Assembly: GCF_038432375.1 (NCBI RefSeq)
Contig: NZ_JBCAUS010000007.1
Span: forward strand, 248,001 to 312,000
Length of the DNA: 64,000 nt
Direction: 5' to 3'
DNA from: Methanococcoides sp. LMO-2
Lineage (GTDB): Archaea; Halobacteriota; Methanosarcinia; Methanosarcinales; Methanosarcinaceae
Part shown: positions 1 to 64,000 of the stretch, in pieces
How positions within the stretch are numbered: position 1 is the first letter of the stretch
How the letters are laid out: each line of letters begins with the position of its first letter
Notes under the pieces: generated by a model
Told to the model about the DNA's origin: nothing
The model's input: only the letters and a program-made list of their open reading frames with translations
The model's database searches: none
Position numbers and translations under genes: made by a program

Positions 1-1
1 A

Positions 2-412
2 TACCAAGCAACTGCTCACCAAAGATTTGGTTACTCAAGCCATTATTTAACTGATCCAGGCATTCCTTTCCACAGTACGGGTGTGGTATATCAAGGTGTT
101 GATACTGTTTGGAATGGTTATGAGAATTCATACCATTACAACTATGAGAATTATGTGAGCGGCAATTGGACTTCAGGATATGATTTCCAGTATTATGTGA
201 GAAACAACTATCAATCCAATACAGTGACTGATCCACAAACTGCAGTCGAAGATAATGCTGAACACAGTAGTCAGTATTTTGACTATATATGGACTGAAAT
301 GTACAACGACCCTCAGAACTTTGGAAGCGATATGTATGTAGCCTATTATACTGCTCAGTGCGTTCAGGAGACTGCAAAATACACGCATGGGTTATATGAC
401 TACATAATGTGA
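2..412 (+). CDS. Hypothetical protein, C-terminal part (start lies upstream of the window)
   Basis: The reading frame is open from the first bases of the window to the TGA at 410-412, so only the C-terminal 136 residues are present. The fragment is very rich in Tyr, Asn and aromatic residues (for example YHYNYENYVSG) and has no membrane segment, which resembles an extracytoplasmic or secreted protein. I do not recognise a family. The next gene starts 11 bases after the stop and its likely ribosome binding site (GTGAGGT) overlaps this stop codon, so the two are probably cotranscribed. Confidence 0.6.
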   Translation, partial: YQATAHQRFGYSSHYLTDPGIPFHSTGVVYQGVDTVWNGYENSYHYNYENYVSGNWTSGYDFQYYVRNNYQSNTVTDPQTAVEDNAEHSSQYFDYIWTEMYNDPQNFGSDMYVAYYTAQCVQETAKYTHGLYDYIM

Positions 413-423
413 GGTAATCTTGG

Positions 424-1011
424 ATGAGAAGTGAAATTAAGAAGGTGCCTTGGGAGGCATCTCTTTTCTTTATTGGATGGATTTGGCTAGGATGGTCAAT
501 GTTCGGAATGACTTTAGCCAACATGTACTTGTCTGATCCCATTTTAGATATTTATCACCTAGTCATACGCGTTATTTACTTGCTTCCATTGTTTGTTATT
601 GGATTTAAAGTATTTAAAAGTAGAAACATTATGGGTCTGCCGTTGATTATCTGTTCTGGAATAATTGGAATTTGGGCAATCGACCTGCACATGAAGATAA
701 ATCTGGGATTTGACTATTTCGGACAGGTCAGCGAGATACTACAGATGGCATTATTGCTAGTGTTGCTAGTAGCCGTACCGGTAAGTTTCTACATTTATGC
801 TCGTTCTGTCGGATGTGATTACACTAGAAATTTAAAGATTATTTTGTTTTTTTCTGCAGTAAACGGTATAGTGCTTGTTTACAATGGGCTATTTGGAACA
901 TTTGGTATTAATAGTGAACTCGTTGGAATTCAGATGTTCTTTTTCTTGTTAGTGTTAGGACCGGTATTAGGGGGGTTGTATATCTGGGAAGTTATGCAGA
1001 GGGATAACTGA
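424..1011 (+). CDS. Six-helix membrane protein of unknown function
   Basis: The 195-residue product has about six hydrophobic segments (near residues 14-35, 43-63, 70-87, 105-126, 138-158 and 165-187) and almost no soluble domain. Its N-terminus, with a Lys-Lys-x-Pro-x-Glu-Ala pattern running into LFF and IWL, is matched by the N-terminus of the gene at 1250, so the two look like diverged paralogues. A GTGAGGT ribosome binding site lies about 10 bases upstream. No family is recognised; a role linked to the upstream secreted protein is only inference. Confidence 0.65.
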   Translation: MRSEIKKVPWEASLFFIGWIWLGWSMFGMTLANMYLSDPILDIYHLVIRVIYLLPLFVIGFKVFKSRNIMGLPLIICSGIIGIWAIDLHMKINLGFDYFGQVSEILQMALLLVLLVAVPVSFYIYARSVGCDYTRNLKIILFFSAVNGIVLVYNGLFGTFGINSELVGIQMFFFLLVLGPVLGGLYIWEVMQRDN

Positions 1012-1146
1012 ATAATAATCAAATTGGAAACTTAACCTCTAATAAAATACAATGCTAATAATCAGGACCTTAAGATCCACACCGGGCTTGGTGCACTGGA
1101 TGGGATCACGGTGCATCAATTGTTTTTGATATGAACAAACACAAAT

Positions 1147-1160
1147 TAAAATATTTAAAA
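1147..1160 (+). promoter_or_regulatory. Putative archaeal TATA box for the membrane protein gene at 1250
   Basis: The AT-rich motif AAATATTTAAAAG resembles an archaeal box A and lies about 90 bases before the start codon. The 238-base gap it sits in holds no other supported gene. Confidence 0.35.
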
Positions 1161-1249
1161 GTGGATTAGGTGTCCTGATCAAAATTCATCTCTTAGTTCT
1201 AGTAACCATGGGCTTTATGGATTATATCTTGTAAGATTCGGAGATTTGT

Positions 1250-2555
1250 ATGAGTTTGTTTAGTGAATTCGTGTCGAAAGCTAAGAAGAAGATGCCTTTA
1301 GAGGCTCTTCTTTTCTTTTTGTATCATATTTGGCTTTCTGTTATAGGTTTAACGATGATTGTCGTGATTGGAACAGGAATCCAGTATGGACTACATACAT
1401 ATACATTAGTAGTGACGCTAGGATTATTTGTTCTGTTTTTTGTGCCGATCGCCGCCATTGGGCAGAACATTGTAAAAAACATGAAGGATGTTAGGAGGGT
1501 TTGGTGCGGTATACCTTTGCTAATTGTTGGTATAATTCAAACTGTGGCAGCTATAATTGGACACGCTAAAGTCATGGTCTATGAGACTCATCCTGATTCG
1601 TTGATATATGCCTTGATGTCCCCCATCCAGAGATTTGCACAAATTGCAATTGATCCTATAATTGAGGATATATTCTACATGGGCTTCCCGTATAATCAGC
1701 TGCCTCTGATTATATTCTATATTATCCTTCTTCCTCTCAGTCTGTTTATTTACTTGCTGCCTTCCATAGGCTATGATAGGATGAGGATTACAAAAGAGAT
1801 GAAACTAATTGCCCTATTACCATTTCTTTGTATTGCTATCCCAGTAATTATACAGACAATTCGGATGAGTTTAGGATTGATCGATGAAATTATGATCAAA
1901 TTTTTCTGGGTTGAGATATCCTCAAATATTATCCGAATTGGCTTCCTGTTAATGCCTGTCCTCGGCATCTTGTATATTAAACATTACAATAAGATGAGCA
2001 GAGTTTTATGGAAGAATCCTAAGATCAGTGCAATTCTAAACTTCAAGAGGTTAGTATGCAAAGAAAAAAATCCGGTTAAAGTAGCACTTGTTCTCATCTT
2101 GGGTATGGTCATATTGTTGGCTGCGGTAGTCGCAGTTATAAACATTACAACAAACCCTTGGTTTGACGATGCAAAAATGACAATTCACAATCATGATAGT
2201 ATTGGACATAACATTAAACTCGAGATTATTGATAGAAGTGGAGACCTGCTTCACAACGAGTAGTATTATGCCCAACCAAACATACTGAAGACATACCATT
2301 ATCCGTGCCGGAAATAGGAGACTATACATATAATATATCATCAGACGATCGATTTGTTGAGAGTAGAAAAGTTACAGTTGATGTTGTTAGTGAACGATTG
2401 ATATTTACAATCACAAATGAGTCGTATTATATAAAAATTGAAGAACTTTCATGATTCCAATTCTACATGGATTTGGGGTTCCCAAATATAAATATCAAGC
2501 GTTCACGAAAGAGAAGGGAGTCAGTGGAGAAATATTGGTCCTGAAAAAAGAGTAA
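1250..2555 (+). pseudogene. Membrane protein with extracytoplasmic C-terminal domain, frameshifted near its 3' end
   Basis: The first frame runs 337 residues to the TAG at 2261-2263 and encodes about seven membrane segments, the last near residues 278-300, then the start of an outside domain (NITTNPWFDD onward). Coherent coding sequence continues in other frames. The -1 frame from about 2258 encodes a beta-rich stretch (VPEIGDYTYNISSDDRF) to a TGA at 2452-2454. A further -1 frame encodes IPILHGFGVPKYKYQ and ends at a TAA at 2553-2555. The parts read as one beta-sandwich domain broken twice. The N-terminus resembles that of the gene at 424. The protein may still be made in truncated form, or the shifts may be sequencing errors. 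Confidence 0.55.
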
Positions 2556-2594
2556 TGCGGAGAGAGGGAATCCACACTACCCTTTTAAAATGTA

Positions 2595-2933
2595 TCATTC
2601 CGAGAAAGCAAGGTATCCCGGAACTACAAGGTTTACCACCGGTACGATCATCAGGACGCCTATCCATTTTGATCTGCCAAGGTTGCCTGCCATTTCACCC
2701 CAGATGTACATCAATACAAGGACGTTGACGTATGGGATCAGCATGCCAAGGAAATACCACAGGGACTTCCTTGCAACCCTGCACATGAGTACAACGTTAA
2801 GGAGAGGTAACCATGCTATCCAGCTATTCTCCGTATTGGTTTTTATTGCGATCCTTTGCAACGAATAGGAATAGTATACATATAGTCCAAAAACTAACAC
2901 AATAAAAATTAAAATCAAAGTTTCATCAAACAT
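2595..2933 (-). CDS. Small membrane protein, DUF5684-like
   Basis: The 112-residue product has an N-terminal hydrophobic helix (about residues 5-25) followed by a region with a Trp-Ile-Ala-Trp-Leu-Pro-Leu-Leu-Asn motif, two further hydrophobic segments and a conserved-looking Lys-Trp-Ile-Gly-Val block. This layout matches what I remember of the DUF5684 family of small archaeal and bacterial membrane proteins of unknown function. It is preceded by a 340-base gap without a supported gene. The opposite-strand frame across it lacks these features and was discarded. Confidence 0.65.
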   Translation of the reverse strand: MFDETLILIFIVLVFGLYVYYSYSLQRIAIKTNTENSWIAWLPLLNVVLMCRVARKSLWYFLGMLIPYVNVLVLMYIWGEMAGNLGRSKWIGVLMIVPVVNLVVPGYLAFSE

Positions 2934-3273
2934 TTATTATCAGTCCATTACTTATCTTGCAAATATCTCAAATATGCTCACAAAAATATCCAGGATCATC
3001 CTCAAAAATTCAGCAGTAGCAGTACTAATTCCCTTCATTCAATTTCCTCAGCTTCTTGTGAGTCATAGATTGTATTCACAATATAGATGCATCGGTCTAT
3101 TTTTCGACATGTTGAATACATTCCAACTGTATATAAATTTTAGCTCCGATGTACAACGCTTTCAATGTGTCCTCAATAAAAACAGTAGCACTTGTAATAT
3201 TCAAAAAAAGAGAAAAGAAAGCATCAGGAAGATGAACTTCATCCTTCTGCTTTGAAAGAAAATAAGGAAAGGA
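2934..3273. other. Intergenic region, no gene seen; weak hairpin downstream of the macroglobulin gene
   Basis: A 93-codon frame on the plus strand has no ribosome binding site and no recognisable protein pattern. Near 3228-3250 GATGAA and TTCATC can pair as a short hairpin just downstream (on the minus strand) of the macroglobulin stop codon. It could act as a transcript end. Nothing else is supported. Confidence 0.4.
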
Positions 3274-6200
3274 TCATGTCACATTGATGTCCATTCCTTT
3301 TGCCTCTGCCTTCACATCCGGATTGTAGTAAGAGTAGGCACTGCTCTCCTGTACCATTGCCTTGACCGGGAACATGGCCCTCATCTGCATTGAGAACTCA
3401 ATTTCCTCACCGGCCATCATCTCATCGATATAGAGCACGACCTTGCGGCCTGCGATCTCATACCTCGTGATGGTGCCATCCTCCTTGAGCTCCTCAAGGC
3501 TTGCAGATACCGGTGTGAAACCAGTAGGCACCGCAATATCCACTATCATCATACCACTGGACTCGACAACACCACGGATTCCCGGCATTCCATTGTACTT
3601 CAGGCGCACATCGACGTTCACAATGTCATCCACAGCAACATCGGTGGAATCGTATTCAACATCCAGCTCGATCTCCTCATGCTCAATGATCTCCGGAAGG
3701 ATCACATTGAACTTCCTCACAAGCTGGTAGTTGAGCTCACCGCTTCCCTCGAGGGTCATGTTGACACTTTCCACACCCTCCGGAACCTCGATGATGTTGA
3801 CCACATCGTAGTTCTCGGATGTGACCCTGAGGCTCTTGAGTTCCTCTCCATCTCCGGTCACGGTAATGGTAGCATCCACATCCCTTCCTGCAGTTGCTGC
3901 AGCAGTCATCAGTGCCCTGAAAGCCATGACGGTATCCTGGGTGCTTGAGAAACCTCCGTTGGAATTACGCTGTGCTGCGATCCATTTGAGGGATGAGCTT
4001 GCTGCAGGGTCATTGACCTCTATCAGGGCAAGGGTTGCATAGGCTGTGGTCTCAACGTTCTTGCTTGAGACAGGATAGATTCCATAGCCTCCGTACTCGT
4101 AGGGTTCCGGAACCACGTCATCATAACCCCAGTACATGCCATTCTCATCTTCCTTTGCCATTGCAAGCAGTTTTTCTCTTGCCTCTTCTGCCCTCTCGCT
4201 CTCAAGCTTTTCAAGGGCAAGCGTTCCAATTGCAAGAGTGTATGGGTCATCCTGAGCATCCAGGTTGTCCTCAAGATATGTGAGGGCACTATCCATGACC
4301 TCATCAGTGGCATAGCCGTACTCATCCAGTGCAAGTGTGACGTATGCTGTCAGGGCATAGGTACCGCTGAGACCACCCATCATGTCCTGGTGAATAACGA
4401 ATCCCACGGATTCCCAGGAACCGTCCTCCTTCTGGTGTGAGATGATCCAGTCCGCTGCTTCACTGAGAATGTTCTCGTCAATGGTGGTGACATCCCTGGC
4501 ACCGCTGAACTGTGAAAGCACGAACGCCGTCAGCCAAAGACTGCCTTCGGGGTCGCTTTCACCGAATGCGGAGAAGGCACCGTCAGAATGCCTGAAGGTC
4601 AGCTCCCTCTGGTAACCGGTGATTATGTATGTCTGTGCCTTGGCCTCGATCTCCGGGTTCTGCTGTCCGGTAGCCTTGAGGTACCTCAGCACTTCCACAT
4701 CGGTTGAGAATAGCATCATGTTCTGCTCACCACAGCCGTATGGCATGCCCAGAAGGTCATCCACACCTGTGATGGTCTGTGCCACAATGCTTGGTGTAAA
4801 GCTCACCAGCACCTTTTCGGAATCCGGAACGATGTCCTCAGGCAACGTGGTATCCAGTTCAACGGAACCCTCCTTGAGGATGCCATTGTCCACGATCTCC
4901 CTTGTGACACCTTCAGCCTCGACGATCACTGTCTTGCGAACAGCATCGGCCTTCTCTGTGGTCTGTCCTGTCAGCTCCACCTCCTGGACACCTACTTCCG
5001 TGGGCCTGATGGTAAAGCTTGCATGGGTCACACTGTTGGCGTCCACACTGACCTTTACAACATCCTCGCCCACCAGATCGAACCAGTCCGCACCGGAAAG
5101 TGTCAGCTGTACGTCCTGAGGTTTGTCAAGATAGTTGTAGACCTGCACCTGTACAGGGAACTCTTCCCCGCGGATCACCGCATACGGAAGGTCAGGATCT
5201 ATGAAGAAATCCTGGAACACTGTCAGGCCTGCTTCGGAAATTCCAATACCCTCCTGACTGGAGGACACTGCATGCAGCCTCCAGGTGGTGATGGAATCCG
5301 GTGCGTTCAGGTCAAGGGATGCCAGTCCGTCTTCATCCGTCATGATATCAGGCATCCAGATCCACGTCTCAGGGAAGAACTGCCTTACCCTTTCCGGCTC
5401 TGCAAGTGGAGTTCCTGCATCTGAATCAGTTGGTTCCATGGGAGCTGCTGCAGGAGCTTCCATCATAGCTTCTTCCTCGACCATTTCCATGTCGTCCATT
5501 GCGAACATGCGGTCGACAAAACCACCCTCAGCAACTTCGGTCTGACCCTTTGGAACATCAAGGCCACCGGATGCTAGGACGATCAGTCCTGCATCATCAA
5601 TCACATCACCTGCAGTCTCCTGATACCAGTAATAATTTGGATGAGCTTCCACCTGCGGTTCCATGAACCTGAGCTCAAGCTCATCGAAGACCTGCTTCAG
5701 GTTGAGCCTGCCCTCGCTCAGTGCATAGACAGATTCATCGACTATGGAAAGACCGATCATGGACTGAGTGCCTGCATCCAGCTCCACTGAGACATTGTCT
5801 CCGGGAGCCACGGTTTCCTTATCGAATCCAGAAGACAGGTCCACCTGAGTGCTGAACTGCACATCGAATGGCAGGCTGTCGGCGGAAACCTCATTGTTCG
5901 GGTTGATCATGTAGGCGACCACTTTTGCAGTGGGGCTCATCTGTGGAGTGACAGGAATACTGATCTGTGCCTCATCGCTGGTAGCAGAATAAACGGTCCT
6001 GCCGTTTGCGAACACATCGTAGAAAACCGTTCCCTTGTTGGTGGAATATACCTTGAAGACGATGTTCTCTCCAACCTCAGGCGTGCCCTCGCTTACCTGG
6101 CTCAGATGCAGGAAGCTCGCACTCGGGGAGTACACGGAATTCAGGTGATCGGAAACATCGACGCCTTCTGAGCTGACAGAGATATCCATCTCCAGAGCAT

Positions 6201-7485
6201 CCTCTGGTACTTCCAGTGTCACAAGAGCGACACCGTTCTCAGTGCTGACGATCTGCTTCTGCTCGTCCCAATCATAGTTATCGTCAAGGAAGCTCACAAC
6301 AAGACTTACGTCCTTCTCAAGTGGTTCCCCTCCGGGATCCTTTGTGACTATTAGTACCTGAAGAGGCATTCCCGGCTTGATGGAATCGGACTCAGGGATC
6401 ATCTGGAGAACCAGCGGTGACTGTGCGATGGTCAGCAGTTCGGTGGTCTCCTCACTGTGCCCACCGGTGTCTGTTACTGTGACATTGAGCATGACACTGC
6501 CCTGTCCGGCGGCTCCATAGGTACCTGCAACGTACTCTGTGGGTGGAAGCTCGAACTCAACTGAACCCTCCTCAAGTGAGCCGCTGAAGGTGGCATATTC
6601 CTCCCAGACACCCACATATTTCATGGCCTCGATCTCAACTTCACCCTCAACATCCTTTCCGAAGAAATACTGTGCAGAGACCGTACCTGTAATCGGGTCA
6701 TCCACAAGGAACCAGCTCTTCTCGGTGGAAGCTTCCACATCGAACTTCGGAAGCACATATTTCTCCACCCTGATGTCCACCTGTGACATGGATGAGCCTG
6801 AAGTTGCCTTTACCTTCCAGGTACCAAGGTTCAGCTCGGAAGCCAGCGGCAGATCAAAATATGCAACACCGTATTCGTTGGTGGTAAGATCATCCTTGAA
6901 CACCTTCACACCCTTGGCATCCGATATCTCCACGGTGGTGTTCTGGACCACAGGCACAAGGTTGTTGTTCAAGGAAAGAAGACGCACATGGATGGTCTGC
7001 CCGGGCTTGTAGATCGGCTTATCGGTCTCTATGAAGATAGGATTGTTCTGCACCACCTGTATGGTCGTCTCGAAACCGGATTCAGCACCCACCGGGGTTG
7101 CAGTAAGCGTGTAACTGCCTTCCTCGACCTCCGGGACATCGAACTTCGCAACCGAGTTACCGGAATCGGAAGTAGCGGCCTTTACCAGCGGCACCACTTC
7201 GCCTGAAGCACTTGTAAGCGTGTACTCAACACAACGGCTCACAGGCGCATCACCAAGGAAGGACGACATGGTCACAGAGCTTTCACCGCCTGAGAAGAAT
7301 GCCTTCGGGACAAGTATCAGGTACTCATCCTCTGAGGAATAGGTACCTCCTTCTTCACAGGACAAAGCCTCGTTGGCTGGTGGATAATCCACATCCTCAT
7401 CCTGACCTATACAGCCCGCCATCACAATACATGACAGCAGGAACAATACGATGAATGATTTTTGCACAATTCCAAAGGGTCTCAT
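3274..7485 (-). CDS. Alpha-2-macroglobulin family lipoprotein with intact thioester motif
   Basis: The 1403-residue protein begins with a lipoprotein signal (hydrophobic residues 10-24 and lipobox VMAGC with Cys25), so it should be exported and anchored to the outer face of the membrane. Macroglobulin-type beta domains fill the N-terminal half (for example FIETDKPIYKPGQTIHVRLL near residue 150). A bait-like acidic and Met/Ala-rich stretch lies near residues 670-695. The thioester motif PYGCGEQN has Cys918 and Gln921 and is followed by an alpha/alpha-barrel (TED) region and a receptor-binding-like C-terminal domain. Family members trap proteases by covalent linkage, and the intact CGEQ suggests an active trap. 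A GGGAGTG ribosome binding site precedes the ATG. No penicillin-binding-protein partner gene is adjacent, unlike many bacterial cases. Confidence 0.9.
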   Translation of the reverse strand: MRPFGIVQKSFIVLFLLSCIVMAGCIGQDEDVDYPPANEALSCEEGGTYSSEDEYLILVPKAFFSGGESSVTMSSFLGDAPVSRCVEYTLTSASGEVVPLVKAATSDSGNSVAKFDVPEVEEGSYTLTATPVGAESGFETTIQVVQNNPIFIETDKPIYKPGQTIHVRLLSLNNNLVPVVQNTTVEISDAKGVKVFKDDLTTNEYGVAYFDLPLASELNLGTWKVKATSGSSMSQVDIRVEKYVLPKFDVEASTEKSWFLVDDPITGTVSAQYFFGKDVEGEVEIEAMKYVGVWEEYATFSGSLEEGSVEFELPPTEYVAGTYGAAGQGSVMLNVTVTDTGGHSEETTELLTIAQSPLVLQMIPESDSIKPGMPLQVLIVTKDPGGEPLEKDVSLVVSFLDDNYDWDEQKQIVSTENGVALVTLEVPEDALEMDISVSSEGVDVSDHLNSVYSPSASFLHLSQVSEGTPEVGENIVFKVYSTNKGTVFYDVFANGRTVYSATSDEAQISIPVTPQMSPTAKVVAYMINPNNEVSADSLPFDVQFSTQVDLSSGFDKETVAPGDNVSVELDAGTQSMIGLSIVDESVYALSEGRLNLKQVFDELELRFMEPQVEAHPNYYWYQETAGDVIDDAGLIVLASGGLDVPKGQTEVAEGGFVDRMFAMDDMEMVEEEAMMEAPAAAPMEPTDSDAGTPLAEPERVRQFFPETWIWMPDIMTDEDGLASLDLNAPDSITTWRLHAVSSSQEGIGISEAGLTVFQDFFIDPDLPYAVIRGEEFPVQVQVYNYLDKPQDVQLTLSGADWFDLVGEDVVKVSVDANSVTHASFTIRPTEVGVQEVELTGQTTEKADAVRKTVIVEAEGVTREIVDNGILKEGSVELDTTLPEDIVPDSEKVLVSFTPSIVAQTITGVDDLLGMPYGCGEQNMMLFSTDVEVLRYLKATGQQNPEIEAKAQTYIITGYQRELTFRHSDGAFSAFGESDPEGSLWLTAFVLSQFSGARDVTTIDENILSEAADWIISHQKEDGSWESVGFVIHQDMMGGLSGTYALTAYVTLALDEYGYATDEVMDSALTYLEDNLDAQDDPYTLAIGTLALEKLESERAEEAREKLLAMAKEDENGMYWGYDDVVPEPYEYGGYGIYPVSSKNVETTAYATLALIEVNDPAASSSLKWIAAQRNSNGGFSSTQDTVMAFRALMTAAATAGRDVDATITVTGDGEELKSLRVTSENYDVVNIIEVPEGVESVNMTLEGSGELNYQLVRKFNVILPEIIEHEEIELDVEYDSTDVAVDDIVNVDVRLKYNGMPGIRGVVESSGMMIVDIAVPTGFTPVSASLEELKEDGTITRYEIAGRKVVLYIDEMMAGEEIEFSMQMRAMFPVKAMVQESSAYSYYNPDVKAEAKGMDINVT

Positions 7486-7541
7486 TTTAGCACTCCCGCA
7501 AATTAGATCATTATTATCTAAAGAGAAAATTGGAGCCTATA

Positions 7542-7581
7542 CGGTATAAACTTAGCTTAAACTTCGAAACTGTTCGAAGTT
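7542..7581 (-). promoter_or_regulatory. Promoter and palindromic operator-like site upstream of the macroglobulin gene
   Basis: Read on the minus strand, AGTTTATACC (about 7542-7551) is a good box A about 60 bases before the start codon. Just upstream of it sits a perfect inverted repeat of 9-base arms, AACTTCGAA at 7560-7568 and TTCGAAGTT at 7573-7581, separated by ACTG. The position upstream of the TATA box would suit an activator, but no regulator is known. Confidence 0.45.
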
Positions 7582-7644
7582 ATAGGAGAGATTTATGCGA
7601 AAGGATAGTAATCGAGCGCATGCTCAGTATTACTTTAAAATTAT

Positions 7645-8022
7645 ATGTACGTGAAGGATTCGAGTTCGGAGACTATGCAACAGACCACTCTCGTCGATAG
7701 TCCTGAAGTCTCAATCTGGATGGAACAGGAACCCGGTAGTTCAGGTGTCAGTGTCATCAGTCACTTTTTCCGCCACGTTCTTACTGTTTTCAGTTTCCGT
7801 AGCCTTAAATTTACAGGTAACAAAGTTGTCAGAGCCGGTCTCATTAGTGCAGCGGCTGCAAACAGGAATGTAAAACTCGTATGAGCTAGTTGGATAAATG
7901 CATTTTTTACAGAGCTTGAGCAATTTCCGGAAGTTGGTCATGATAATCAGGTTGATGCTTTGACTGGTGCTGCGTCGGTGTTGATGAGGAAGAAGTTCTC
8001 ATCTTATACTGTGGTGCAATAA
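7645..8022 (+). pseudogene. Provirus terminase large subunit, C-terminal nuclease remnant with in-frame stop
   Basis: The frame encodes SPEVSIWMEQEPGSSGVS, then SAAANRNVKLV, an in-frame TGA at 7882-7884, and then in the same frame ASWINAFFTELEQFPE followed by GHDNQVDALTGAAS, ending at the TAA at 8020-8022. The pattern (x-x-W-x-EQEPGSSG, RA...AA...NVxLV, W...F..EL..FP...HDxQVDALxGA) is that of the RNase H-like nuclease domain of tailed-virus terminase large subunits. The ATPase half is absent. The upstream sequence in another frame (REGFEFGDYATD) may be further debris after a frameshift. The gene is clearly dead. Confidence 0.8.
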
Positions 8023-8080
8023 ATTAGCATAACTATAAATATTTTTATACCTTTTTGAGATTCTGCATAGGTGTAGTAGT

Positions 8081-9496
8081 ATGGGTTTGTATGAAAGAAT
8101 TGTGTCACATTTCCCTTTCATTGGTACATCTGTCGAATCTATAAAGGTTCACATTGGAGCATTTGTTGAATCTATAAGGATTCGTTATTTTAAAAATCGT
8201 TTTGATTGGGTATTTTTCAAGGATTATTTTCTACCCTTTTTCATTATTCTTTTGGCATCATGGCTTCTCACTTATCTTGGATGGTGGAATTCTAATCTAA
8301 GTAGTGCACAGTATCTTGTAAGTGCAGTAGTTCAAGCAGAAGCCGCGATTCTTGCTATTATTGTAACATTGACACTCTATGTAGTCCAAAACGCGCAGTC
8401 ATATTCTCCACGAATAACTGAGTTCTTTATGAAAAGAGACAAGAATCCACATTTCTGGAGCATTGTTGTAATTTATTCCTTTGCTTTAATCTACGGAGTG
8501 TTTATTTTAAAAGCTCTAAAAACTTCCAATTCTGATGCCGTTTCAAATTTGCAATACAGTCTTTGGGTTGTGTGTTTGTTGGGAGTACAGGCGTTTCTGT
8601 CTTTGAAAAATTATGTTATTCAAACGTTGAATCTGTTGAAACCCACTGAGCTCATCAATCAGTTGGCGGACGACATCAAAATTGATTGTTTTTTGTATGA
8701 GTCCGATTTCCCGACAGACGTAAAACAACAAGATGTTTTGTTGTTTCAAAATGAAACAATAATGTCAATTGTCGATATAATACACACAGCGATACTTAAT
8801 CATGATACCGATATGTCTGTAAAAGGTGTGGATCAGCTTTCGGGACAGGTTATGCATGAAATTGCAATACAGAAAGATGGGAGTGGGGATTACAACAATT
8901 TATTAGCCGTCATCAACGGAGTCCTAGCAGATTTGAGCAAGCTTGCGATTAAAAAAAACAACTACATGTGTGCTTCAAAAATTGCAGAATCTACGATATC
9001 TATTGGAATTGAAGCCTATAATAAAACGGAGGATTTAAAATTCTTACGATCTCAACACGGTATTGTAGTTGAGAATGTAGCTTATGTATTAAATTCATTT
9101 GAGAATGATTATCTTGCCTCTAAAATATTATATTCGACTTCTCTTAGCTATGCAATTGTTGCTAAGAAGGATAATCGTGAACTCTCCGAATACTTTATAT
9201 CTTCTATCGAATTGGCCGGGGTATCAGCAATTGGTCATCTAAATGTGAACACCACGAAAGCAGCAATATTTTTAATTTTGCTTTTTGGTACAATATCAAA
9301 AAAGAATGATAATGCAGATATGTTCGATATCTGTGACGAGTCCGCTAAAAGAATTATTGATGCTGCTGTGAGGCATGGCCAATTTTCAATGTTAAGTGAT
9401 GTTAGCAGACACTTGTCAATCTATGATACTCAAATTCAAATAGTTGTTGAAAAACGAGACAATGGTAACTACATGTATAATGGAACAATATATTGA
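8081..9496 (+). CDS. Membrane protein with DUF2254-like N-terminal region
   Basis: The 471-residue product has four hydrophobic segments in its first 180 residues (about 48-70, 82-105, 128-150 and 158-178), then a soluble mostly helical region of about 290 residues. The stretch around residues 80-120 (VQAEAAILAIIVTLTL, then SYSPRITEFF) resembles DUF2254-type membrane proteins, whose function is unknown. Residues 17-36 contain a short internal duplication (VESIKV and VESIRI). A strong box A (ATAAATATTTTTATA, about 8034-8050) and an AGGTG ribosome binding site precede the ATG. It lies between two provirus fragments and is AT-rich. Confidence 0.6.
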   Translation: MGLYERIVSHFPFIGTSVESIKVHIGAFVESIRIRYFKNRFDWVFFKDYFLPFFIILLASWLLTYLGWWNSNLSSAQYLVSAVVQAEAAILAIIVTLTLYVVQNAQSYSPRITEFFMKRDKNPHFWSIVVIYSFALIYGVFILKALKTSNSDAVSNLQYSLWVVCLLGVQAFLSLKNYVIQTLNLLKPTELINQLADDIKIDCFLYESDFPTDVKQQDVLLFQNETIMSIVDIIHTAILNHDTDMSVKGVDQLSGQVMHEIAIQKDGSGDYNNLLAVINGVLADLSKLAIKKNNYMCASKIAESTISIGIEAYNKTEDLKFLRSQHGIVVENVAYVLNSFENDYLASKILYSTSLSYAIVAKKDNRELSEYFISSIELAGVSAIGHLNVNTTKAAIFLILLFGTISKKNDNADMFDICDESAKRIIDAAVRHGQFSMLSDVSRHLSIYDTQIQIVVEKRDNGNYMYNGTIY

Positions 9497-9537
9497 CCTC
9501 GAGCCATTGTCGTACTTGCTTTGTTAACACTGGTAAC

Positions 9538-9792
9538 TTATTTTTTATTGAATTGGCCGAGCGATTCGACCATTTTTGTATAACCGGATGCGGCAAATCC
9601 AAATACCAATATGATAAATGAATTTTCCATCGATACTTCATTTAGATATGGTATTTCAAAAGTGGTTGCATTCGAAAGTACTAACAAAAAGCCCAATATC
9701 ATCGCAACGGTTCCGATTATTTCTCGAATGTCTCTCTGTGCTGCATTGTTCTCTTTTCGAAACTCTTTTCGAATATTGTTATTCTTCGCCAA
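9538..9792 (-). CDS. Small two-helix membrane protein, TTG start
   Basis: The 84-residue product has a charged N-terminus (residues 1-22) followed by hydrophobic segments near 25-45 and 56-75. The start is TTG at 9790-9792 with a GGTGA ribosome binding site about 6 bases upstream; an ATG a few bases before it, in another frame, stops after five codons. The family is not recognised. It is convergent with the gene ending at 9496 and diverges from the gene starting at 9954. Confidence 0.55.
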   Translation of the reverse strand: MAKNNNIRKEFRKENNAAQRDIREIIGTVAMILGFLLVLSNATTFEIPYLNEVSMENSFIILVFGFAASGYTKMVESLGQFNKK

Positions 9793-9953
9793 ACATATTC
9801 ACCTTTTTTGAATTAATACAACACAATAAAAATATGTTCTAATATTTATCTTTTCTTCAAATGTTCTTGGTGTTATTAGTAGAGTTCTGACAAGAGGTAT
9901 TGGGAACATTGGTGATAATTTTATATAGAAGTTTAGCAAAAGGAGTGGTTGAT

Positions 9954-10523
9954 ATGACAGAAGAGTTGCTTTATAATCATCTGCTCCACCAGTATCAAAC
10001 CGAGTCTGAGAAAAGCCGCGATATTGATGACAAGGCGAAGTACTTGGCGACTACATCTGCGATTATTATAGGGTTGCTGATAAATGCAATTGGGTATTTC
10101 GAAATATCTCCTCTTCTTATATTGATAATGACATTGCTTTTGATGTTCTTGTCGTTGAGTATAGTCATTCCAATAATGGCAATCTTCCAGACGTTTTTCC
10201 GTAGCATGGAAAAAGAAGATGATGTTGCGAATGTTGTTGCTTTTCTTGACTCGGTGTACATGCAAAACGAAAAACTTGTTGGCGATCTGATGTGGGATAT
10301 CAGTTCAAAACACAACAAATTGAGTGATTTGAATGCTAAAAAATCACGTTTGTTGTTTTTAGGATATGCATCCTTTACTCTGGCATTATTCTCAATGAGT
10401 GCGTTTTCTGGTTTATTGTCTCAAACTGGACATACGTCTTTGTATATTTTGATAATTGTTCTTTGGGTTATAGGATCCGCTGTAATTCTTTCCTATCTCG
10501 ACAAAGTTTACAAAAAAATCTGA
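9954..10523 (+). CDS. Four-helix membrane protein with SLATT-like N-terminus
   Basis: I chose the ATG at 9954, 189 residues, because AAAGGAGTGG lies just upstream; a GTG-type start at 9900 lacks such a site. A helical N-terminus (HLLHQYQTESEKSRDIDDKA) leads into two membrane segments (about 35-50 and 57-80 of the chosen protein), a soluble helical linker, and two more segments near the C-terminus. The arrangement is reminiscent of SLATT or Pycsar-effector-type membrane proteins found in defence systems, but no nucleotide cyclase or sensor gene is adjacent, so this is only a resemblance. Confidence 0.55.
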   Translation: MTEELLYNHLLHQYQTESEKSRDIDDKAKYLATTSAIIIGLLINAIGYFEISPLLILIMTLLLMFLSLSIVIPIMAIFQTFFRSMEKEDDVANVVAFLDSVYMQNEKLVGDLMWDISSKHNKLSDLNAKKSRLLFLGYASFTLALFSMSAFSGLLSQTGHTSLYILIIVLWVIGSAVILSYLDKVYKKI

Positions 10524-10565
10524 ATGGAACTTTTTAGGGTTTAAATACTAATAAAGATATATCCA

Positions 10566-10799
10566 TTGTTAACGGTGCTAACATTGGAAAACAGATTATT
10601 ATCTCAAAAGATCCTGAATCCCAAATTTGTTCATACCGCCGGAGGCCTTCTAATCAAGGATGTCAAACTCCTGGCTTCCGGCGAATGGACGGATAGCAAT
10701 GTTCAAACTCCGCTTTTCTACACTCCTGAAGCTCTCAAAATATATGCTGAGAACTGGGAAGATCATTCCACGTGGCCACATCATGCAGGCGTGGTTCAA
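10566..10799 (+). pseudogene. Provirus prohead protease-like N-terminal fragment
   Basis: The frame encodes HTAGGLLIKDVKLLASGEW followed by TDSNVQTPLFYTPEALK and YAENWEDHSTWPHHAGV. The pattern of V-K-L-L-A-x-G-x-W-T-D-S...T-P-L-x-Y...L..YA.NW......H-x-G matches the N-termini of prohead protease or scaffold proteins in archaeal and bacterial tailed viruses, as far as I can recall. Similarity stops abruptly near 10799, where the frame runs into the 3' end of the convergent flavoprotein gene. The base composition is richer in GC than the preceding 500 bases. A terminase remnant lies upstream on the same strand, in the order expected of a head-morphogenesis module. Confidence 0.55.
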
Positions 10800-10808
10800 A
10801 AAAGAAAA

Positions 10809-11366
10809 TCAGTCCATAAGATGAAGACCGGCCTGCTTTGCACTTTCCAGAAGTTCAGTGTCTTTAACTACGTCACGGGGAAGATCAAATCCTGCAACGA
10901 CCAGCCCGTCCTTGATCTCCATTCCCAAGTAGGTCTTCAGGACGTCAGCGAACTCATCGGATACGTTCTCATAGGATGCCTTTTCAGGATCACCCTGGGA
11001 CCTTACGATCATGGCCTTCTTCCCGACAGGTATCCTTGGTTTCAGGTCAGCGTCCACAAGTGCGTAACAGCGGTCAAGAAAAAGCCTCATCTGGCCTGAG
11101 AACTGCAAGAAATATATCGGGGCGCCGAAGACGAAACCGTCTGCTTCCTCTATCTTGGTGTAGACACCTGTCATTTCATCCTTGATCTTGCATTCCGGCA
11201 TCACATTACAAAAACCGCATCCCTGACAGCCCTTGAAATTCAGGTCATTGATGTAGATAATTTCCGTCTCAGCACCGCTCTCTGCAGCACCTTCAAGCAC
11301 TTTCTGCACTACCGTGTCCGTGGTCCCGTTCTTACGGGGACTTCCTACAATACCCAATACTTTCAT
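10809..11366 (-). CDS. Iron-sulfur flavoprotein / NADPH-dependent FMN reductase family
   Basis: The 185-residue protein starts with the flavodoxin-like FMN phosphate-binding loop GSPRKNGTT (residues 8-16). It carries a compact cysteine motif CQGCGFC...C (residues 48-60) that binds a 4Fe-4S cluster in archaeal iron-sulfur flavoproteins. The motif GAPIYFLQFSGQMRLFLDR near residue 80 is typical. Family members move electrons in methanogens, often for oxidative-stress defence. It is a single gene convergent with the provirus fragment. Confidence 0.85.
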   Translation of the reverse strand: MKVLGIVGSPRKNGTTDTVVQKVLEGAAESGAETEIIYINDLNFKGCQGCGFCNVMPECKIKDEMTGVYTKIEEADGFVFGAPIYFLQFSGQMRLFLDRCYALVDADLKPRIPVGKKAMIVRSQGDPEKASYENVSDEFADVLKTYLGMEIKDGLVVAGFDLPRDVVKDTELLESAKQAGLHLMD

Positions 11367-11469
11367 GATTCCACGCCCTTATAATAAAGTAAATATGATT
11401 GATGATTGTTTTTAAAGTTATCTAAGGATATTCAACGTCTATTTCACAGTACGTAAAAGTGAGAATTAA

Positions 11470-11667
11470 ATGACAGAAGAAAACCACAGGGACCAAAAGC
11501 AGAAAGATAAGCCGGAGCATGAGCAAGAACTTCCCGACGATGAAGATCTCGATGAGCTCATGGTAAGAACAGCACGATCACAGATCCGATCGGACTACAG
11601 GCGCAGCCTCGGATGCGAGAACTCCCGAAGGTGCATGGACCTGAAGAAAAACAAAAAAGATGAATGA
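11470..11667 (+). CDS. Small charged hypothetical protein
   Basis: The 65-residue product is very hydrophilic, with an acidic first half (ELPDDEDLDEL) and a basic second half containing two cysteines. A GTGAG ribosome binding site lies 6 bases before the ATG. No family is recognised. It is convergent with the ABC permease gene. Confidence 0.5.
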   Translation: MTEENHRDQKQKDKPEHEQELPDDEDLDELMVRTARSQIRSDYRRSLGCENSRRCMDLKKNKKDE

Positions 11668-11701
11668 GCCTGCTCATTCGATCTTCTGACAAAACCGGTT
11701 T

Positions 11702-12502
11702 TCAGACAACCAGTCTTTTCTTCATCATATTCACCGAGACCACGAAACCTATTGCACAGACAACCACTATCCACAGGAGATTTCCCAGCAGGAACAATCC
11801 CGGTGCTCCGAAGGTCAGTGCTCTTATTATGATCACAACGTGGGTCAGTGGCAATATTGCCAGTGCAACATACTGGATGATCTCAGGCAGTACATCAAGA
11901 GGGAAGAACGTTCCGCTGAACAGGAACATCGGCGTAATGAAAAGCAGTATCGGATAATTGATGGACATTATGTTCGGCGTGACCGCTGCAATGGTCATTC
12001 CAAGGCATGCGAAGAGCAGGCCTGCAAGAAAAGCGAACGGTATGACCAACAGTGAATGTGGAAAACTGATGAGCCCGAACAATGCGATCACAGGAAGCAT
12101 CAATGTTGCACTTATCGTGCTGCGGGTAGCACCCCACAGCAGCTCCCCGATAATGACATCCTCGATGCTCAAAGGTGTTGCAATGATGGAATCGAAGGTC
12201 TTCTGATAGTACATCCTCACATAAGAACCGTAACTGCATTCGAAGAATGCACCATACATCACAGAGACCGAGATCAGCGCCGGAGCTATGAACTGCGCAT
12301 AGGGCACACCGTCTATCTCCTCGATGAACAGTCCAAGCCCGAAACCCATTGCAAACAGGTAAAGCAGAGGTTCAATGAACGGCGGCAAAAAGTTGAGCTT
12401 GACGTTCTTCATGAAAACGTCCTTGTTACGCCTCCAGACCTTGATCGCCCCCGGCGTCAACTCCGGGATCCTGAAATACATGCCTATACCCATCGATCTC
12501 AC
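11702..12502 (-). CDS. ABC-2 type transporter permease
   Basis: The 266-residue protein has a cytoplasmic N-terminus and about six membrane segments, including the ABC-2 signature region in the last third (FLFSGTFFPLDVLPEIIQY followed by LPLTHVV). This pattern is typical of DrrB/NodJ-type exporters. It overlaps the upstream ATP-binding gene by four bases, so the two subunits are translationally coupled and form one exporter. The substrate cannot be read from the sequence. Confidence 0.88.
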   Translation of the reverse strand: MRSMGIGMYFRIPELTPGAIKVWRRNKDVFMKNVKLNFLPPFIEPLLYLFAMGFGLGLFIEEIDGVPYAQFIAPALISVSVMYGAFFECSYGSYVRMYYQKTFDSIIATPLSIEDVIIGELLWGATRSTISATLMLPVIALFGLISFPHSLLVIPFAFLAGLLFACLGMTIAAVTPNIMSINYPILLFITPMFLFSGTFFPLDVLPEIIQYVALAILPLTHVVIIIRALTFGAPGLFLLGNLLWIVVVCAIGFVVSVNMMKKRLVV

Positions 12503-13380
12503 TCCCTCAGTTTCCTGCCCGTAAGCTTCAGGAACACATCCTCAAGCGTCGAAGCCCTTGCAGTCACACTGGTAAGCTCACATTCCGACAACAGATGGTC
12601 CGTCACTTCCTGCGGATTATCCGTATATATCTGAACCTCATCCCCCAGGACCTCATAGTCTGCATTATGTGTTTCAAGACATGAGATCACGCCGGGATCA
12701 GACTCGGTTTCCACTATGGAAGGCCCTATGATCTCATCGATCATCTCCTGCGGGCTGCCTTCCACCAGTATCTTCCCATAATCCATGATCACAAGCCGGT
12801 CACACAACTGAGAAGCCTCCTCAAGGTAATGCGTGGTAAGCACAATGGTCACACCTTCCTTCTTGAGCCCCTTGAGCCTGTCCCACATCAAATGTCTGGA
12901 TTGCGGATCCAGCCCCACCGTAGGCTCATCCAGAATCAGCAACCTGGGCTTATTGATCAGCGCCCGTGCCAGCACCAGCCGCCTCTTCATACCCCCGGAA
13001 AGCGACTCGGTCATCGTATCCTTCTTCTCCTCCAGATGCACGAACTCCAGAAGTTCATCTACTCTCCTTCTGGCCTCACTTTCAGGAATGTCAAAATATC
13101 GTGAAAAAACAAGCAGATTCTCATAGACAGTAAAATCTGGGTCCAGATTGTTCTCCTGCGGAACAACACCCATATTGAACTTGATCTCACGCTGCTTCCT
13201 ACTAACATCCATCCCGAAGACCTCCAGCTTACCCGAGGTCATGGGAGAAATGCACTGTATCATCCGCATGGTAGTGGTCTTACCCGCACCATTGGGTCCC
13301 AGGAAGCCGAAAACCTCTCCCTCTTCCACAGAAAAGGCCACAGAATCCACAGCCAGGAAATCCCCGTATACCTTTTTCAA
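12499..13380 (-). CDS. ABC transporter ATP-binding protein (DrrA-like)
   Basis: Counting from a TTG at 13378-13380, the 293-residue protein has Walker A GPNGAGKTT at residues 28-36, Q-loop Gln75, signature LSGGM at 127-131 and Walker B LLILDEP ending near residue 153. A C-terminal extension of about 80 residues is typical of DrrA-type exporters. The protein-like sequence extends upstream in frame (AVIVAEDL), and a GGTGAT ribosome binding site lies before an in-frame ATC-ATT pair near 13407-13412. The true start may therefore be a rare codon a few residues earlier. Confidence 0.88.
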   Translation of the reverse strand: MKKVYGDFLAVDSVAFSVEEGEVFGFLGPNGAGKTTTMRMIQCISPMTSGKLEVFGMDVSRKQREIKFNMGVVPQENNLDPDFTVYENLLVFSRYFDIPESEARRRVDELLEFVHLEEKKDTMTESLSGGMKRRLVLARALINKPRLLILDEPTVGLDPQSRHLMWDRLKGLKKEGVTIVLTTHYLEEASQLCDRLVIMDYGKILVEGSPQEMIDEIIGPSIVETESDPGVISCLETHNADYEVLGDEVQIYTDNPQEVTDHLLSECELTSVTARASTLEDVFLKLTGRKLRE

Positions 13381-13506
13381 ATCCTCAGCTACGATAACAG
13401 CAGTAATGATACATCACCAATCCTTATTCTTAATAAATAATTGTGATGAGACTTGATATAGATTTCTCATTTTTCTTATTATGTCTATAAAAATGAAGGA
13501 TTTAAT

Positions 13507-13526
13507 GGCTCTGTAGAAATCCTCAA
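13507..13526 (+). repeat. Left terminal inverted repeat of the IS6-like element
   Basis: This 20-base end pairs with 14607-14626 with one mismatch (A versus G at position 12). It is immediately preceded by one copy of the GATTTAAT target duplication. Confidence 0.85.
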
Positions 13527-13550
13527 CCAAACTAAACATGCAATGTTCTC

Positions 13551-14396
13551 TTAAAAGACATTTTCCTGTTTGAAATGTACCTTACCTCTCTCCAAAAAGA
13601 TTCGTATCAGATGCAGATGCATATCATCGCTACCCACATTTTCATAATACAAGAACATGTTATCATCGTTGGAATGATTGCGAGAGGACAAACTGCCACA
13701 CATAAAATGGGTAAAGGAATGCCCTTGATATAGATCATTAGTTCGCATAATTTCCAGTTCGTGGGTATGACCGCAAAAAACGTATTCAATTTTATGTTTT
13801 TGTACAAAATCGATCAGTGCTGCGGAATTTTTCAGGGGGCACTCGTCAGTACCCAAAATAGAATAATGTGTGATCAACAAAGGCAGGTCATATTCAATCT
13901 GTTCAATTTCTTTTGAAACAGCATTCAGGATCTCTTTTTCAACATATCCATCATCACTGTATAGTTCATTGGTATCGATACTGATAATCAATACTGTTTT
14001 TCCATTTATCGAAATGGACTTGATGAAATTTATATCGGTAAAATAATCCTCAACTCTGGTAATTTCCCGGTCTAAAAAAATGTTTTTCTTGCGTGTTTTT
14101 ATCGTTTCAGAGATAGAGATGATCTCAGAATTGTCAATGTATTTCCGGAAGAATTCATGAGATCGCATATTTCGTTTGTCATGATTACCCCAAGTGGAGA
14201 TGACATTTTTACACTTAATGGCTTTTAGAAAGCGACCCGCTTCAGCGCACTCATTTTCCAGGCCATCTGTCGTATTGTCTCCGGTATTGATGACGATATC
14301 GGCATCAAATGAATTGATTTTCTCCAGCATGATCTGATCGTCTCCATCCCAATGGCGAGGACCGAAATGCAGATCAGAGATATGTAAAATATTCAT
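13551..14396 (-). CDS. Calcineurin-like metallophosphoesterase (transposon passenger)
   Basis: The 281-residue protein has the class motifs in order: Asp8 and His10 in SDLHFG, TGDNTTD near residue 37, GNHDKR near residue 92, a HYS motif near residue 180 and GHTHE near residue 212. It lacks a signal peptide and is likely a cytoplasmic phosphodiesterase or phosphatase acting on nucleotides or nucleic acid; the substrate is unknown. It is the sole gene inside the inverted-repeat element and appears more AT-rich than its neighbours, consistent with transfer. About 210 bases of AT-rich sequence separate its start from the right end of the element. Confidence 0.85.
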   Translation of the reverse strand: MNILHISDLHFGPRHWDGDDQIMLEKINSFDADIVINTGDNTTDGLENECAEAGRFLKAIKCKNVISTWGNHDKRNMRSHEFFRKYIDNSEIISISETIKTRKKNIFLDREITRVEDYFTDINFIKSISINGKTVLIISIDTNELYSDDGYVEKEILNAVSKEIEQIEYDLPLLITHYSILGTDECPLKNSAALIDFVQKHKIEYVFCGHTHELEIMRTNDLYQGHSFTHFMCGSLSSRNHSNDDNMFLYYENVGSDDMHLHLIRIFLERGKVHFKQENVF

Positions 14397-14606
14397 GTAG
14401 TCCTCCTTGTTATAATTGCTTTAAATATAGAATAATAAAAAGATAATCTATTCCTTTATGTTAATCATGTTCGCATAGAGTAAAACATGATTGCTTAATC
14501 AGCAATCAGATAAATATAATAATTGAGCCGATTTCAAAACTCCATTTTCATTCTATTCCGGCACAACATGAAACATGCAGTATCTAATAGGTCTTTAAAC
14601 ACTACA

Positions 14607-14626
14607 TTGAGGATCTCTACAGAGCC
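14607..14626 (-). repeat. Right terminal inverted repeat of the IS6-like element
   Basis: This is the inverted copy of 13507-13526 (19 of 20 bases). It is followed directly by the second GATTTAAT copy. Confidence 0.85.
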
Positions 14627-14671
14627 GATTTAATCTCAATATAGAAAATCAATAGAAATGTAAAACGAAAA

Positions 14672-14705
14672 AGTCCGCTTGAGCAGAGCAAAAAGGACGC
14701 GGACT
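14672..14705 (-). terminator. Hairpin downstream of tRNA-Pro
   Basis: AGTCCGC (14672-14678) and GCGGACT (14699-14705) form a 7-bp stem just 3' of the tRNA gene on its strand. It may help end or process the tRNA transcript. Confidence 0.35.
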
Positions 14706-14728
14706 GCCGAGTCGGAATTTGGATTTGA

Positions 14729-14803
14729 TGGGGCCGCTGAGATTTGAACTCAAGTCGCAAGACCCCCAGCCTTGCAGGATGGACCAGGCTACCCTACGGC
14801 CCC
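14729..14803 (-). tRNA. tRNA-Pro (GGG anticodon)
   Basis: The 75-base minus-strand sequence folds as a cloverleaf: acceptor GGGGCCG pairs with CGGCCCC, discriminator A. The D arm contains AGCCTGGT. The anticodon arm CAAGG-CTGGGGG-TCTTG gives anticodon GGG in a seven-base loop. The T arm is TTGAG-TTCAAAT-CTCAG. CCA is not encoded and there is no intron. It lies about 100 bases from the right end of the IS6-like element. Confidence 0.93.
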
Positions 14804-14884
14804 ACGGGGTCGAACTATAATAAGACTTTTCAGTATATCATTCTTTCTGAAAAAAAAGGTAAAAAAGAGGGTGAAAGTAAAGCT

Positions 14885-15616
14885 TTAAGCTTGCTCCCAC
14901 TGCTCATATGCGTCTACGATCTCCTGTCCTTCAAGGAACACGAGGTCATGCAGACGGGCATATTCCATTGCATCTTCTTTGGAGAGGGCCTTGCCGTTTG
15001 AATCGTCAAGCATCTCACAGACCACCATTGCAGGCGTGACATCAGCCATCTTTGCAATGGCAATTGAGAGTTCGGTCTGTCCCCTGCGCTCATGGACCAG
15101 TCTGTCAGCTGCACGCAGAAGTGCAACGTGTCCGGGTGTACGGAACTCTGAACCGAAGTCCACATTCTTGCCATCGAGGACCTTTTCAGTAATATTTGAG
15201 AGCTCGTTTATGGTCAGTGCCCTGTCATTGTCAGGAATTCCTGTTCTGGTCCTCCTGTGGTTCACCCATATGGAGAATGAGGAGCGGCTGTCGTATGCAA
15301 GGTCTCCACCTCTCTCGACGGTAGTTCCAAGAGCAGGGTAATTTTCAACCTCATCACGGAGGATATCGGAAATGAATGGAAGGCCAAGTTTTTCGGATGA
15401 TTCGCTATCGAGAGCAACACAGATCAGTCCGCCACCGTCCCTGCGCATCCAGCGCACGTCATCAGGAGTGACTGCTCCTGCAGCGATCACAAAATCGGTC
15501 TCTCCTTCACGGCTGTCGGAATCGAAGATGAAGAACATCTCGCCGTTCTGTGCGGCCTTCAATGCTTTGTTGATGTTATCAGTGTAATTTTCATTGGAAC
15601 TCATAGGATCACTCAC
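14885..15616 (-). CDS. ribB: 3,4-dihydroxy-2-butanone 4-phosphate synthase
   Basis: The 243-residue enzyme converts ribulose 5-phosphate to the four-carbon precursor of the riboflavin xylene ring. The acidic metal-binding loop DSREGETDFV near residue 33, RRDGGGLICVAL near residue 58, and a C-terminal GHVALLRAAD block followed by MVVCEML are all family features. Its start overlaps the end of the riboflavin kinase gene by 8 bases, so the two form one operon. Confidence 0.93.
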   Translation of the reverse strand: MSDPMSSNENYTDNINKALKAAQNGEMFFIFDSDSREGETDFVIAAGAVTPDDVRWMRRDGGGLICVALDSESSEKLGLPFISDILRDEVENYPALGTTVERGGDLAYDSRSSFSIWVNHRRTRTGIPDNDRALTINELSNITEKVLDGKNVDFGSEFRTPGHVALLRAADRLVHERRGQTELSIAIAKMADVTPAMVVCEMLDDSNGKALSKEDAMEYARLHDLVFLEGQEIVDAYEQWEQA

Positions 15617-16280
15617 ATGCGCTTCGGTCTTCTATTGTAATCTTTACTTCATCCCCGTCCTTGAGCTTCAGGGTCTCCCTGAGATGGACCGGGGCAATGA
15701 TCTCCAGCAGATCATGGGGATAATGTGAACGCTCAGGTGTCACCACTGCAGCGCGAATACCTTCGATCTCCACAAAGTAGCAATTACAGCTTCCGAAGGT
15801 ACGCTGACCGTTGGTGAAACCGGATATCTGGATCATGTCCTTCCGGCCGGTGTTCTTCTGTACGTCTGCACTATGATCGGTAAGTCTCACATTAAGGGTG
15901 CCCGGATAAGGTACAAAGTCCAGCTTTTCCTCGAACTGGGAACGGTAGCCTTCCTGAGCAATGTAGTACTGGCCTTCCCCAAGACCTGTTATCACATTAC
16001 CGTACAGCTCCACCTTCTTTTCATCTCCACAGAAGATGTGCCTGTAATCATTATACTCCTTTTCAAGCCACGTGCGACCCTCATTGGTAATGGAGATCAT
16101 CTGGCCTTCAGGGATGATGCTGCGCTTGATCAACCCTTCCTCTTCCAGCTGTTTTAATGTTCTTGCAGCTGTCTTGGAGCTGGTGGAAGTATATTTGGTG
16201 AACTCACTGGACGAGATCTTGACAGGTCTTTTGAGTGCACCCAGAAGGGCAAGGTGTTTCAAAGAATTTATGCGATGCAT
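15609..16280 (-). CDS. rbkR: Bifunctional CTP-dependent riboflavin kinase and transcriptional regulator RbkR
   Basis: The 223-residue protein has an N-terminal winged-helix domain (about residues 1-85) and a C-terminal archaeal riboflavin kinase domain (about 95-220) with the PYPGTLNVRL and ERSHYPHDLLEIIAPVHLR motifs. The kinase uses CTP to make FMN from riboflavin. The fused DNA-binding domain is the hallmark of RbkR, a repressor of riboflavin genes. Two tandem palindromes lie 17-52 bases before the start codon and are likely its own operator. A GAAGGT ribosome binding site precedes the ATG, and ribB follows with an 8-base overlap. Confidence 0.9.
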   Translation of the reverse strand: MHRINSLKHLALLGALKRPVKISSSEFTKYTSTSSKTAARTLKQLEEEGLIKRSIIPEGQMISITNEGRTWLEKEYNDYRHIFCGDEKKVELYGNVITGLGEGQYYIAQEGYRSQFEEKLDFVPYPGTLNVRLTDHSADVQKNTGRKDMIQISGFTNGQRTFGSCNCYFVEIEGIRAAVVTPERSHYPHDLLEIIAPVHLRETLKLKDGDEVKITIEDRSACE

Positions 16281-16296
16281 TTTGTTGTACCTTCAT

Positions 16297-16332
16297 CGGC
16301 TCAAATATGAGATGCATCTCAAATATGAGATG
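16297..16332. promoter_or_regulatory. Tandem palindromic operator, probable RbkR binding site
   Basis: Two adjacent 18-base units occupy 16297-16314 and 16315-16332. The second is CATCTCAAATATGAGATG, a palindrome with perfect 7-base arms around AATA; the first keeps the core CTCAAATATGAG. A weak box A (TTTATTT, minus strand, about 16337-16345) lies just upstream, so the units would cover the start of transcription of rbkR-ribB, as expected for a repressor. The channel gene at 16472 diverges from the same region. Confidence 0.7.
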
Positions 16333-16471
16333 AAAGGAAATAAACCTTTTGTTGAACAGGAGCTATAAATCAGAATGCTTTATAAAACAATAAAGATATA
16401 TTTAGTTTCAGTTCCCGGATGCCATACATGCAACGGGACACAAGGTCAACGCCTTGTTTCTAAGGAGAAGG

Positions 16472-17353
16472 ATGATGGTATACAGATGGTGCAGAGAGGG
16501 TGAGAACAGACCGGATACCGACGGTTGGCGTCTGAGCCTGTACAAACTGATCTTCGAGGCCGATTCTCCCTATGGGAAATACTTCGACGTAACCCTGATA
16601 GCCACCATCGTCCTGAGTGTTGTTGTAGTAATGCTGGACAGTGTCCATTCCATCAAAAGCATTCATCATGAAACGCTCTATCTGGCAGAACTCATATTCA
16701 CCGCTCTTTTTACCATTGAGTATTTCCTGAGGATAATCTCTGTTAAGAGCAAAAAGCGCTATGCAACCAGTTTTTTTGGAATCATAGACCTTCTCGCAAT
16801 AATTCCTACATACCTCAGCATGCTCCTTCCGGGAAGCCAGTACCTCCTGATAATAAGAATATTGAGACTATTAAGAATATTCAGGGTTCTGAAGCTTGTC
16901 CAGTACCTTTCGGAGGCTGAAATACTGGTACAGGCCCTTAAAGATAGTAGCAAAAAAATAACAGTCTTCACATTTACTGTCCTGAACCTCGTGATCATAC
17001 TGGGCTCCCTGATGTATGTCATCGAAGGGGAACAAAACGGATTTACAAGCATCCCGCGAAGTATCTTCTGGGCCATAACAACCCTGACAACTGTAGGATA
17101 CGGTGACCTTGTACCCGTTACAGCACTGGGACAAGCTATGGCATCCGTTGTAATGTTGCTCGGTTATTCGATCATAGCAGTTCCCACAGGGATAGTCACC
17201 CATTCGATCATAAACCGTAGCATGGCAGCCATGCCCGTAGAGATCGCTGAAGAAACAAAGGATGTTGCATTGAACATTGTGTGCAACAACTGTGGATTGC
17301 AGGGCCACGATACTGATGCTTACTACTGTAAATACTGTGGAGCAAAGCTTTGA
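16472..17353 (+). CDS. Voltage-gated-type potassium channel with C-terminal zinc ribbon
   Basis: I start at the ATG at 16472 behind AAGGAGAAGG; a TTG six codons earlier overlaps that site. The 293-residue protein has a six-helix ion channel core, with an S4-like helix rich in Arg (LLIIRILRLLRIFRVLKL) and the selectivity filter TTVGYGD at residues 206-212. The C-terminus adds a CNNC...CKYC zinc ribbon (about 271-292), an unusual cytoplasmic module. A box A (TTTATAAAAC, 16379-16388) lies upstream. The gene at 17385 follows after about 30 bases and is probably cotranscribed. Confidence 0.88.
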   Translation: MMVYRWCREGENRPDTDGWRLSLYKLIFEADSPYGKYFDVTLIATIVLSVVVVMLDSVHSIKSIHHETLYLAELIFTALFTIEYFLRIISVKSKKRYATSFFGIIDLLAIIPTYLSMLLPGSQYLLIIRILRLLRIFRVLKLVQYLSEAEILVQALKDSSKKITVFTFTVLNLVIILGSLMYVIEGEQNGFTSIPRSIFWAITTLTTVGYGDLVPVTALGQAMASVVMLLGYSIIAVPTGIVTHSIINRSMAAMPVEIAEETKDVALNIVCNNCGLQGHDTDAYYCKYCGAKL

Positions 17354-17384
17354 AAATCACTTTAAGATAAAGGATGTTGATAAC

Positions 17385-18989
17385 ATGGAGATACTACTGA
17401 GCACAACGATCGATACCTTAATGGTGATCGGTCTGACAGCAGCCTTTCTTTTTTCTGATATCGCTATCCGTCATAACCTGAAGATGGACCTTACAGGTAT
17501 CGGTCCGGATCTTGCGATAGGAGCATTCTCGATCCAGATATCGGTAATAGCCGCACTGCTCACAGGCAAGGTTACACCGGATATAGCCAATGACAGTATT
17601 CTTCTCGTCCTTTTTGGATCCCTCTGGGCAACAACAATGTGGCAAAGCTCAAAAAAGAAAGTTTTCGGCCACACGCTCTCATTCATGATCGGGACCATCA
17701 TCCTGACAATTGCAGTAGCTAACCTGCTGGGACTTCATGAACCTCCCATACTTGGACTTCTGGTAGCAGTTGCAGTAGTGCTGGGTTTCATCGGCTCCGT
17801 CCTAACAAAGAACCTCTACAATGAATCCATTTCCAGAAAGTTCGACTATATGCTGGGCAGGGTCACAGCCTACGATGTTATCGAGATCACCTCAAAACAA
17901 AGCTCAAAGGATGCAGATGATCCACTGTCTCCGGCAGTTGACAGCATCCGTTGCGCTATCAGGAACAACGATGAGAAAAGATACACAGCAGGACTGCGGA
18001 AGATCACAACAATCTCTCAGAACTTCATGACAGGTTCAAAGGAGACTACAGATATTTCCAGGCATGTGAATGCACATTTGCTGGAAATGGGATTGATCGC
18101 AATGGAAAAAAAGGGCAGTGCAACAAAAGAAATTATCAGTTCCATAGGAAGCATAGGCGTCTCAGCTTCAGATCATGGAAGCCAGAATGGTGCTGTTTCA
18201 TCAATTGCCACCATCGGATCCCTTTTCGCAGCTTCAAAAAGAAAGAACAAAACAGACGTACAGCACTATTTTGTTGAAGCTACAGGCGCTGTCACGCGGA
18301 CGGCTGCTAACCATAAGCAGGAAGCTACTGTAGAGAAAGGACTTGTCCTGCTCAAAGAGATAGCTGATCATGCTGCATTCTCAGGTGACTCTTCCACAAT
18401 GACAGCTGTGAAGGAAGAACTGGTTGAACTTGCAAGAATAGCAGTGAATAAGGAACAGACAAACTACCTCAGGCCGATCGTACTCACAATGCGTGATATC
18501 GGTACCAGAACCCTGAGACTGGAAGGCAGTGAAAGGCAGGAATCCTTCAGGAAACTTATGGACTCCTTCAGGAGAATGGGTAAGTTCATGGCCGGTAGGG
18601 ACCTGCTGGAAACAACATGGGCAATGAGCGACCTGGGAATAGCAGCCTCACGGGAACATCTGGAAAATGAGACCCTGAGAAGCATAAAGGAGCTTGAAGA
18701 GGTCGGGATCACAGCTCTCAAAGGAAGTTCTGATGGAAATCCTGACAAGATAGCTGATGAGATCGTACACCAGGTCATTATTTCACTTCAGGAGATATGT
18801 GTCTCTTCCATGCGTTCTGAGCTCACAGCAGCTGTAAGTGCAGTTGGATCTGCCTTTTCGGGAATGGAGAAGTACGATGAAGCCGCCATTCTGGTACAGG
18901 ATGCTGTAATGGACATTGGGGAATACAGGACAGGCGAGGAGAAGCTTTACAAGATCTTTTTAGAAAAATATGGTGGGGAAGCTTACTGA
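17385..18989 (+). CDS. Membrane protein with large helical cytoplasmic domain, unknown function
   Basis: I chose the ATG at 17385, giving 534 residues, because it follows the stop of the channel gene and starts a clean membrane segment; longer starts overlap the channel. About five hydrophobic segments occupy residues 1-145. The rest is soluble, with repeated helical units containing motifs such as ISSIGSIGVSA, SSIATIGSLFA and MRDIGTRTL, which look like HEAT or armadillo-type repeats. No catalytic motif was seen. Its position behind the potassium channel suggests a linked role, which is inference. Confidence 0.65.
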   Translation: MEILLSTTIDTLMVIGLTAAFLFSDIAIRHNLKMDLTGIGPDLAIGAFSIQISVIAALLTGKVTPDIANDSILLVLFGSLWATTMWQSSKKKVFGHTLSFMIGTIILTIAVANLLGLHEPPILGLLVAVAVVLGFIGSVLTKNLYNESISRKFDYMLGRVTAYDVIEITSKQSSKDADDPLSPAVDSIRCAIRNNDEKRYTAGLRKITTISQNFMTGSKETTDISRHVNAHLLEMGLIAMEKKGSATKEIISSIGSIGVSASDHGSQNGAVSSIATIGSLFAASKRKNKTDVQHYFVEATGAVTRTAANHKQEATVEKGLVLLKEIADHAAFSGDSSTMTAVKEELVELARIAVNKEQTNYLRPIVLTMRDIGTRTLRLEGSERQESFRKLMDSFRRMGKFMAGRDLLETTWAMSDLGIAASREHLENETLRSIKELEEVGITALKGSSDGNPDKIADEIVHQVIISLQEICVSSMRSELTAAVSAVGSAFSGMEKYDEAAILVQDAVMDIGEYRTGEEKLYKIFLEKYGGEAY

Positions 18990-19070
18990 CTTCTACCTGA
19001 CACTTCTCAGATTACGGATTTTCTGATACCTAACATAAGGCGTATATCTTTGAAAATAAGATAATATATC

Positions 19071-19472
19071 ATGGAATCCTCGAACGACATTTCACTTATA
19101 GCCCCGTGCGGGATGAACTGTGGCATCTGCACGGCTTACCTGAGGGATAAGAACAAGTGTCCCAGTTGCAGAGGATTAGATGCTACTAACTCCAAATGCA
19201 AACAGATCAGGCATTGTCCTACTTTTGAAAACGGCAGGGCACAATTCTGTTTTGAGTGTAAAAAGTTCCCCTGTCGCAGATTGAGACAATTAGATGAGAG
19301 ATATCGAACCAAATACCATATGAGCATGATCGAAAATCTCGAATATATCAAAAAATTCGGTTTAAAAGAATTTGTTGCAAATGAAAAGATGAGATGGACC
19401 TGTCCTGAATGCGGGGGAACTATTTGTGTGCATGGGGGAGCTTGTTCCAGCTGTGGAAAAAAGAAAGAATGA
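19071..19472 (+). CDS. DUF3795 domain protein, cysteine-rich
   Basis: The 133-residue protein carries the DUF3795 signature: CGMNCGICTAYLRDKNKCPSC near residue 12, then C.IRHC, CFECKKFPC near residue 63, and a C-terminal CPECGG...CSSCG pair. The 14 or so cysteines suggest zinc or iron-sulfur binding. The function of the family is unknown. A TATA-like ATAATATATC lies immediately before the ATG, so the promoter, if any, is farther upstream. Confidence 0.85.
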   Translation: MESSNDISLIAPCGMNCGICTAYLRDKNKCPSCRGLDATNSKCKQIRHCPTFENGRAQFCFECKKFPCRRLRQLDERYRTKYHMSMIENLEYIKKFGLKEFVANEKMRWTCPECGGTICVHGGACSSCGKKKE

Positions 19473-19534
19473 GTTCTTTGAAATGCAAAGATCTGACATT
19501 TGACCTAATAATATGTTAATCGCTATGGACATAA

Positions 19535-19590
19535 CATATATGTATTGTAATAGTCTTCTAAACCATACTAAATAATCAATTATGTAGGTG
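19535..19590 (+). promoter_or_regulatory. ftr promoter and ribosome binding site
   Basis: CATATATGTA (about 19535-19544) is a good box A. Transcription should start near 19565, giving a leader of about 30 bases that contains AGGTG (19586-19590), 5 bases before the ATG. Confidence 0.5.
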
Positions 19591-19595
19591 TATTA

Positions 19596-20489
19596 ATGGA
19601 ACTTAACGGAGTAGAGATCGAAGATACGTTCGCAGAGGCCTTCCCAATCAAGATGGCACGTGTACTGATCACAGCCGCAACAATGCGCTGGGCAACAGTT
19701 GCAGCTCAGGAAGCAACCGGGTTCGGAACATCCGTCATTGGATGCCCTGCTGAAGCTGGCATTGAAATGTTCGTAGACGGTAGTGAAACACCAGACGGCA
19801 GACCAGGTGTTTACATCCAGATCTACACCTTCGGATACAAGTCACTTGAAGGTCAGCTCCTTGAGCGCATTGGCCAGTGTGTCCTCACAGCACCAACAAC
19901 AGCAGTGTTCAACGGTTTCCCTGATGCAGAGAAGCAGTTCGACACCGGGAACAAGCTCAGGTACTTCGCAGACGGAACAGAGTCCCAGACCGAGGTCGGC
20001 GGCCGCAAGATGCACGTGATCCCAATGATGGAGGGTGACTTCCTTGTGGAGGATTCCCTTGGTGCTATCGAAGCTATTGCAGGTGGAAACTTCTTCATTT
20101 TCGCAGACTCACAGATGAACGCTCTTACCGCAGCAGAGAATGCAGTTGATTCTATCCAGGCTGTCGAGGGTGTAGTCACACCATTCCCAGGCGGAATCGT
20201 CGCAAGTGGTTCCAAGGCAGGAGCAAACAAGTACAAGTTCCTCAAGGCAACAGCTAACGAGAAGTTCTGCCCAAGCATCAAGGACACAGTAGAAGGTTCA
20301 GAGATCCCTGCAGACGTCAACTGTGTCTATGAGATCGTCATCAACGGTGTAGATGCAGACGCTATCAACGAGGCAATGGCAGCAGGTGTCGAAGCAGCTG
20401 TAAATGTCCCAGGTGTCAAGAAGATTACCGCAGGTAACTACGGCGGAAACCTCGGACCACACAAGTTCAACCTTCACGACCTTTTCTAA
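19596..20489 (+). CDS. ftr: Formylmethanofuran:tetrahydromethanopterin formyltransferase
   Basis: The 297-residue enzyme transfers the formyl group between methanofuran and tetrahydromethanopterin (sarcinapterin). The step belongs to CO2 reduction and, in methylotrophic methanogens, to methyl oxidation. Its length and sequence (start [21 protein letters not shown]-terminal [17 protein letters not shown]) match Ftr throughout. The gene stands alone with its own promoter and is followed by a T-rich terminator. Codon use is strongly biased (many GCA, CTC and AAG), as expected of a highly expressed gene. The genome may hold another copy within an fmd or fwd operon. Confidence 0.96.
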
Positions 20490-20496
20490 GGTCGCC

Positions 20497-20516
20497 ATTT
20501 TTTTCTTTTCTCTTTT
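20497..20516 (+). terminator. T-rich terminator after ftr
   Basis: A run of T-tracts directly follows the ftr stop codon, without a strong hairpin, the usual archaeal form. Confidence 0.5.
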
Positions 20517-20614
20517 TGTATCTTATTTTCAATTTTAACCGGATTTAATTAATTTCAACACACAACGTCTTTACCAGACACATCAATAACAATTATTCAC
20601 AAAAAGGTGAGAGC

Positions 20615-21202
20615 ATGCAGGAGTACCTCCGTCACACTGAGATAATCGACTGGAAACACCCGGAAGTTGAAAAACTGGCAAAAGAGCTTGCATCCGATCT
20701 TGACGATCCTGTTGAAATAACAGGTAAATGCTTTGAATGGGTAAGGGACGAGATATATCACAGCCATGACCACTGCATGAACCCCATCACGCTGAAAGCT
20801 TCCGAAGTGCTTTCAGCAGGAACCGGATACTGTTATGCCAAAAGCCATCTTCTGGCAGCCTTATTAAGGGCCAACGACATTCCCACCGGCTTTTGTTACC
20901 AGCGCCTGAGCAGGGATGAAGATGGGGAACCCTTCTGCCTTCACGGACTGAACGCTGTCTTCCTGCCTGAGATCGGATGGCTTCGCATCGACGCAAGGGG
21001 CAACAAAAAAAGTATCGACACGAAGTACAACCCACCGGAAGAATCAATCGCATACGAAATAAAGATCAAGGGCGAAGCTGATCTACCAGAGATCTGGGCA
21101 GACCCGTTACCTGTTATTGTTGAATTACTGACAAAATACGACAATTATGAAAACGTATGGGAGAATCTTCCTGATATCCCATTGATACGAGACTGGTCAT
21201 AA
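20615..21202 (+). CDS. Transglutaminase-like (papain-fold) protein
   Basis: The 195-residue cytoplasmic protein has the catalytic triad of the transglutaminase-like superfamily: Cys73 in GTGYCYAKS, His110 in CLHGLNAVFL and Asp126 in LRIDARGN. Archaeal members are probably peptidases or amidohydrolases; the substrate is unknown. AAAGGTGAGAGC immediately upstream provides a ribosome binding site. The gene is convergent with the TraB-family gene. Confidence 0.88.
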   Translation: MQEYLRHTEIIDWKHPEVEKLAKELASDLDDPVEITGKCFEWVRDEIYHSHDHCMNPITLKASEVLSAGTGYCYAKSHLLAALLRANDIPTGFCYQRLSRDEDGEPFCLHGLNAVFLPEIGWLRIDARGNKKSIDTKYNPPEESIAYEIKIKGEADLPEIWADPLPVIVELLTKYDNYENVWENLPDIPLIRDWS

Positions 21203-21268
21203 GTGATGGATCGATCACAAAAATACAGACCTGGAAAGTAATAAAAAATAATAAGGCAACAGGCCACT

Positions 21269-22663
21269 TCAAAGACCTATCGCCATAAGACCTGTATTGA
21301 TAACTTCCCTTGGATCGATACCCGCTACCTGCATCATCACATAAACACCTATGAATGTACCGATGGTGCTTCCGATATTTGCAAGTGCTGCAACCATGAT
21401 CACGCGGAAGAAATTATTCTCCTGAAGCTCTTTGAAGCTTTCCAGTTTGACCATTTCCTTCAGGTCTGCAGTTGTAGGGTTCCTCTGCTTGGCCTCCATA
21501 AGTCCTGCGAACCATCCCGCTGCCATCATCGGATTCAGGGATGTCAGCCATGCCACAAGGAAAGCAGTGATCACCGAATACGGATGCCCTTTTGCAAGAG
21601 CGGCTCCGATGGAACTTAAGATACCGTTTATGATGAACCACCAGCCAAAGGCCAGCAGTAAGAGCTCAATTGGTGTGCCTGACATTATCAGTAGCAGGAA
21701 TGTTGCAAGTGCTATGCCCACGATACCAATTCCGATGATCTTCATGAAATTGAAGCGCTTCTGCGGGAGCTCGGTAAGTGAGGACATCGGAGGTATGGAC
21801 TTCGGGTCCTTGAGATATTTCTCAACTCCGGTCTTGTGTCCAGCGCCAAGTACTGCAACGATCTTCTTGTTGCCTCCTCTGGCAGTCCTGATAAGGTTTC
21901 CTGCAATGTAGGCATCCCTCTCATCGATGAGAACAGCTGCAGCATTCGGGGATGCATCACGCAGCTCATCGGTGAGCATGGTCACCATATCCTGATTGGT
22001 TATATTGTCAATATCAATGCTCTTTGACGAGCCGATCCCTAAAGCAGAAGCGATGAGGGTCACAACAATGTTCAGTTTCTCGAAGAATCCCATCTTGCTC
22101 CAGAAACGCTGAAGTGTAAGCTGGATATCACGATCAACAAGAGCTATCTTCGCACCACTGGCCTCTGCAGCCTCGATGGCTGTTATCATCTCAGCACCAG
22201 GCTGGACGCCCATCTCATCACCGATCTTCTTCTGCACATAGGCAAGCAACAGGTGTACAAGGAAGTAGTAGATCTTCCCGCCACTCAGGATGTCCTTGAT
22301 AGGTACCTCTGAATCCTTGACATTACCTTTCAGTGAATCATACCTGCCCTTACAAAGTTCCACAGCAACTATGTCAGGTTTCTCACGCTCGATAGTATCA
22401 ATTACCTCGTTGACGCTCTTTTCCGAAACGTGAGCTGTTCCCACTATTATTATCTGGGAAGGCTGGGGAGTGGTTTGAAGAGCATCCGGCTGCTTTACCA
22501 TAGGAGCAAGGGAAGAAGTTTGTGAAAAAGTTGCATCCCCATGGCCTGAATAGGCCGAACCGGATACTGTATCGTAATTATAATTAGAAGCAGCATTCTG
22601 AGAATCCGTAATGACAACTTCATCAGGTTTCTCTTCTGCTGTTTTGTAAGTCATACTGTCCAT
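21269..22663 (-). CDS. TraB/PrgY family membrane protein
   Basis: The 464-residue protein has a low-complexity N-terminus of about 65 residues. A TraB domain follows, starting with IIIVGTAHVSEKSV, with Glu-rich VAVELCKGRYDSL and later AVLGAGHKTGV. Four or five membrane segments fill the C-terminal 160 residues. The GTAH...E...GxGH pattern is shared with proposed metalloproteases of the Tiki/EreA-like fold. It starts 9 bases after the stop of the M50 protease gene, so the two are probably one operon. Confidence 0.88.
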   Translation of the reverse strand: MDSMTYKTAEEKPDEVVITDSQNAASNYNYDTVSGSAYSGHGDATFSQTSSLAPMVKQPDALQTTPQPSQIIIVGTAHVSEKSVNEVIDTIEREKPDIVAVELCKGRYDSLKGNVKDSEVPIKDILSGGKIYYFLVHLLLAYVQKKIGDEMGVQPGAEMITAIEAAEASGAKIALVDRDIQLTLQRFWSKMGFFEKLNIVVTLIASALGIGSSKSIDIDNITNQDMVTMLTDELRDASPNAAAVLIDERDAYIAGNLIRTARGGNKKIVAVLGAGHKTGVEKYLKDPKSIPPMSSLTELPQKRFNFMKIIGIGIVGIALATFLLLIMSGTPIELLLLAFGWWFIINGILSSIGAALAKGHPYSVITAFLVAWLTSLNPMMAAGWFAGLMEAKQRNPTTADLKEMVKLESFKELQENNFFRVIMVAALANIGSTIGTFIGVYVMMQVAGIDPREVINTGLMAIGL

Positions 22664-22671
22664 TTTCTATA

Positions 22672-23775
22672 TCACTCGCTCAATAACATCATAGTATGCA
22701 TCAGGTCGGTCCTCGAAAGGATACCGCTCACTGATCCATTTTCATCGACCACCAGTAACCTCCCAATATTGTTGGAGGTCAGCAGCTTGAAAGCATCTGC
22801 GGCGGTCGCCTCTTTTGATATTGTCACAATATCCTTTGACATAACATCGGACACCAGTACACTGTACCTGTCCAGAGGCATAACTTTGCGTACATCTGTA
22901 AATGTAATGATACCTTTTAAAGTGTTGTGTTCTATGACAGGATAACCCATATGTTTTTTCTCGAACATGAAATGGGTAAGGTCTTCTATTGTCAGTGACG
23001 GTTCTACGGAAACAATATCTTTGCTCATGACATCACTAACTGGCACCTTTTCAAGGGTTACAGTAACAGCTGTGGACCTATCCTCACCTGATGCACCCAT
23101 GTAAACGAAGATAGCGATAAGGATCAGCCAGGGGTTCCAGGGGTTTGACAGCAGACCAAGCAGGCCAAGCAGGAAAGCGAACATTTTTCCAACACCTGCT
23201 GCTGCGTGGGTTGCCTGTATATATGTCATCCTTCTTGCAAACCATGCACGAAGTATGCGTCCACCATCCATCGGGAAGGCCGGTAGCAGGTTGAACATAC
23301 CGAGAACGATATTGATCGAACCAAGTAACTGCATCATCCTGAATATCAATGAATCAGCAAAACCGGTAATAACACCAGCCACTACAAAATTGATAAGTAG
23401 CAGTGAACCACCGATGATGAAACTGACCAGAGGTCCTGCAAAGGCCATCTTTGCCTCCTGCATGGGATCCCTTGGGATTTCTTCCATGGAAGAGACGCCG
23501 CCTATCAGGAATAATGTGATATCTGTAATATTGACACCATACTTCTTTGCAAGATAGGAATGTCCCAGCTCATGAAGCAGGACGCAGGCAAAAAGAAGGA
23601 CAGTTGTCAAAAACGAAAGTAAGTATCCCAATGTTGCCGGAACCACATCATTAAATCCATATGGTGCCGGGTTCATGGCAAAAATAAATGCAAATAGAGG
23701 AAGCACTATAAGAAACGTTATGTGTATCTTGATGGGAATACCTATAATAGTACCAATTTTAAAAGAATTTGCCAT
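22672..23775 (-). CDS. Site-2-type M50 intramembrane metalloprotease with CBS domains
   Basis: The 367-residue membrane protein carries the zinc site HELGH (68-72) in a membrane helix and a second site PMDGGR near residue 170. Two CBS domains fill residues 245-365 (for example SDVMSKDIVSVEP and SDVMSKDIVTISK). CBS pairs usually bind adenine nucleotides, so energy state may set protease activity. It lies upstream of the TraB-like gene in a likely two-gene operon. Confidence 0.92.
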   Translation of the reverse strand: MANSFKIGTIIGIPIKIHITFLIVLPLFAFIFAMNPAPYGFNDVVPATLGYLLSFLTTVLLFACVLLHELGHSYLAKKYGVNITDITLFLIGGVSSMEEIPRDPMQEAKMAFAGPLVSFIIGGSLLLINFVVAGVITGFADSLIFRMMQLLGSINIVLGMFNLLPAFPMDGGRILRAWFARRMTYIQATHAAAGVGKMFAFLLGLLGLLSNPWNPWLILIAIFVYMGASGEDRSTAVTVTLEKVPVSDVMSKDIVSVEPSLTIEDLTHFMFEKKHMGYPVIEHNTLKGIITFTDVRKVMPLDRYSVLVSDVMSKDIVTISKEATAADAFKLLTSNNIGRLLVVDENGSVSGILSRTDLMHTMMLLSE

Positions 23776-23920
23776 AGATTCAAATTTCAGCTTTATTATA
23801 TATAGTATATCCGGTCAATAATCAAGGCCTTGCTAATATACATCTTCTCTTGGTCTCCGGATGGTGACATGAATTTCTATCAGTTTCCCTGAAATAATAC
23901 TTTCACCCCACTTGGCTTAA

Positions 23921-24039
23921 TGGTATATATACTCACAACATAGGTAGCATTAGTCACGGATTCGATAGGTACACGCCTTTACAAGTTTCAAGGCTAGGTG
24001 CCATCGATCCATCCCCTCAATCCGTGCACTTCTTTTTTT
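23921..24039 (+). ncRNA. Candidate structured small RNA with own promoter and terminator
   Basis: TATATATA at 23924-23931 is a box A; a transcript would start near 23953-23955. From there CACGGATT (23955-23962) pairs with AATCCGTG (24019-24026). Inside, CGAT pairs with ATCG (24003-24006), GGTAC (23968-23972) with GTGCC (23998-24002), and GCCTT (23975-23979) with AAGGC (23990-23994) around a 10-base loop. The C-rich strand 24007-24018 stays single-stranded. A run of seven T (24033-24039) follows. The gap is 298 bases between two minus-strand genes and has no coding frame. I do not recognise the RNA family. Confidence 0.6.
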
Positions 24040-24073
24040 AAAATTAGCAGATCAAAAGAAGGTCAGATAAGTC

Positions 24074-25210
24074 TCAGACCAGTTTTTCAAGATCAGCAAG
24101 GAAAAGTTCTATTGTATTATTATCAATGTGAGGCATGATTACCAGGCGTAGAGCACGAGGATTCCTTGTTATGGAAACATGCCAGCCAAAATCATCCAGC
24201 AATTTTTTTCTGACATCATCGGCCTGAGGGACGTTAAGAGCTACTATGTTCATGACAGGATCAATGACAGTTTCAATTCCCAGTGCTTTAGCACCTGAAA
24301 CGATCTCTCTGGTCTGTTCCATACATTGATCTACCACACTTCTGTAGCCTTCACGCCCGAGATGTTTCATCACAGCATATGTGGAAGCCACGGATGCACC
24401 ACTTCTTGTGCCGGTTAATGAATACTGTTTATTGATACTTAGATAGGGAGTATGGATCTCAAGATCATCCAGGTATTCAGGTTCCCTGAATAACAAACCT
24501 CCTGAAGGAATGGTGCTTAAACCCATCTTGTGAGGATCGATCGTCATTGAAGTTACTCCTTCAACTTCGAAATCATAATGGTATTCCATATCCATGAAAG
24601 GAAGGATGAAACCGCCAAATGCACCATCAACATGAAGGAAAAAATCTCTGTCAAGAGCAATTTCCGAAAGACTTTCAATTGGATCTATCTGGCCGAATTC
24701 GGTTGTTCCTGCGATACCAACAAGACCTATTGTGTTATCATCTATCAGTGAGACTACTGAATTAAGATCAACCTTAAGAGTATTGTCAAGGGAAGCTTTT
24801 CTTATTTCGATCCCTGAAAGGTCTGCAACCTTGTCAAAAGAGAAATGTGCAGATTCCGGCATTACAACATTAGGATGGTTAATGTCACGCCTGGCATTTA
24901 CCATAGACCTTATTGCCTGTATATTGGATTCAGTACCACCGGTCGTTAAATAACCGCATTTTTCAGGACTGTTATTGTGATGTAAAAGGGAACCAAACAT
25001 TTTCAGGACTTCTTTTTCAAGACCATATGTTCCCGGGAAAAGACCGGGGTCTCCCATGTTTGCTTCAATGAATTGAGTATGGGCTAAAACTGCAATTTCA
25101 TGTGGATAAGTACACATGGAACTTAAGACACGATCATAACTTGTATCTTCTGATTTTGCGTTTTTCAAAATTGAAAGTATATGTTCTCTGGATATTCCGG
25201 TTTCTTCCAT
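24074..25210 (-). CDS. mfnA: L-tyrosine (or L-aspartate) decarboxylase, methanofuran biosynthesis
   Basis: The 378-residue pyridoxal-phosphate enzyme decarboxylates tyrosine to tyramine for methanofuran, and in some archaea aspartate to beta-alanine for coenzyme A. The phosphate-binding TGGTESN motif, HFSFDK, and Lys228 in TIDPHKMG (the Schiff-base lysine) are present, and the length fits MfnA. The start region is AT-rich and borders the replication origin. Confidence 0.94.
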
Positions 25211-25371
25211 GAATTCTCGCTTAATAGAACATAGAACCTGTTTAAAACAATTTTGTTCAACTTTTTTGTGGCTTAAAAAATGTTATAGTTCTAAATTTTA
25301 CTAAATTTTATTTTTTATTTAATTTTATTTTTTATCAGCTCTACTTTTTTACATATTTAATATGATCATGA

Positions 25372-25398
25372 GGGTCACCCCATTGTTTCGACTGGAAT
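25372..25398 (-). promoter_or_regulatory. Origin recognition box, reverse
   Basis: On the minus strand it reads TTCCAGTCGAAACAATGGGG followed by TGACCC, matching the archaeal pattern of TTCCA-x-x-x-GAAAC with a downstream G-run. Confidence 0.75.
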
Positions 25399-25526
25399 AT
25401 TTTACTGAATTTTTGATTCTACTTTTTTTGTTTAGAGAAACCTTTATTAACTATTACTTTGATACTAGGACCACCCTCTATTTTTTTATTAATATTAAAA
25501 ATATGTTCTCATATTTTTTTTCTGCA

Positions 25527-25552
25527 CTCCAGTTGAAATCATAGGGTCACCC
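25527..25552 (+). promoter_or_regulatory. Origin recognition box, forward
   Basis: CTCCAGTTGAAATCATAGGG followed by TCACCC; the same GGGTCACC tail occurs in the reverse box at 25372. Confidence 0.7.
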
Positions 25553-25565
25553 CCCTTTATATAAT

Positions 25566-25587
25566 CTCCAAACGAAATGAAGGGGTC
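25566..25587 (+). promoter_or_regulatory. Origin recognition box, forward
   Basis: CTCCAAACGAAATGAAGGGG matches the box pattern with its G-run. A partial copy lacking the G-run, CTCCATATGAAACAAA, follows at 25592-25607. Confidence 0.7.
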
Positions 25588-25702
25588 TTTGCTCCATATG
25601 AAACAAATTAGCCTATTATTTATATAAAAAATGTTGTTATATCAAATCATATTATTTCGACTAATTGTGTTTTTTGTAATAATTTTCTGTCCCTATTTAA
25701 AG

Positions 25703-25725
25703 CTCCAATGGAAACAAAGGGGTTG
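25703..25725 (+). promoter_or_regulatory. Origin recognition box, forward (best match)
   Basis: CTCCAATGGAAACAAAGGGG is the closest match in the window to the archaeal origin recognition box, with the dyad TCCAATGGA and the G-run. Confidence 0.8.
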
Positions 25726-25995
25726 TAACCATAAGGGTTAATAAGGTACACTTCCATTGCATCGTGTGGAGAATTAAAGGGTTCACTTTCTGAATATTCA
25801 TTTGTGTTGATTATTTCATTGAATTATTCGAAAGTGAGTTTGTGTCTTTGCTAGAATATCATAACTAATAATACAATATCACAAAGGGATCCGTATCGAA
25901 TAACATTCATTTTGCATTTTAAATGCATTTTATGTCTGGTTGTAATAGATATATTCCTTATTATTTCATCACATCAGATTCATGGAAGGTTGAAA

Positions 25996-27231
25996 ATGGA
26001 GAATAAATCATTAGATGGATTATTTGAAGACTTATTACAAAACGAGTCTCTTTTCAAGAACAAAGAGGTTTTGAGACCTTCATATACACCTGCATCCTTG
26101 CCACACAGGACTGAACAGGTAAACACTCTTGCTACTATTCTTGTTTCAGCTCTAAGGGGAGATACACCATCTAACATTCTTATCTATGGTAAAACAGGTA
26201 CCGGTAAAACGGCTGTTGCACGTTATGTTGGTATTGAACTTGAAAGAAAGAGTGAGGATATCAACATTGAATGTTCTGTTCTGTACCTTAACTGTGAGGT
26301 AATTGACACTCAGTATAGGTTATTGGCAAATCTTGCAAAACACTTTGGTGAGGATATACCAATGACCGGTTGGCCTACAGACCAGGTGTTCACAAAGTTC
26401 AAAGAGGCTATTGATGCAAGAAAACAGGTTATCATAATTATTCTTGATGAGATAGACAAACTTGTCAAGAAAGGAGATGATGTCCTCTATAACCTTTCAC
26501 GTATCAATACAGATCTTGTAAATGCGAAGGTCAGTATGATAGGCATTTCAAATGACCTGAAATTTACTGAGTTCCTCGATCCGAGGGTAAAGAGTTCCCT
26601 TGGTGAAGAAGAGATCATCTTCCCTCCTTACGATGCTGAGCAGATCAGTGATATTCTCAGGCAGAGAGCATCCATTGCATACAAGGAAAATGTACTTGAT
26701 GAAATGGTAATTCCTCTTTGTTCTGCCTTTGCAGCCCAGGAGCATGGTGATGCAAGGCGTGCACTTGACCTTCTAAGGGTTGCCGGAGAACTTGCCGAGC
26801 GTGAAAATGAGACTCATGTTGGTGAACCTCATGTCAGAAGGGCTCAGGAAAAGATCGAGATCGATCGTATCGTGGAAGTTGTCAGAACACTGCCAACGCA
26901 ATCAAAGCTGGCACTTTATAGTGTCATGCTCCTGAGGAACAATGGCTACAGGAACGTCACAACAGGTGAGGTTTACAATGTATATCGCCAGTTATGTGTG
27001 AATGTGGATATGGATGTCCTTACACAAAGGAGGGTCACTGACCTGATCTCGGAACTGGACATGCTTGGTATCCTCAATGCAGTGGTGGTAAGCAAAGGAC
27101 GCTATGGGAGGACAAAGGAGATCGTCCTGAGCGTACCTATCGAAAGCACACGACGTGTCCTCCTTGAGGATTACAGGCTGGGAATGCTTGCAGGTTTCAA
27201 GCCGGTGATCACAGCACAGATGCATCTTTGA
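25996..27231 (+). CDS. cdc6: Orc1/Cdc6 replication initiator
   Basis: I start at the ATG at 25996 behind GGAAGGTTG; the frame is open farther upstream but that part is hydrophobic and unlike the family. The 411-residue protein has the AAA+ Walker A GKTGTGKT (65-72), Walker B IIIILDEID near residue 150, a sensor-2 region (HGDARRALDLLR) and a C-terminal winged helix (from about residue 300). It binds the origin boxes lying just upstream and recruits the MCM helicase. Confidence 0.95.
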   Translation: MENKSLDGLFEDLLQNESLFKNKEVLRPSYTPASLPHRTEQVNTLATILVSALRGDTPSNILIYGKTGTGKTAVARYVGIELERKSEDINIECSVLYLNCEVIDTQYRLLANLAKHFGEDIPMTGWPTDQVFTKFKEAIDARKQVIIIILDEIDKLVKKGDDVLYNLSRINTDLVNAKVSMIGISNDLKFTEFLDPRVKSSLGEEEIIFPPYDAEQISDILRQRASIAYKENVLDEMVIPLCSAFAAQEHGDARRALDLLRVAGELAERENETHVGEPHVRRAQEKIEIDRIVEVVRTLPTQSKLALYSVMLLRNNGYRNVTTGEVYNVYRQLCVNVDMDVLTQRRVTDLISELDMLGILNAVVVSKGRYGRTKEIVLSVPIESTRRVLLEDYRLGMLAGFKPVITAQMHL

Positions 27232-27310
27232 TGCATCAACACTTTTTTTAAAAGAAAGAGAAAAAGAGAGTTTGAAAGTTTTCCCGAAGGGTATTGTCCT
27301 TCAGGAAGAA

Positions 27311-27865
27311 TTATGAAAGCATAAGCCTGAGATATCCTGCATATGGTATCCTGTACCTTGCTACTCCAATGATCCATTCTTCCTTTACAGGCTGGAGATA
27401 ACTTATCTGACCCTGCTGGTCGAAGTACATATTCGTTCTTTCATTATCGCCTTTGGTTATGTAACCACTGTGTGGTGCGATTGGACCATCATCCCACATG
27501 GGATCACCGGCTTCGACGTAGTACATGGCCCTGTGTATGATCGGCGTTACTCCTTCCTGTCCGTAAGGGCGGTAGAGAATAACATCCCCTTCCATTTTGA
27601 ATGATGTGTAGTCCGGTGAAGCATCCTGATTGGATATTATCTGTGTCCTGTCAATGCTTTGAATAAAAATAATGTCCCCTATCTTCATGTGAGGTTCCAT
27701 GCTTCCTGATTCCACAGCAACCATTGGTGTCCACATTCCGAATACAGCCTGTGAGACGACCGCAAATGCCATAACGGCCAGAATTACAGAAAGAATATCC
27801 CTTGACAAAGATATCCAGAACTTATCACTTGTTCTGAATGTGTGGAATGAGGCTTTTATATCCAT
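27311..27865 (-). CDS. Signal peptidase I (archaeal type)
   Basis: The 184-residue membrane protease has one membrane segment (about residues 22-44), then the catalytic Ser55 in VESGSMEPHM. IIHRAMY near residue 115 supplies the histidine that replaces the bacterial lysine in archaeal and ER-type enzymes. GDNERTN near residue 145 completes the family boxes. It removes signal peptides from exported proteins on the outer face of the membrane. The gene is convergent with cdc6. Confidence 0.92.
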   Translation of the reverse strand: MDIKASFHTFRTSDKFWISLSRDILSVILAVMAFAVVSQAVFGMWTPMVAVESGSMEPHMKIGDIIFIQSIDRTQIISNQDASPDYTSFKMEGDVILYRPYGQEGVTPIIHRAMYYVEAGDPMWDDGPIAPHSGYITKGDNERTNMYFDQQGQISYLQPVKEEWIIGVARYRIPYAGYLRLMLS

Positions 27866-28027
27866 ATTATCGTGGGAACATTAGAAACTGATTAGTTAAA
27901 AAATTTGGTATTTGATCGTTCGGTACGTAGCCTATTTATTTTATAGTAGTAGTTTTGTTTGATACAACACTGAGATAATCCGACAAAGCTCAATAAAATT
28001 CAATAAAAATTTTGATCAGGTCCGAAA

Positions 28028-29740
28028 ATGAGAGAGATCGATGTTCAGGAAGCCTTTTTGGAAGCCGGCTATCAGATCAGCCCTGAGGCTGCAGATCTTA
28101 TAGTATCTCACAGCTTACCAGAGGACCTGGTCTGCTACGTCCTTGAACACGTGGATGAGTCGATCTTCGTCATTGAAGCAGAACATATTGACGTACTATC
28201 TTTTGAATCTGAATGTGGAACTACCCTGAAAGACGGCTCAGGAAAATCTCCGGAACAACTTACGGAGGCTAGTCCACAGATTACGGTTAGTTCGCAGGGT
28301 ATTTCTGAGGAAAAGACCTCAGACCCTGTTGCATCATCTTCAACGATCACACCCGGAACCACATCTGTGATGAATTCCCCGGCTTCTCCCCGCTCCAAAA
28401 AATATTCTTCTTCGTTCCCGGTCGGGTATGGGTCCGGTGGAGGAATTGACAGGTCCACCGGAGCGGGTACGAATGGGAATGGTGCTGGCAATAATATCAA
28501 CATCATGTCTGATATTACGGACATGTCCACCTGCGTGGGGGAATACATGGAATTCGTCCAGTATTTCAGGAACAGGTACAGCAAGCTCAGTGATCTTATA
28601 CGCGGCAGGATCACCGCCAGGCCGATAGAGAGCCTCAACAAGAATCGCAAGCATGGCGGAGGTTTGAGGCGAAGTGGAGGCGGTGATTATAGTGAGGTCT
28701 CTATCATCGGCATGGTATCCGAGGTAAGGAGCACTGCCAACGGGCACAAGATGCTTCAGCTGGAAGATCCTACGGGTTCTTTTCTGGTGCTTGTGCATCA
28801 GGCAGAGAAGGACCTTTTTGAGGAGGCCAGTAAGATCATTCTGGACGAGGTCATCGGCGTGACAGGTTCTCTGACAAATGACGGTAGTCTTATTGTTGCT
28901 AAGAAGATAATTCTCCCTGACCTTCCGAACATCTCACACAGGAGAGAAGGTACCTGGGGTAAGGCTGTTTTCACTTCCGATGTCCACATAGGCAGTTCGA
29001 CCTTCCTTGAAGAGGAATGGTGCAATTTCCTTGATTTCCTTAATGGAAAGAGTGACAATGAGCAGATGAGGGAGCTTTCAAAGGACATTCGTTTCCTTGT
29101 TATAGCAGGTGACCTTGTGGATGGCATCGGTATCTTCCCTGGCCAGGAACATGAACTGGATATCCTTGACATTTATGATCAGTATGCAAAGGCTGCTGAG
29201 TACTTCAGTCAGGTACCTGAACACATCCAGATTATAATATCACCCGGAAATCACGATGCAGTACGCCAGGCAGAGCCACAGCCCCGTTTCCCGGAGCGTA
29301 TCACATCCCTTTTTGAGGACAGGGTGATCTTTGTGGGAAATCCTGCACTTGTGGACCTTGACGGTGTGCAGGTACTGATGTATCACGGTCGTTCCATTGA
29401 TGATCTGGTGGCATCAGTTCCCGGAGTCTCCTACCAGGAGCCGGAAAAGGCAATGATAGAGATGCTAAAGCGCAGGCACCTTTCCCCTATATACGGAAGC
29501 AGGGTTTCCATTGCACCGGAAAAGCAGGACCATTTCGTGATCGATCCGGTGCCTGATATCCTCCATTGTGGGCATGTGCATACCATCGGTATTGGAAGAT
29601 ACAAGAATGTCCTTGCGATCAATTCAGGTACATGGCAGTCACAGACCGAGTTCCAGAAGAGGGTGAACGTCATGCCAACACCTGCACAGGTCCCGTTAGT
29701 TGATCTTTCAACTCTCAAGACAAGTCTGCTTCATTTCTGA
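28028..29740 (+). CDS. polB: DNA polymerase II (PolD) small subunit DP1
   Basis: The 570-residue protein is the proofreading 3'-5' exonuclease subunit of the archaeal replicative polymerase D. It has a helical N-terminal segment, a low-complexity Ser/Gly/Pro linker (about 75-155), and an OB fold (about 220-300, SIIGMVSEVRSTANGHKMLQ). A Mre11-like phosphoesterase domain follows, with SDVHIG, GDLVDGIG, SPGNHDAVR, MYHGRS and HCGHVHT, all metal ligands intact. The large subunit DP2 is not in the window. AGGTCC precedes the ATG. Confidence 0.95.
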   Translation: MREIDVQEAFLEAGYQISPEAADLIVSHSLPEDLVCYVLEHVDESIFVIEAEHIDVLSFESECGTTLKDGSGKSPEQLTEASPQITVSSQGISEEKTSDPVASSSTITPGTTSVMNSPASPRSKKYSSSFPVGYGSGGGIDRSTGAGTNGNGAGNNINIMSDITDMSTCVGEYMEFVQYFRNRYSKLSDLIRGRITARPIESLNKNRKHGGGLRRSGGGDYSEVSIIGMVSEVRSTANGHKMLQLEDPTGSFLVLVHQAEKDLFEEASKIILDEVIGVTGSLTNDGSLIVAKKIILPDLPNISHRREGTWGKAVFTSDVHIGSSTFLEEEWCNFLDFLNGKSDNEQMRELSKDIRFLVIAGDLVDGIGIFPGQEHELDILDIYDQYAKAAEYFSQVPEHIQIIISPGNHDAVRQAEPQPRFPERITSLFEDRVIFVGNPALVDLDGVQVLMYHGRSIDDLVASVPGVSYQEPEKAMIEMLKRRHLSPIYGSRVSIAPEKQDHFVIDPVPDILHCGHVHTIGIGRYKNVLAINSGTWQSQTEFQKRVNVMPTPAQVPLVDLSTLKTSLLHF

Positions 29741-29823
29741 AAGGTGACCTTATTCACATTTCATCATAAAATTGTTAACATCTTTTTCAATTCCGAACAC
29801 TATATATAGTGCAACAGGAAAGT

Positions 29824-30783
29824 ATGCAACAGATGTCCTCGAAAGATAAGGAAGAACTTATGACAATTCCTGAAATACCAGACTTTGAGGCCTTGCTGAA
29901 AAAGCAGGGATACAGTCTGGCAGGTACTCATTCTGCTGTAAAGACATGCCTCTGGCTTGGCCGTTCCATGAAAAACGAAGGAGAATGTTACAAGTCCAGG
30001 TTCTACGGTATCACTTCACATTGCTGTTTGCAGATGACACCTACGTTAAGGTGCAATCAGCGTTGCCTGTTCTGCTGGAGGCCTACAGAGGCAGAAGTAT
30101 CTTTCCCAAAAAATTGGGATTCTCCAGTGGAAATAGTGGGGTCTTCGATCAAGGCACAGCGAAAACTGATATCCGGATTTGGCGGTTCTGCACCAAGGGA
30201 GCGCTGGGAGGAAGCCAACGAGCCCAAACACGTTGCAATATCACTTTCAGGGGAGCCGACACTGTATCCGTACCTTCCTGAGCTTGTGGAGGAGTACGAA
30301 AAAGAGGGCTTTAGCACTTTTATTGTAAGCAACGGTACGGTTCCTGAAATGATGGAAAGGATCGAGCCTTCCCAGCTGTACATGAGCCTTGACGCTCCTG
30401 ACAGGGAAACGTATGAAAAGGTCTGCAATCCGAAATCTCCTGAACTCTGGGACAAGATCAACAGGTCACTGGAGATACTTGGAAAGAAGGATAACCGCAA
30501 GGCCATACGCATAACCCTTGTAAAGGGAGTCAACATGATCGATCCTGAAGGTTATGCACGTCTTATTGAGATAGCAGATCCGGATTACGTTGAGATCAAA
30601 GCATACATGCATCTTGGTTTTTCCAGGGCTCGCCTGCCCCGTGAAGCAATGCCTTCACACGAAGAGGTTCTCAGTTTTGCTAAAGAGGTTGCAGGTCATC
30701 TTGGTTATTCCATTGCAGATGAAGTTGAAGTAAGCCGCATAGCTTTGCTTTCTAAGGACGGAAAAGTTACTTATCTTGACTGA
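29824..30783 (+). CDS. taw1: tRNA 4-demethylwyosine synthase (radical SAM)
   Basis: The enzyme makes the tricyclic 4-demethylwyosine base from m1G37 of tRNA-Phe using pyruvate. From the ATG at 29824 (AGGAAAG upstream) the radical SAM cluster motif is Cys77-x3-Cys81-x2-Cys84 in CNQRCLFCWRP. A further group of conserved residues lies in KHVAISLSGEPTLYP near residue 138, and the KGVNMIDPEGYARLI block is typical of Taw1. A GTG five codons upstream is possible but has no better binding site. The hairpin at 30790-30817 follows the stop. Confidence 0.94.
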   Translation: MQQMSSKDKEELMTIPEIPDFEALLKKQGYSLAGTHSAVKTCLWLGRSMKNEGECYKSRFYGITSHCCLQMTPTLRCNQRCLFCWRPTEAEVSFPKNWDSPVEIVGSSIKAQRKLISGFGGSAPRERWEEANEPKHVAISLSGEPTLYPYLPELVEEYEKEGFSTFIVSNGTVPEMMERIEPSQLYMSLDAPDRETYEKVCNPKSPELWDKINRSLEILGKKDNRKAIRITLVKGVNMIDPEGYARLIEIADPDYVEIKAYMHLGFSRARLPREAMPSHEEVLSFAKEVAGHLGYSIADEVEVSRIALLSKDGKVTYLD

Positions 30784-30789
30784 AGTCCG

Positions 30790-30817
30790 GGTATCCGGAA
30801 TTTCCGGTCCTGATACC
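30790..30817 (+). terminator. Hairpin after taw1
   Basis: GGTAT (30790-30794) pairs with ATACC (30813-30817) and CCGGAA (30795-30800) with TTCCGG (30802-30807), a strong interrupted stem directly after the taw1 stop, without a T-run. Confidence 0.35.
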
Positions 30818-30826
30818 AGTCACAAT

Positions 30827-30840
30827 CTATATTTATATCC
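30827..30840 (+). promoter_or_regulatory. prf1 promoter (box A)
   Basis: CTATATTTATATCC is a strong box A. The start of transcription would be about 100 bases before the prf1 ATG, implying a fairly long leader. Confidence 0.5.
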
Positions 30841-30960
30841 TTGTTCACATAGGGTACATCCATCTAGCTAATAGCATATATGTTTCCACATGGGGAACAT
30901 AATTATCCGGATGCAGCGCATCTAAATCACAATTGATCCTTATTATGGAGTATTCCCACA

Positions 30961-32205
30961 ATGGCTGACCAATCTTCACATCAAAAATACGAGTTTAAAA
31001 AGAAACTTGAATCGTTAAGGGACAAGCGAGGTCGTGGTACTGAACTGATCTCCCTTTACATCCCACCTGACAAGCAGCTTTCAGATGTAGTCGCACAGCT
31101 CAAGACAGAGCACGGTCAGGCTTCCAACATTAAGTCCAAGCTGACAAAAACGAACGTTCAGGGTGCAATTGAGTCCATCATGTCCAGGCTCAGGTATGTG
31201 ACAGTCCCGGAAAACGGTATCGTCTATTTCACAGGTGCTGTGGATATCGGCGCTAACAAGACTAACATGGAGACTACCATCATTGAGCCTCCGCAGCCAA
31301 TTATCACATACAGGTACCACTGTGATTCATCATTCTACCTTGATCCGTTAGAGGAGATGCTAAGAGAAGCAAAGACCTATGGCCTGCTCGTTCTCGACAG
31401 GCGTGAGGCTTCCATCGGTCTTCTGGTAGGTAAACACATAGAACCATACCGAAACCTGACCTCCACAGTTCCGGGTAAGCAGAGGAAGGGAGGACAGAGT
31501 GCCCACAGGTTCCAGCAGCTCAGGCTTATTGCAATACACGATTTCTACAAGCGTATAGGTGATGCGGCAAGTGAGGTGTTCCTCACAGTGGACCAGAAGG
31601 ACTTTGAAGGCGTGCTAGTAGGCGGTCCTTCACCAACAAAAGAGGAGTTCGAATCCGGTCACTTCCTTCACCACGAGATAGAGAAGAAGATGCTCGGCCT
31701 TTTCGATGTGGCATATACCGATGAATCCGGTCTATCAGAGCTTGTGAATGCAGCAAGTGAAAGGCTTGAAGACCTTGACCTGATGGTAGAGAAGAAGCTC
31801 ATGCAGCAGTTCTTCCAGGAACTGGTATCAGATTCAGGTAAAGCGACCTACGGTGAGGAAAATGTGCGTGAGAATCTCATTATCGGTGCTGTCGATATAA
31901 TGCTCGTGTCAGAAGACCTAAGGGCCGAGAGGGAGACCATCAGGTGTACTTCTTGCGATTATGAGAAAAAGACCACCAGTGATTTCAAGCCAGGTGATTC
32001 AAAGACAGCTCTTGGTAACTGCCCGAAATGTGGGTCCTATCTTGAGTCTGTGGAAAAGGTCGATGTCGTGGATGAGCTGTCCGAGATGTGTGACCAGATG
32101 AGTACTACGGTAGAGTTCATTTCCACTGATTTCGAAGAGGGTGCACAGCTTTTGAATGCTTTTGGTGGTATCGTCGCCATCCTGCGTTTCAACACAGGTA
32201 TCTGA
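30961..32205 (+). CDS. prf1: Peptide chain release factor aRF1
   Basis: The 414-residue factor ends translation at all stop codons. The GGQ motif is at 177-179 (KGGQSAHRF), the NIKS-like motif near residue 59 reads NIKSK, and a C-terminal zinc ribbon is formed by CTSCDYEK and CPKCGS. The length matches archaeal aRF1. It heads a pair with argS, 24 bases downstream. Confidence 0.95.
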   Translation: MADQSSHQKYEFKKKLESLRDKRGRGTELISLYIPPDKQLSDVVAQLKTEHGQASNIKSKLTKTNVQGAIESIMSRLRYVTVPENGIVYFTGAVDIGANKTNMETTIIEPPQPIITYRYHCDSSFYLDPLEEMLREAKTYGLLVLDRREASIGLLVGKHIEPYRNLTSTVPGKQRKGGQSAHRFQQLRLIAIHDFYKRIGDAASEVFLTVDQKDFEGVLVGGPSPTKEEFESGHFLHHEIEKKMLGLFDVAYTDESGLSELVNAASERLEDLDLMVEKKLMQQFFQELVSDSGKATYGEENVRENLIIGAVDIMLVSEDLRAERETIRCTSCDYEKKTTSDFKPGDSKTALGNCPKCGSYLESVEKVDVVDELSEMCDQMSTTVEFISTDFEEGAQLLNAFGGIVAILRFNTGI

Positions 32206-32229
32206 TCTAGTTATTCATAGGTGATCATT

Positions 32230-33933
32230 TTGTTCTTAGATTTCATACAGCAGGTTACGTCCGTACTGAACAATGCTGTCAGTTCGGCAGGTTTTGAAGT
32301 GAACGATCTGGAGCTTGGCCCCTCCCAGCATGCAGACCTTTCTTCAAGGGTCGCATTCAGGCTGGCATCTGTTGCAAAGCAGAGCCCCAAGGATGTTGCT
32401 GACAGGATCGTTTCCGAGGTAGTGATACCTGAGAATTCCTATATCGGGAAGATAGATTCAATGGGCCCTTACCTGAACATCACTGCCAGCCGCAGTTTCA
32501 TTGATGGTGTGGTATCAGGCATCAGGGAAAAGAAGGATGTATTCGGAGGCGATTTCCGTGAAGGAAAGATCCTGCTTGAGCACACTTCCGCCAACCCCAA
32601 CGGCCCGCTTCACGTAGGTCATATAAGAAATTCCATCATCGGTGATACCCTCGGTCGTATCCTCAAACGTGCAGGATATGATGTTGAGCTACACTACTAT
32701 GTAAATGACATGGGACGCCAGATAGCAATTGTATCCTGGGCCCTTGAACGCTTCGAGTTCGACAACGACTCCAAGCCTGACCATGCCATTGCAAACGTTT
32801 ACATCAAGGCCAACGCCGAGCTTGAGGCACACCCTGAGAAGGTTGCCGAGATTGACAAGCTCATGCAGCTTGTGGAGAGCGGCGATGAAGAGACCATCAA
32901 TCGCTTCGACGAGGCTGTAGGTCGTGCAGTTGAAGGTATCAAGGAGACCCTTGGCAAGATGAACGTCGCTCACGACGAGTTCCCCAAGGAGTCCGGTTTC
33001 ATAAGGTCCGGTGACGTCTCAAGGATAGTGGATGAGATCAAGGCCACAGGACGTACTGAGATCGATAACGGTGCCCTTGTTGTGGACCTTAAGGATTACG
33101 GTTTCGAGAAGACCCTTGTCATCCAGCGTTCCGATGGAACTTCACTTTACACCACACGTGATCTCGCATACCACGAATGGAAGGGCGAGCGTGCTGACAG
33201 GATTATCGATGTCTTTGGAGCAGACCACAAACTGATCTCCGGCCAGCTCAGTGCAACACTGAACGCCATTGGCAAGAAGGAGCCTGAGGTCGTTATCTTC
33301 GAGTTTGTCTCACTACCTGAAGGCTCAATGAGCACCAGGCGCGGAAAGTTCATCAGCGCCGATGAGCTGCTCGATCAGGTCAAGGCCCGGGCACTGGAAG
33401 AAGTGGACAAGCGCCGCCCTGAGATGGCTGATGAGTTCAAGAAGCAGGTTGCGGACATGGTAGGTATCGGTGCTGTCAGGTACGACATCGTGAAGGTCTC
33501 ACCCGAGAAGTCCACGGTCTTCGACTGGAAGGAAGCACTGGACTTCGAGAAGCAGGGCGGTCCTTTCGTACAGTATTCACATGCACGTGCATGCAGCATC
33601 CTTCAGAAGGCAAAGGATGAAGGGCTGTGGAACGCTGAGGCAGATATCAATGCTTCACTTCTTGTGGAAGACAGCGAGATCGCTCTCATCAAGAAGATGG
33701 CAATGTTCGACAACGTACTTGACCAGTGTGCAAGGGAACTGAAGCCTCACATGCTTGCCATCTATGCAAGGGAACTTGCAGATGCGTTCAACCAGTTCTA
33801 CCGCTTCGTATCCGTCCTCAATGCCGAGGAAGAAGATGTCCGTGCAGGCCGTCTGGCCCTTGTGGACTGTGCAAGGATAGTGCTCGCCAACACCCTGGAT
33901 ACTCTGGGACTTGGTGCACCGGAATCAATGTAA
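32230..33933 (+). CDS. argS: Arginyl-tRNA synthetase
   Basis: The class I enzyme has an N-terminal additional domain, HVGHIRNS as the HIGH signature near residue 117, MSTRRGKFI as the KMSKS equivalent near residue 367, and the DALR anticodon domain at the C-terminus. I place the start at the TTG at 32230 because GGTGAT lies 3-4 bases upstream; the GTG at 32221 would be part of that binding site. This gives 567 residues beginning MFLDFIQQV, a natural ArgS N-terminus. Confidence 0.95.
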   Translation: MFLDFIQQVTSVLNNAVSSAGFEVNDLELGPSQHADLSSRVAFRLASVAKQSPKDVADRIVSEVVIPENSYIGKIDSMGPYLNITASRSFIDGVVSGIREKKDVFGGDFREGKILLEHTSANPNGPLHVGHIRNSIIGDTLGRILKRAGYDVELHYYVNDMGRQIAIVSWALERFEFDNDSKPDHAIANVYIKANAELEAHPEKVAEIDKLMQLVESGDEETINRFDEAVGRAVEGIKETLGKMNVAHDEFPKESGFIRSGDVSRIVDEIKATGRTEIDNGALVVDLKDYGFEKTLVIQRSDGTSLYTTRDLAYHEWKGERADRIIDVFGADHKLISGQLSATLNAIGKKEPEVVIFEFVSLPEGSMSTRRGKFISADELLDQVKARALEEVDKRRPEMADEFKKQVADMVGIGAVRYDIVKVSPEKSTVFDWKEALDFEKQGGPFVQYSHARACSILQKAKDEGLWNAEADINASLLVEDSEIALIKKMAMFDNVLDQCARELKPHMLAIYARELADAFNQFYRFVSVLNAEEEDVRAGRLALVDCARIVLANTLDTLGLGAPESM

Positions 33934-33977
33934 GTTAAACACGAAAACAAATTCATACAAACTAAGGAGAATGGAAT

Positions 33978-34259
33978 ATGGAATTGTACATGTACCTTCT
34001 CCTGTATCTTCTTTTAGTAAATGCTTATTCTTTCTGGCTGATGTACTCTGACAAAAAGAAGGCTGTTAAAGGTCAATACAGGACACCGGAAAAGACGTTG
34101 TTCACCTGGGCATTGCTGGGTGGAAGCATTGGTTCCATAGCCGGAATGCAGAAGTTCAGGCATAAGACAAGGCATACGACGTTCAGGATCGGGATGCCTT
34201 TGATATTTGTCGTGGAAGGTTATCTCTTCTTTGAGTATGTTTTGCCGGTACTGCTTTGA
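33978..34259 (+). CDS. DUF1294 family membrane protein
   Basis: The 93-residue protein has the DUF1294 layout: an N-terminal membrane helix, the YSDKKKAVKGQYRTPEKTLF loop, a Gly-rich LLGGSIGSIAGM segment, the KFRHKTRH motif and a last helix. An AAGGAGAATGG ribosome binding site precedes the ATG. The function of this family is unknown. Confidence 0.9.
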   Translation: MELYMYLLLYLLLVNAYSFWLMYSDKKKAVKGQYRTPEKTLFTWALLGGSIGSIAGMQKFRHKTRHTTFRIGMPLIFVVEGYLFFEYVLPVLL

Positions 34260-34336
34260 TATCATCCATTTGTGAATCGATATCTGGTGAAACAATTTAA
34301 AAAGTGTTTTATAAAAAAAGAATTGATTACCCGACA

Positions 34337-34744
34337 ATGAAGGTTCGGATAGAAACTCCAAAGTTCAGCTTTTTCAAGTACCAGAAAGTGGATGACGGGT
34401 ACAAAAGGGTTCTTTTTTCTCCCATACCCACGATCTTCAACTATGGTTTCATTGAGGATACCTTGGGAGACGATGGGATGGAAGAAGATGCCATCGTACT
34501 GGGGCCCCGGCTTGCTCAGGGAACCCTGGTAAATCTGATCAGTCCGGGTGGTGTGGTAAGGTTTGTGGATGACTCGGTCCAGGACGATAAAAAAGTGTTC
34601 TATCTCGGGGACCCGTATTCCGAAAGGCTGTTCGGATTGTATTTCAGGATGTATGCACTGTTCAAAAGGTTCCGTTATCTGACCTTTGAAAGAAGAATTG
34701 CAGAATGCAGGTTCGAAGGCATTGAACTGTTCGAACAAGAGTGA
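34337..34744 (+). CDS. Inorganic pyrophosphatase-like protein
   Basis: From the ATG at 34337 the 135-residue protein resembles the core of family I soluble pyrophosphatases: RVLFSPIPTIFNYGFIEDTLG corresponds to the YPxNYGFIPxTL region, GDDGMEEDAIVLG to the DGDPLD metal loop, and DDSVQDDKK to the third acidic cluster. The DGDPLD sequence is altered, so activity as a true pyrophosphatase is uncertain. No clear ribosome binding site was seen. It may be a diverged paralogue. Confidence 0.65.
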   Translation: MKVRIETPKFSFFKYQKVDDGYKRVLFSPIPTIFNYGFIEDTLGDDGMEEDAIVLGPRLAQGTLVNLISPGGVVRFVDDSVQDDKKVFYLGDPYSERLFGLYFRMYALFKRFRYLTFERRIAECRFEGIELFEQE

Positions 34745-34831
34745 GAACTTTTCATTGAGCTGTTATTCTGCAAAAAAGAGTAGGGAAAAGGTCTTCCTTT
34801 TCCACAAAAATTCCTTTGATCTTTCTTATCC

Positions 34832-35866
34832 TTAAAGGATGTTGATGGTCTGGAGATTCTTGACCTTGTTGCTGAAAGGTATCTCTTCCTGCAAAAGGTG
34901 TTCCTTTATAGTACCCTCAACGATCTTTACAAGATCTTCTTTTTCCACATTCGTGACCGCTGAGAGGAACTTCAGGCTACAATCTTTGCCTTTGGTTTCA
35001 AAGAACTCGATGTTAGGAACGCTCTCAGAAGAGGTGATGCTGGCCTTCATGAGGGTTCCGGGGTATTCCATGGCAATCTTTATGTGACCCACGAAGTTGG
35101 GATTGATCAGCCTGACCTGCTTGCTGATGGAAGTCAGTACATCTGTTGCGTACTTCTCCGCTTTTTGCTCTTCCAGTTCACAGTCCTTGATGACCAGTTC
35201 GCCGGAATAGGAGCTGACCTCGGAGGCTTCGATGGAGTTGATGGCTTCCCTTGCTTCCCTTTCCTTGCTCTTGCCTGCCAGCAGGTCGATGAGCCTCTGG
35301 AACTTCTCGTCGGCTTCCTTTGCGGAGAATTCGATGACCTCTGCTTCGGGATTGATCTCCTCCAGGAAATTCCTGACCTCTGCGACCTTTTCTTTCTCTG
35401 CAATGTCGACCTTGTTGATACAGAGGATCTCAGCATCTTCTATCTGTGTCACGATGAACTTTGGTGTCTGCTTGATCTCGGTGTTGAACCTGGTTCCGTC
35501 CACGATGTTCACGATAGGTGCAAAGCTCAGGTCATCGATCTTCATAAGAGCGATGTCTTCCTTGATCTGCCTGGGGAATGCGATACCGGTAGGCTCGATA
35601 ATGATAACGTCAGGCTGGAAATCGTCTGAAAGTTGAGAAAGGGTGTATTCCATGCTGATCTTCAGGGTACAGCAGATGCAGCCGCTTGTGAGTTCTTCGG
35701 TAACAATACCTGTGCTTGAGAGGGTATCGCCGTCCAGTCCGATCTCACCGATCTCGTTCACGATTATCGCAATCTTATGGCCTGTTTCGCTCAGGTGTTT
35801 GCCAAGTTTTAGCAATGTGGTGGTCTTACCGCTTCCAAGGAAGCCGCCTATGATCATTATTTTCAA
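34832..35866 (-). CDS. CobW/COG0523-type GTP-dependent metallochaperone
   Basis: The 344-residue G3E GTPase has Walker A GGFLGSGKT (7-15), the VNEIGEIGLDGD segment, the metal-binding CxCC motif Cys63-x-Cys65-Cys66 (SGCICCTL), INKVD for guanine recognition and a C-terminal domain of about 110 residues. Family members deliver zinc or cobalt to target enzymes. It diverges from a core methionine synthase gene, a zinc enzyme, across a 185-base gap, so that enzyme is a plausible client. Confidence 0.88.
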   Translation of the reverse strand: MKIMIIGGFLGSGKTTTLLKLGKHLSETGHKIAIIVNEIGEIGLDGDTLSSTGIVTEELTSGCICCTLKISMEYTLSQLSDDFQPDVIIIEPTGIAFPRQIKEDIALMKIDDLSFAPIVNIVDGTRFNTEIKQTPKFIVTQIEDAEILCINKVDIAEKEKVAEVRNFLEEINPEAEVIEFSAKEADEKFQRLIDLLAGKSKEREAREAINSIEASEVSSYSGELVIKDCELEEQKAEKYATDVLTSISKQVRLINPNFVGHIKIAMEYPGTLMKASITSSESVPNIEFFETKGKDCSLKFLSAVTNVEKEDLVKIVEGTIKEHLLQEEIPFSNKVKNLQTINIL

Positions 35867-36051
35867 TTATCTCACCGGTGGTAGAATTGTATGTATGAAA
35901 ATCACTTTCTTTTAAGCTTCCTTTGAACTTGGGAGTCTTTACTTATAAAACTTGCAGGTTTGATCTTCGGTCCTTTGTTCATCTTATTTGTTGTATTCCC
36001 GAAGAAAACATTTCGCTAACATTATAAATGATACTCGCACATACGGTAGCT

Positions 36052-37080
36052 ATGAGCGACCTGATCTTTGACGACATTGGAAGTTATCCGCTACCGGAAG
36101 GTGTAACAAAGGAGTGGATGGAAAGCGCATTTTCTAAGAGGAACAACGATGAGAAACTGTTCTCTGTCATAGGTTCGGCATTTAGCCAGAAGCTTGATGC
36201 AGGTGTGCAGGTTGCCACCTATCCACAGTTCCAGGATATGAACCAGCAGTTCCTGTCCATCATCAATGATCCGGAATGCGTGGAAGAACCTTTCAAGGTC
36301 AAAGAGGACAAAGCACGTATCCTTGAGCTTGATATCTTAGAAGAGGCCGCTGCAGAGTACAGGGATAAGACCGGGGAGAAGCCGGATGTCCGTGTCTGTG
36401 TGACAGGTCCGCTTGAATTGTATCTCAAAGAATTCGGGGGAACCCAGTATACCGACATCCTGAACCTGCTGGCAGTGAGTATTGACCGTTTCATTAGTAA
36501 TTCCATTAAGTCTGCAAAGAACTTCAACATCAGGACGGTTTCCATTGATGAGCCAAGTATCGGTATCAATCCGCAGATAATGTTCACAGATGCTGAACTG
36601 GTGGAAGCTCTTACCACCGCCACTTCCTATGCAGGCAAGCAGAATATGGATGTGGAGATCCACCTTCACTCACCGCTTCATTATAAGATCCCATGCGATA
36701 CACCGAACATCAATGTCATCGGTGTGGAATCCGCAGCAAATCCTTCATACCTTGATCTTATCGACAGGAAGGTTCTGGAAGATACCGATTCTTTCCTGCG
36801 AGTGGGTGTTGCAAGGACCGATATCTTCAACCTTGCATCCGTGCTGAACGAGAAGTACAACACCAATGTCTGGAAGGACACACAATACCTGCCTGAGATA
36901 GTGACTGAAATGGAAACTCCGGATGTCATCACAAAGCGCCTTGAAAAGGCCTATTCCATATTCGGGGAACGCATCAAGTATGTTGGTCCTGACTGTGGTC
37001 TTGGTTCCTGGCCTACACAGGAGATTGCAGGACAACTGCTAACCAATGTTGCCAGAGGTATCGAGAACTTCTGTAAATGA
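36052..37080 (+). CDS. Core-MetE-type methionine synthase
   Basis: The protein corresponds to the C-terminal catalytic half of cobalamin-independent MetE, as in archaea that use methylcobamide or another methyl donor to methylate homocysteine. I chose the ATG at 36052 (342 residues); an ATG eight codons upstream is also possible. Candidate zinc ligands are His204, Glu226 and Cys315 (PDCGLGSWP). In E. coli MetE the first two ligands are His-x-Cys, and the glutamate follows 24 residues after the histidine. Here the motif is His204-Leu-His206, so the usual second cysteine is replaced. A core-MetE (Mes) subfamily is the best fit. Confidence 0.8.
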   Translation: MSDLIFDDIGSYPLPEGVTKEWMESAFSKRNNDEKLFSVIGSAFSQKLDAGVQVATYPQFQDMNQQFLSIINDPECVEEPFKVKEDKARILELDILEEAAAEYRDKTGEKPDVRVCVTGPLELYLKEFGGTQYTDILNLLAVSIDRFISNSIKSAKNFNIRTVSIDEPSIGINPQIMFTDAELVEALTTATSYAGKQNMDVEIHLHSPLHYKIPCDTPNINVIGVESAANPSYLDLIDRKVLEDTDSFLRVGVARTDIFNLASVLNEKYNTNVWKDTQYLPEIVTEMETPDVITKRLEKAYSIFGERIKYVGPDCGLGSWPTQEIAGQLLTNVARGIENFCK

Positions 37081-37127
37081 GGTACCTCGTTCTGAAAGGG
37101 CATACTTTCAGATAAAAAAAGCTTAGA

Positions 37128-38195
37128 TCATATCAGATTGTAACTCAAAAGACCCACCATCTTGAACACATATCCCGATATTTGGGGTGTCAGCTGTATC
37201 TCTATATATGCAGCTATAAGGAGCAAGAAGATCATAATTGAGAATGTTTTCCACATATATACGGATCTCAGGTAAGCTCTGGTGACATTCTCTATTACTT
37301 TGATATCCTTTTTTATATCCTCATAACTTTCAGCTTCGAACAGATTTCCTCTTATGATCTCTTCCGAGTGTATTCTCGAAAACCTGTATGCAAGGGATGT
37401 GGCTATGAAGATCACAGGCAGTTCGATGATCCCGTGAGGGGATATTGAAGCAAGGTAATATACGAAGGCAAAATCAGCTCCCAGGAAAATACCTGCCAAT
37501 CCTGCTGTCTGGCTTCCCCAGAGTATCCCGTTGAAAAGGAAAAGTGCGAGTACGATCCCTGCTATAATTCCGTTCAGGAGTAAGGTCAGTACAGGGAATA
37601 TGAGTGGGAGCATCAATGCAACTGCCCTGTAATCATCTCCGTGATAACTGCATTTCTTCCAGATGGAATTCGGATCTTTTTTCTTTTCAGTTGTTTGATA
37701 TTGCCTGATCTCAGGATAGATGCGTGCAGCTGTCTTTCTTATGAATGATAGGAATATAGGGGAAGGCTTGTCCAGACCGGATATGATCCTGCAATAGAAT
37801 GGGTGACGGGATCGAAACATTATTTCCCTGAAAGCGAACCTGTGGCTGTATGTTATGGCCCCAGTGCCGATGGCCGTGACAAGTATTGCTATTGTGTTGA
37901 AGACAAAAACGGAGTATATCGGACCTACATACCTGGCGCCTACATCCACTTTAGAAGTAGCGGCCGCAGAGGTTGAAACTATAGCATCGTTGACGACATC
38001 TATTTCCGAAGTTGCAGCCTGTGCAGTGGGAACTACCACACTGCTGGACGCTTCAGGTTGTGAAAAAAAGTAAGCAACAACGTAAACGGATATACTGAAA
38101 ACAAAGGCCAGTGCTGCGAATAGTATGAAGAGTTTCACTGACCATATTACATCTCTCCTTTTTATTTTGAACCGATCTGACTCTTCCCTTTTCAT
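37128..38195 (-). CDS. SpoIIM-superfamily membrane protein
   Basis: The 355-residue protein has an N-terminal membrane helix (about 18-40), an extracytoplasmic low-complexity segment with many Ala/Ser/Val, another helix near 90-115, then four to five helices in the second half. The blocks LLNGIIAGIVLALFLFNGI and SPHGIIELPVIFIATSLAYR are the signature of the SpoIIM/DUF95 superfamily. Its role in archaea is unknown, possibly envelope remodelling. It diverges from the KaiC-like gene. Confidence 0.85.
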   Translation of the reverse strand: MKREESDRFKIKRRDVIWSVKLFILFAALAFVFSISVYVVAYFFSQPEASSSVVVPTAQAATSEIDVVNDAIVSTSAAATSKVDVGARYVGPIYSVFVFNTIAILVTAIGTGAITYSHRFAFREIMFRSRHPFYCRIISGLDKPSPIFLSFIRKTAARIYPEIRQYQTTEKKKDPNSIWKKCSYHGDDYRAVALMLPLIFPVLTLLLNGIIAGIVLALFLFNGILWGSQTAGLAGIFLGADFAFVYYLASISPHGIIELPVIFIATSLAYRFSRIHSEEIIRGNLFEAESYEDIKKDIKVIENVTRAYLRSVYMWKTFSIMIFLLLIAAYIEIQLTPQISGYVFKMVGLLSYNLI

Positions 38196-38395
38196 TGCCT
38201 TTTGTTTGAATGGACAGTTTTTATTTTTGCTACTTAACTATGTTTCTCAGGATTTCACTTAACTTTAACTGTTAAATTTTATTCCCCTAGCTGATAAATA
38301 CACATATAAATATAATTTTCATCGATGATTTAAAATATATCTCCTTACAAATATATCTGAGAGAAACATGGTTTGCTGTTAAAGTGAGGTCTAAT

Positions 38396-39139
38396 ATGAG
38401 GATACAATCTGGAATTGAAGGTTTCGATGAACTTGTTCAGGGTGGACTGGTTCCGGAACGTGTTTATCTTTTAAGTGGTCCGCCTGGAAGCGGAAAAACA
38501 ACTTTTGGAATGCAGTTCCTTGCACAGGGTGCTACTTTTGGGGAAGTTGGTCTTTATGTTAGTTTGCTTGAAAGTCCCCAGAACATCATCAATGACATGT
38601 CTAATTACTCGATGAACGTTGCAACTCTGATAAAGATGAAAAAACTGCTCTTTGCAGATCTTGGTCCCAGGATGGAATACGGTTACATGGATGACCTGCA
38701 TGAGGTCATAAGTTCTGATTATGAGGTCAGTCATTCATCTGTTGAAGGTGAGGCTCCTTCCCCTGCAATGGTGTTCAAGGAGATAGCTGCGTATGTCCAG
38801 GAGTACAATGTCAAGAGGCTTGTCATTGATTCCGTATCTGCTATACGTTTTACTACAAAGGACCATGGTTCAGAAGAAAAGGAGATGGGAAGGTTCATCA
38901 GGAACCTGAAGCGCATCGGGTGTACTACTATCCTTCTCTCAGAAATGACAGATCCGACATCCTATTCGACTGAACAGTTCGCATCACATGGTGTATTGTT
39001 CCTTCACAATTTCCTCTATGGCAAGGAGATGACCCGTGCATTGCAGATCATAAAGATGCGGGGAACAAAGCACGATTGTGATATGAGACAGCTTGAGTTC
39101 ACCGAGAGGGGACTGAAAGTATCTACCATGTTACCCTGA
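38396..39139 (+). CDS. KaiC-like RecA-superfamily ATPase (single domain)
   Basis: From the ATG at 38396 (GTGAGGT ribosome binding site 6 bases upstream) the 247-residue protein has the KaiC-type start SGIEGFDELVQGGLVPERVY, Walker A GPPGSGKT (28-35), a Walker B region RLVIDSVSAIRF near residue 142 and a C-terminal LQIIKMRGTKHD motif. Archaeal single-domain KaiC proteins act in signalling or motility regulation. It is followed by a small coiled partner gene. Confidence 0.88.
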   Translation: MRIQSGIEGFDELVQGGLVPERVYLLSGPPGSGKTTFGMQFLAQGATFGEVGLYVSLLESPQNIINDMSNYSMNVATLIKMKKLLFADLGPRMEYGYMDDLHEVISSDYEVSHSSVEGEAPSPAMVFKEIAAYVQEYNVKRLVIDSVSAIRFTTKDHGSEEKEMGRFIRNLKRIGCTTILLSEMTDPTSYSTEQFASHGVLFLHNFLYGKEMTRALQIIKMRGTKHDCDMRQLEFTERGLKVSTMLP

Positions 39140-39155
39140 ATAATGGTATGTGGAA

Positions 39156-39656
39156 ATGAATCTGTCCAGGAATAATAAGGATAAGCCTACCCTTGCTGAA
39201 CTGAAAAGGGCAGAAGTTGAAAAGAAAGCCTTTGAGCTTGGCTTTGAGGTAGGTTACCACAAACACTCGGAGATCGGCTGGGTCAAAGAGAGCATTGTGA
39301 AGCTGGAAAGTCAGGTTAGCAGTCTGGGGCTTGGTGACATTGTCTCCGACAAGTATGTTCAGGGCAAAGAGGAAGGTAGTCTTGCAAGGGAGAAAGGATT
39401 AAAGATCGCTCCCGGAACATCTGTATTTAAGAAGGAAGAACCTGCTGTTTTAGTGGAACCTGTTTTCGGAAAACCAGAAGAAAAAACTTCTGATGAGCAC
39501 ACAGAATATGTAAAAAATGAGACTGTATTTGCTCCTGTGAACCGCCCGGAACTTCTTGACAATCCTTCATGCACTTCCCTGACCAAGGCTGTGGAACGTC
39601 CAACCAATCTTGATGGCTTCAAGCCACTAATGCCAAAGAAGAAAGAAAATAATTAA
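39156..39656 (+). CDS. Hypothetical protein, partner of the KaiC-like ATPase
   Basis: The 166-residue protein (a GTG start two codons upstream is also possible) has a helical N-terminal half (LAELKRAEVEKKAFELGFE) and a low-complexity acidic, Pro/Glu-rich tail. It starts 16 bases after the KaiC-like stop codon, so the two are cotranscribed. No family is recognised. A role as an adaptor of the ATPase is inference. Confidence 0.6.
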   Translation: MNLSRNNKDKPTLAELKRAEVEKKAFELGFEVGYHKHSEIGWVKESIVKLESQVSSLGLGDIVSDKYVQGKEEGSLAREKGLKIAPGTSVFKKEEPAVLVEPVFGKPEEKTSDEHTEYVKNETVFAPVNRPELLDNPSCTSLTKAVERPTNLDGFKPLMPKKKENN

Positions 39657-39675
39657 ATTAAAAAAGGGTGTGGGT

Positions 39676-40713
39676 TCAGGCTTTATAGCCATATCCCACG
39701 AATCTCTGCTTATCATCAAGGTTGCAGATGATGAACCTGTCCGATTCGTTGTAAGCCAGCAATTTTGAACCGGTCAGTGTTATAGTACATTCGGCGTCCG
39801 TTGTTGTCCTCTCGACCTCTTCGCCATTCACTACTATTTTTGCTAATCTCATCGGGGATGACTGGAGCCCCACGAATATATGTGGTACATCTCCAATTGC
39901 AAAGCCTTTTGAGAACTGTGAGAACTGGCATTTGAGTGTCAGGTCTTCGGTGACATCTTCCTTTTCTGAGAGTATGAAACCTCTCTCGATGTCCTTTGAC
40001 TGGACGTTCTTAAGTGCAAGACCAACACGGGCACCTGGTGGAGCGCTTTTTGCATCCACATCATGCATCTGTATGGAGCGTACTTCCACTGTCTTGTCCG
40101 TTGGGAAAGCCACAAGCTTATCCTTTGCATTCAGCGTACCCTGCATCACGATCCCGAGAACAACGCAACCGATACCTGTTACATTGAAGGACTGGTCGAT
40201 CACAACACGTGTTGGAAGGTCGTTGAGCTCTTCCTGCTCTTTTTCGACTACATCTCCCATATCGAAGATCATTTCCTTCAGTTCTTCCATTCCCTCAAAA
40301 GAGGTTGTGGAAACAGAGATGTAATCCCAGTTCTCAAGAGCGGTGCCGGTGGTTATCTTCTTTATCTTCTCCTTCAGTTCATCTAGGGCAAATGGGTAGC
40401 TTGTATCTGATTTCGTAAGGACGATGATACCGTGCTTATATCCCATCAGGTCAAGTGCGATGATACATTCTCCTATACTTGCATCAAGGCCTTCCGGAGG
40501 CACGCACAAAAGGACAATGTCTGAAAGGTTAAAGGCGGTCACCATGGGCTTGACAGAAGTTGGATAGCCGACGGCGTCTATGGTCGTCAGGACCCTGTCG
40601 TTCTTGGAAAAATCATACATAGTGATGTCTGCTGTATTTCCTTTTTTCCCAAGTTTTGAAGCAAGGGTCGTCCTGCCGCTTTTTTCACTTCCGATGATAG
40701 TTATCTTTGTCAT
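39676..40713 (-). CDS. EF-Tu/SelB-like GTPase with degenerate P-loop
   Basis: The 345-residue protein has the fold order of translation GTPases: a G domain (about 1-170) and two beta-barrel domains (about 180-340). The P-loop reads GSEKSGRTT (residues 8-16), with Arg14 in place of the universal lysine. Switch 2 reads DAVG instead of DxPG, and LTKSD stands for NKxD. It may bind GTP weakly or not at all. Similar EF-Tu/IF-2-like paralogues are annotated in Methanosarcinales. It follows the CBS/RNA ligase cluster on the same strand with a 57-base gap. Confidence 0.75.
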   Translation of the reverse strand: MTKITIIGSEKSGRTTLASKLGKKGNTADITMYDFSKNDRVLTTIDAVGYPTSVKPMVTAFNLSDIVLLCVPPEGLDASIGECIIALDLMGYKHGIIVLTKSDTSYPFALDELKEKIKKITTGTALENWDYISVSTTSFEGMEELKEMIFDMGDVVEKEQEELNDLPTRVVIDQSFNVTGIGCVVLGIVMQGTLNAKDKLVAFPTDKTVEVRSIQMHDVDAKSAPPGARVGLALKNVQSKDIERGFILSEKEDVTEDLTLKCQFSQFSKGFAIGDVPHIFVGLQSSPMRLAKIVVNGEEVERTTTDAECTITLTGSKLLAYNESDRFIICNLDDKQRFVGYGYKA

Positions 40714-40770
40714 ATATGATCACACTATTAGTGTACACAAATACCTTTTGTCATATATGCTTTTTTGAGA

Positions 40771-41946
40771 TCACCAGAGTTCGCCTTTGAACATGGACAG
40801 GGTCTTATCATTGGTGCTCTTGTTCAGCTTCCTTATCTTTATGAGGAATTCATCGCCGACCTTTTCCGGTTCATCGAATATTGCTTCTACTCCCTGTCTT
40901 CGCAGGTATTCTTTGAACTTGGAAAGTGTGTCAAGGCTAGAGACCCTTATCTGCACTTCCTCGGCTACCCTTTCACCTTTTTCCATTTCACCAATGGCAT
41001 CAATCATCGGATAAAGGATACTTTCTCCAAGCTGCAGGCACCGCTTCCTGAGGTCTTCCTCACTTTCTTTCCATTCAAATGCCTGGAAACCTTCCCGCAC
41101 CACTCTTGAAAAAAGATAGTCACGGCCCACATCATTGTAGAACTTGAACGCATGTCGAAGGTCTGCACAATTGCTTTGTGAGCAGGTGTACTTAACAGGT
41201 GGGATGTTCATATCCGGGTCTTTGATAACAACACCTTCATGCTCGATCTTACCGAGATCAAAGATAATGGCACGTATCTTTTCAGGAGCTTCCTTTTTTG
41301 TAAATTCCCCGAAGAGCCTGACCTGAGTAAAACCATATTCCTCGGCCAGCTTCCTTCTTTCATATACCGGAAGGGGTTCACCACTGCCTTTGTACCTCAT
41401 GTCGAAGACATAGAAGTCAATGGAATCCACATCATCGTAGATCTTCTTGGGTACATAGGGGTTATCAGGTCCGACCATCTCCCCGTGCAGGACAAGCTCA
41501 GGGTGGTCATTAAAAAAATCAATGTTTAACAGTTGACCTGCTTTTTCCGTGGAATAGGGGCAGACATATCCACCGCGCGTGATAGCAGTTATCTTTCCAT
41601 CAAAAACTATGGCACGCACATTAAAGCCATTCATCTTCTCTTCCACGCATACCGTATCGGTTTCGGAAAAATGAGTGTTGATGGCAGGTTCCAGCAGCAT
41701 GGCACGCTGTATCTTGGGGAAACCCTTGATCAGTTCAAAAAAGCCATCCTTCTGGCAGATAACAGTTCCACTTTCTATCCCTGAAAAAGTGGTCACAAAA
41801 CGAAAAAGGTGCTGGTATTCCCCCCAGTTCTGCAAAAGCTCACGCTTATCAAGCAGTTTCCGGAGCCTGGAAACAGGTATGCCAAGGTACTCTGACACAC
41901 CTTCTACGTCCAGTTCAATGTCTTTACCAGCATCTTCGACTCGCAT
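40771..41946 (-). CDS. ATP-dependent RNA ligase (Pab1020/Rnl3 family)
   Basis: The 391-residue enzyme joins or circularises RNA ends. The nucleotidyl-transferase motif I is Lys104-Met-Asn-Gly107-Phe-Asn-Val-Arg111 (EEKMNGFNVR). Motifs follow in GEMVGPDNPYV, DFYVFDMR and HEGVVIKDPD, and there is a C-terminal dimerisation region of about 130 residues. Its gene starts 5 bases after the last CBS-domain gene stops, so it belongs to the CBS operon. The length and motif order match archaeal Rnl3 enzymes. Confidence 0.92.
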   Translation of the reverse strand: MRVEDAGKDIELDVEGVSEYLGIPVSRLRKLLDKRELLQNWGEYQHLFRFVTTFSGIESGTVICQKDGFFELIKGFPKIQRAMLLEPAINTHFSETDTVCVEEKMNGFNVRAIVFDGKITAITRGGYVCPYSTEKAGQLLNIDFFNDHPELVLHGEMVGPDNPYVPKKIYDDVDSIDFYVFDMRYKGSGEPLPVYERRKLAEEYGFTQVRLFGEFTKKEAPEKIRAIIFDLGKIEHEGVVIKDPDMNIPPVKYTCSQSNCADLRHAFKFYNDVGRDYLFSRVVREGFQAFEWKESEEDLRKRCLQLGESILYPMIDAIGEMEKGERVAEEVQIRVSSLDTLSKFKEYLRRQGVEAIFDEPEKVGDEFLIKIRKLNKSTNDKTLSMFKGELW

Positions 41947-41951
41947 ATTTC

Positions 41952-42737
41952 TTATTTTGCAATGGTGTTCACAAGCGTCCTTCTTGTAATGAGCCCGACC
42001 AGATCCCCTTCGAGATTTAGGACGGGTACACCTCCAATATTTTCCTCAAGCATCATTTTCTTTACATCGGATATCGGGGTGTTGGTGTTTACGGTCTTGA
42101 CGCCTCTTTTCATGATGTCCTCTACAATGAGGTTCTTGATACGGGAATCCTGTTTGCTTCCTGAGACAACATCCCTGAAGGCGCGCATTGACTTTGCAAT
42201 GTCCTTCTCTGTGATGATTCCCATAAGCTTCTCATCCTCAAGTACAGGGAACCTTCCGACATCCTCATCAAGCATCTGGTGCCTGACATGGCTGACCCTG
42301 TCTGCAGGGTGTACGATTATAGGATTGCTTTTCATGACCTCAGCAGCGTAACCGTCGAATGTTACATTCTCAAGCAGCTCAGCAGGAGTGACCCATCCGA
42401 GAACATTATCATTGTCACTTACAATGATGACGCCACCGCGCTTGATCATTAACACGACAGCATCATTTACGTCCATATCAGGCAGGACCTTCACGTAGTT
42501 GTCTGATACAGCAGTAGCAACATGAAGTGAAGAGGCGGGTTTTGTACCTTTCTTCCGTGTTCCCAGTTCCTTGGTAAGACCTCTCATGGTGAGAATACCG
42601 ACCAGATCATTGTCATGTGTCACTAACAGGCGACGTGTACCTTTCTTTTCCATCACATCAAGTGCATGTGAGATAGTGTCTGCTTTGTCAATTGATGTTG
42701 GTTGTACCATTATGTCCTTTACTTGCATGTCTGTCAC
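41952..42737 (-). CDS. CBS-domain protein (four CBS motifs)
   Basis: The 261-residue protein consists of two Bateman modules: CBS units start near residues 5 ([16 protein letters not shown]), 75, 135 and 205 ([16 protein letters not shown]). There is no catalytic domain, so it is probably an adenine-nucleotide sensor. It is the fifth of five tandem CBS genes and lies 5 bases ahead of the RNA ligase gene. Confidence 0.9.
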
Positions 42738-42782
42738 CTCTTAAACTCAGTTTCTTCATCTGTACTTCTTGCTATGCCTTTT

Positions 42783-43622
42783 TCAGGCTGCTTTCATCAC
42801 GTCTGTTCTGCTGACAATACCAACGATCTCATCGTTCTCGGCAATAGGTAAACCTGTAACATTGTCCTCGATCATCACCTTTGCAGCTTCTGTGACCGGA
42901 TCATCGGCATCGAGTATTGTAGGTATGCCGACCATTATATCCTCTGCAACAAGTGGAACATCTTTTACATACCTGTAGACCTTTTCACCTCCGGCCTTTG
43001 GCTTTCTTGCCATCTTGATGCTCTTGGATGGAAGTCCTCCCTCATTGTTTGCAAGTACATGAAGAGCCAGTTCCCTTGTGGTTATCATTCCCACAGCTTC
43101 ACCGGTGTCATCGGTGACAATAAGTTTGCTGACCTTGTTATTTTCCATTTCATCGACAACGTGGTTGACAGTGTGGTGCCTGTGTACAAATACAGGCTCA
43201 AGGGTCATTATCTCCCCTACCTTTATCTCACTGACCAGTTCTGACATGCACCGTACGACATCAACTCTGGTTACAATTCCCATAAGTCTGCCGTTGCTTA
43301 CCACAGGGATATTATTGATATCATTATCGACCATCAGTGCCGTTGCCTGGGAAACAGATGCATCAGGATAGATCGTTACAGGGTCTTCTGTCATTACCAT
43401 CTTTACAGGGACTTTGTCGATCGGCCTTCTTCTCCACATAGGTTCTGCTTGCGCGAGGCGCCTTCCCAGGTCGGATTTAGTGACTATTCCAACCATCGCA
43501 TCGTTCTCTACAACAACTATGGTGCTTATCTTGTGCCTGAGCATAAGGTTCCTTGCATGTGATACAGGCTCATCCGGTCCCATTACATGGACAGGTGAGG
43601 TCATTACGTCTGATACTTTCAT
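42783..43622 (-). CDS. CBS-domain protein (four CBS motifs)
   Basis: The 279-residue protein has four CBS units, each with the V-x-D-V-M-T or E-D-I-M start (SDVMTSPVHVMGPDEP, KMVMTEDPVTIYPDA, GEIMTLEPVFVHRHH, EDIMVGIPTILDADDP). A short basic linker (KMARKPKAGGEK) precedes the last unit. It forms part of the five-gene CBS array, with 45 bases to the next gene. Confidence 0.9.
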   Translation of the reverse strand: MKVSDVMTSPVHVMGPDEPVSHARNLMLRHKISTIVVVENDAMVGIVTKSDLGRRLAQAEPMWRRRPIDKVPVKMVMTEDPVTIYPDASVSQATALMVDNDINNIPVVSNGRLMGIVTRVDVVRCMSELVSEIKVGEIMTLEPVFVHRHHTVNHVVDEMENNKVSKLIVTDDTGEAVGMITTRELALHVLANNEGGLPSKSIKMARKPKAGGEKVYRYVKDVPLVAEDIMVGIPTILDADDPVTEAAKVMIEDNVTGLPIAENDEIVGIVSRTDVMKAA

Positions 43623-43661
43623 ATCTCATCCTCCTTGTTCTTTTGTTATCCTTGTGGATCT

Positions 43662-44618
43662 TCATTCAGCCATTGCTCGCAGTATGTCCCTTTCCGTGAT
43701 GATACCACAGAGCTTTCCTTCATCGATCACTGGTAGTGCTCCAATACCGTGCTTTACCATAAGCTCACTTGCTTTCCCAAGGTCCGTATCCGATGTTATC
43801 CAGACAACATCCTTTGAGATCAGTGAGCTGATAGGGGCATCCATTACTTCATGGATATTGCCGGTGGTGAGCTTTTCAAATGCCTCTCCGCTTCCCAGAA
43901 AGTGCATAATGGCAGAAGCATTGACAATACCGATCAGGATATCACCCTTGACCACAGGAAGACGGCGGAAATGGTTCTTGATCATTACTTTTGCAGCATC
44001 GCTAATGGTCATGTCTGCAGGTGCTTTTTCAACTCTTTTGCTCATATAGTCAACGACGGCCTTGTTAGTCACAATTCCGGCAGCAAATCCCAGGAAATCC
44101 TTCTCTGTGCAGATAGCACGTACATGGTTCGTACTGTCCACAATTGGAAGGCTTCCGATGTTGTTCTTAAGCATAAGGTCAAAAGCTTCCCTGATATTCC
44201 CATCACTGCGTATCGACACGACTTTGTGCTGCATTATTGTGCTTACGTTTGCATTGATGGCTGAGAGCAGGTTTCCTTTGTACCTGTTCTCAATGAGCTT
44301 GTTCTTCTCTCCGCCTCCCAGGAAATCGATAACATCAAAAGATGTAACGATACCCTCGATCCTATTTGTACCCGCATCAGTAATGGGGATGTGCCTGAAG
44401 TGCTTTTTTGTCATCGTCTTTATGGCATCGATGATCCTGGTTGTGGGGGGTATTGTAATAACATCCCTTGTGGCCACCGACATGATGTCTCCTTCATGCT
44501 CTGAGATCCTTGTATGAAAATCAAAAGCCCCGCGATCCATTGTACCGGAAGTGGTGATCATAGCATGGTCCTTTTTCTGAACCTTGCTTTTCATAGGGCT
44601 GTGTGTTTCAAGTTTCAT
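43662..44618 (-). CDS. CBS-domain protein with N-terminal extension
   Basis: The 318-residue protein has a charged N-terminal extension of about 45 residues followed by four CBS units (MSVATRDVITIPPTTR, STIMQHKVVSIRSDG, DYMSKRVEKAPADM, SSLISKDVVWITSDT). It is the third gene of the array. The extension could bind a partner or RNA, but no motif was recognised. Confidence 0.88.
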   Translation of the reverse strand: MKLETHSPMKSKVQKKDHAMITTSGTMDRGAFDFHTRISEHEGDIMSVATRDVITIPPTTRIIDAIKTMTKKHFRHIPITDAGTNRIEGIVTSFDVIDFLGGGEKNKLIENRYKGNLLSAINANVSTIMQHKVVSIRSDGNIREAFDLMLKNNIGSLPIVDSTNHVRAICTEKDFLGFAAGIVTNKAVVDYMSKRVEKAPADMTISDAAKVMIKNHFRRLPVVKGDILIGIVNASAIMHFLGSGEAFEKLTTGNIHEVMDAPISSLISKDVVWITSDTDLGKASELMVKHGIGALPVIDEGKLCGIITERDILRAMAE

Positions 44619-44760
44619 TTAATCCTCCATATTGTTCGTTCTTTTTTGGTGTCTGGATGGCGGTACGGATTCGGAGTGATCTTTGATTACCCGAAAATTT
44701 GTTGAGCCTGTGGTCCAGGCCCTGTTTTGATATTAATGAATATAGATGGAATTTCCTCCA

Positions 44761-45558
44761 TTATTGAACAGGATCGGTCCCCATCACAAATGTCCGCAGT
44801 ATGTCTGTGCGGTCCACGATACCTGCTATACGGTCCTTATCAACGACCGTCATTCTGCCAACATCGTAATGGAGCATCTGCTTGAGACAGTCCTTTATCG
44901 GTGTGTCAGAAGATACTGAATAAACAGGTGTTGACATTATCTTTTCAACCATCGTGGTATCTTTGGGCTGGGTTGCATGGGTATCACTCATGGATGTCCT
45001 GATAAATCCGGAACGGATCACGTCCATCCTTGTGACTATTCCCATTGGCTCACCCTTTTCAGAGATCACAGGCAGACCCGAAAAGTTTGATTCGAGAAGA
45101 ACCGGCCAGATCTTTGTCAGATTATCATGTGGTTTGCAGGTGCTGACATCCGTGGTCATTATGTCAGCCACGGTTGCATCCAGTTTCCTGTCTCCTGCAA
45201 TGTTTGCAAGTATATCCGAATTGCTCAGTATACCTGCCAGGCTCCTGTCCTCATTGGAAATAACAACAGGACAGCGCCCGATCTCTGAATCAAGAAGATA
45301 TCCTGCAGCATCAGCAATATCTGTCTCAGGTGTTATCAGCGGACATGCATGCATGTAGCCTTCCACCGTAACATTGGATTTTGTGGCCTTGATATTGAGA
45401 ATATCCTGGTCCTTCAGTATACCGATGACCTTTTCTTCCTCATCTATTACAGGCAGGCCCCTGAGGTAGTGGTCTCTCATCAGCTGACGTGCATGTGTGA
45501 TGCTGTCATGCGCATTTATGCATACGGCATCCTTTGACATGATTTCATTGACTTTCAT
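44761..45558 (-). CDS. CBS-domain protein (four CBS motifs)
   Basis: The 265-residue protein carries four CBS units (NEIMSKDAVCINAHDS, a second degenerate one, ADIMTTDVSTCKPHDN, EKIMSTPVYSVSSDT). It is the second gene of the array, followed by a 142-base gap that might carry an internal promoter. Confidence 0.9.
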   Translation of the reverse strand: MKVNEIMSKDAVCINAHDSITHARQLMRDHYLRGLPVIDEEEKVIGILKDQDILNIKATKSNVTVEGYMHACPLITPETDIADAAGYLLDSEIGRCPVVISNEDRSLAGILSNSDILANIAGDRKLDATVADIMTTDVSTCKPHDNLTKIWPVLLESNFSGLPVISEKGEPMGIVTRMDVIRSGFIRTSMSDTHATQPKDTTMVEKIMSTPVYSVSSDTPIKDCLKQMLHYDVGRMTVVDKDRIAGIVDRTDILRTFVMGTDPVQ

Positions 45559-45595
45559 ACGAACCCCCGTTCATAAGGTCGTTCAAAGAAGCGTT

Positions 45596-46207
45596 TCAGT
45601 CGTAGTAGCCTTCGTCTTCCTTACAGTCCTCACATAACATCAGACCGTTAACAGGGCTAAGGCTATCCACATACGAATCGCATCTCTGGCAGATCCCCCT
45701 TCCAAATTCCGCAGTTTGAGGAATATCCTGCTCCCGGTTCATCTCTATCAGGTCTTCAAGAATAGTATTAAGACCCGGGGCAACTGTAAGGATATCCCGG
45801 TCCGTTACAATACCGATGATCTCGTCATCACCATTAGTAACTCCAAGTCTGCGGATCCCGGATTTGACCATGATCTCAGATGCTTTGATAACATCTGTAG
45901 ATGATTTTACTGTTATTATGGGAGACGACATTATTTCTTCAGCAAGCATGGTGCTGGGTTTGACATCCTTCGCCATGACCTTGTGAACGATATCCCTCTC
46001 GGTTATAATACCTGCGGGGTTGCCATCTTTCGAGACAATGATACTGCCAATATTATTATCCTTCATTGCCTGAGCAACTTCAAGTGCTGTACTGGTGATG
46101 TCAAGGATAAAAACATCCTGCGTCATTATCTCGCGCAAGACAATATCGTTGAGCAACTGGCCTGCAGTTCCTTCTGCCTCGACATCCCATTTGGTCCCAA
46201 TGACCAT
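45596..46207 (-). CDS. Two-CBS protein with C-terminal zinc ribbon
   Basis: The 203-residue protein contains one Bateman module (two CBS units, residues 25-150: REIMTQDVFILDITS and EEIMSSPIITVKSST) and a C-terminal CQRC...CEDC zinc ribbon (about 172-195). A zinc ribbon beside CBS units often marks a nucleic-acid-linked regulator. It is the first gene of the CBS array and lies 86 bases after the RPA gene. Confidence 0.9.
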   Translation of the reverse strand: MVIGTKWDVEAEGTAGQLLNDIVLREIMTQDVFILDITSTALEVAQAMKDNNIGSIIVSKDGNPAGIITERDIVHKVMAKDVKPSTMLAEEIMSSPIITVKSSTDVIKASEIMVKSGIRRLGVTNGDDEIIGIVTDRDILTVAPGLNTILEDLIEMNREQDIPQTAEFGRGICQRCDSYVDSLSPVNGLMLCEDCKEDEGYYD

Positions 46208-46293
46208 GCGATATCACCCTCCTATGCTATTGCTTGTGTTCCCACACTACACAAAGAATATTCTGACTTAATAGCATATATAGGTGATTGTGC

Positions 46294-47427
46294 TCACATT
46301 ATAGTGATCCTTGTACGGTTTCCTGCACTTAGTTCTATCTCATCATTGAAACCTGCTTTTGAATATGCGTCAATGATCTGGATAGGGGTATCGATGTCCA
46401 GCTCGTCCACAAGCAGTGCATGATCTCCCCACAATGCAATGCGGATCCTTCCTGTGTCGTCGGATACATAGATATTTGATACCATGTTGGTGGTCCCGTC
46501 ATCCCTGTCAAATTCCCTGAGCTCACCAAGGCCTGATACTGAGCCTTCGATGGAATATGATTCACCGGGGATTATATCGGCTATTGGTGTGAAGCTTTCT
46601 TTGTATTCGACTTCCGCATCTGTTTTCCTGAGAACTCCATGGTTTCCGATCTGGATCTCTACCTGCTGGCTGAAGTTGTTCGTCCTGGCATATCCGTTTA
46701 TGATCTCAATGGTGTCATCAAGCTTCATCTCCTTTGTGGAATCGACCTTTTCGTCCCACAATGTCACACGGATCTTTCCGGTTTCGTCACCAATGAGTAT
46801 GTTACCTACACGTCCCTGGCTTCCGTCCTTCTTCTGGAAGGTTCTGACGTCCGATATGTCCAGCAACTTTCCGGAAACGTTGATATCGCCCATCCCATCC
46901 CGGATCTCGGAGATCTTCTGTGAGTCAAGCCTGATCTCGATGTTCTGGTCGGTGGTGTTGATCACACCATACCTTCCGATGTTGACCTCAGTACCGGAAT
47001 AGCCGTCCTTTGCATATCCGCTGATCTCCATGCAGTCCCCTACCTCGATATTCCCGTTCTTGATAAGGTCAGCACGTTCATCCCATAACGTCAGCCTGAT
47101 AGAGCCGGTATCATCAGCTACCATGAGGTTACCGACCTTTCCGATGGTACCATCATTCCTGTTGAACTCGCGTACATCGAACACTGAGACAACCTTTGCA
47201 ACGAAGTTGACATTACCTATCTCAGGGTTTATGTCCTTTATTTTGATAACTTCCTTTGCGGTATCGGTTACACCAAGATCGTGGGCAACAAGCATTGCCG
47301 CTGTCTTGACATCACAAAGGCCGCTCATCTGCTCGACCTTTTCCTCTACCTTTTTTCGAAAATCATCTTCGCTGATAATGCCTCCAAGCTTATTGTAGAT
47401 CTCAGTTATCTCGTCCATTGATGACAC
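46294..47427 (-). CDS. Replication factor A, three-OB-fold single-stranded DNA-binding protein
   Basis: The 377-residue protein has a helical N-terminus and three OB folds at about 68-165, 170-265 and 275-370, each with a WDE(R/K) or WGD stretch (IRLTLWDERADL, IRVTLWDEKVDS, IRIALWGDHALL). The repetition indicates internal duplication. It lacks the zinc finger of some archaeal RPA41 proteins. It coats single-stranded DNA at forks and repair sites, and sits upstream of the CBS array. Confidence 0.9.
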   Translation of the reverse strand: MSSMDEITEIYNKLGGIISEDDFRKKVEEKVEQMSGLCDVKTAAMLVAHDLGVTDTAKEVIKIKDINPEIGNVNFVAKVVSVFDVREFNRNDGTIGKVGNLMVADDTGSIRLTLWDERADLIKNGNIEVGDCMEISGYAKDGYSGTEVNIGRYGVINTTDQNIEIRLDSQKISEIRDGMGDINVSGKLLDISDVRTFQKKDGSQGRVGNILIGDETGKIRVTLWDEKVDSTKEMKLDDTIEIINGYARTNNFSQQVEIQIGNHGVLRKTDAEVEYKESFTPIADIIPGESYSIEGSVSGLGELREFDRDDGTTNMVSNIYVSDDTGRIRIALWGDHALLVDELDIDTPIQIIDAYSKAGFNDEIELSAGNRTRITIM

Positions 47428-47646
47428 CTGTTAATGTGATACGGAACATGGTCCGCAGAACCGTTTAAAACATAGGGATTTGCAACAATTAATTCTCACT
47501 ATCCTGTAAGTAGTGTGAACCCGGTTAACTTTAGTCCGATATGATATAATCCTAACGAAAGGCGTGTTGTATGAATGTTAAAGAGTACCTTTGAATAGAC
47601 AGTATCACTTAATATACCGCGTCCTGTGAGGGAAGTTACGGATAAA

Positions 47647-47657
47647 GTTATATTAAC
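47647..47657 (+). promoter_or_regulatory. kptA box A, probable leaderless transcript
   Basis: GTTATATTAAC lies about 27-32 bases before the ATG at 47685, the spacing of box A to the transcription start, and no ribosome binding site precedes that ATG. A leaderless mRNA is likely. Confidence 0.4.
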
Positions 47658-47684
47658 TATTAAATGCATTTGCAACTAGATAGC

Positions 47685-48314
47685 ATGATTCGAAAATGTA
47701 AAGAGCATGGATACTTCAGAGGCGAAGTTTGTCCTGAGTGTGGCAATAGTGGCAGGTATGTACTGGATGACGAACGTGAAGAACGCCTTGGCAGGTTCGT
47801 TTCAGGTGCCTTGAGACATTTTCCGGATGATGTAGGTCTTACAATGGATAAACAGGGCTGGGTCAACATGGACCTGCTTTGTGATATCATGGAACGCCGA
47901 TACAGGTGGGCAAGCAGGGAACGCCTGGTCTCACTTGTGGAATCAGACGTTAAGAACAGGTACGAGATAACAGGGTCCAGGATAAGGGCAAGATACGGCC
48001 ATTCCGTGGATGTGGAACTGGATTATCCTGACAATGAGCTGCCTTACCTTTACTACGGCGTCAGCCAGGAAGAAGTTGACATGCTTCTTGATGCTGGTAT
48101 TGCGCCCCTGAGGCAGACGTATGTCCATCTCAGCACCACTCCGGAAAAGGCTACAGAATCAGCATCAGTTCACACAGAGAACCCGGTTGTACTGGAAATC
48201 GATGCAGATGAGGCACAAAATGACGGCATTGAGTTCATGGCCGTAAACAGTGATATCGTGCTTGCAGAATCCGTACCTTCTGAATATCTGGTTGTTGTGG
48301 AAATGGAAGAATGA
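47685..48314 (+). CDS. kptA: RNA 2'-phosphotransferase (Tpt1/KptA)
   Basis: The enzyme moves an internal 2'-phosphate from RNA to NAD. From the ATG at 47685 (209 residues; an ATG seven codons earlier is also possible) a small N-terminal metal knuckle has Cys5, His8, Cys16 and Cys19. The N-terminal lobe motif LRHFPDDVGL and the NAD-binding lobe motifs RARYGHSV and YVHLSTTPEKA follow. The C-terminus LVVVEMEE ends a normal-length protein. The 2'-phosphate it removes is left by some RNA ligation routes; an RNA ligase and RtcA lie nearby. Confidence 0.9.
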   Translation: MIRKCKEHGYFRGEVCPECGNSGRYVLDDEREERLGRFVSGALRHFPDDVGLTMDKQGWVNMDLLCDIMERRYRWASRERLVSLVESDVKNRYEITGSRIRARYGHSVDVELDYPDNELPYLYYGVSQEEVDMLLDAGIAPLRQTYVHLSTTPEKATESASVHTENPVVLEIDADEAQNDGIEFMAVNSDIVLAESVPSEYLVVVEMEE

Positions 48315-48324
48315 GCAGATCTGC

Positions 48325-49335
48325 TCATGCTACCGATATTTCCATAATATCTTCTTTTTTTTGTATATTGAACTTCACATCAAGGAACTGCTCTGTTACA
48401 CTGATGTTCGTTGATGTGTGGGGTGAGACCTCCCTTACTGTGAAGGAGCCACCTTTTGTGAGTCCCATGTAGGGTATCAGTTGGTCTGCCAGGTGTACGT
48501 CCACGGAAGAATTGCTCGAGAGCTCGCTGAGAAGCTCCGTAGCTGCCCGGGAACCCACTTTTTCAGCAGGTAGTCCCCTTTTTCCCGGAACGTACGCTCC
48601 CTTCATTTCGGATTGCAATGTTATCCCGCTGCCAGTGGAAGGATATTCAGCGCATTCAGTATCGATATGGCATTCGTATCCGGCCTTTTCAATGATATCT
48701 CTTGCAGAATCTGCCTGACGCTGTGCAACATGCTCGGGGAGGTTGGAGCAATGGGATATGCCGGTCACCTTCCAGTCTTTTGCCTCCCTTACTTTTTCCG
48801 AAAAGTCGCAGGCTCTCAGTTTCGATGGGGAGATAGTTGCATGGACAACCCCACCGCCACGGGGATAGTAACCTCTTTTTCGTGTATCGATATTGCATCT
48901 GTATCCCATCTCTGAGATTGCCCTGAGTGTCACATTGTTAAGGTAATCGATGCTCGGGGACCAGGAAACGTCTGTGCCCCCGATGATACTCAGTTCGATC
49001 TCAGTTTCAGAATACGCTGCTGCCGGCATTATACATTGAAGCAGGAGTGCTATACTTCCGGCTGTTCCGATATCAATATTATAGTAACCCCCCTTTATTT
49101 CCTGTGGAGAAAAAGTGATAGCTGTAGAGCCTATGCCGATTCCTTCCACAGTGGCATCACAGATCATGGCAGCCGTTTCTATTGCTTTTACATGTTGTGC
49201 CGAAAGACCGGGTTTCGGGCGATTGCTGCGTATATCTGTAATGGTGACAGCTTCTCCGGTGACCGCAGAGAGTGCCACGGATGTCCTCAATATCTGGCCA
49301 CCGCCTTCACCATAGGACCCGTCGATATGTATCAT
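48325..49335 (-). CDS. rtcA: RNA 3'-terminal phosphate cyclase
   Basis: The 336-residue enzyme converts RNA 3'-phosphate to 2',3'-cyclic phosphate using ATP. The start IDGSYGEGGGQILRTSVALS, the YYPRGGG motif near residue 155 and the catalytic HLADQ near residue 280 are all typical. It overlaps the following flavoprotein gene by 4 bases (its start ATG overlaps that gene's stop), so they share a transcript. Confidence 0.95.
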   Translation of the reverse strand: MIHIDGSYGEGGGQILRTSVALSAVTGEAVTITDIRSNRPKPGLSAQHVKAIETAAMICDATVEGIGIGSTAITFSPQEIKGGYYNIDIGTAGSIALLLQCIMPAAAYSETEIELSIIGGTDVSWSPSIDYLNNVTLRAISEMGYRCNIDTRKRGYYPRGGGVVHATISPSKLRACDFSEKVREAKDWKVTGISHCSNLPEHVAQRQADSARDIIEKAGYECHIDTECAEYPSTGSGITLQSEMKGAYVPGKRGLPAEKVGSRAATELLSELSSNSSVDVHLADQLIPYMGLTKGGSFTVREVSPHTSTNISVTEQFLDVKFNIQKKEDIMEISVA

Positions 49336-50699
49336 TCATCTTTCTCCTTCCCAATGTTACTGTGGGCATCCTTTACAGCATAGAAAAGCGGGTCCACAAC
49401 AGTTCCCACAGGTGGTGCATAACAGGTTTCCATTGTGAGCATCTCGTCTACGGTTGTGCTTTTCTTTATCATGAATGCAAGGCTGTCGATCCTTTCCTTG
49501 ACCCCGGTCTTTCCTATGACCTGTGCACCCACAAGATATCGTTCTCTGAAAAGGAGCTTGATATGGATGTTACTGCTGTCCGGAAAGATTGTCGAATGTG
49601 TTACTCCTTTGGCATAACCTGTAACGATGCTGATGTCATCTGCTTCCGCCTTCCTGGAAGTGATTCCCACAGAACCGATCAGGAGATCCCCTGCAACATA
49701 GACACTGGGCCCAAGGACAGGTCCCAATGTTGTACCTTTGCCACATATATTATCTGCTATTACGGTGGCCATGCGTCTTGCCACTGGGGCAAGCTGCATC
49801 AGGCTCTTCTTTGATGTGACAATATCTGTAACTTCACAACAGTCACCGCCGGCGAAGATCTCAGATGAGAAGTCATTACCTATTCTGGCCCGGAGCTGGT
49901 CATTGACGATCAGTCCGCCCAGTTCTCCGATATCAATACCTGCCTTCTTTGCAAGTTCTGTTTCAGGAACTATACCCGTACTGATAATAACAACATCTGC
50001 AGGGATCTTCTCTTTTGAAAGGACCACATGTTCAGCCCTTTCCGTTCCTTCAATGTTTTCCGGGATCTCTCCTGTGATAAGGTTGACACCTATGGAGGCA
50101 AGGTAATCCCTGACTATCTCCGACATGTCAGCATCGAGCATGCGCGAAAGGATGTTAGGACTGCGGTTGATAAGTGTTGTAGGTATGCCTCGTTTTGTTG
50201 TTCCTGCGGCAACCTCCACTCCGATGGCGCCGGCACCGATGATGACCACATTTTCGGCGGACAGGAGTGCAGCTTCTATTTTCATACCGTCGGAAAGTGT
50301 CTGCAGGGTGAAGACCCCTTCCAGGTCAAGGAACTGCTGAAGATGGGAGGGAATACGATGGGTTCCGCCGGTAGCTATGACAAGTCTGTCAAAAGCGATC
50401 TTTCTGTTCTCCAGTTTGATCATCTTTTCGGAAAGGTCTATCTCAGTGGCCTCTGTTTCCAGCAGGATATCTATCCCCATCCTGTCAAAGAAATCCGGGG
50501 TTCTTACAATAAGGTCGTCGAACTCCTGCACTTTACCTGCCAGCTTGAAAGGTATCCCGCATTCGCTGTAGGATACATGACTGTCCTTTGAGACAACGAT
50601 AACAGAAAGGTCACGGCATCGTCTCACATGTGTGGCGGTTGCCATTCCGGCTGCCCCTCCTCCGAGGATGGCAACATCGTATTTTGTAACATCTTCCAT
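49332..50699 (-). CDS. FAD-dependent NADH oxidase / CoA-disulfide reductase-type oxidoreductase
   Basis: The 455-residue flavoprotein has an N-terminal FAD site GGGAAGMAT (13-21), the redox cysteine Cys47 in SYSECGIPF, a NAD-binding motif IIGAGAIGVEVA near residue 152, and the C-terminal dimerisation domain with AQVIGK. Members reduce O2, CoA disulfide or polysulfide; a role in oxygen or thiol stress is likely in a strict anaerobe. It is upstream of rtcA with a 4-base overlap. A hairpin leader may precede it. Confidence 0.9.
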   Translation of the reverse strand: MEDVTKYDVAILGGGAAGMATATHVRRCRDLSVIVVSKDSHVSYSECGIPFKLAGKVQEFDDLIVRTPDFFDRMGIDILLETEATEIDLSEKMIKLENRKIAFDRLVIATGGTHRIPSHLQQFLDLEGVFTLQTLSDGMKIEAALLSAENVVIIGAGAIGVEVAAGTTKRGIPTTLINRSPNILSRMLDADMSEIVRDYLASIGVNLITGEIPENIEGTERAEHVVLSKEKIPADVVIISTGIVPETELAKKAGIDIGELGGLIVNDQLRARIGNDFSSEIFAGGDCCEVTDIVTSKKSLMQLAPVARRMATVIADNICGKGTTLGPVLGPSVYVAGDLLIGSVGITSRKAEADDISIVTGYAKGVTHSTIFPDSSNIHIKLLFRERYLVGAQVIGKTGVKERIDSLAFMIKKSTTVDEMLTMETCYAPPVGTVVDPLFYAVKDAHSNIGKEKDE

Positions 50700-50824
50700 A
50701 AAGATAATTTCAGCAGTCTGGTTAATAGGTTTTTGTACAGAGCCCGGGCTGGGAGGTTTGAGATTGTAAAAATAGCTATGGAAGGTATCTATAGGGGGAT
50801 TGGTATGTGAAAATGAAGTTAATC

Positions 50825-50914
50825 GACGAGCGAGTTTGGGGAGTGGGGGGTTATTGTAGCAAAAAATAATGTGTCCCGCTCGTCAAATGCCCTACATTAT
50901 TATAGTATATAAAG
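50825..50914 (-). promoter_or_regulatory. Promoter with 60-base hairpin leader upstream of the flavoprotein gene
   Basis: On the minus strand a canonical box A, CTTTATATA (50906-50914), is about 25 bases before position 50885. The strand then begins with GACGAGCG (50877-50884), which pairs with CGCTCGTC at 50825-50832, closing a 60-base hairpin. The transcript would start at the hairpin. It may be a structured leader of the flavoprotein-rtcA operon or a small RNA. Confidence 0.5.
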
Positions 50915-50919
50915 CTTTT

Positions 50920-51735
50920 GGAATGGTTATGTGGGATTTCTTTCAATTTTCATTGGGCAGACTATAACCGATTCCTTTCAGGAAAGTAATATCAAAACAA
51001 TTTATATTTATGTATTGTTCATAGGTTTCAAAAGAGCTATCTTCACCGTTTAATTAAATCGTTGTGCAGGGGGATTCCAGAATATTGGAAAAACCACAAG
51101 GTTATTAAAGTGTAAGAACTAATTAGTCTATTGTGATCGAAGCAAGATCACATCATAACTAAAATTTAATTGGTTTATCAAAAATCCCATTGGGTGATTT
51201 ATCCAATGGGGGTAAGCAGATCATCAAAATATAATCTGAATCATATTATGGTCACACTATTGGAAAAATAGTGTACCACATCACACAATACAAACGTAGG
51301 GAGTTATCTAAAGACCAGGTTTCATTCATATATTATTGGAAATGGACCTACCGGCATCTTAGATCCAGCATCTATAGTTCCATAAATGTCAAACATTTAA
51401 AAAATAAATGCCGGAACGTTCACTAATATAGGCCACTGCATAGTTGCATGATAATATAGTTTCTTTGCCAGCCGTATAAGGGCTCGGGCCTGTGAATTAT
51501 CCGGATAGTTGGTACGTTACTTGCCAGTTTGGACATAAAGGAACTTCCTTAAGGGGACGCTTGAGAACAAGCGATCATATGATAGGAGCACAGATTGTAG
51601 CCGTTAAGTCGTTCTTCCACTGATCTTTGAGATCCTGTATCTGTTTTGTGTTTAATTGATTCTGTTTTTGCTGTTCTGTTACGAATTCGAATAATGCCAT
51701 AAAGGCAACATATCATAACAAACGGAGATTTACAT
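50920..51735. other. Gene-free region with multiple hairpins
   Basis: No coding frame is supported. Clear stem-loops are TGTGATC/GATCACA (51132-51152), CCCATTGG/CCAATGGG (51186-51210), ACACTAT/ATAGTGT (51254-51274), CGCTTG/CAAGCG around AGAA (51558-51573), and a longer-range pair CCGGCAT (51351-51357) with ATGCCGG (51408-51414). One or more noncoding RNAs may be encoded, but the boundaries are unclear. The dnaG promoter must lie at its right end. Confidence 0.5.
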
Positions 51736-53073
51736 ATGCAAAATACTGATACAACTAAATATATCATTCATTCAAAGATCAATGCTGACGGGATAATCGA
51801 GCGCCCGGATATAGTAGGAGCGATCTTCGGCCAGACCGAGGGTCTGCTGGGATCAGACCTTGACCTTCGTGACCTGCAGAAAACAGGCCGTATCGGTCGT
51901 ATTGAGGTCTCAGTCACTGCAAAGGGCGGTAAGACCAAAGGTAATATCTTCATACCATCAAGCCTTGACAGGGTCGAGACATCAATACTTGCTGCTTCCC
52001 TTGAGACCATCGACAGGGTGGGACCATGCACTGCAAAGATCGAGGTAACACAGGTCGAGGATGTGCGTGCAACCAAGAGGAAACAGATCATCGACCGTGC
52101 AAAGTACATACTTACCGACATGTTCGACGAGAACCTTCCTGAATCACAGGAGATCGCAGACGAGGTTCGCCAGTCAGTACGTATCGAGGAGATGCAGTAC
52201 TATGGTAAGAACAAGATACCATGCGGTCCTAATGTTTTCGATTCCGATGCTATTGTAGTCGTAGAGGGCAGGGCAGATGTGCTTAACCTCCTGAGATACG
52301 GTATCAAGAACACTATCTGTGTTGGCGGTACCAACGTTCCTCCAGAGGTTGCCGAACTTACAAAGAAGAAGACTGTAACCGCATTCACCGATGGTGACCG
52401 CGGAGGAAAGCTCATCATCAAGGAGCTTTTGCAGGTCGCAGATATTGATTATGTTGCACGTGCACCAGATGGAAAGAGCGTGGAAGACCTTGTCCAGAGG
52501 GAGATCGTACGTTCTCTCAGGCAGAAGGTACCTGTGGAGCAGGTCCTTGACAGCTACAGCATAAAGGGAGAGAAGCCATCCAAGCAGGAAAAGCCGGCCA
52601 AGGCAGGAAGGATAGCCCGTCTGCCAAAACGTAAGGAAAGGGTCGTAGGCGAACTTTCAAGACCATCCGGCAGTGCCCAGAAGATAGAAAAGAAAGCTCC
52701 TCGTTCAGAGGCAGAGCCCAAACAGGAAAGAGAGGCCAAGCCTGTTAAACAGACAAGACAGGCCAAGCCTGCCAAACTGTCACCACAGGCCCGCAGGTTC
52801 AAGCCACATTCCGATGAACTTATCGGCACTCTTGGTGCCAGACTCCTGGATTCAAAGGATAAGGTAGTTGAAGAGACCGCAGTGCGCGATCTTGTGAATA
52901 CCCTGAAAGAGACCGGCGATGACATTAAGAGCGTCGTCTTTGATGGCGTGGTCACACAGCGTATCCTTGACATTGCATCAGATAAAGGCATCGAGAACCT
53001 TATCGGTGTGAAGAAAGGGAATATCGCAAAAAGCCCGGCAGCTGTTAATGTACTGACAGCTTCAGATTTCTGA
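51736..53073 (+). CDS. dnaG: DnaG-type primase (archaeal)
   Basis: The 445-residue protein has a TOPRIM domain at about 165-255 ([16 protein letters not shown], then FTDGDRGG with the metal-binding acidic residues). It lacks the zinc finger of bacterial DnaG, as is normal in archaea. A Lys/Pro/Gln-rich low-complexity segment (about 275-360) separates a conserved C-terminal region. Archaeal DnaG is tied to the RNA exosome as well as to replication. A clear hairpin terminator follows. Confidence 0.95.
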
Positions 53074-53081
53074 TCTTCTTT

Positions 53082-53110
53082 AGGGGAGATTCCCCTTTTC
53101 TTTTTTTTCT
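53082..53110 (+). terminator. Hairpin and T-tract after dnaG
   Basis: AGGGGA (53082-53087) pairs with TCCCCT (53091-53096) around a three-base loop, followed by a T-rich run to about 53110. Confidence 0.75.
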
Positions 53111-53296
53111 GTTCTTTTTTTATTTTCCCCCCATTGTGCATTATTATTCATAAAAATTAAATCGAAAAAAGCTTATATTAGAACACAGAAAAGCACTTCC
53201 GCGAAAAACCGTTTTATTTGAGTCTTTAGTCTATAACATTGCAGCCTGTTACCAGACAGTGCTGTATCATGTAAAAAATGAAAATGGATAAAAACC

Positions 53297-53584
53297 ATGC
53301 ACAAAGATGAATTGATTCAATTGCATACATTGCTGGCTCAAATAAAGAGGCATCTGGAAACTCAGGACATTGATCATGATTTCACAGAATATCAATCGCT
53401 TGCCATAAGCCCTGTGCACATCCATCGAAGCAAGGCCGAACACAAACATGCTATATTCGTACTTGGTAATCACCTCGCTTCAATAATAGCCGAAGATGAG
53501 CTTTCAGGTATTGGCAGGACCTCCGCCAGAATGGAAGAATTTGCAAAACGTACCAGCAGGAACACTGCCGCAAAAAACAATTAA
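53297..53584 (+). CDS. UPF0058 family protein
   Basis: The 95-residue protein matches the archaeal UPF0058 family: the start MHKDELIQLHTLLAQIKRHL, the central SPVHIHRSKAEHKHAIF with several His residues, and GNHLASIIAEDEL. The function is unknown; the His cluster might bind metal. Its stop overlaps the convergent GNAT gene stop by 4 bases. Confidence 0.88.
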   Translation: MHKDELIQLHTLLAQIKRHLETQDIDHDFTEYQSLAISPVHIHRSKAEHKHAIFVLGNHLASIIAEDELSGIGRTSARMEEFAKRTSRNTAAKNN

Positions 53585-54102
53585 AATCTGTGGGGCATCC
53601 TGATTGCGCTATCAGGTATAACGGGTATCTTTAAGGATACGTCCGGTAAATTGCTGATCCGGTACAAAGGAGAAAGCTGCTTCTTCATAATGATGCCGTT
53701 CTCTCCGTCTGAATAGTATCCCTGTTCCACCCAGCACTCGATGAAGCCCAGATCACTATATAGCTTTCTTGCTATATTGTTGCTGACCCTGACCTCAAGG
53801 GTAGCAGATCTCAGTCCCTGCTGAAGGAAAACGTTCAGTATCGTCGCCATGAGCTGGCTTCCGATTTTCATTCCTTGATACTCTTTCTTAACCGCCAGTG
53901 AAAATATCCGTCCCTCGTTAACATCAGACTGATAGCCCATAACGAAACCCACTATCAGGTTGTTTATTGAGGCGACAAAGAACCCTTCATTGTTCATCTC
54001 ATAGAAGTTCATATAGACAAAGGGATTGTGTTCTGTAAAAGCTTCCATTTCAATGTTCAGAACGCCTTCAAAATCACAGGGTTCGAACTTTCTGATGATC
54101 AT
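53581..54102 (-). CDS. GNAT family N-acetyltransferase
   Basis: The 173-residue protein has the RimI-type acetyl-CoA binding motif, FSLAVKKEYQGMKIGSQLM (about 69-88), and the LEVRVSNNIARKLYSDLGF segment. The N-terminal half has the usual start (IRKFEPCDFEGVLNIEMEAF). The substrate may be protein N-termini or a small amine; it is not evident here. Confidence 0.88.
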   Translation of the reverse strand: MIIRKFEPCDFEGVLNIEMEAFTEHNPFVYMNFYEMNNEGFFVASINNLIVGFVMGYQSDVNEGRIFSLAVKKEYQGMKIGSQLMATILNVFLQQGLRSATLEVRVSNNIARKLYSDLGFIECWVEQGYYSDGENGIIMKKQLSPLYRISNLPDVSLKIPVIPDSAIRMPHRF

Positions 54103-54181
54103 CAGGGAATATAATGTCCTTTTTGTTAAAAAGAATATTGAAAAAAGAAGGTAAAATAAAAGTAAAAAAGGGCGTTAAAGT

Positions 54182-56041
54182 TCAATCCTTAACTTTATCA
54201 GCCTTTTTTATGTGCCGCAGGTCGACGGCTATACCTCTAGTGGAGGCGACCATTTCCTTTCCGCTCATCATGGCACGACCTACACCAATTGCTTTGCTAC
54301 CGGTCACAAGCACTTCGTCCCCGGGTCTTATGTTCTCATCAGCTGCAATGACACCAGGTGCAAGCAATGATCCTCTGGGGAGGAAGTCATCGATGGTCAC
54401 GGTGTAGCCTTCGAAACTGTCTGATTCAGCAAGCAGGCGGGTTCCATCGATGGTAAGTGCCAGTGTTCCGTATTGAGGAATAAGGGTGGCTATCTGTTTC
54501 TTATCGCTGAAGACCTGGTGCTTGGGGAATGGTGCCTTTATCTTTGACTTTTCAGGAACAAGCAACTTTCCTGCACCAGGGCCGAACTGGTAGTCCGCAA
54601 TGGCGCGCATAAGGTCGCTTCTTGGCTTGTTCTGCCTGAACTCCCCGTTTGCAACGATGTCTGACAGTGTGTTCTTCAGGTTATCAAGGGATTCACGGGA
54701 GGATACATTGCCTGTGCTCGTGTAGATGATCTCAATTCCAAGTTCCTTTGAGACTATCTCACAGATCTCCCTGTAAGCTTCTTCCACATGGGCTATGATG
54801 TGTGAATATTTGTTCTTTGAAAGGTATTCAGAGAGACATGAGGATACCCACTTGATCTCTTCTGCATCCCAGTATCCGGTCACAACGGTATCATAATGGG
54901 CTGCCGGATATGTGATCTCTATCTCCCTTGGGACAATGCCAAGTGGGGATGTGATAATCACTTCGTGGACGTATCTGCGGTTCTTTCCGAGTGACCTTAT
55001 GAACTTTGCATGGGAGTTGGAGATCGAATATGGTTTTTTGGCAGAGCAGGGCAGCAGGACAAGAATGTCGCTTTCCGGAGGCGTGTATCTTTCCTGCACC
55101 CTCCTGGCAAAACGGACAATCTCAGCTCTTGTCATTGATTCGGAAGTGGTTGCCAGCAACTGGTTGGAGCGGGCAAGGGGCGCATGTTCTTCCATGTAGT
55201 CATACTGGTCATCAGCAAGCCTCAGGAGAGCTGCAAGCCAGGGTTCTGTGCGGCACTGGCCTTCGACATATTCACGCAGGTTGCCTGAGCGTATCCTTTC
55301 CCTTGCAAGTGCTATCTCTGCCTCGAGCATGTTGCAGTTGTGTCTTGTTAATATGTCTGCACGTTCTGCTTTTGGCATTGCCTTGAGTTCTTCCAGCGTG
55401 ATCGGGGCACAGGCATCACACCTGCATGGAAGTTCGGTCATGGAGTCTGTAAAGTAGTTTCCTGATGTGGTAAGATAAACATCATTGTAACCTGACACAA
55501 TGGCGCGGGTGTTGTCCACGATATCGGCACCAAGGTAGATGAGCATGGCAGCATTTGCAGGGGTGCAGAGGTTCGGGACATAGAGGGCAGTATCAGGTGC
55601 CGCGTTCTCCCGTATTTCGATGATCCTTTCCAGGAACTTCCTTGCATTACCATCGAAGGCACCTGCACCTTCCATAACGTAAAGGTCAGCTTTCTTTACA
55701 TCCTGGCCGTGTCGGTAGATGCGTCCCACAGGACCTTCGCATTCAACTTCGGTCTTCTTTGCGATCTTCTCCGCCACATCATCAGGCACATCGGGTGCCA
55801 GGTTCTGGTGTGGCAGGATGATGATGACGTCGTCGCCGGAAACTTCCCGTATCTTCTTTATGTTCTCCATGGCCTCTTCCGTGGAAAGCTCCCACATGGA
55901 ACCGGCATCTGACACAGGGCCTTCCCGGTCTTTAAGTGATGCCGTATCAATTATGTATGGAGTCCTTACAGGTGTTGAAAGGAGAATTTTTCCAATACGG
56001 GCAGCACCATCCCGTTGTTCTACCTCAAAATATGATGTCAT
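54182..56041 (-). CDS. arcS: Archaeosine synthase subunit alpha (TgtA2/ArcS)
   Basis: The 619-residue protein resembles archaeal tRNA-guanine transglycosylase but carries the long archaeosine-synthase layout. An N-terminal TGT-like domain (about 1-230) is followed by a DUF5591 domain (about 280-480, SDILVLLPCSAKKPYSISNSH) and a C-terminal PUA domain (about 540-615, DEVLVTGSKAIGVGRAMMSG). It converts preQ0-modified guanine at position 15 of tRNA to archaeosine. The Asp nucleophile of true TGT is not expected. Confidence 0.9.
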   Translation of the reverse strand: MTSYFEVEQRDGAARIGKILLSTPVRTPYIIDTASLKDREGPVSDAGSMWELSTEEAMENIKKIREVSGDDVIIILPHQNLAPDVPDDVAEKIAKKTEVECEGPVGRIYRHGQDVKKADLYVMEGAGAFDGNARKFLERIIEIRENAAPDTALYVPNLCTPANAAMLIYLGADIVDNTRAIVSGYNDVYLTTSGNYFTDSMTELPCRCDACAPITLEELKAMPKAERADILTRHNCNMLEAEIALARERIRSGNLREYVEGQCRTEPWLAALLRLADDQYDYMEEHAPLARSNQLLATTSESMTRAEIVRFARRVQERYTPPESDILVLLPCSAKKPYSISNSHAKFIRSLGKNRRYVHEVIITSPLGIVPREIEITYPAAHYDTVVTGYWDAEEIKWVSSCLSEYLSKNKYSHIIAHVEEAYREICEIVSKELGIEIIYTSTGNVSSRESLDNLKNTLSDIVANGEFRQNKPRSDLMRAIADYQFGPGAGKLLVPEKSKIKAPFPKHQVFSDKKQIATLIPQYGTLALTIDGTRLLAESDSFEGYTVTIDDFLPRGSLLAPGVIAADENIRPGDEVLVTGSKAIGVGRAMMSGKEMVASTRGIAVDLRHIKKADKVKD

Positions 56042-56137
56042 GTTTCCCTAATATGCTTAAGGTAGATGTAAATCTTTTCTACCGGACCTGCCTGAGATAC
56101 CCAAACGTTTATTTCGAAAAAGGTTGAGGATATATCA

Positions 56138-57508
56138 ATGCTCAAAGAACAGCTGGAAAGGATCGTAGGGGAGAATAATGTCTCAACAAGGTCCTCAGAG
56201 CTTTATTGTTATTCTTTTGATGCCTCCCAGGTAAAAGGGAAAGCTGATGCCGTTGTTCGTCCTCAGAACACTGGGCAGGTGGCAGATATTGTCAGGCTGG
56301 CGGCGGAACTTGGACTGCCTGTGATCGCAAGAGGTGCGGGTTCGGGCCTTTGCGGAGGAGCTGTTCCCGTCAATGGGGGCATTGTGCTCGATATGTTTTC
56401 CATGGACCGTATTGTTGACATCGATATTGATAATCTTCAGGTGACCGTGGAGCCGGGAGTAGTGCATGAGAAACTGAACCAGGCACTATCCCCCTATGGT
56501 TTCTTCTTCCCGCCGGACCCCGGAAGCACTGCCATGTGTACCATTGGCGGGCTCATGGCGAACAACGGAAGTGGCATGCGCTGCGTAAAATACGGGACCA
56601 CAAGGAACTATGTGCTTGACCTTGAGGTGGTCATGGCAGACGGCAAAGTGGTTCGTACAGGTTCAAGAACGCTCAAGACCGCATCAGGATATGACCTGAC
56701 AGACCTTATGATCGGTTCTGAAGGAACACTCGGAATAATCACCCAGGCGATTCTCAGGCTGCATCCGCTTCCCAGGGCACGAAGTGTGATCCTGGCTTCC
56801 TTTGAAACCACAACCCTTGCCGGCAGGGCAGTGGTGAAGATACTTTCAGCAGGGATCATTCCCTCTGCATGTGAGATCCTTGACAGCACTGCAATCGAGA
56901 CCTTAAGAAGATATGATTCTAGTGTGGAGCTTCCTGATGCAGGAGCCATACTGCTGATAGAGGTGGACGGGATGGAGAATGCTGTGAAGGAAGAGGCTGA
57001 GACTGTGGGACAGGTATGTTCTGAACTGGCTTCTGAGATAAGGGTCGCTTCAACTGCAGATGAGAGTGCTCGTTTGTGGAAGGCTCGCAGGCTCGTGGGT
57101 GCTGCCATATCCAGGATCGATCCGAAACGCTCCCGTGTATATGTGGGAGAGGACATTGGGGTTCCTATCAAGGAGCTTCCCGGAATGCTTGAATACGTCC
57201 GCTCGCTTTCAGAGGAGTTCGCTATCCCGATAATGACATACGGGCACATCGGTGACGGTAACCTCCACACCGGCATGACCATGGATATGCTGGATGAGAA
57301 GGGAATGGAGACCGTCAATACTGTGGCTGACAGGATATACAGGCATGCCATCAAGCTTGGCGGTACGGTGAGTGCCGAACATGGCGTTGGAAAGGCACGC
57401 GAGAGTTACATGGAGCTGGAACACCCCACATCGATGGTCGTGATGAGGACGATCAAGAAGGCGCTTGATCCCCAGGGGATACTGAATCCGGGTAAAATGG
57501 GGCTGTGA
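56138..57508 (+). CDS. FAD-linked oxidase (GlcD/D-lactate dehydrogenase type)
   Basis: The 456-residue flavoprotein has the FAD_binding_4 motif PVIARGAGSGLCGGAVPVNGG near residue 70, the PPDPGSTAMCTIGGLMANN block and the C-terminal oxidase domain ending in DPQGILNPGKM. It overlaps the Fe-S subunit gene region by a few bases, and together they form a glycolate or lactate-type dehydrogenase feeding electrons to the chain. The physiological substrate in a methanogen is uncertain. Confidence 0.9.
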   Translation: MLKEQLERIVGENNVSTRSSELYCYSFDASQVKGKADAVVRPQNTGQVADIVRLAAELGLPVIARGAGSGLCGGAVPVNGGIVLDMFSMDRIVDIDIDNLQVTVEPGVVHEKLNQALSPYGFFFPPDPGSTAMCTIGGLMANNGSGMRCVKYGTTRNYVLDLEVVMADGKVVRTGSRTLKTASGYDLTDLMIGSEGTLGIITQAILRLHPLPRARSVILASFETTTLAGRAVVKILSAGIIPSACEILDSTAIETLRRYDSSVELPDAGAILLIEVDGMENAVKEEAETVGQVCSELASEIRVASTADESARLWKARRLVGAAISRIDPKRSRVYVGEDIGVPIKELPGMLEYVRSLSEEFAIPIMTYGHIGDGNLHTGMTMDMLDEKGMETVNTVADRIYRHAIKLGGTVSAEHGVGKARESYMELEHPTSMVVMRTIKKALDPQGILNPGKMGL

Positions 57509-57510
57509 CC

Positions 57511-58575
57511 ATGGAAGAAGAGCAGTTAAGGTCAATACTCAAATGTGTGCGTTGTGGAACGTGCCGCTCGGTCTGTCCGATATTTGAAGAGCTCGGCTGG
57601 GAATCATATAGTACCAGGGGCCGCATGATGATCGCAAAGGGGATCTCTGAGGGCATGGACCTTGATGAGAGCATAATTGATTGTATCAATACCTGTACCA
57701 CCTGCGGTATCTGCGAAGAGATGTGCCCTGCAGGAGCAAGTCCACCCGACGTCTTTGAAAGGATACGGCATGATATTGTAGAAATGGGTAAGGAAACAAA
57801 GGCCCAGAAGGAACTACGCGAGAACACGCTTTCCACAGGTAACCCGATGAAGGAGAAGGGTTCCAGACTTGGCTGGCTCAGGGAGATGCGCGATATTCCT
57901 GATCATGCCGGGAATGTGTACTTTGTTGGTTGCCTTGGATATTATCGTTATCAAGAAACGGTTCTTAAGACCTATGACCTGATCAGCGGGCTTGATGTTA
58001 CAGTACTTGCTGACGAGGTATGTTGCGGCTCCCCACTCCTGCGAACAGGGTCGGATGCAGGTGAGCTGATAGAACACAATGTCAGGCAGATGGAATCGGC
58101 AGGTGTACACACCATAATAGCAAGTTGTGCAGGCTGTTACAATGTCCTGAAAAATGAATATCCTGAAAGGTTCAGGGTTGTTCATATTACGGAATTTCTG
58201 GCGGAGAACCTGGACAAATTAGAGCTTAACAGGCTTGATGTTACTGCAACCTATCATGACCCCTGCCACCTTGGAAGGGCGAACAGGATATTTGATGCTC
58301 CGAGAGAGCTCATCTCTGCTGTCTGTGAGCTTAAGGAAATGAAGACCTCCAGAGAGAATGCAAGATGCTGTGGTGGTGGCGGAGGTGTCCGAAAAGGATA
58401 CCCTGAGCTCTCAAGGGCACTAACTGAAAAAAGAGTCGAAGAGGTTCCTGAAGGCGTGGATTACATTGTAACGTGCTGCCCGCTATGTCGCACAAATATG
58501 GAACCATTCTCTAAGGTTCCGGTGATCGATCTTCTGGACCTTCTGGCAATGGCCGGAAAAGTGGACAAAGAGTAA
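57511..58575 (+). CDS. GlcF-like iron-sulfur heterodisulfide-reductase-type subunit
   Basis: From the ATG at 57511 the 354-residue protein has two 4Fe-4S motifs, CVRCGTCRSVCPIFEE near residue 11 and CTTCGICEEMCP near residue 57. Two CCG cysteine domains follow (CCGSPLLRTG and CCGGGGGVRKGYPELSRAL). This is the HdrD/GlcF electron-transfer layout. It starts 2 bases after the stop of the FAD subunit, so the two are translationally coupled. Confidence 0.92.
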   Translation: MEEEQLRSILKCVRCGTCRSVCPIFEELGWESYSTRGRMMIAKGISEGMDLDESIIDCINTCTTCGICEEMCPAGASPPDVFERIRHDIVEMGKETKAQKELRENTLSTGNPMKEKGSRLGWLREMRDIPDHAGNVYFVGCLGYYRYQETVLKTYDLISGLDVTVLADEVCCGSPLLRTGSDAGELIEHNVRQMESAGVHTIIASCAGCYNVLKNEYPERFRVVHITEFLAENLDKLELNRLDVTATYHDPCHLGRANRIFDAPRELISAVCELKEMKTSRENARCCGGGGGVRKGYPELSRALTEKRVEEVPEGVDYIVTCCPLCRTNMEPFSKVPVIDLLDLLAMAGKVDKE

Positions 58576-58671
58576 AAAAAGGAAAAAATATTTGAAGCGG
58601 TAGCCTGAATCATCAGGCCTTATCTCTTATTCGATATGAGAACCAGTGGATTAATATTTTGCTTTATTCGC

Positions 58672-60201
58672 TTATATTTTCCCGTTCTCCTCATATACTG
58701 GCAACCGAACATGGATCTCAGTCCCACTATCTTTTCCTGAATCGATTCCCATTTCACCTTTGTGTGCATTTATGATCTTCTTACAGATGACCAATCCATA
58801 ATCCCGGTTGGTGCAGCAGATGTTCTCTCCAGTGGAACCTTCGGGAAGGTCTGTACAGAACTGTGAAAGGATGTCGTTGGGGATCCCCGGGCCAGTGTCC
58901 TCTACAATGATATGCACGACCCCTTTGTCCTCAGAGGCTGACAGCGATACGTTTCCTCCTGCAGGAGTGAACTTTATGGCATTGTCAAGCAGGTGTGCCA
59001 TAACGGATTCGATATATTTGTTGTTGCCTTTGACTATTGGCAATTTGGCAGGTATCTCTTTTTTGAACTTGATCTTTTTGTGCTCGATGTCTGTTTGCAT
59101 GTCGCTGATAACGTTCTCCATGATATCCTTCAGGTCCATCAGGCTGAACGTGTACCTTATGGTCTCGTTCTGCATGTCGCTGACATAGAACAGGGATTCG
59201 ATCAGATGACGAAGACGCTCCGAGTTGCGGACAACCGTTTTCATGGTCTTCTTCTGATGTTCGTTCAATTCACCCAGACGCTCATTGTAAAGAAGTTCGC
59301 TAAATCCTTTTATCGATATCAGAGGAGTCCTGAGTTCGTGGTTGATGTTTGCCAGGAACTCATCTTTCATCTTATGGGAGAGACGAAGTTTTTCATTTGC
59401 ATCTGCGAGATCCTTTTCCGTGTTCATCCTTTCAGTATTGTCTTCTCCTGAACGGATTATTCCAATGGGTTCTCCTTCTTCATCCTTGAGGATCACATCA
59501 TGCCAGAGGACAAGCCTTTTTTCTGTAGTTCCATCGCTGTTCCTTGTCAGTAGCGGAAGTTCCTGGTATTCAGGGGTTTCCAGTTTGCCTTCCAGTATCC
59601 GGAACAGTTCCTTTTCCTGTGTTTCTTTTGTATCTTCAGGGAAGAAATCTGTCAGGCTTTTTCCTATAAGTTCCTCTTTCTTCCATCCCAGAAGGTTACA
59701 GGTCTTGATATTGGCAAAGGTGATCCTGGCATCCCTGTCAAGGATCATTATGATAGAGCCGATAACGTCAAGGTACTGGCAGGCCTGGTTACGCTCTTTG
59801 ATAACCTTGTCCTGCAGGCGCTTGATCTTCAGCAAAGCTCTCACACGGGTGGAGAGCTCAAGACCGTTTGCAGGCCTGTTAATGAAATCATCAGCTCCTT
59901 CTTCAAGGCTCTTTATTTTCTCAGCCCTCTCATCGGTACCGGTGACAATAACTATTGGGACACGTTTTGTCCTTTCGTCGCTCTTCAATGTCCTGCACAT
60001 CTCATGAGCAGCAATATCTGCGATCTTGTTATCGAGCAGGATAAGGTCTGTTCCCTCATCAATGGCCTTTGCAAGCCCTTCCTTACCTGAATATGATCTG
60101 GAAACGTCATAGTCAGAGATAAGAACGGATCCCATGGTATCGATATCGGCATCCTCGTTGCCGATGAGGAGTATTCTTGACCTTTCTTTCTGGTTCATTG
60201 C
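58672..60201 (-). CDS. Hybrid sensor: receiver-PAS-histidine kinase
   Basis: I start at the ATG at 60201, since GGAGAAAGC lies just before it; a TTG ten codons upstream has no such site. The 509-residue soluble protein begins with a receiver domain (about 1-120, TDLILLDNKIAD). A PAS domain (about 140-260, DVIGSIIMILDRDARITFAN) and a HisKA/HATPase kinase (about 275-505, phosphoacceptor in NINHELRTPL) follow. A receiver in front of the kinase in a cytoplasmic protein is common in Methanosarcinales. Confidence 0.92.
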   Translation of the reverse strand, partial: AMNQKERSRILLIGNEDADIDTMGSVLISDYDVSRSYSGKEGLAKAIDEGTDLILLDNKIADIAAHEMCRTLKSDERTKRVPIVIVTGTDERAEKIKSLEEGADDFINRPANGLELSTRVRALLKIKRLQDKVIKERNQACQYLDVIGSIIMILDRDARITFANIKTCNLLGWKKEELIGKSLTDFFPEDTKETQEKELFRILEGKLETPEYQELPLLTRNSDGTTEKRLVLWHDVILKDEEGEPIGIIRSGEDNTERMNTEKDLADANEKLRLSHKMKDEFLANINHELRTPLISIKGFSELLYNERLGELNEHQKKTMKTVVRNSERLRHLIESLFYVSDMQNETIRYTFSLMDLKDIMENVISDMQTDIEHKKIKFKKEIPAKLPIVKGNNKYIESVMAHLLDNAIKFTPAGGNVSLSASEDKGVVHIIVEDTGPGIPNDILSQFCTDLPEGSTGENICCTNRDYGLVICKKIINAHKGEMGIDSGKDSGTEIHVRLPVYEENGKI

Positions 60202-60356
60202 TTTCTCCGTTGGAATGTGGCCGATCCTCAAAAGATAATGGGAACGAAATTTTGGAGTACGCTACACATTTACAATGTTTTAATTATCAGTAGCGTACTT
60301 TTACTATTTGCCTGTACTATCTGGTATTACCGATAAATCTTATGTTATAAAATCTT

Positions 60357-62228
60357 TCATCTTTTCCTGTGTAATGAGGGGCTCTTCCCTTTTCTTGGAA
60401 TAAGGCAGTTCCATGAGTTTCCTATAAGATCCTCACGTCCTGCCTGTTTGAGGCCTTCGTATACAAGAGAGTGATTGCGAGGTTCACGGTAGTGCATCAT
60501 TGCACGCTGTATGTTCTTTTCCCTTCTTGAGGTGGCAACATATACTTTTTCCCCTGTGAAGGGGTCAAGTCCTGTATGGAACATACAAGTGGCTGCTGTC
60601 ATAGGTGTTGGTGTGAAGTCCTGCACCTGTTCGGTATACCTGTTCGTTTCCTTGATGTATTCCGCCAGCTCTATCATATCGTCCATGGTGCAGGCAGGGT
60701 GTCCCGACATAAGGAACGTTACGAGATACTGGTCCTTGTGAAGCTTTTTGTTGGTCTTGTCAAAGAGCTCGGCGAAATCCTCGAATACTTTCCTTCCGGG
60801 CTTTTTCATGCAGTCGGTGACCTCTTTTGAAAAATGCTCGGGAGCTATCTTCAGCTGGCCGCTGACGTGATGTTCACATAGCTCTTCCACATATTCAGGG
60901 TCAAGGAGGGCAAGGTCGTAGCGCACTCCATAGCTTACAAAGACGTTCTTTACTTCCGGGATCTCACGGAGGTGGCGCAGCATCTCTATGTTCTCCTTGT
61001 GGGAAGTGTCCATTGAGGGGCAGGGTTCAGGATACAGGCAGAGCTTGTCCTTGCATGCACCGCTCTTTTCCCATTTCTTGCATTTCATGGCGTACATGTT
61101 GGCACTTGGTCCACCGACACCTATTATATTGCCTTTGAAACCTCTGAGTTCCGTAAACAGGTGTGCTTCCCGAACAATGGAATCGATGCTGCGGCTTGTG
61201 ATGGTACGTCCCTGATGCTGTGTTATGGCGCAGAAAGAGCAGCTTCCAAAGCAGCCCCTGTGAGTGGTAATGGAAAATTTGACGGTTTCCAGTGCAGGCA
61301 CCCTTTCCCTGTAGGAGGGATGATCCTCTCTTGTGTAGGGCAGCTCATAGACATGGTCAAGTTCTTCCTGTGAAAGCTGTCTCATCGGGGGATTCTGTAT
61401 TATCGTTGTTTTCGGATGGGGCTGTACCAGTGCGATACCCCTTACAGGGTCCTGCTGCTCATACATGAGCTTGAATGCATCTGCGTAGAGCTTTTTGTCT
61501 GATGAAACATCTTTGTAGGAGGGAAGTTCCACGTAAGGAAAAGTGCTGTCCGCATTTTCCTTCATTTCCTTCCACTTCTTCACTTCCAGCTTCCAGGCAG
61601 TGCCTGCGATATTCCTGATATCGGAGATGTCCTCGCCTGCGTCAAGCCTGCGTGCGATATCTGTGGTCTGCAGCTCCCCCATCCCGTAGACCAGCAGGTC
61701 CGCAGGCGCATCTGCAAGTATGGACTGTCTTACTTTGCCTGACCAGTAGTCATATTCTGCAAAGCGGCGAAGGGATGCCTCAATTCCTCCGATCACGATG
61801 GGCACTTCAGGGTAGGCTTCCTTGAGTCTGTTGGAGTAGACAACTGTTGCGCGGTTAGGACGCAGTCCGGTCTGGCCGCCCGGGGAGTACATATCCTTTG
61901 GCCTGGGTTTGAGTGCAGGGGTGTAATTGCTCACCATGGAATCGGTGTTCCCTGCAGTTACTGCAAAAAAGAGGCGTGGCCTGCCAAGTTTCATGAAGTC
62001 TTCTGTGTTGTCCCATTTTGGCTGGGCGATTATCCCGACCTTAAAGCCGGCATCTTCGAGGACACGACCTATAATGGTTGCACCAAAACCGGGGTGGTCT
62101 ACGTATGCGTCCCCGGTGATAATGATAATATCGAGTTCGTCCCATCCGCGCCTTTTGCATTCCCTGCGGTCCATTGGCAGGAATTTTGATGCATCAGGGC
62201 CTTTTTGTTTCCGTTTTTTTCCTGACAT
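60357..62228 (-). CDS. YgiQ family radical SAM protein
   Basis: The 623-residue protein has the UPF0313/YgiQ N-terminal region (WDELDIIIITGDAYVDHPGFG) and a radical SAM motif CFGSCSFCAIT (Cys-x3-Cys-x2-Cys) near residue 330. A YgiQ C-terminal region with QVQDFTPTPMTAATCMFHTG follows. The reaction is unknown, though the Fe-S cluster and SAM use are clear. The start ATG is preceded by a short spacer from the MBL-fold gene (12 bases apart). Confidence 0.92.
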   Translation of the reverse strand: MSGKKRKQKGPDASKFLPMDRRECKRRGWDELDIIIITGDAYVDHPGFGATIIGRVLEDAGFKVGIIAQPKWDNTEDFMKLGRPRLFFAVTAGNTDSMVSNYTPALKPRPKDMYSPGGQTGLRPNRATVVYSNRLKEAYPEVPIVIGGIEASLRRFAEYDYWSGKVRQSILADAPADLLVYGMGELQTTDIARRLDAGEDISDIRNIAGTAWKLEVKKWKEMKENADSTFPYVELPSYKDVSSDKKLYADAFKLMYEQQDPVRGIALVQPHPKTTIIQNPPMRQLSQEELDHVYELPYTREDHPSYRERVPALETVKFSITTHRGCFGSCSFCAITQHQGRTITSRSIDSIVREAHLFTELRGFKGNIIGVGGPSANMYAMKCKKWEKSGACKDKLCLYPEPCPSMDTSHKENIEMLRHLREIPEVKNVFVSYGVRYDLALLDPEYVEELCEHHVSGQLKIAPEHFSKEVTDCMKKPGRKVFEDFAELFDKTNKKLHKDQYLVTFLMSGHPACTMDDMIELAEYIKETNRYTEQVQDFTPTPMTAATCMFHTGLDPFTGEKVYVATSRREKNIQRAMMHYREPRNHSLVYEGLKQAGREDLIGNSWNCLIPRKGKSPSLHRKR

Positions 62229-62239
62229 GTTCTTTCCTG

Positions 62240-62875
62240 TTAGCGGAATGATCTTGACATCTGTAGTGACAGCCGTATCTGCCTGTTCGCGTCATCACTG
62301 GTTACCGGTCCGTGTCCGGGGTAGATGGTGATAACATCAAGTTCGGTGAGCTTTTCGATGGATGCCGAAAGGTCTTCCATTGAGCCTCCGGCAAAGTCGG
62401 TACGTCCGATCCCGCCGTTAGGGAACACGGTGTCACCTGAGAAAAGCCCTTTGGAATAAGGCTCGTAGAGGCTGATGCCACCAGGTGTGTGGCCCGGGGT
62501 GTGGATTACCTGCAGGGCTTCTACATCATCGATCTTTACGATGTCTCCGTCCTCGTAAAGAATATCTGGCTCAAAGTTCGGTGCCGGGGCTGAGAACAGC
62601 ATGGATGCGCTTGTTTCTTCACTTTTCAAAGATGCGGCATCGTCCTTGTGTATGGCTATGGGTGCGTCACAGAGCTCAGCCACAGGTTTTGCAGCTGCAC
62701 TATGGTCGAAATGGCCATGGGTGAGGATTATCAGTTCTATGTTGGCAGGGTCTGTTAACTCCTCAAGCTTTTCGATAAGCCTGTTCGTATCCATTCCGGG
62801 GTCGATGAGTATCTTTTCATTGATAAGGTATGAATTGGATGCATATGGGGAAGTGTTGATCCTCTGGACTTTCAT
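62240..62875 (-). CDS. MBL-fold metallo-hydrolase (glyoxalase II type)
   Basis: The 211-residue protein has the metallo-beta-lactamase motif THGHFDHSAA near residue 52, then VIHTPGHTPGG near residue 118, FSGDTVFPNGGIG and a C-terminal YPGHGPVT motif. It is probably a thioester hydrolase. It lies upstream of the YgiQ gene on the minus strand in a likely operon. Confidence 0.9.
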   Translation of the reverse strand: MKVQRINTSPYASNSYLINEKILIDPGMDTNRLIEKLEELTDPANIELIILTHGHFDHSAAAKPVAELCDAPIAIHKDDAASLKSEETSASMLFSAPAPNFEPDILYEDGDIVKIDDVEALQVIHTPGHTPGGISLYEPYSKGLFSGDTVFPNGGIGRTDFAGGSMEDLSASIEKLTELDVITIYPGHGPVTSDDANRQIRLSLQMSRSFR

Positions 62876-62923
62876 TATGTGTCTCCTTTGATGTATTTGC
62901 CTTATTTATCTGTTTGATCTCTC

Positions 62924-63679
62924 TTAAAGGTCAAATACACTTCTTGTATTTTTAAGGGTTGCCTTTGCAACTTTGTCTTCTTCCATTCCCTGTGCTTCCG
63001 CGATCACCGGCAACGTGTCGCGGACAAATGCCGGTTCATTACGTCCTTTCCTTGGAGACAGGTAGGGGCTGTCGGTCTCGATCAGTATCCTGTCCAGCGG
63101 GACGTTTTCAGCTATGGACCTGTGGTGTTCCGAAAAACATACGATGGTTGGAATTGAGATGTAGTATCCGGCATCTGTTATCATGGCAGCGGTATCCACG
63201 GAGCCGCCGTAGCAGTGGAAGATGACCTTGTCGAGGTTCCGGACCATGGCAAAACAATCTTCTTCGGCCTCCCTTCCATGGATGACAAGGGGCTTGTCGT
63301 AGCTTTCTGCTATTTCAATAACCTTTTGGAAGTACTCTTTCTGGTGTTCCCTCTCCCTGTCCTCTTTATAATAGTGGTAATCAAGACCTGCTTCACCAAT
63401 GCCAACACTCTCCGCAGCGTGCTGTTCAAGCTGGAGAAGAATCTCGTCGGCAACCTCATTACCGTAATGGGAAACAACAAGCGGGCTAAGGCCTATTGTA
63501 GGATGAATAAAATCGTATTGTTTTGCAAGTGCGAGTGTTGAGGTGTTGGTCTTCAGGTCGATACCTGAATTGACCATTTCAACAACACCCGAATTGCGTG
63601 CTCTTTCAATTACTTCATCACGGTCACGGTTGAATTTTGGAAAATCCAGGTGACAGTGCGAATCGATGACCTCTTGCAT
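62924..63679 (-). CDS. TatD family metal-dependent hydrolase
   Basis: The 251-residue TIM-barrel enzyme has the metal site SHCHLDFPKF (His7 and His9), a GEAGLDYHYY block near residue 93, VIHGREAEED near residue 132, and the ETDSPYLSPRKGRNEP motif near residue 205. Family members are 3'-5' DNA or RNA exonucleases in DNA repair or decay. It is 5 bases upstream of nothing on its strand; the LeuA-family gene ends 5 bases before it. Confidence 0.92.
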   Translation of the reverse strand: MQEVIDSHCHLDFPKFNRDRDEVIERARNSGVVEMVNSGIDLKTNTSTLALAKQYDFIHPTIGLSPLVVSHYGNEVADEILLQLEQHAAESVGIGEAGLDYHYYKEDREREHQKEYFQKVIEIAESYDKPLVIHGREAEEDCFAMVRNLDKVIFHCYGGSVDTAAMITDAGYYISIPTIVCFSEHHRSIAENVPLDRILIETDSPYLSPRKGRNEPAFVRDTLPVIAEAQGMEEDKVAKATLKNTRSVFDL

Positions 63680-63684
63680 GCCCC

Positions 63685-64000
63685 TTATGTTTTAAGGAGC
63701 ATGTTAATAGCTGTTACGAGCGCTTCCACCGAGGCCAGTACAATATCTGCGTTCGCAGCACGGGCAGTGACTATTCTGCCGTTCTTGTCCTGTACGCCGA
63801 TGACTACCTCTGCCAATGCATCTGCACCGCCGGTCACAGCTTCTATCCTGAAGTCATGTATGCTTACGCTTGATGCGTGCTTTCCGATGAGGGTCTCAAC
63901 GGCCTTCAGGGCTGCATCCACAGGTCCGACACCGACGTCGGATGTGATGCGCTCGGTTCCGTTGACCATAGCCTTTACAACAGCAGTGGATGTGGTGATG
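63685..64000 (-). CDS. 2-isopropylmalate or citramalate synthase, C-terminal regulatory domain (start beyond the window)
   Basis: The frame is open to the right edge of the window and ends at the TAA at 63685-63687. Only the last 105 residues or so are present. They match the LeuA dimer/regulatory domain: MVNGTERITSDVGVGPVDAAL, DFRIEAVTGGADALAEVVI, RAANADIVLASVEALVTAIN. In methanogens the enzyme is either 2-isopropylmalate synthase or (R)-citramalate synthase (CimA); the catalytic part needed to choose is outside the window. It is followed 5 bases later by TatD. Confidence 0.85.
   Translation of the reverse strand, partial: ITTSTAVVKAMVNGTERITSDVGVGPVDAALKAVETLIGKHASSVSIHDFRIEAVTGGADALAEVVIGVQDKNGRIVTARAANADIVLASVEALVTAINMLLKT

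Follow-up and report, generated by a model that had tools for sequence, protein, structure and literature searches.

A probable archaeal mobile insertion cassette with IS5-family ends that carries a metallophosphoesterase apparently displaced from a conserved gene cluster

Introduction

MIC231, one of the mobile insertion cassettes (MICs), is mobilised by IS231, an insertion sequence (IS) of the IS4 family. Cassettes of this type lack a transposase and carry a single intact enzyme gene, and they are traced back, as cited in PMC3913671, to Bacillus cereus in 1999. MIC231A1 of this species has the gene of an active D-stereospecific endopeptidase as cargo (PMC3913671; ISsaga, PMC3129680), and the qnrD and qnrS2 mics are later cases (PMC3913671; PMC3129680).

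Here we describe a comparable element in a 64-kb stretch of the genome of Methanococcoides sp. LMO-2, hereafter the window, and compare it with 112 genomes of the Methanosarcinaceae (G numbers) and with bacterial homologues. We consider it likely that this element is a MIC with the displaced phosphatase gene of a metabolic cluster, which was inserted by an IS5 transposase acting in trans and then shared by recombination.

Results

Structure of the cassette

The cassette spans positions 13507-14626 of the window (1120 bp, duplications not counted). The inverted arms at 13507-13526 and 14607-14626, each of 20 nt and complementary at 19 of 20 positions (95%), were detected again as in the original prediction, and so were the two identical copies of the 8-bp target site duplication GATTTAAT, read directly at 13499-13506 and 14627-14634, the first of which is also identical in genome G020. 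Both terminal inverted repeats, GGCTCTGTAGAAATCCTCAA (13507-13526, plus strand) and GGCTCTGTAGAGATCCTCAA (14607-14626, minus strand), were recovered by arm detection and by a scan with the end pattern; with at most three mismatches, this pattern occurs twice in the window against 0.01 expected from shuffles, and both occurrences are the ends of the cassette itself. The IS end proper comprises only the outer ~15-17 bases of the arms. The arm near 14626 shares its inner 'CTCAATG' with what is left of a second IS.

Over its last 41 bp (13507-13547, minus strand), the cassette shows homology with the right end, on the 3' side of the transposase, of an IS5-family element of ~1000 bp, with 90% identity to the right end of the IS at L087 and 93% to that at L067. 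The sole long ORF (13551-14396, minus strand, 281 aa) encodes an intact calcineurin-like metallophosphoesterase (MPE; Pfam PF00149, 63 bits, E 5.9e-17), and a transposase is absent, in agreement with the prediction of a transposase-less element with a complete phosphoesterase as its only gene. The region upstream of the MPE (14397-14492, minus strand) contains an AAGGAGG ribosome-binding-like site and recurs in conserved form at other loci of the genus, as seen in alignments with G017, G022, G023 and G024; it probably carries the MPE's own promoter. Further upstream, at 14524-14612 (minus strand), lies what remains of another IS5-type element, distinct from the first, consisting of C-terminal codons (LNVVFKDLLDTACFMLCRNRMKMEF, with the stop) and the end GAGTTTTGAAATCGGCTC. 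This remnant is fused to the IS tip at position 14626, and in G017 and G021-G023 the MPE has related remnants on its flanks.

Assignment of the ends to the IS5 family

The tips GGCTCTGTAGAAATCC are present in 88 of the 112 Methanosarcinaceae genomes, where many copies bound elements of ~1000 bp with 8-bp duplications, or MITEs of 132 bp. Other copies with different 8-bp duplications had been named as a check on the original prediction and were found, both as full elements and as other cassettes with identical ends; the full ~1000-bp elements at L087, L088, L092 and L094 have the duplications TCAATTCC, CAAATGTT, GATTTTAG and AAAAATAC, respectively. A full element with the cassette ends and an IS6 transposase had also been anticipated. 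Such full elements do exist, but their transposase belongs to the IS5 family (NF033579, E 6e-70; Pfam DDE_Tnp_1). Considering this cognate transposase and the match of the 41-bp cassette end to the IS right end, we conclude that the IS6 label was wrong. It was an understandable guess, given the 8-bp duplications and GG tips, which the IS6 family shares together with a TGT motif in its ends (PMC7986276). However, an 8-bp duplication is also shared by this IS5 group and thus undiagnostic, and the cognate IS differs from IS6 in its transposase, in its length (~1000 bp, not ~800) and in ends that lack the caaa motif. The cassette has the ends and the duplication length common to the elements with IS5 transposases and encodes no transposase itself, so that it belongs to IS5 as a non-autonomous derivative only.

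In the LMO-2 genome, a single broken copy of the IS was found (934 bp, duplication CATTTATT, C7:162718-163651), and no transposase of the cognate type scored above the family cut-off. The 141-aa broken transposase had by itself no Pfam match, the IS5 assignment having come from the full copies. Since the G020 genome has no match to the cognate IS5 transposase either, and LMO-2 has no intact copy, the cassette looks stranded. LMO-2 also has a 132-bp sequence that is probably a MITE of this IS group (L150, G000:C2:66675-66806). In G017, a 4226-bp copy of the IS (L140 178-4403, G017:C1:2144777-2149002; duplication AGTTTTTA) is split by a reverse-transcriptase ORF with the appearance of a group II intron.

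G020 contains a second transposase-less cassette with identical ends (L146 215-724, G020:C1; 510 bp, duplication GATCAAAA), which encloses one ORF of ~80 aa without a Pfam match and resembles two MITE-like ends around an ORF. This 510-bp cassette indicates that the IS group has formed such cassettes more than once.

Insertion site and sharing between species

LMO-2 shares the insertion with G020, which has it at the syntenic site and with the same duplication GATTTAAT. An empty site, which the original prediction had called for, was found in G025, where the orthologous site is short and without the cassette and the target has diverged (GTTGAAAT vs GATTTAAT); G019 also lacks the cassette and has another short sequence at this place. 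A tRNA-like gene adjoins the insertion (window 14734-14804, minus strand); its sequence in G020 is identical, and the aligned relatives conserve it.

The cassettes of LMO-2 and G020 are 98.75% identical, and the tract of high identity extends from ~13400 to 14900, save for a 22-bp indel, while the flanking genes of the two genomes are only ~89-90% identical. The flanking genes of LMO-2 are closer to those of G019 (94-96%), which is nevertheless without the cassette. For the MPE, dS between LMO-2 and G020 is 0.030, whereas the PLP-enzyme gene of the cluster described below reaches 0.127 and ribB 0.527. The high identity of the cassette at one site inside more divergent genes points to recombination between species, and the simplest reading is a single original insertion followed by the probable transfer of a ~1.5-kb tract through homologous recombination, the direction of which between the Methanococcoides lineages we infer.

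Both IS ends around the MPE occur at one insertion site only, so that the movement of the loaded cassette rests on that site and its duplication. No other MPE cassette with both ends was found in the 112 family genomes except the syntenic copy of G020, and no convincing IS ends or inverted repeats surround the MPE in other genera or its bacterial homologues. A resident IS5 whose transposase was replaced in place by the MPE would leave an identical duplication, the MPE never having been cargo. The single site would fit such an origin, and so would the arms, because the 3' side of the MPE keeps 41 bp of the IS right end and the other side only the tip, as after an internal replacement. We nonetheless regard replacement in place as unlikely. 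A plain IS was seen at this place in none of the relatives, G025 having a short empty site and G019 a different short sequence. Besides, in G024 the MPE lies at a third locus, with the same fusion of IS tip and second IS upstream of it, a left end decayed to 15 of 20 positions and no right end; this junction at another locus is therefore older than the insertion at the LMO-2 site. In G017, G021, G022 and G023 (G022 and G023 being Methanococcoides), the MPE occupies yet another locus, syntenic among these four. Remnants of the second IS accompany it there, the N-terminal part upstream in G017 and G023 and the C-terminal part or its end downstream at the locus shared by G017 and G021-G023; the copy in G023 has a weak match to NF033580.

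Based on these observations, we favour insertion of a loaded cassette. Two IS5-family ends with the tips GGCTCTGTAGAAATCC enclose the phosphatase gene and its own upstream region without a transposase, and an IS5-family transposase, probably acting in trans, would have inserted this unit between an ABC-transporter gene and the tRNA-like gene. The ~1.5-kb stretch with the cassette would then have been shared between Methanococcoides lineages via homologous recombination. Its passenger would be the displaced gene of a five-gene cluster that comprises, besides the MPE, genes for an NTP transferase, a CobD/HisC-like PLP enzyme, an ATP-grasp protein and a CDP-alcohol phosphatidyltransferase.

The passenger and its partner gene cluster

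The set of metal-binding motifs of the MPE is complete. The ligand motifs DLH, GD, GNHD, H and GHTH (D7/H9, D39, N70/H71, H176 and H209/H211 in alignment numbering) are invariant in 18 orthologues, except for L/M in the first motif. A dN/dS of about 0.1-0.2 between species indicates purifying selection and, as far as substitution patterns can tell, shows that the MPE is kept functional. In Methanolobus, Bacteroidota and Desulfobacterota, the MPE has close homologues that are 70-90% identical. A sequence search of the PDB with the MPE gave no match; a structure model of modest confidence (mean pLDDT 69.6) retrieved the MPE superfamily in a fold search (purple acid phosphatase, GpdQ and Rv0805, TM 0.5-0.6).

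Clustering of neighbouring ORFs revealed four recurrent neighbours of the MPE. They encode an NTP transferase, a PLP enzyme resembling CobD and HisC, a CDP-alcohol phosphatidyltransferase and an ATP-grasp protein, and the phosphatidyltransferase is most similar to archaetidylserine synthase and PssA. In Bacteroidota, a HAD phosphatase is an additional recurrent partner beside the MPE. The MPE adjoins the cluster in Methanolobus G050, G058 and G059, in G050 and G059 directly upstream of the cluster genes, and in several Bacteroidota and Desulfobacterota it lies beside them or within 5 kb. LMO-2 has the four partner genes without the MPE on another contig, C2 (L117 8892-12952, G000:C2:412891-416951). 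The MPE is probably the fifth gene of this conserved cluster, from which it has been displaced in LMO-2. The cluster is common to Methanosarcinaceae, Bacteroidota and Desulfobacterota and apparently uncharacterised; no published description of the four- or five-gene cluster, or of the MPE cassette, was found in the open literature.

Within the family, the MPE was detected in 10 of the 112 genomes (two with fragments only), all from two genera, and the cluster, scored by its PLP-enzyme gene, in 18, which include all 10 MPE genomes; the hypergeometric probability of this co-occurrence is 8e-10 with phylogeny ignored, the genomes not being independent. The remaining 8 genomes have the cluster and no MPE. 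In one genus of this kind (g5), a DSP-type phosphatase flanks the cluster, which suggests that one phosphatase was replaced by another. DSP/PTP-like phosphatases adjoin the cluster in G006 and G007 (L167, L168), where the MPE is missing.

The restriction of the MPE to two Methanosarcinaceae genera and the cluster genomes without it would also be expected if the MPE were a housekeeping or neutral gene, the cassette a passive relic and the link to the cluster a coincidental co-inheritance. This we hold to be improbable, given that the neighbours are the same in archaea, in Bacteroidota and in Desulfobacterota, with proteins that are 70-90% identical, that the MPE evolves under the constraint described above, and that the four-gene cluster is retained in LMO-2, G017, G020 and G024 although the MPE sits elsewhere.

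It is very improbable that the MPE is a selected enzyme against mobile elements or phages which was spread by the IS: MPE folds do occur in defence genes, the protein matches NCBIfam DS9_1_antiphage (E 6e-9) and PADLOC PDC-S10 (E 2e-12), and its distribution is patchy with similar proteins across phyla, but the DS9_1 match reaches 35.3 bits against a curated cut-off of 420 and covers only shared motifs, the PADLOC match is N-terminal only, relatives are lacking in the phage, plasmid and viral collections, and the neighbours are metabolic, with the metabolic cluster in every family genome that has the MPE. The original prediction had proposed a nuclease or phosphatase directed against mobile DNA. 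We do not retain this role, since the MPE is found together with a metabolic cluster, often at one locus, and the defence-model matches are generic; the NCBIfam, PADLOC, phage, plasmid and viral searches gave nothing specific for it.

Considering the gene content, the product of the cluster is probably a CDP-activated amino-alcohol head group, in whose synthesis the MPE would act as a phosphatase or phosphodiesterase; the CobD-like protein makes amino alcohols derived from phosphoserine or phosphothreonine candidate substrates. Going further, we raise as a tentative idea, which may well prove wrong, that the cluster represents an undescribed Kennedy-type route to amino-alcohol (e.g., ethanolamine- or threoninol-like) head groups of phospholipids or glycans in methanogens and marine bacteria, and that different IS5-type elements have captured and moved its phosphatase gene on two or more occasions, once in the LMO-2 lineage and once in that of G017 and G021-G023. 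If true, IS cassettes would repeatedly remove a pathway gene from its operon.

Comparison with known systems

The cluster resembles CDP-head-group pathways, among them the alternative inositol-lipid clusters of Bacteroidetes (PMC9246714), in combining an NTP transferase, a CDP-alcohol transferase and a phosphatase. It differs in the addition of the CobD/HisC-like PLP enzyme and the ATP-grasp protein, and in having the MPE as phosphatase in place of a HAD hydrolase. The Type A glycan cluster of C. difficile (PMC10714395), where CDP-activated amino-acid phosphates are likewise invoked, was considered and kept as an analogy only, cd0243 being a putative methyltransferase.

The closest mobile elements include the IS5-family elements of ~1000 bp and the 132-bp MITEs of the Methanosarcinaceae, with the ends GGCTCTGTAGAAATCCT, which share the tips, the 8-bp duplications and the right-end sequence with the cassette but have a transposase or nothing as cargo, whereas the cassette carries the MPE. 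They also include the MICs. Like MIC231 and the qnrD and qnrS2 mics, the MPE cassette is bracketed by IS inverted repeats and a target site duplication, lacks a transposase and has an intact passenger with its own expression signals, and an orthologous empty site exists. The description of the element as unusual was thus overstated, MICs with intact enzyme cargo having been known since 1999 according to the account in PMC3913671. On the other hand, the MICs in the cited papers are bacterial, whereas the MPE cassette is archaeal, with IS5-family ends and 8-bp duplications; its cargo is a gene of a metabolic cluster, and its partner IS has decayed in the LMO-2 genome. A cognate IS, a relative's vacant site and a tract of high identity come together in this archaeal case, in which a single metabolic gene, still under selection, would have been packaged in IS ends, moved off its operon and passed between species, and the passenger points to an apparently uncharacterised cluster whose product is probably a membrane-lipid or glycan head group. 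Overall, the MPE cassette is probably a MIC, and as such a new archaeal case of IS5 type and not a new class.

Follow-up and report, generated by a model that had tools for sequence, protein, structure and literature searches.

In the part of PMC13324472 drawn on here, HibA, Dri and CM-1 to CM-6 are described as four-CBS modules on archaeal ribosomes, with genes that are often clustered (CM genes are clustered in 10% of archaeal genomes) and with the related families CM-1, CM-4 and CM-5 detected in dormant ribosomes. The same part reports that the CBS module of HibA binds AMP with a Kd of 12 uM and that HibA in ribosome reconstitutions responds little to AMP or ATP. A second described set is that of the Sri factors of Methanosarcina acetivorans, represented by the PDB entry 9zni, titled “Methanosarcina acetivorans 70S ribosome in complex with SriC and SriD,” and by further CBS chains in 9znf and 9zng. 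Archaeal Rnl3 RNA ligases have been discussed in other terms, namely circularisation, rRNA and HARP. In the portions of the two papers used here, the T. kodakarensis Rnl knockout loses its C/D-box sRNA circles, accumulates 16S and 23S fragments (the 23S ones near the sarcin-ricin loop; this rRNA effect may be indirect) and shows no significant difference in growth in rich medium at 85 and 93 C (PMC9014305), and Rnl3 and HARP co-occur (PMC12153264).

We analysed 64,000 nucleotides of Methanococcoides sp. LMO-2 (the window), in which an array of five CBS genes lies beside an Rnl3 ligase at 40771-46207, all on the minus strand. Four of the array proteins, CBS2-CBS5, are like HibA, Dri and the CM families by description, not by tree, and differ from HibA (a CBS module plus an HPF/RaiA domain) in being separate proteins without that domain. 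A lasting link between array and ligase is only partly found in print: “RNA ligase” has no mention in the main text of PMC13324472, nor “CBS” in PMC9014305 and PMC12153264 as far as these were available, and the part of the 2011 account of the aSelBL genomic context used here (PMC3037878) covers Methanosarcinales only, calls the ligase a DNA ligase and gives neither array nor ribosome link. In our judgement the locus is probably, if not securely, an operon for ribosome dormancy that also has an arm for RNA maintenance.

The locus and its conservation

The original prediction described five tandem CBS-only genes on one strand, one with two CBS domains and a ribbon and four with four domains, the last ending 5 bases before an ATP-dependent RNA ligase. 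The open reading frames, all six on the minus strand (Table 1), Pfam (two CBS domains in CBS1Z, four in each of CBS2, CBS3, CBS4 and CBS5), the invariant Cys4 residues and, for the ligase, its coordinates and TIGR01209 match all bear this out. In transcription order the gaps are 86 bases (RPA-CBS1Z), 37 (CBS1Z-CBS2), 142 (CBS2-CBS3), 39 (CBS3-CBS4), 45 (CBS4-CBS5), 5 (CBS5-ligase) and 57 (ligase-next gene); a second promoter might lie in the 142-base gap. TATA-like boxes were also seen by eye ahead of CBS1Z in many other lineages. Within the genus there is a leader hairpin upstream of CBS1Z, and none was seen by eye in other genera.

Table 1. Features of the array, the ligase and their neighbours (positions in the window)
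Feature	Position	Strand	Description
aSelBL / MM1309-type translation-GTPase-like gene	39676..40713	-	57 bases after ligase; 3wnb (M. mazei MM1309) E 7.6e-125
LIG, ATP-dependent RNA ligase of the Rnl3 / Pab1020 / MthRnl kind	40771..41946	-	391 aa; Lys104 in EEKMNG
Ligase codon 64	41755..41757	-	TGC (Cys) in the window; in-frame TAG in 9/11 genus genomes
CBS5	41952..42737	-	4 CBS domains, 261 aa; ortholog of chain 7 in 9zni and 9zng (SriC or SriD)
CBS4	42783..43622	-	4 CBS domains, 279 aa; ortholog of 9zni chain 6 (SriC or SriD)
CBS3	43662..44618	-	4 CBS domains, 318 aa; ortholog of 9znf chain 5; near MJ1225
CBS2	44761..45558	-	4 CBS domains, 265 aa; ortholog of 9znf chain 4
CBS1Z	45596..46207	-	heads the array; 203 aa, TA0289-like; 2 CBS domains and C-terminal Cys4 ribbon
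Cys4 ribbon of CBS1Z, GIC..C ... C..C	45623..45697	-	motif and alignment
TATA-like box CACCTATATATG	46275..46286	-	68 bases ahead of CBS1Z start; invariant in 11 genus genomes
RPA-type single-strand binding protein	46294..47427	-	NF012035 690.4 bits; upstream of array; also a neighbour in family f1
KptA/Tpt1 RNA 2'-phosphotransferase	47664..48314	+	NF002015 354.3 bits; divergent neighbour in family f1
RtcA RNA 3'-phosphate cyclase	48325..49335	-	TIGR03399 393.1 bits; neighbour in family f1

The cluster is not due to chance: 18 of the genome's 43 CBS-domain matches fall in these five genes, and their order is kept throughout the phylum sample. The order CBS1Z-CBS2-CBS3-CBS4-CBS5-ligase is kept in the Methanosarcinales, where the original prediction had pointed for a check, and beyond them, far outside the genus; the CBS genes are not scattered in relatives. 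Same-strand CBS genes lie at most eight genes upstream of the ligase in 76 of 88 loci (16 families), and a CBS gene is its immediate same-strand neighbour in 69 of them, the sample being 48 of the 50 ligase-positive relatives plus 40 ligase-positive genomes hand-picked for family spread, in a scan that left out Methanobacteria, Methanococci and Thermococci. Among 80 named loci, which overlap with this sample, 77 have the conserved CBS-ligase arrangement, and in 50 of these the five genes, no more and no fewer, stand in order. Orthology in the neighbour table means best BLAST hit to a window protein, not a tree, and the labels Archaeoglobaceae-like, haloarchaea-like and Methanosarcina-like are our own lineage reading rather than database labels. 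For family f1, locus L039 was read in part, and the count of gaps of 50 bases or less (13/32) is low partly as an artefact, nine TAG-bearing ligase frames having been cut at the TAG.

Outside the lineages with a solo ligase, CBS3 lies upstream of the ligase in 74 of 79 loci and CBS1Z in 66 of 79; these two stay with it most steadily. All that Archaeoglobaceae-like genomes retain is CBS1Z-CBS3-ligase (16/16 loci read), and in 15 of 16 f9 loci the three genes are the entire unit, with reading frames that overlap in many. Methanolobus-type loci keep the ligase and lack CBS2 and CBS3. The ligase is found without the array in nine haloarchaea-like or similar loci and three f4 loci (of 88), and the array without the ligase in some genomes, so neither needs the other. 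The claim of a single transcription unit therefore holds in part: the unit is conserved and operon-like but does not everywhere include the ligase as a co-transcribed gene, as Methanosarcina-like loci have an opposite-strand frame between CBS5 and the ligase and their array and ligase are not one uninterrupted operon. A strict tie of CBS1Z to the ligase was likewise dropped at the level of the phylum, with CBS1Z-profile matches in 329 of 392 genomes (E<=1e-30, eight candidates scored per genome) vs the ligase in 163 of 392.

The CBS proteins, ribosomes and nucleotide sites

Each of CBS2-CBS5 has a one-to-one, nearly full-length match in the Sri ribosome entries: CBS2 with 9znf chain 4 (E 2.4e-73, residues 1-260), CBS3 with 9znf chain 5 (6.6e-103; 6.7e-59 with MJ1225, 3kh5), CBS4 with 9zni chain 6 (2.3e-99) and CBS5 with chain 7 of 9zni and 9zng (1e-108). 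These chains score 250-366 bits each; every other chain stays at about 73 bits or below, apart from MJ1225 against CBS3 at 203. That 9znf, 9zng and 9zni are ribosomes follows from the title of 9zni and from a Methanosarcina-type uS11 chain, common to these entries and 9o17, which is the best match of the window genome's uS11. The CBS2 and CBS3 orthologs occur together in 9znf and the CBS4 and CBS5 orthologs in 9zni, and Methanosarcina-type loci carry the CBS2-CBS5 genes in the same order as the window. Judged by sequence orthology, CBS2-CBS5 belong with the ribosome-bound Sri factors, and CBS4 and CBS5 would be SriC and SriD, in some order. With nearly full-length orthologs among the ribosome-entry chains, CBS2-CBS5 are best classed, as far as their sequences tell, as ribosome-binding, hibernation-type factors and not as ligase-dedicated sensors. 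Given these matches we dropped CBS2-CBS5 as sensors of the ligase, and with them the picture of one RNA-end enzyme served by five sensors, as array and ligase are also each found alone. No HPF/RaiA domain was found in the array proteins, for which Pfam gives only CBS, apart from a borderline PRC match within CBS2 (21.3 bits against 21.2). S30AE was found in 0 of 60 relatives, but its profile (PF02482) scores even candidates of HibA length weakly, so this absence is poor proof that CBS factors have replaced HPF.

Neither the ligase nor CBS1Z has an ortholog-level chain in the 9zn* ribosome entries, where CBS1Z has only paralog-level matches of about 52 bits or less. CBS1Z is instead like the CBS-rubredoxin-like protein TA0289 (1pvm, 2qh1), which has two CBS domains and a metal-binding ribbon, though at 24% identity. 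Among the fold matches listed for the CBS1Z model these two are the best (Z 18.6 and 18.5, 152 aligned residues spanning 20-196), the ribbon blocks are modelled at pLDDT of about 77-82, and Cys173, Cys176, Cys192 and Cys195 of the CxxC...CxxC ribbon are invariant in 14 diverse orthologs; a CBS pair and a Cys4 ribbon with the same predicted fold across both parts suggest a TA0289-type protein.

The ribose motif of adenylate-binding CBS sites is T/S-x-x-D. Counting one best frame per locus at 0.75-1.5 times the length of the window protein, we found it intact at both CBS1Z sites in 68/68 sequences, at CBS3 sites 1 and 4 in 74/74 and at CBS4 sites 1 and 2 in 61/61; the motif Asp is gone from most sites of CBS5. 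Adenylate sensing, which the original prediction extended to all five proteins, is plausible for CBS1Z, CBS3 and CBS4 and is not supported for CBS5.

The RNA ligase and its tie to the array

The ligase scores 389.8 bits against TIGR01209 (cut-off 136.9), also matches PF09414 and PF18330 (147 bits for the latter) and is related over nearly its full length to MthRnl (5d1o, E 2.2e-122) and Pab1020 (2vug, 3.8e-83); the nucleotidyltransferase motif EEKMNG is invariant in 12 diverse ligases. Family score, motif and Pab1020-type C-terminal domain mark it as an Rnl3 enzyme, and it can be likened to TkoRnl TK1545 by family name alone.

In the dormancy operon that we favour, CBS2-CBS5 would dock on idle ribosomes in pairs, CBS2 with CBS3 and CBS4 with CBS5, and fill functional sites while translation is off, with adenylate binding at the CBS domains tuning docking to the energy state. 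The co-inherited ligase would act on ribosome-related RNA, either rRNA that is broken or nicked in stored ribosomes or circular C/D-box guide RNAs or both, and CBS1Z, whose two ligand sites are intact and which carries a Cys4 ribbon, would be the best candidate to link nucleotide state to ligase or RNA. Published findings speak for it as well, namely the CM families in dormant ribosomes, AMP binding by the HibA module, and the lost circles and rRNA fragments of the Rnl knockout. What is observed here is a conserved gene order, ribosome-bound chains as orthologs, their pairing in the entries and intact ligand and Cys motifs; from these we infer the energy trigger, the dormancy of the ribosomes concerned, the action of the ligase on rRNA here and any contact of CBS1Z with it. 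A supporting point comes from the Archaeoglobaceae-like genomes with their CBS1Z-CBS3-ligase loci: CBS5 is found in 0 of 18 of them at E<=1e-20 (the same query finds it in 59 of 60 relatives at E<=1e-40), and 12 of 18 have weak HPF-like PF02482 matches (E<=0.1, none over the cut-off), many in frames of HibA length. The CBS set therefore appears modular, with a ligase-linked CBS1Z-CBS3 core that persists in archaea without CBS5, probable users of HibA. Against the reading stand several points: none of the structures or pull-downs seen joins the ligase or CBS1Z to a ribosome, array and ligase each occur alone, and Methanosarcina-like loci are interrupted. The growth of the knockout in rich medium did not differ significantly and its rRNA effect may be indirect, HibA responds little to AMP or ATP, and genes may stay neighbours by descent with no shared function.

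In the loci read, the most constant neighbours of the archaeal Rnl3 ligase are relatives of ribosome-bound dormancy factors, and a concrete, testable role can therefore be named for it: the integrity of RNA in stored ribosomes. The linkage hints at a tie between ribosome storage and RNA mending, and points to CBS1Z as a little-studied member of the set. We think it unlikely that the tie is as close as hibernation-coupled repair, in which CBS factors would park ribosomes as AMP rises and CBS1Z, perhaps with CBS3, would pass nucleotide state and RNA to the ligase, which would reseal the rRNA of stored ribosomes before waking. If this is true, no earlier case is known to us of a dormancy operon that carries an RNA repair enzyme of its own.

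The ligase might instead serve C/D-box sRNA circularisation, and thus rRNA methylation, or pre-tRNA metabolism with HARP, having no more in common with the dormancy genes than a stress-responsive promoter and repairing no stored ribosomes. The missing circles of the knockout (in the part of PMC9014305 used) and the Rnl3-HARP co-occurrence (likewise from part of PMC12153264) favour this, as do a HARP gene about 74 kb from the ligase in the window's genome and a PIN-like frame, read as HARP by eye, that adjoins the ligase in one solo locus (L195). Yet the same knockout also alters rRNA fragments, and the idea alone leaves the constant CBS-array neighbourhood in the loci read unexplained; we hold it to be improbable. 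A complex centred on the ligase, in which the CBS proteins bind the enzyme and switch it by ATP/AMP, is more doubtful still, even narrowed to CBS1Z and CBS3. The constancy of these two genes, their compact three-gene units with the ligase and their intact ligand motifs speak for it, but the orthologs of CBS2-CBS5 are ribosome chains, Methanolobus-type loci keep the ligase without CBS2 and CBS3, and CBS1Z-profile matches are far commoner than the ligase. Least likely of all is a tandem CBS duplication array with no functional link to an unrelated ligase, an ancient operon kept by vertical inheritance: each partner does occur alone, and linkage is looser in Methanosarcina-like loci and broken in the three f4 loci, but the two stay side by side, closely spaced or overlapping, even at about 50% ligase identity, where RPA, KptA, RtcA and aSelBL are absent, and array members are lost selectively with the rest still linked.

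The gene after the ligase, which lies downstream of it in most family f1 loci, is orthologous to MM1309 and shares its P-loop Arg14 and Tyr50; an EF-Pyl role was set aside for it, as the MM1309 pocket is too small to fit pyrrolysine according to the part of PMC4329189 used here.

A separate observation concerns the ligase frame within the genus. The TAG at codon 64 is conserved and in frame in the relatives that have it, with coding sequence on both sides and PylS in the genome, and is a candidate pyrrolysine codon.

Ribosome-bound homologs of the array proteins

We favor reading the array (the five tandem CBS-domain genes CBS1Z and CBS2-CBS5) as a group of ribosome-dormancy factors (sri genes; the Sri proteins are ribosome-bound CBS factors of Methanosarcina acetivorans) combined with a conserved RNA-maintenance enzyme, the adjoining Rnl3-type ligase, and a ribbon-bearing CBS protein. 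A PDB sequence search matched four of the proteins over nearly their full length: CBS2 to 9znf chain 4 (E 2.4e-73), CBS3 to 9znf chain 5 (E 6.6e-103), CBS4 to 9zni chain 6 (E 2.3e-99) and CBS5 to 9zni/9zng chain 7 (E about 1e-108). These entries, together with 9o17, are ribosomes, since the uS11 of the window genome finds its best match in their uS11 chain. The title of 9zni, "Cryo-EM structure of the Methanosarcina acetivorans 70S ribosome in complex with SriC and SriD (released 2026-01-28)", names two factors, so that SriA and SriB are the likely identities of CBS2 and CBS3. The same search found no ortholog-level chain for CBS1Z in the ribosome entries; its predicted model matches TA0289 across the CBS pair and ribbon.

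PMC13324472 (2026) describes HibA and six CBS-module families, placing CM-1 and CM-4 in dormant ribosomes, adding CM-5 in the discussion, leaving CM-2 open and reporting that CM genes form clusters in 10% of archaeal genomes; the term "RNA ligase" is absent from its main text. No paper joining array, ligase and ribosomes was found in the literature searched, which excluded most subscription papers and any behind 9zni.

The locus and its conservation in relatives

The original prediction of five tandem CBS genes, four with four CBS domains and one with two plus a ribbon, was borne out by Pfam and the window ORFs, the latter also placing the ligase start 5 bases past CBS5. Pfam found nothing but CBS in CBS2-CBS5, except for one marginal hit to PRC within CBS2, and the array holds 18 of the genome's 43 CBS-domain matches. 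Its widest internal gap is 142 bases (CBS2-CBS3). Transcription of the array may start at CBS1Z, not at RPA, because a TATA-like box, CACCTATATATG, lies 68 bases ahead of CBS1Z and is invariant in all 11 genomes of the genus.

Features of the array locus, in transcription order
Feature	Position	Strand	Remark
RPA	46294-47427	minus	first, before CBS1Z
CBS1Z leader	46208-46293		inverted repeat
CBS1Z	45596-46207	minus	two CBS domains (Pfam) and Cys4 ribbon
CBS2	44761-45558	minus	four CBS domains (Pfam)
CBS3	43662-44618	minus	four CBS domains (Pfam)
CBS4	42783-43622	minus	four CBS domains (Pfam)
CBS5	41952-42737	minus	four CBS domains (Pfam)
RNA ligase	40771-41946	minus	after CBS5
Ligase codon 64	41755-41757	minus	TGC (Cys) in window; TAG in loci L002-L006, L008-L011
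EF1A/SelB-like gene (aSelBL/MM1309 homolog)	39676-40713	minus	after ligase

Across the genus, the leader's inverted repeat surrounds a shared GTGGGA; its arm sequences differ between two species groups, with pairing kept.

The ligase was detected in 50 of the 60 relatives; a TIGR01209 search across the phylum sample of 392 genomes located it in 163, with 158 of these above cut-off. Gene order, proposed as a check on the prediction, is kept: in our survey of 88 ligase loci, 76 have same-strand CBS genes within eight genes upstream, and in 69 a CBS gene is the immediate same-strand upstream neighbor. The 12 that lack upstream CBS genes comprise nine haloarchaea-like or similar loci (solo ligase) and three of family f4, in which two of three genomes carry the array intact elsewhere. 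In the six Methanosarcina-like loci, an opposite-strand ORF separates CBS5 from the ligase. Among the 80 named loci, whose nearest relatives of the window belong to Methanococcoides species, CBS genes precede the ligase in 77. All five are present in 51 of these loci, one of them with an additional CBS5, and the three loci in which no CBS gene precedes the ligase are short or start near a contig edge. Most genes overlap or nearly touch in families f2, f5, f6 and several deeper ones, and, despite this tight packing, the f2 and f5 ligases are only 49-58% identical to that of the window.

Array and ligase can be kept separately. Among ten genomes of the order in which the ligase was not detected, six of family f3 keep CBS3-4-5 and four of g9 and g10 keep CBS4-5 or a lone CBS5; in families f21, f17 and f11, genomes for which no ligase was detected retain arrays that begin with CBS1Z. 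Archaeoglobaceae-like loci have CBS1Z-CBS3-ligase (16 of 16 read, one with a further upstream CBS gene), with no CBS5 found in these genomes (0/18 at E<=1e-20), and ten named loci of Methanolobus type retain CBS1Z-CBS4-CBS5-ligase. At 79 loci outside the solo lineages, CBS3 lies upstream of the ligase in 74, CBS5 in 57 and CBS1Z in 66, some of those without it being cut by contig ends.

Weak S30AE matches occur in 12 of the 18 Archaeoglobaceae-like genomes, many in HibA-length ORFs. Genomes G211, G116, G157, G097 and others have such matches in ORFs 388-416 aa long that are likely HibA genes; these genomes keep CBS1Z-CBS3-ligase, and CBS5 was not found in them.

Three loci deserve separate mention. 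L140, on a contig labelled Candidatus Dojkabacteria (probably a binning error), bears the entire locus in a Methanosalsum-like form. In L078 (G015:C1) the array is intact and the ligase lies in two reading frames, a frameshift or sequencing error. L233 (G004:C9:266000-285500) is a second, partial array, made up of a CBS1Z-like gene, a CBS2-like gene and an ORF of 627 aa that contains eight CBS domains; the main array is present in that genome as well.

Ligand motifs and the ligase

The T/S-x-x-D ribose motif, which we take to be the CBS adenylate motif, is intact at both CBS1Z sites (68/68 sequences), CBS3 sites 1 and 4 (74/74) and CBS4 sites 1 and 2 (61/61). CBS2 site 3 has Thr in 52/52, with Asp in 47 and Asn in 5, and CBS5 retains the motif Asp mainly at site 3 (57/60). 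Energy sensing by these proteins is plausible, given the intact motifs and the AMP binding of the HibA CBS module: according to PMC13324472, AMP is bound best (Kd 12 uM), and HibA ribosome binding is little altered by nucleotides.

The ligase matches Rnl3 ligases over nearly its full length (MthRnl 5d1o, E 2.2e-122). It may serve to mend stored ribosomes or to produce C/D-box circles, and it may be under the control of CBS1Z/CBS3. In the Thermococcus kodakarensis Rnl knockout, according to PMC9014305, rRNA fragments build up from 16S and, near the sarcin-ricin loop, from 23S, C/D-box sRNA circles are gone, and growth in rich medium does not differ significantly. A 2025 opinion ties Rnl3 to HARP (PMC12153264); the HARP gene (RNA ligase partner, TIGR03875) shares a contig with the ligase and lies at G000:C7:214022-214669, about 74 kb away. 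Rnl3 ligase, KptA/Tpt1 and RtcA place three RNA-end enzymes inside 9 kb (40771-49335), a neighborhood that recurs at many loci of family f1.

In-frame TAG codons in the ligase of relatives

A single in-frame TAG, always at the equivalent codon (60-64), occurs in the ligase gene of 9 of the genus's 11 genomes. The protein is conserved on both sides, and one pair of TAG carriers shows 101 synonymous vs 45 non-synonymous codon differences over the 327 codons downstream. PylS is above cut-off in all 11 genomes, and the TAG is probably a pyrrolysine site in an RNA enzyme. The residue there is Cys (TGC) in the window, Gln (CAG) in one relative and mostly Tyr or Phe in other genera, with a Tyr codon in near outgroups; because the site tolerates many residues, this variety fits neutral drift through pyrrolysine. 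In family f1 the gene after the ligase is the aSelBL/MM1309 homolog, and it is the relatives' ligase that carries the TAG. The MM1309-type protein was once proposed as EF-Pyl and later shown to bind Cys-tRNACys, according to PMC4329189.
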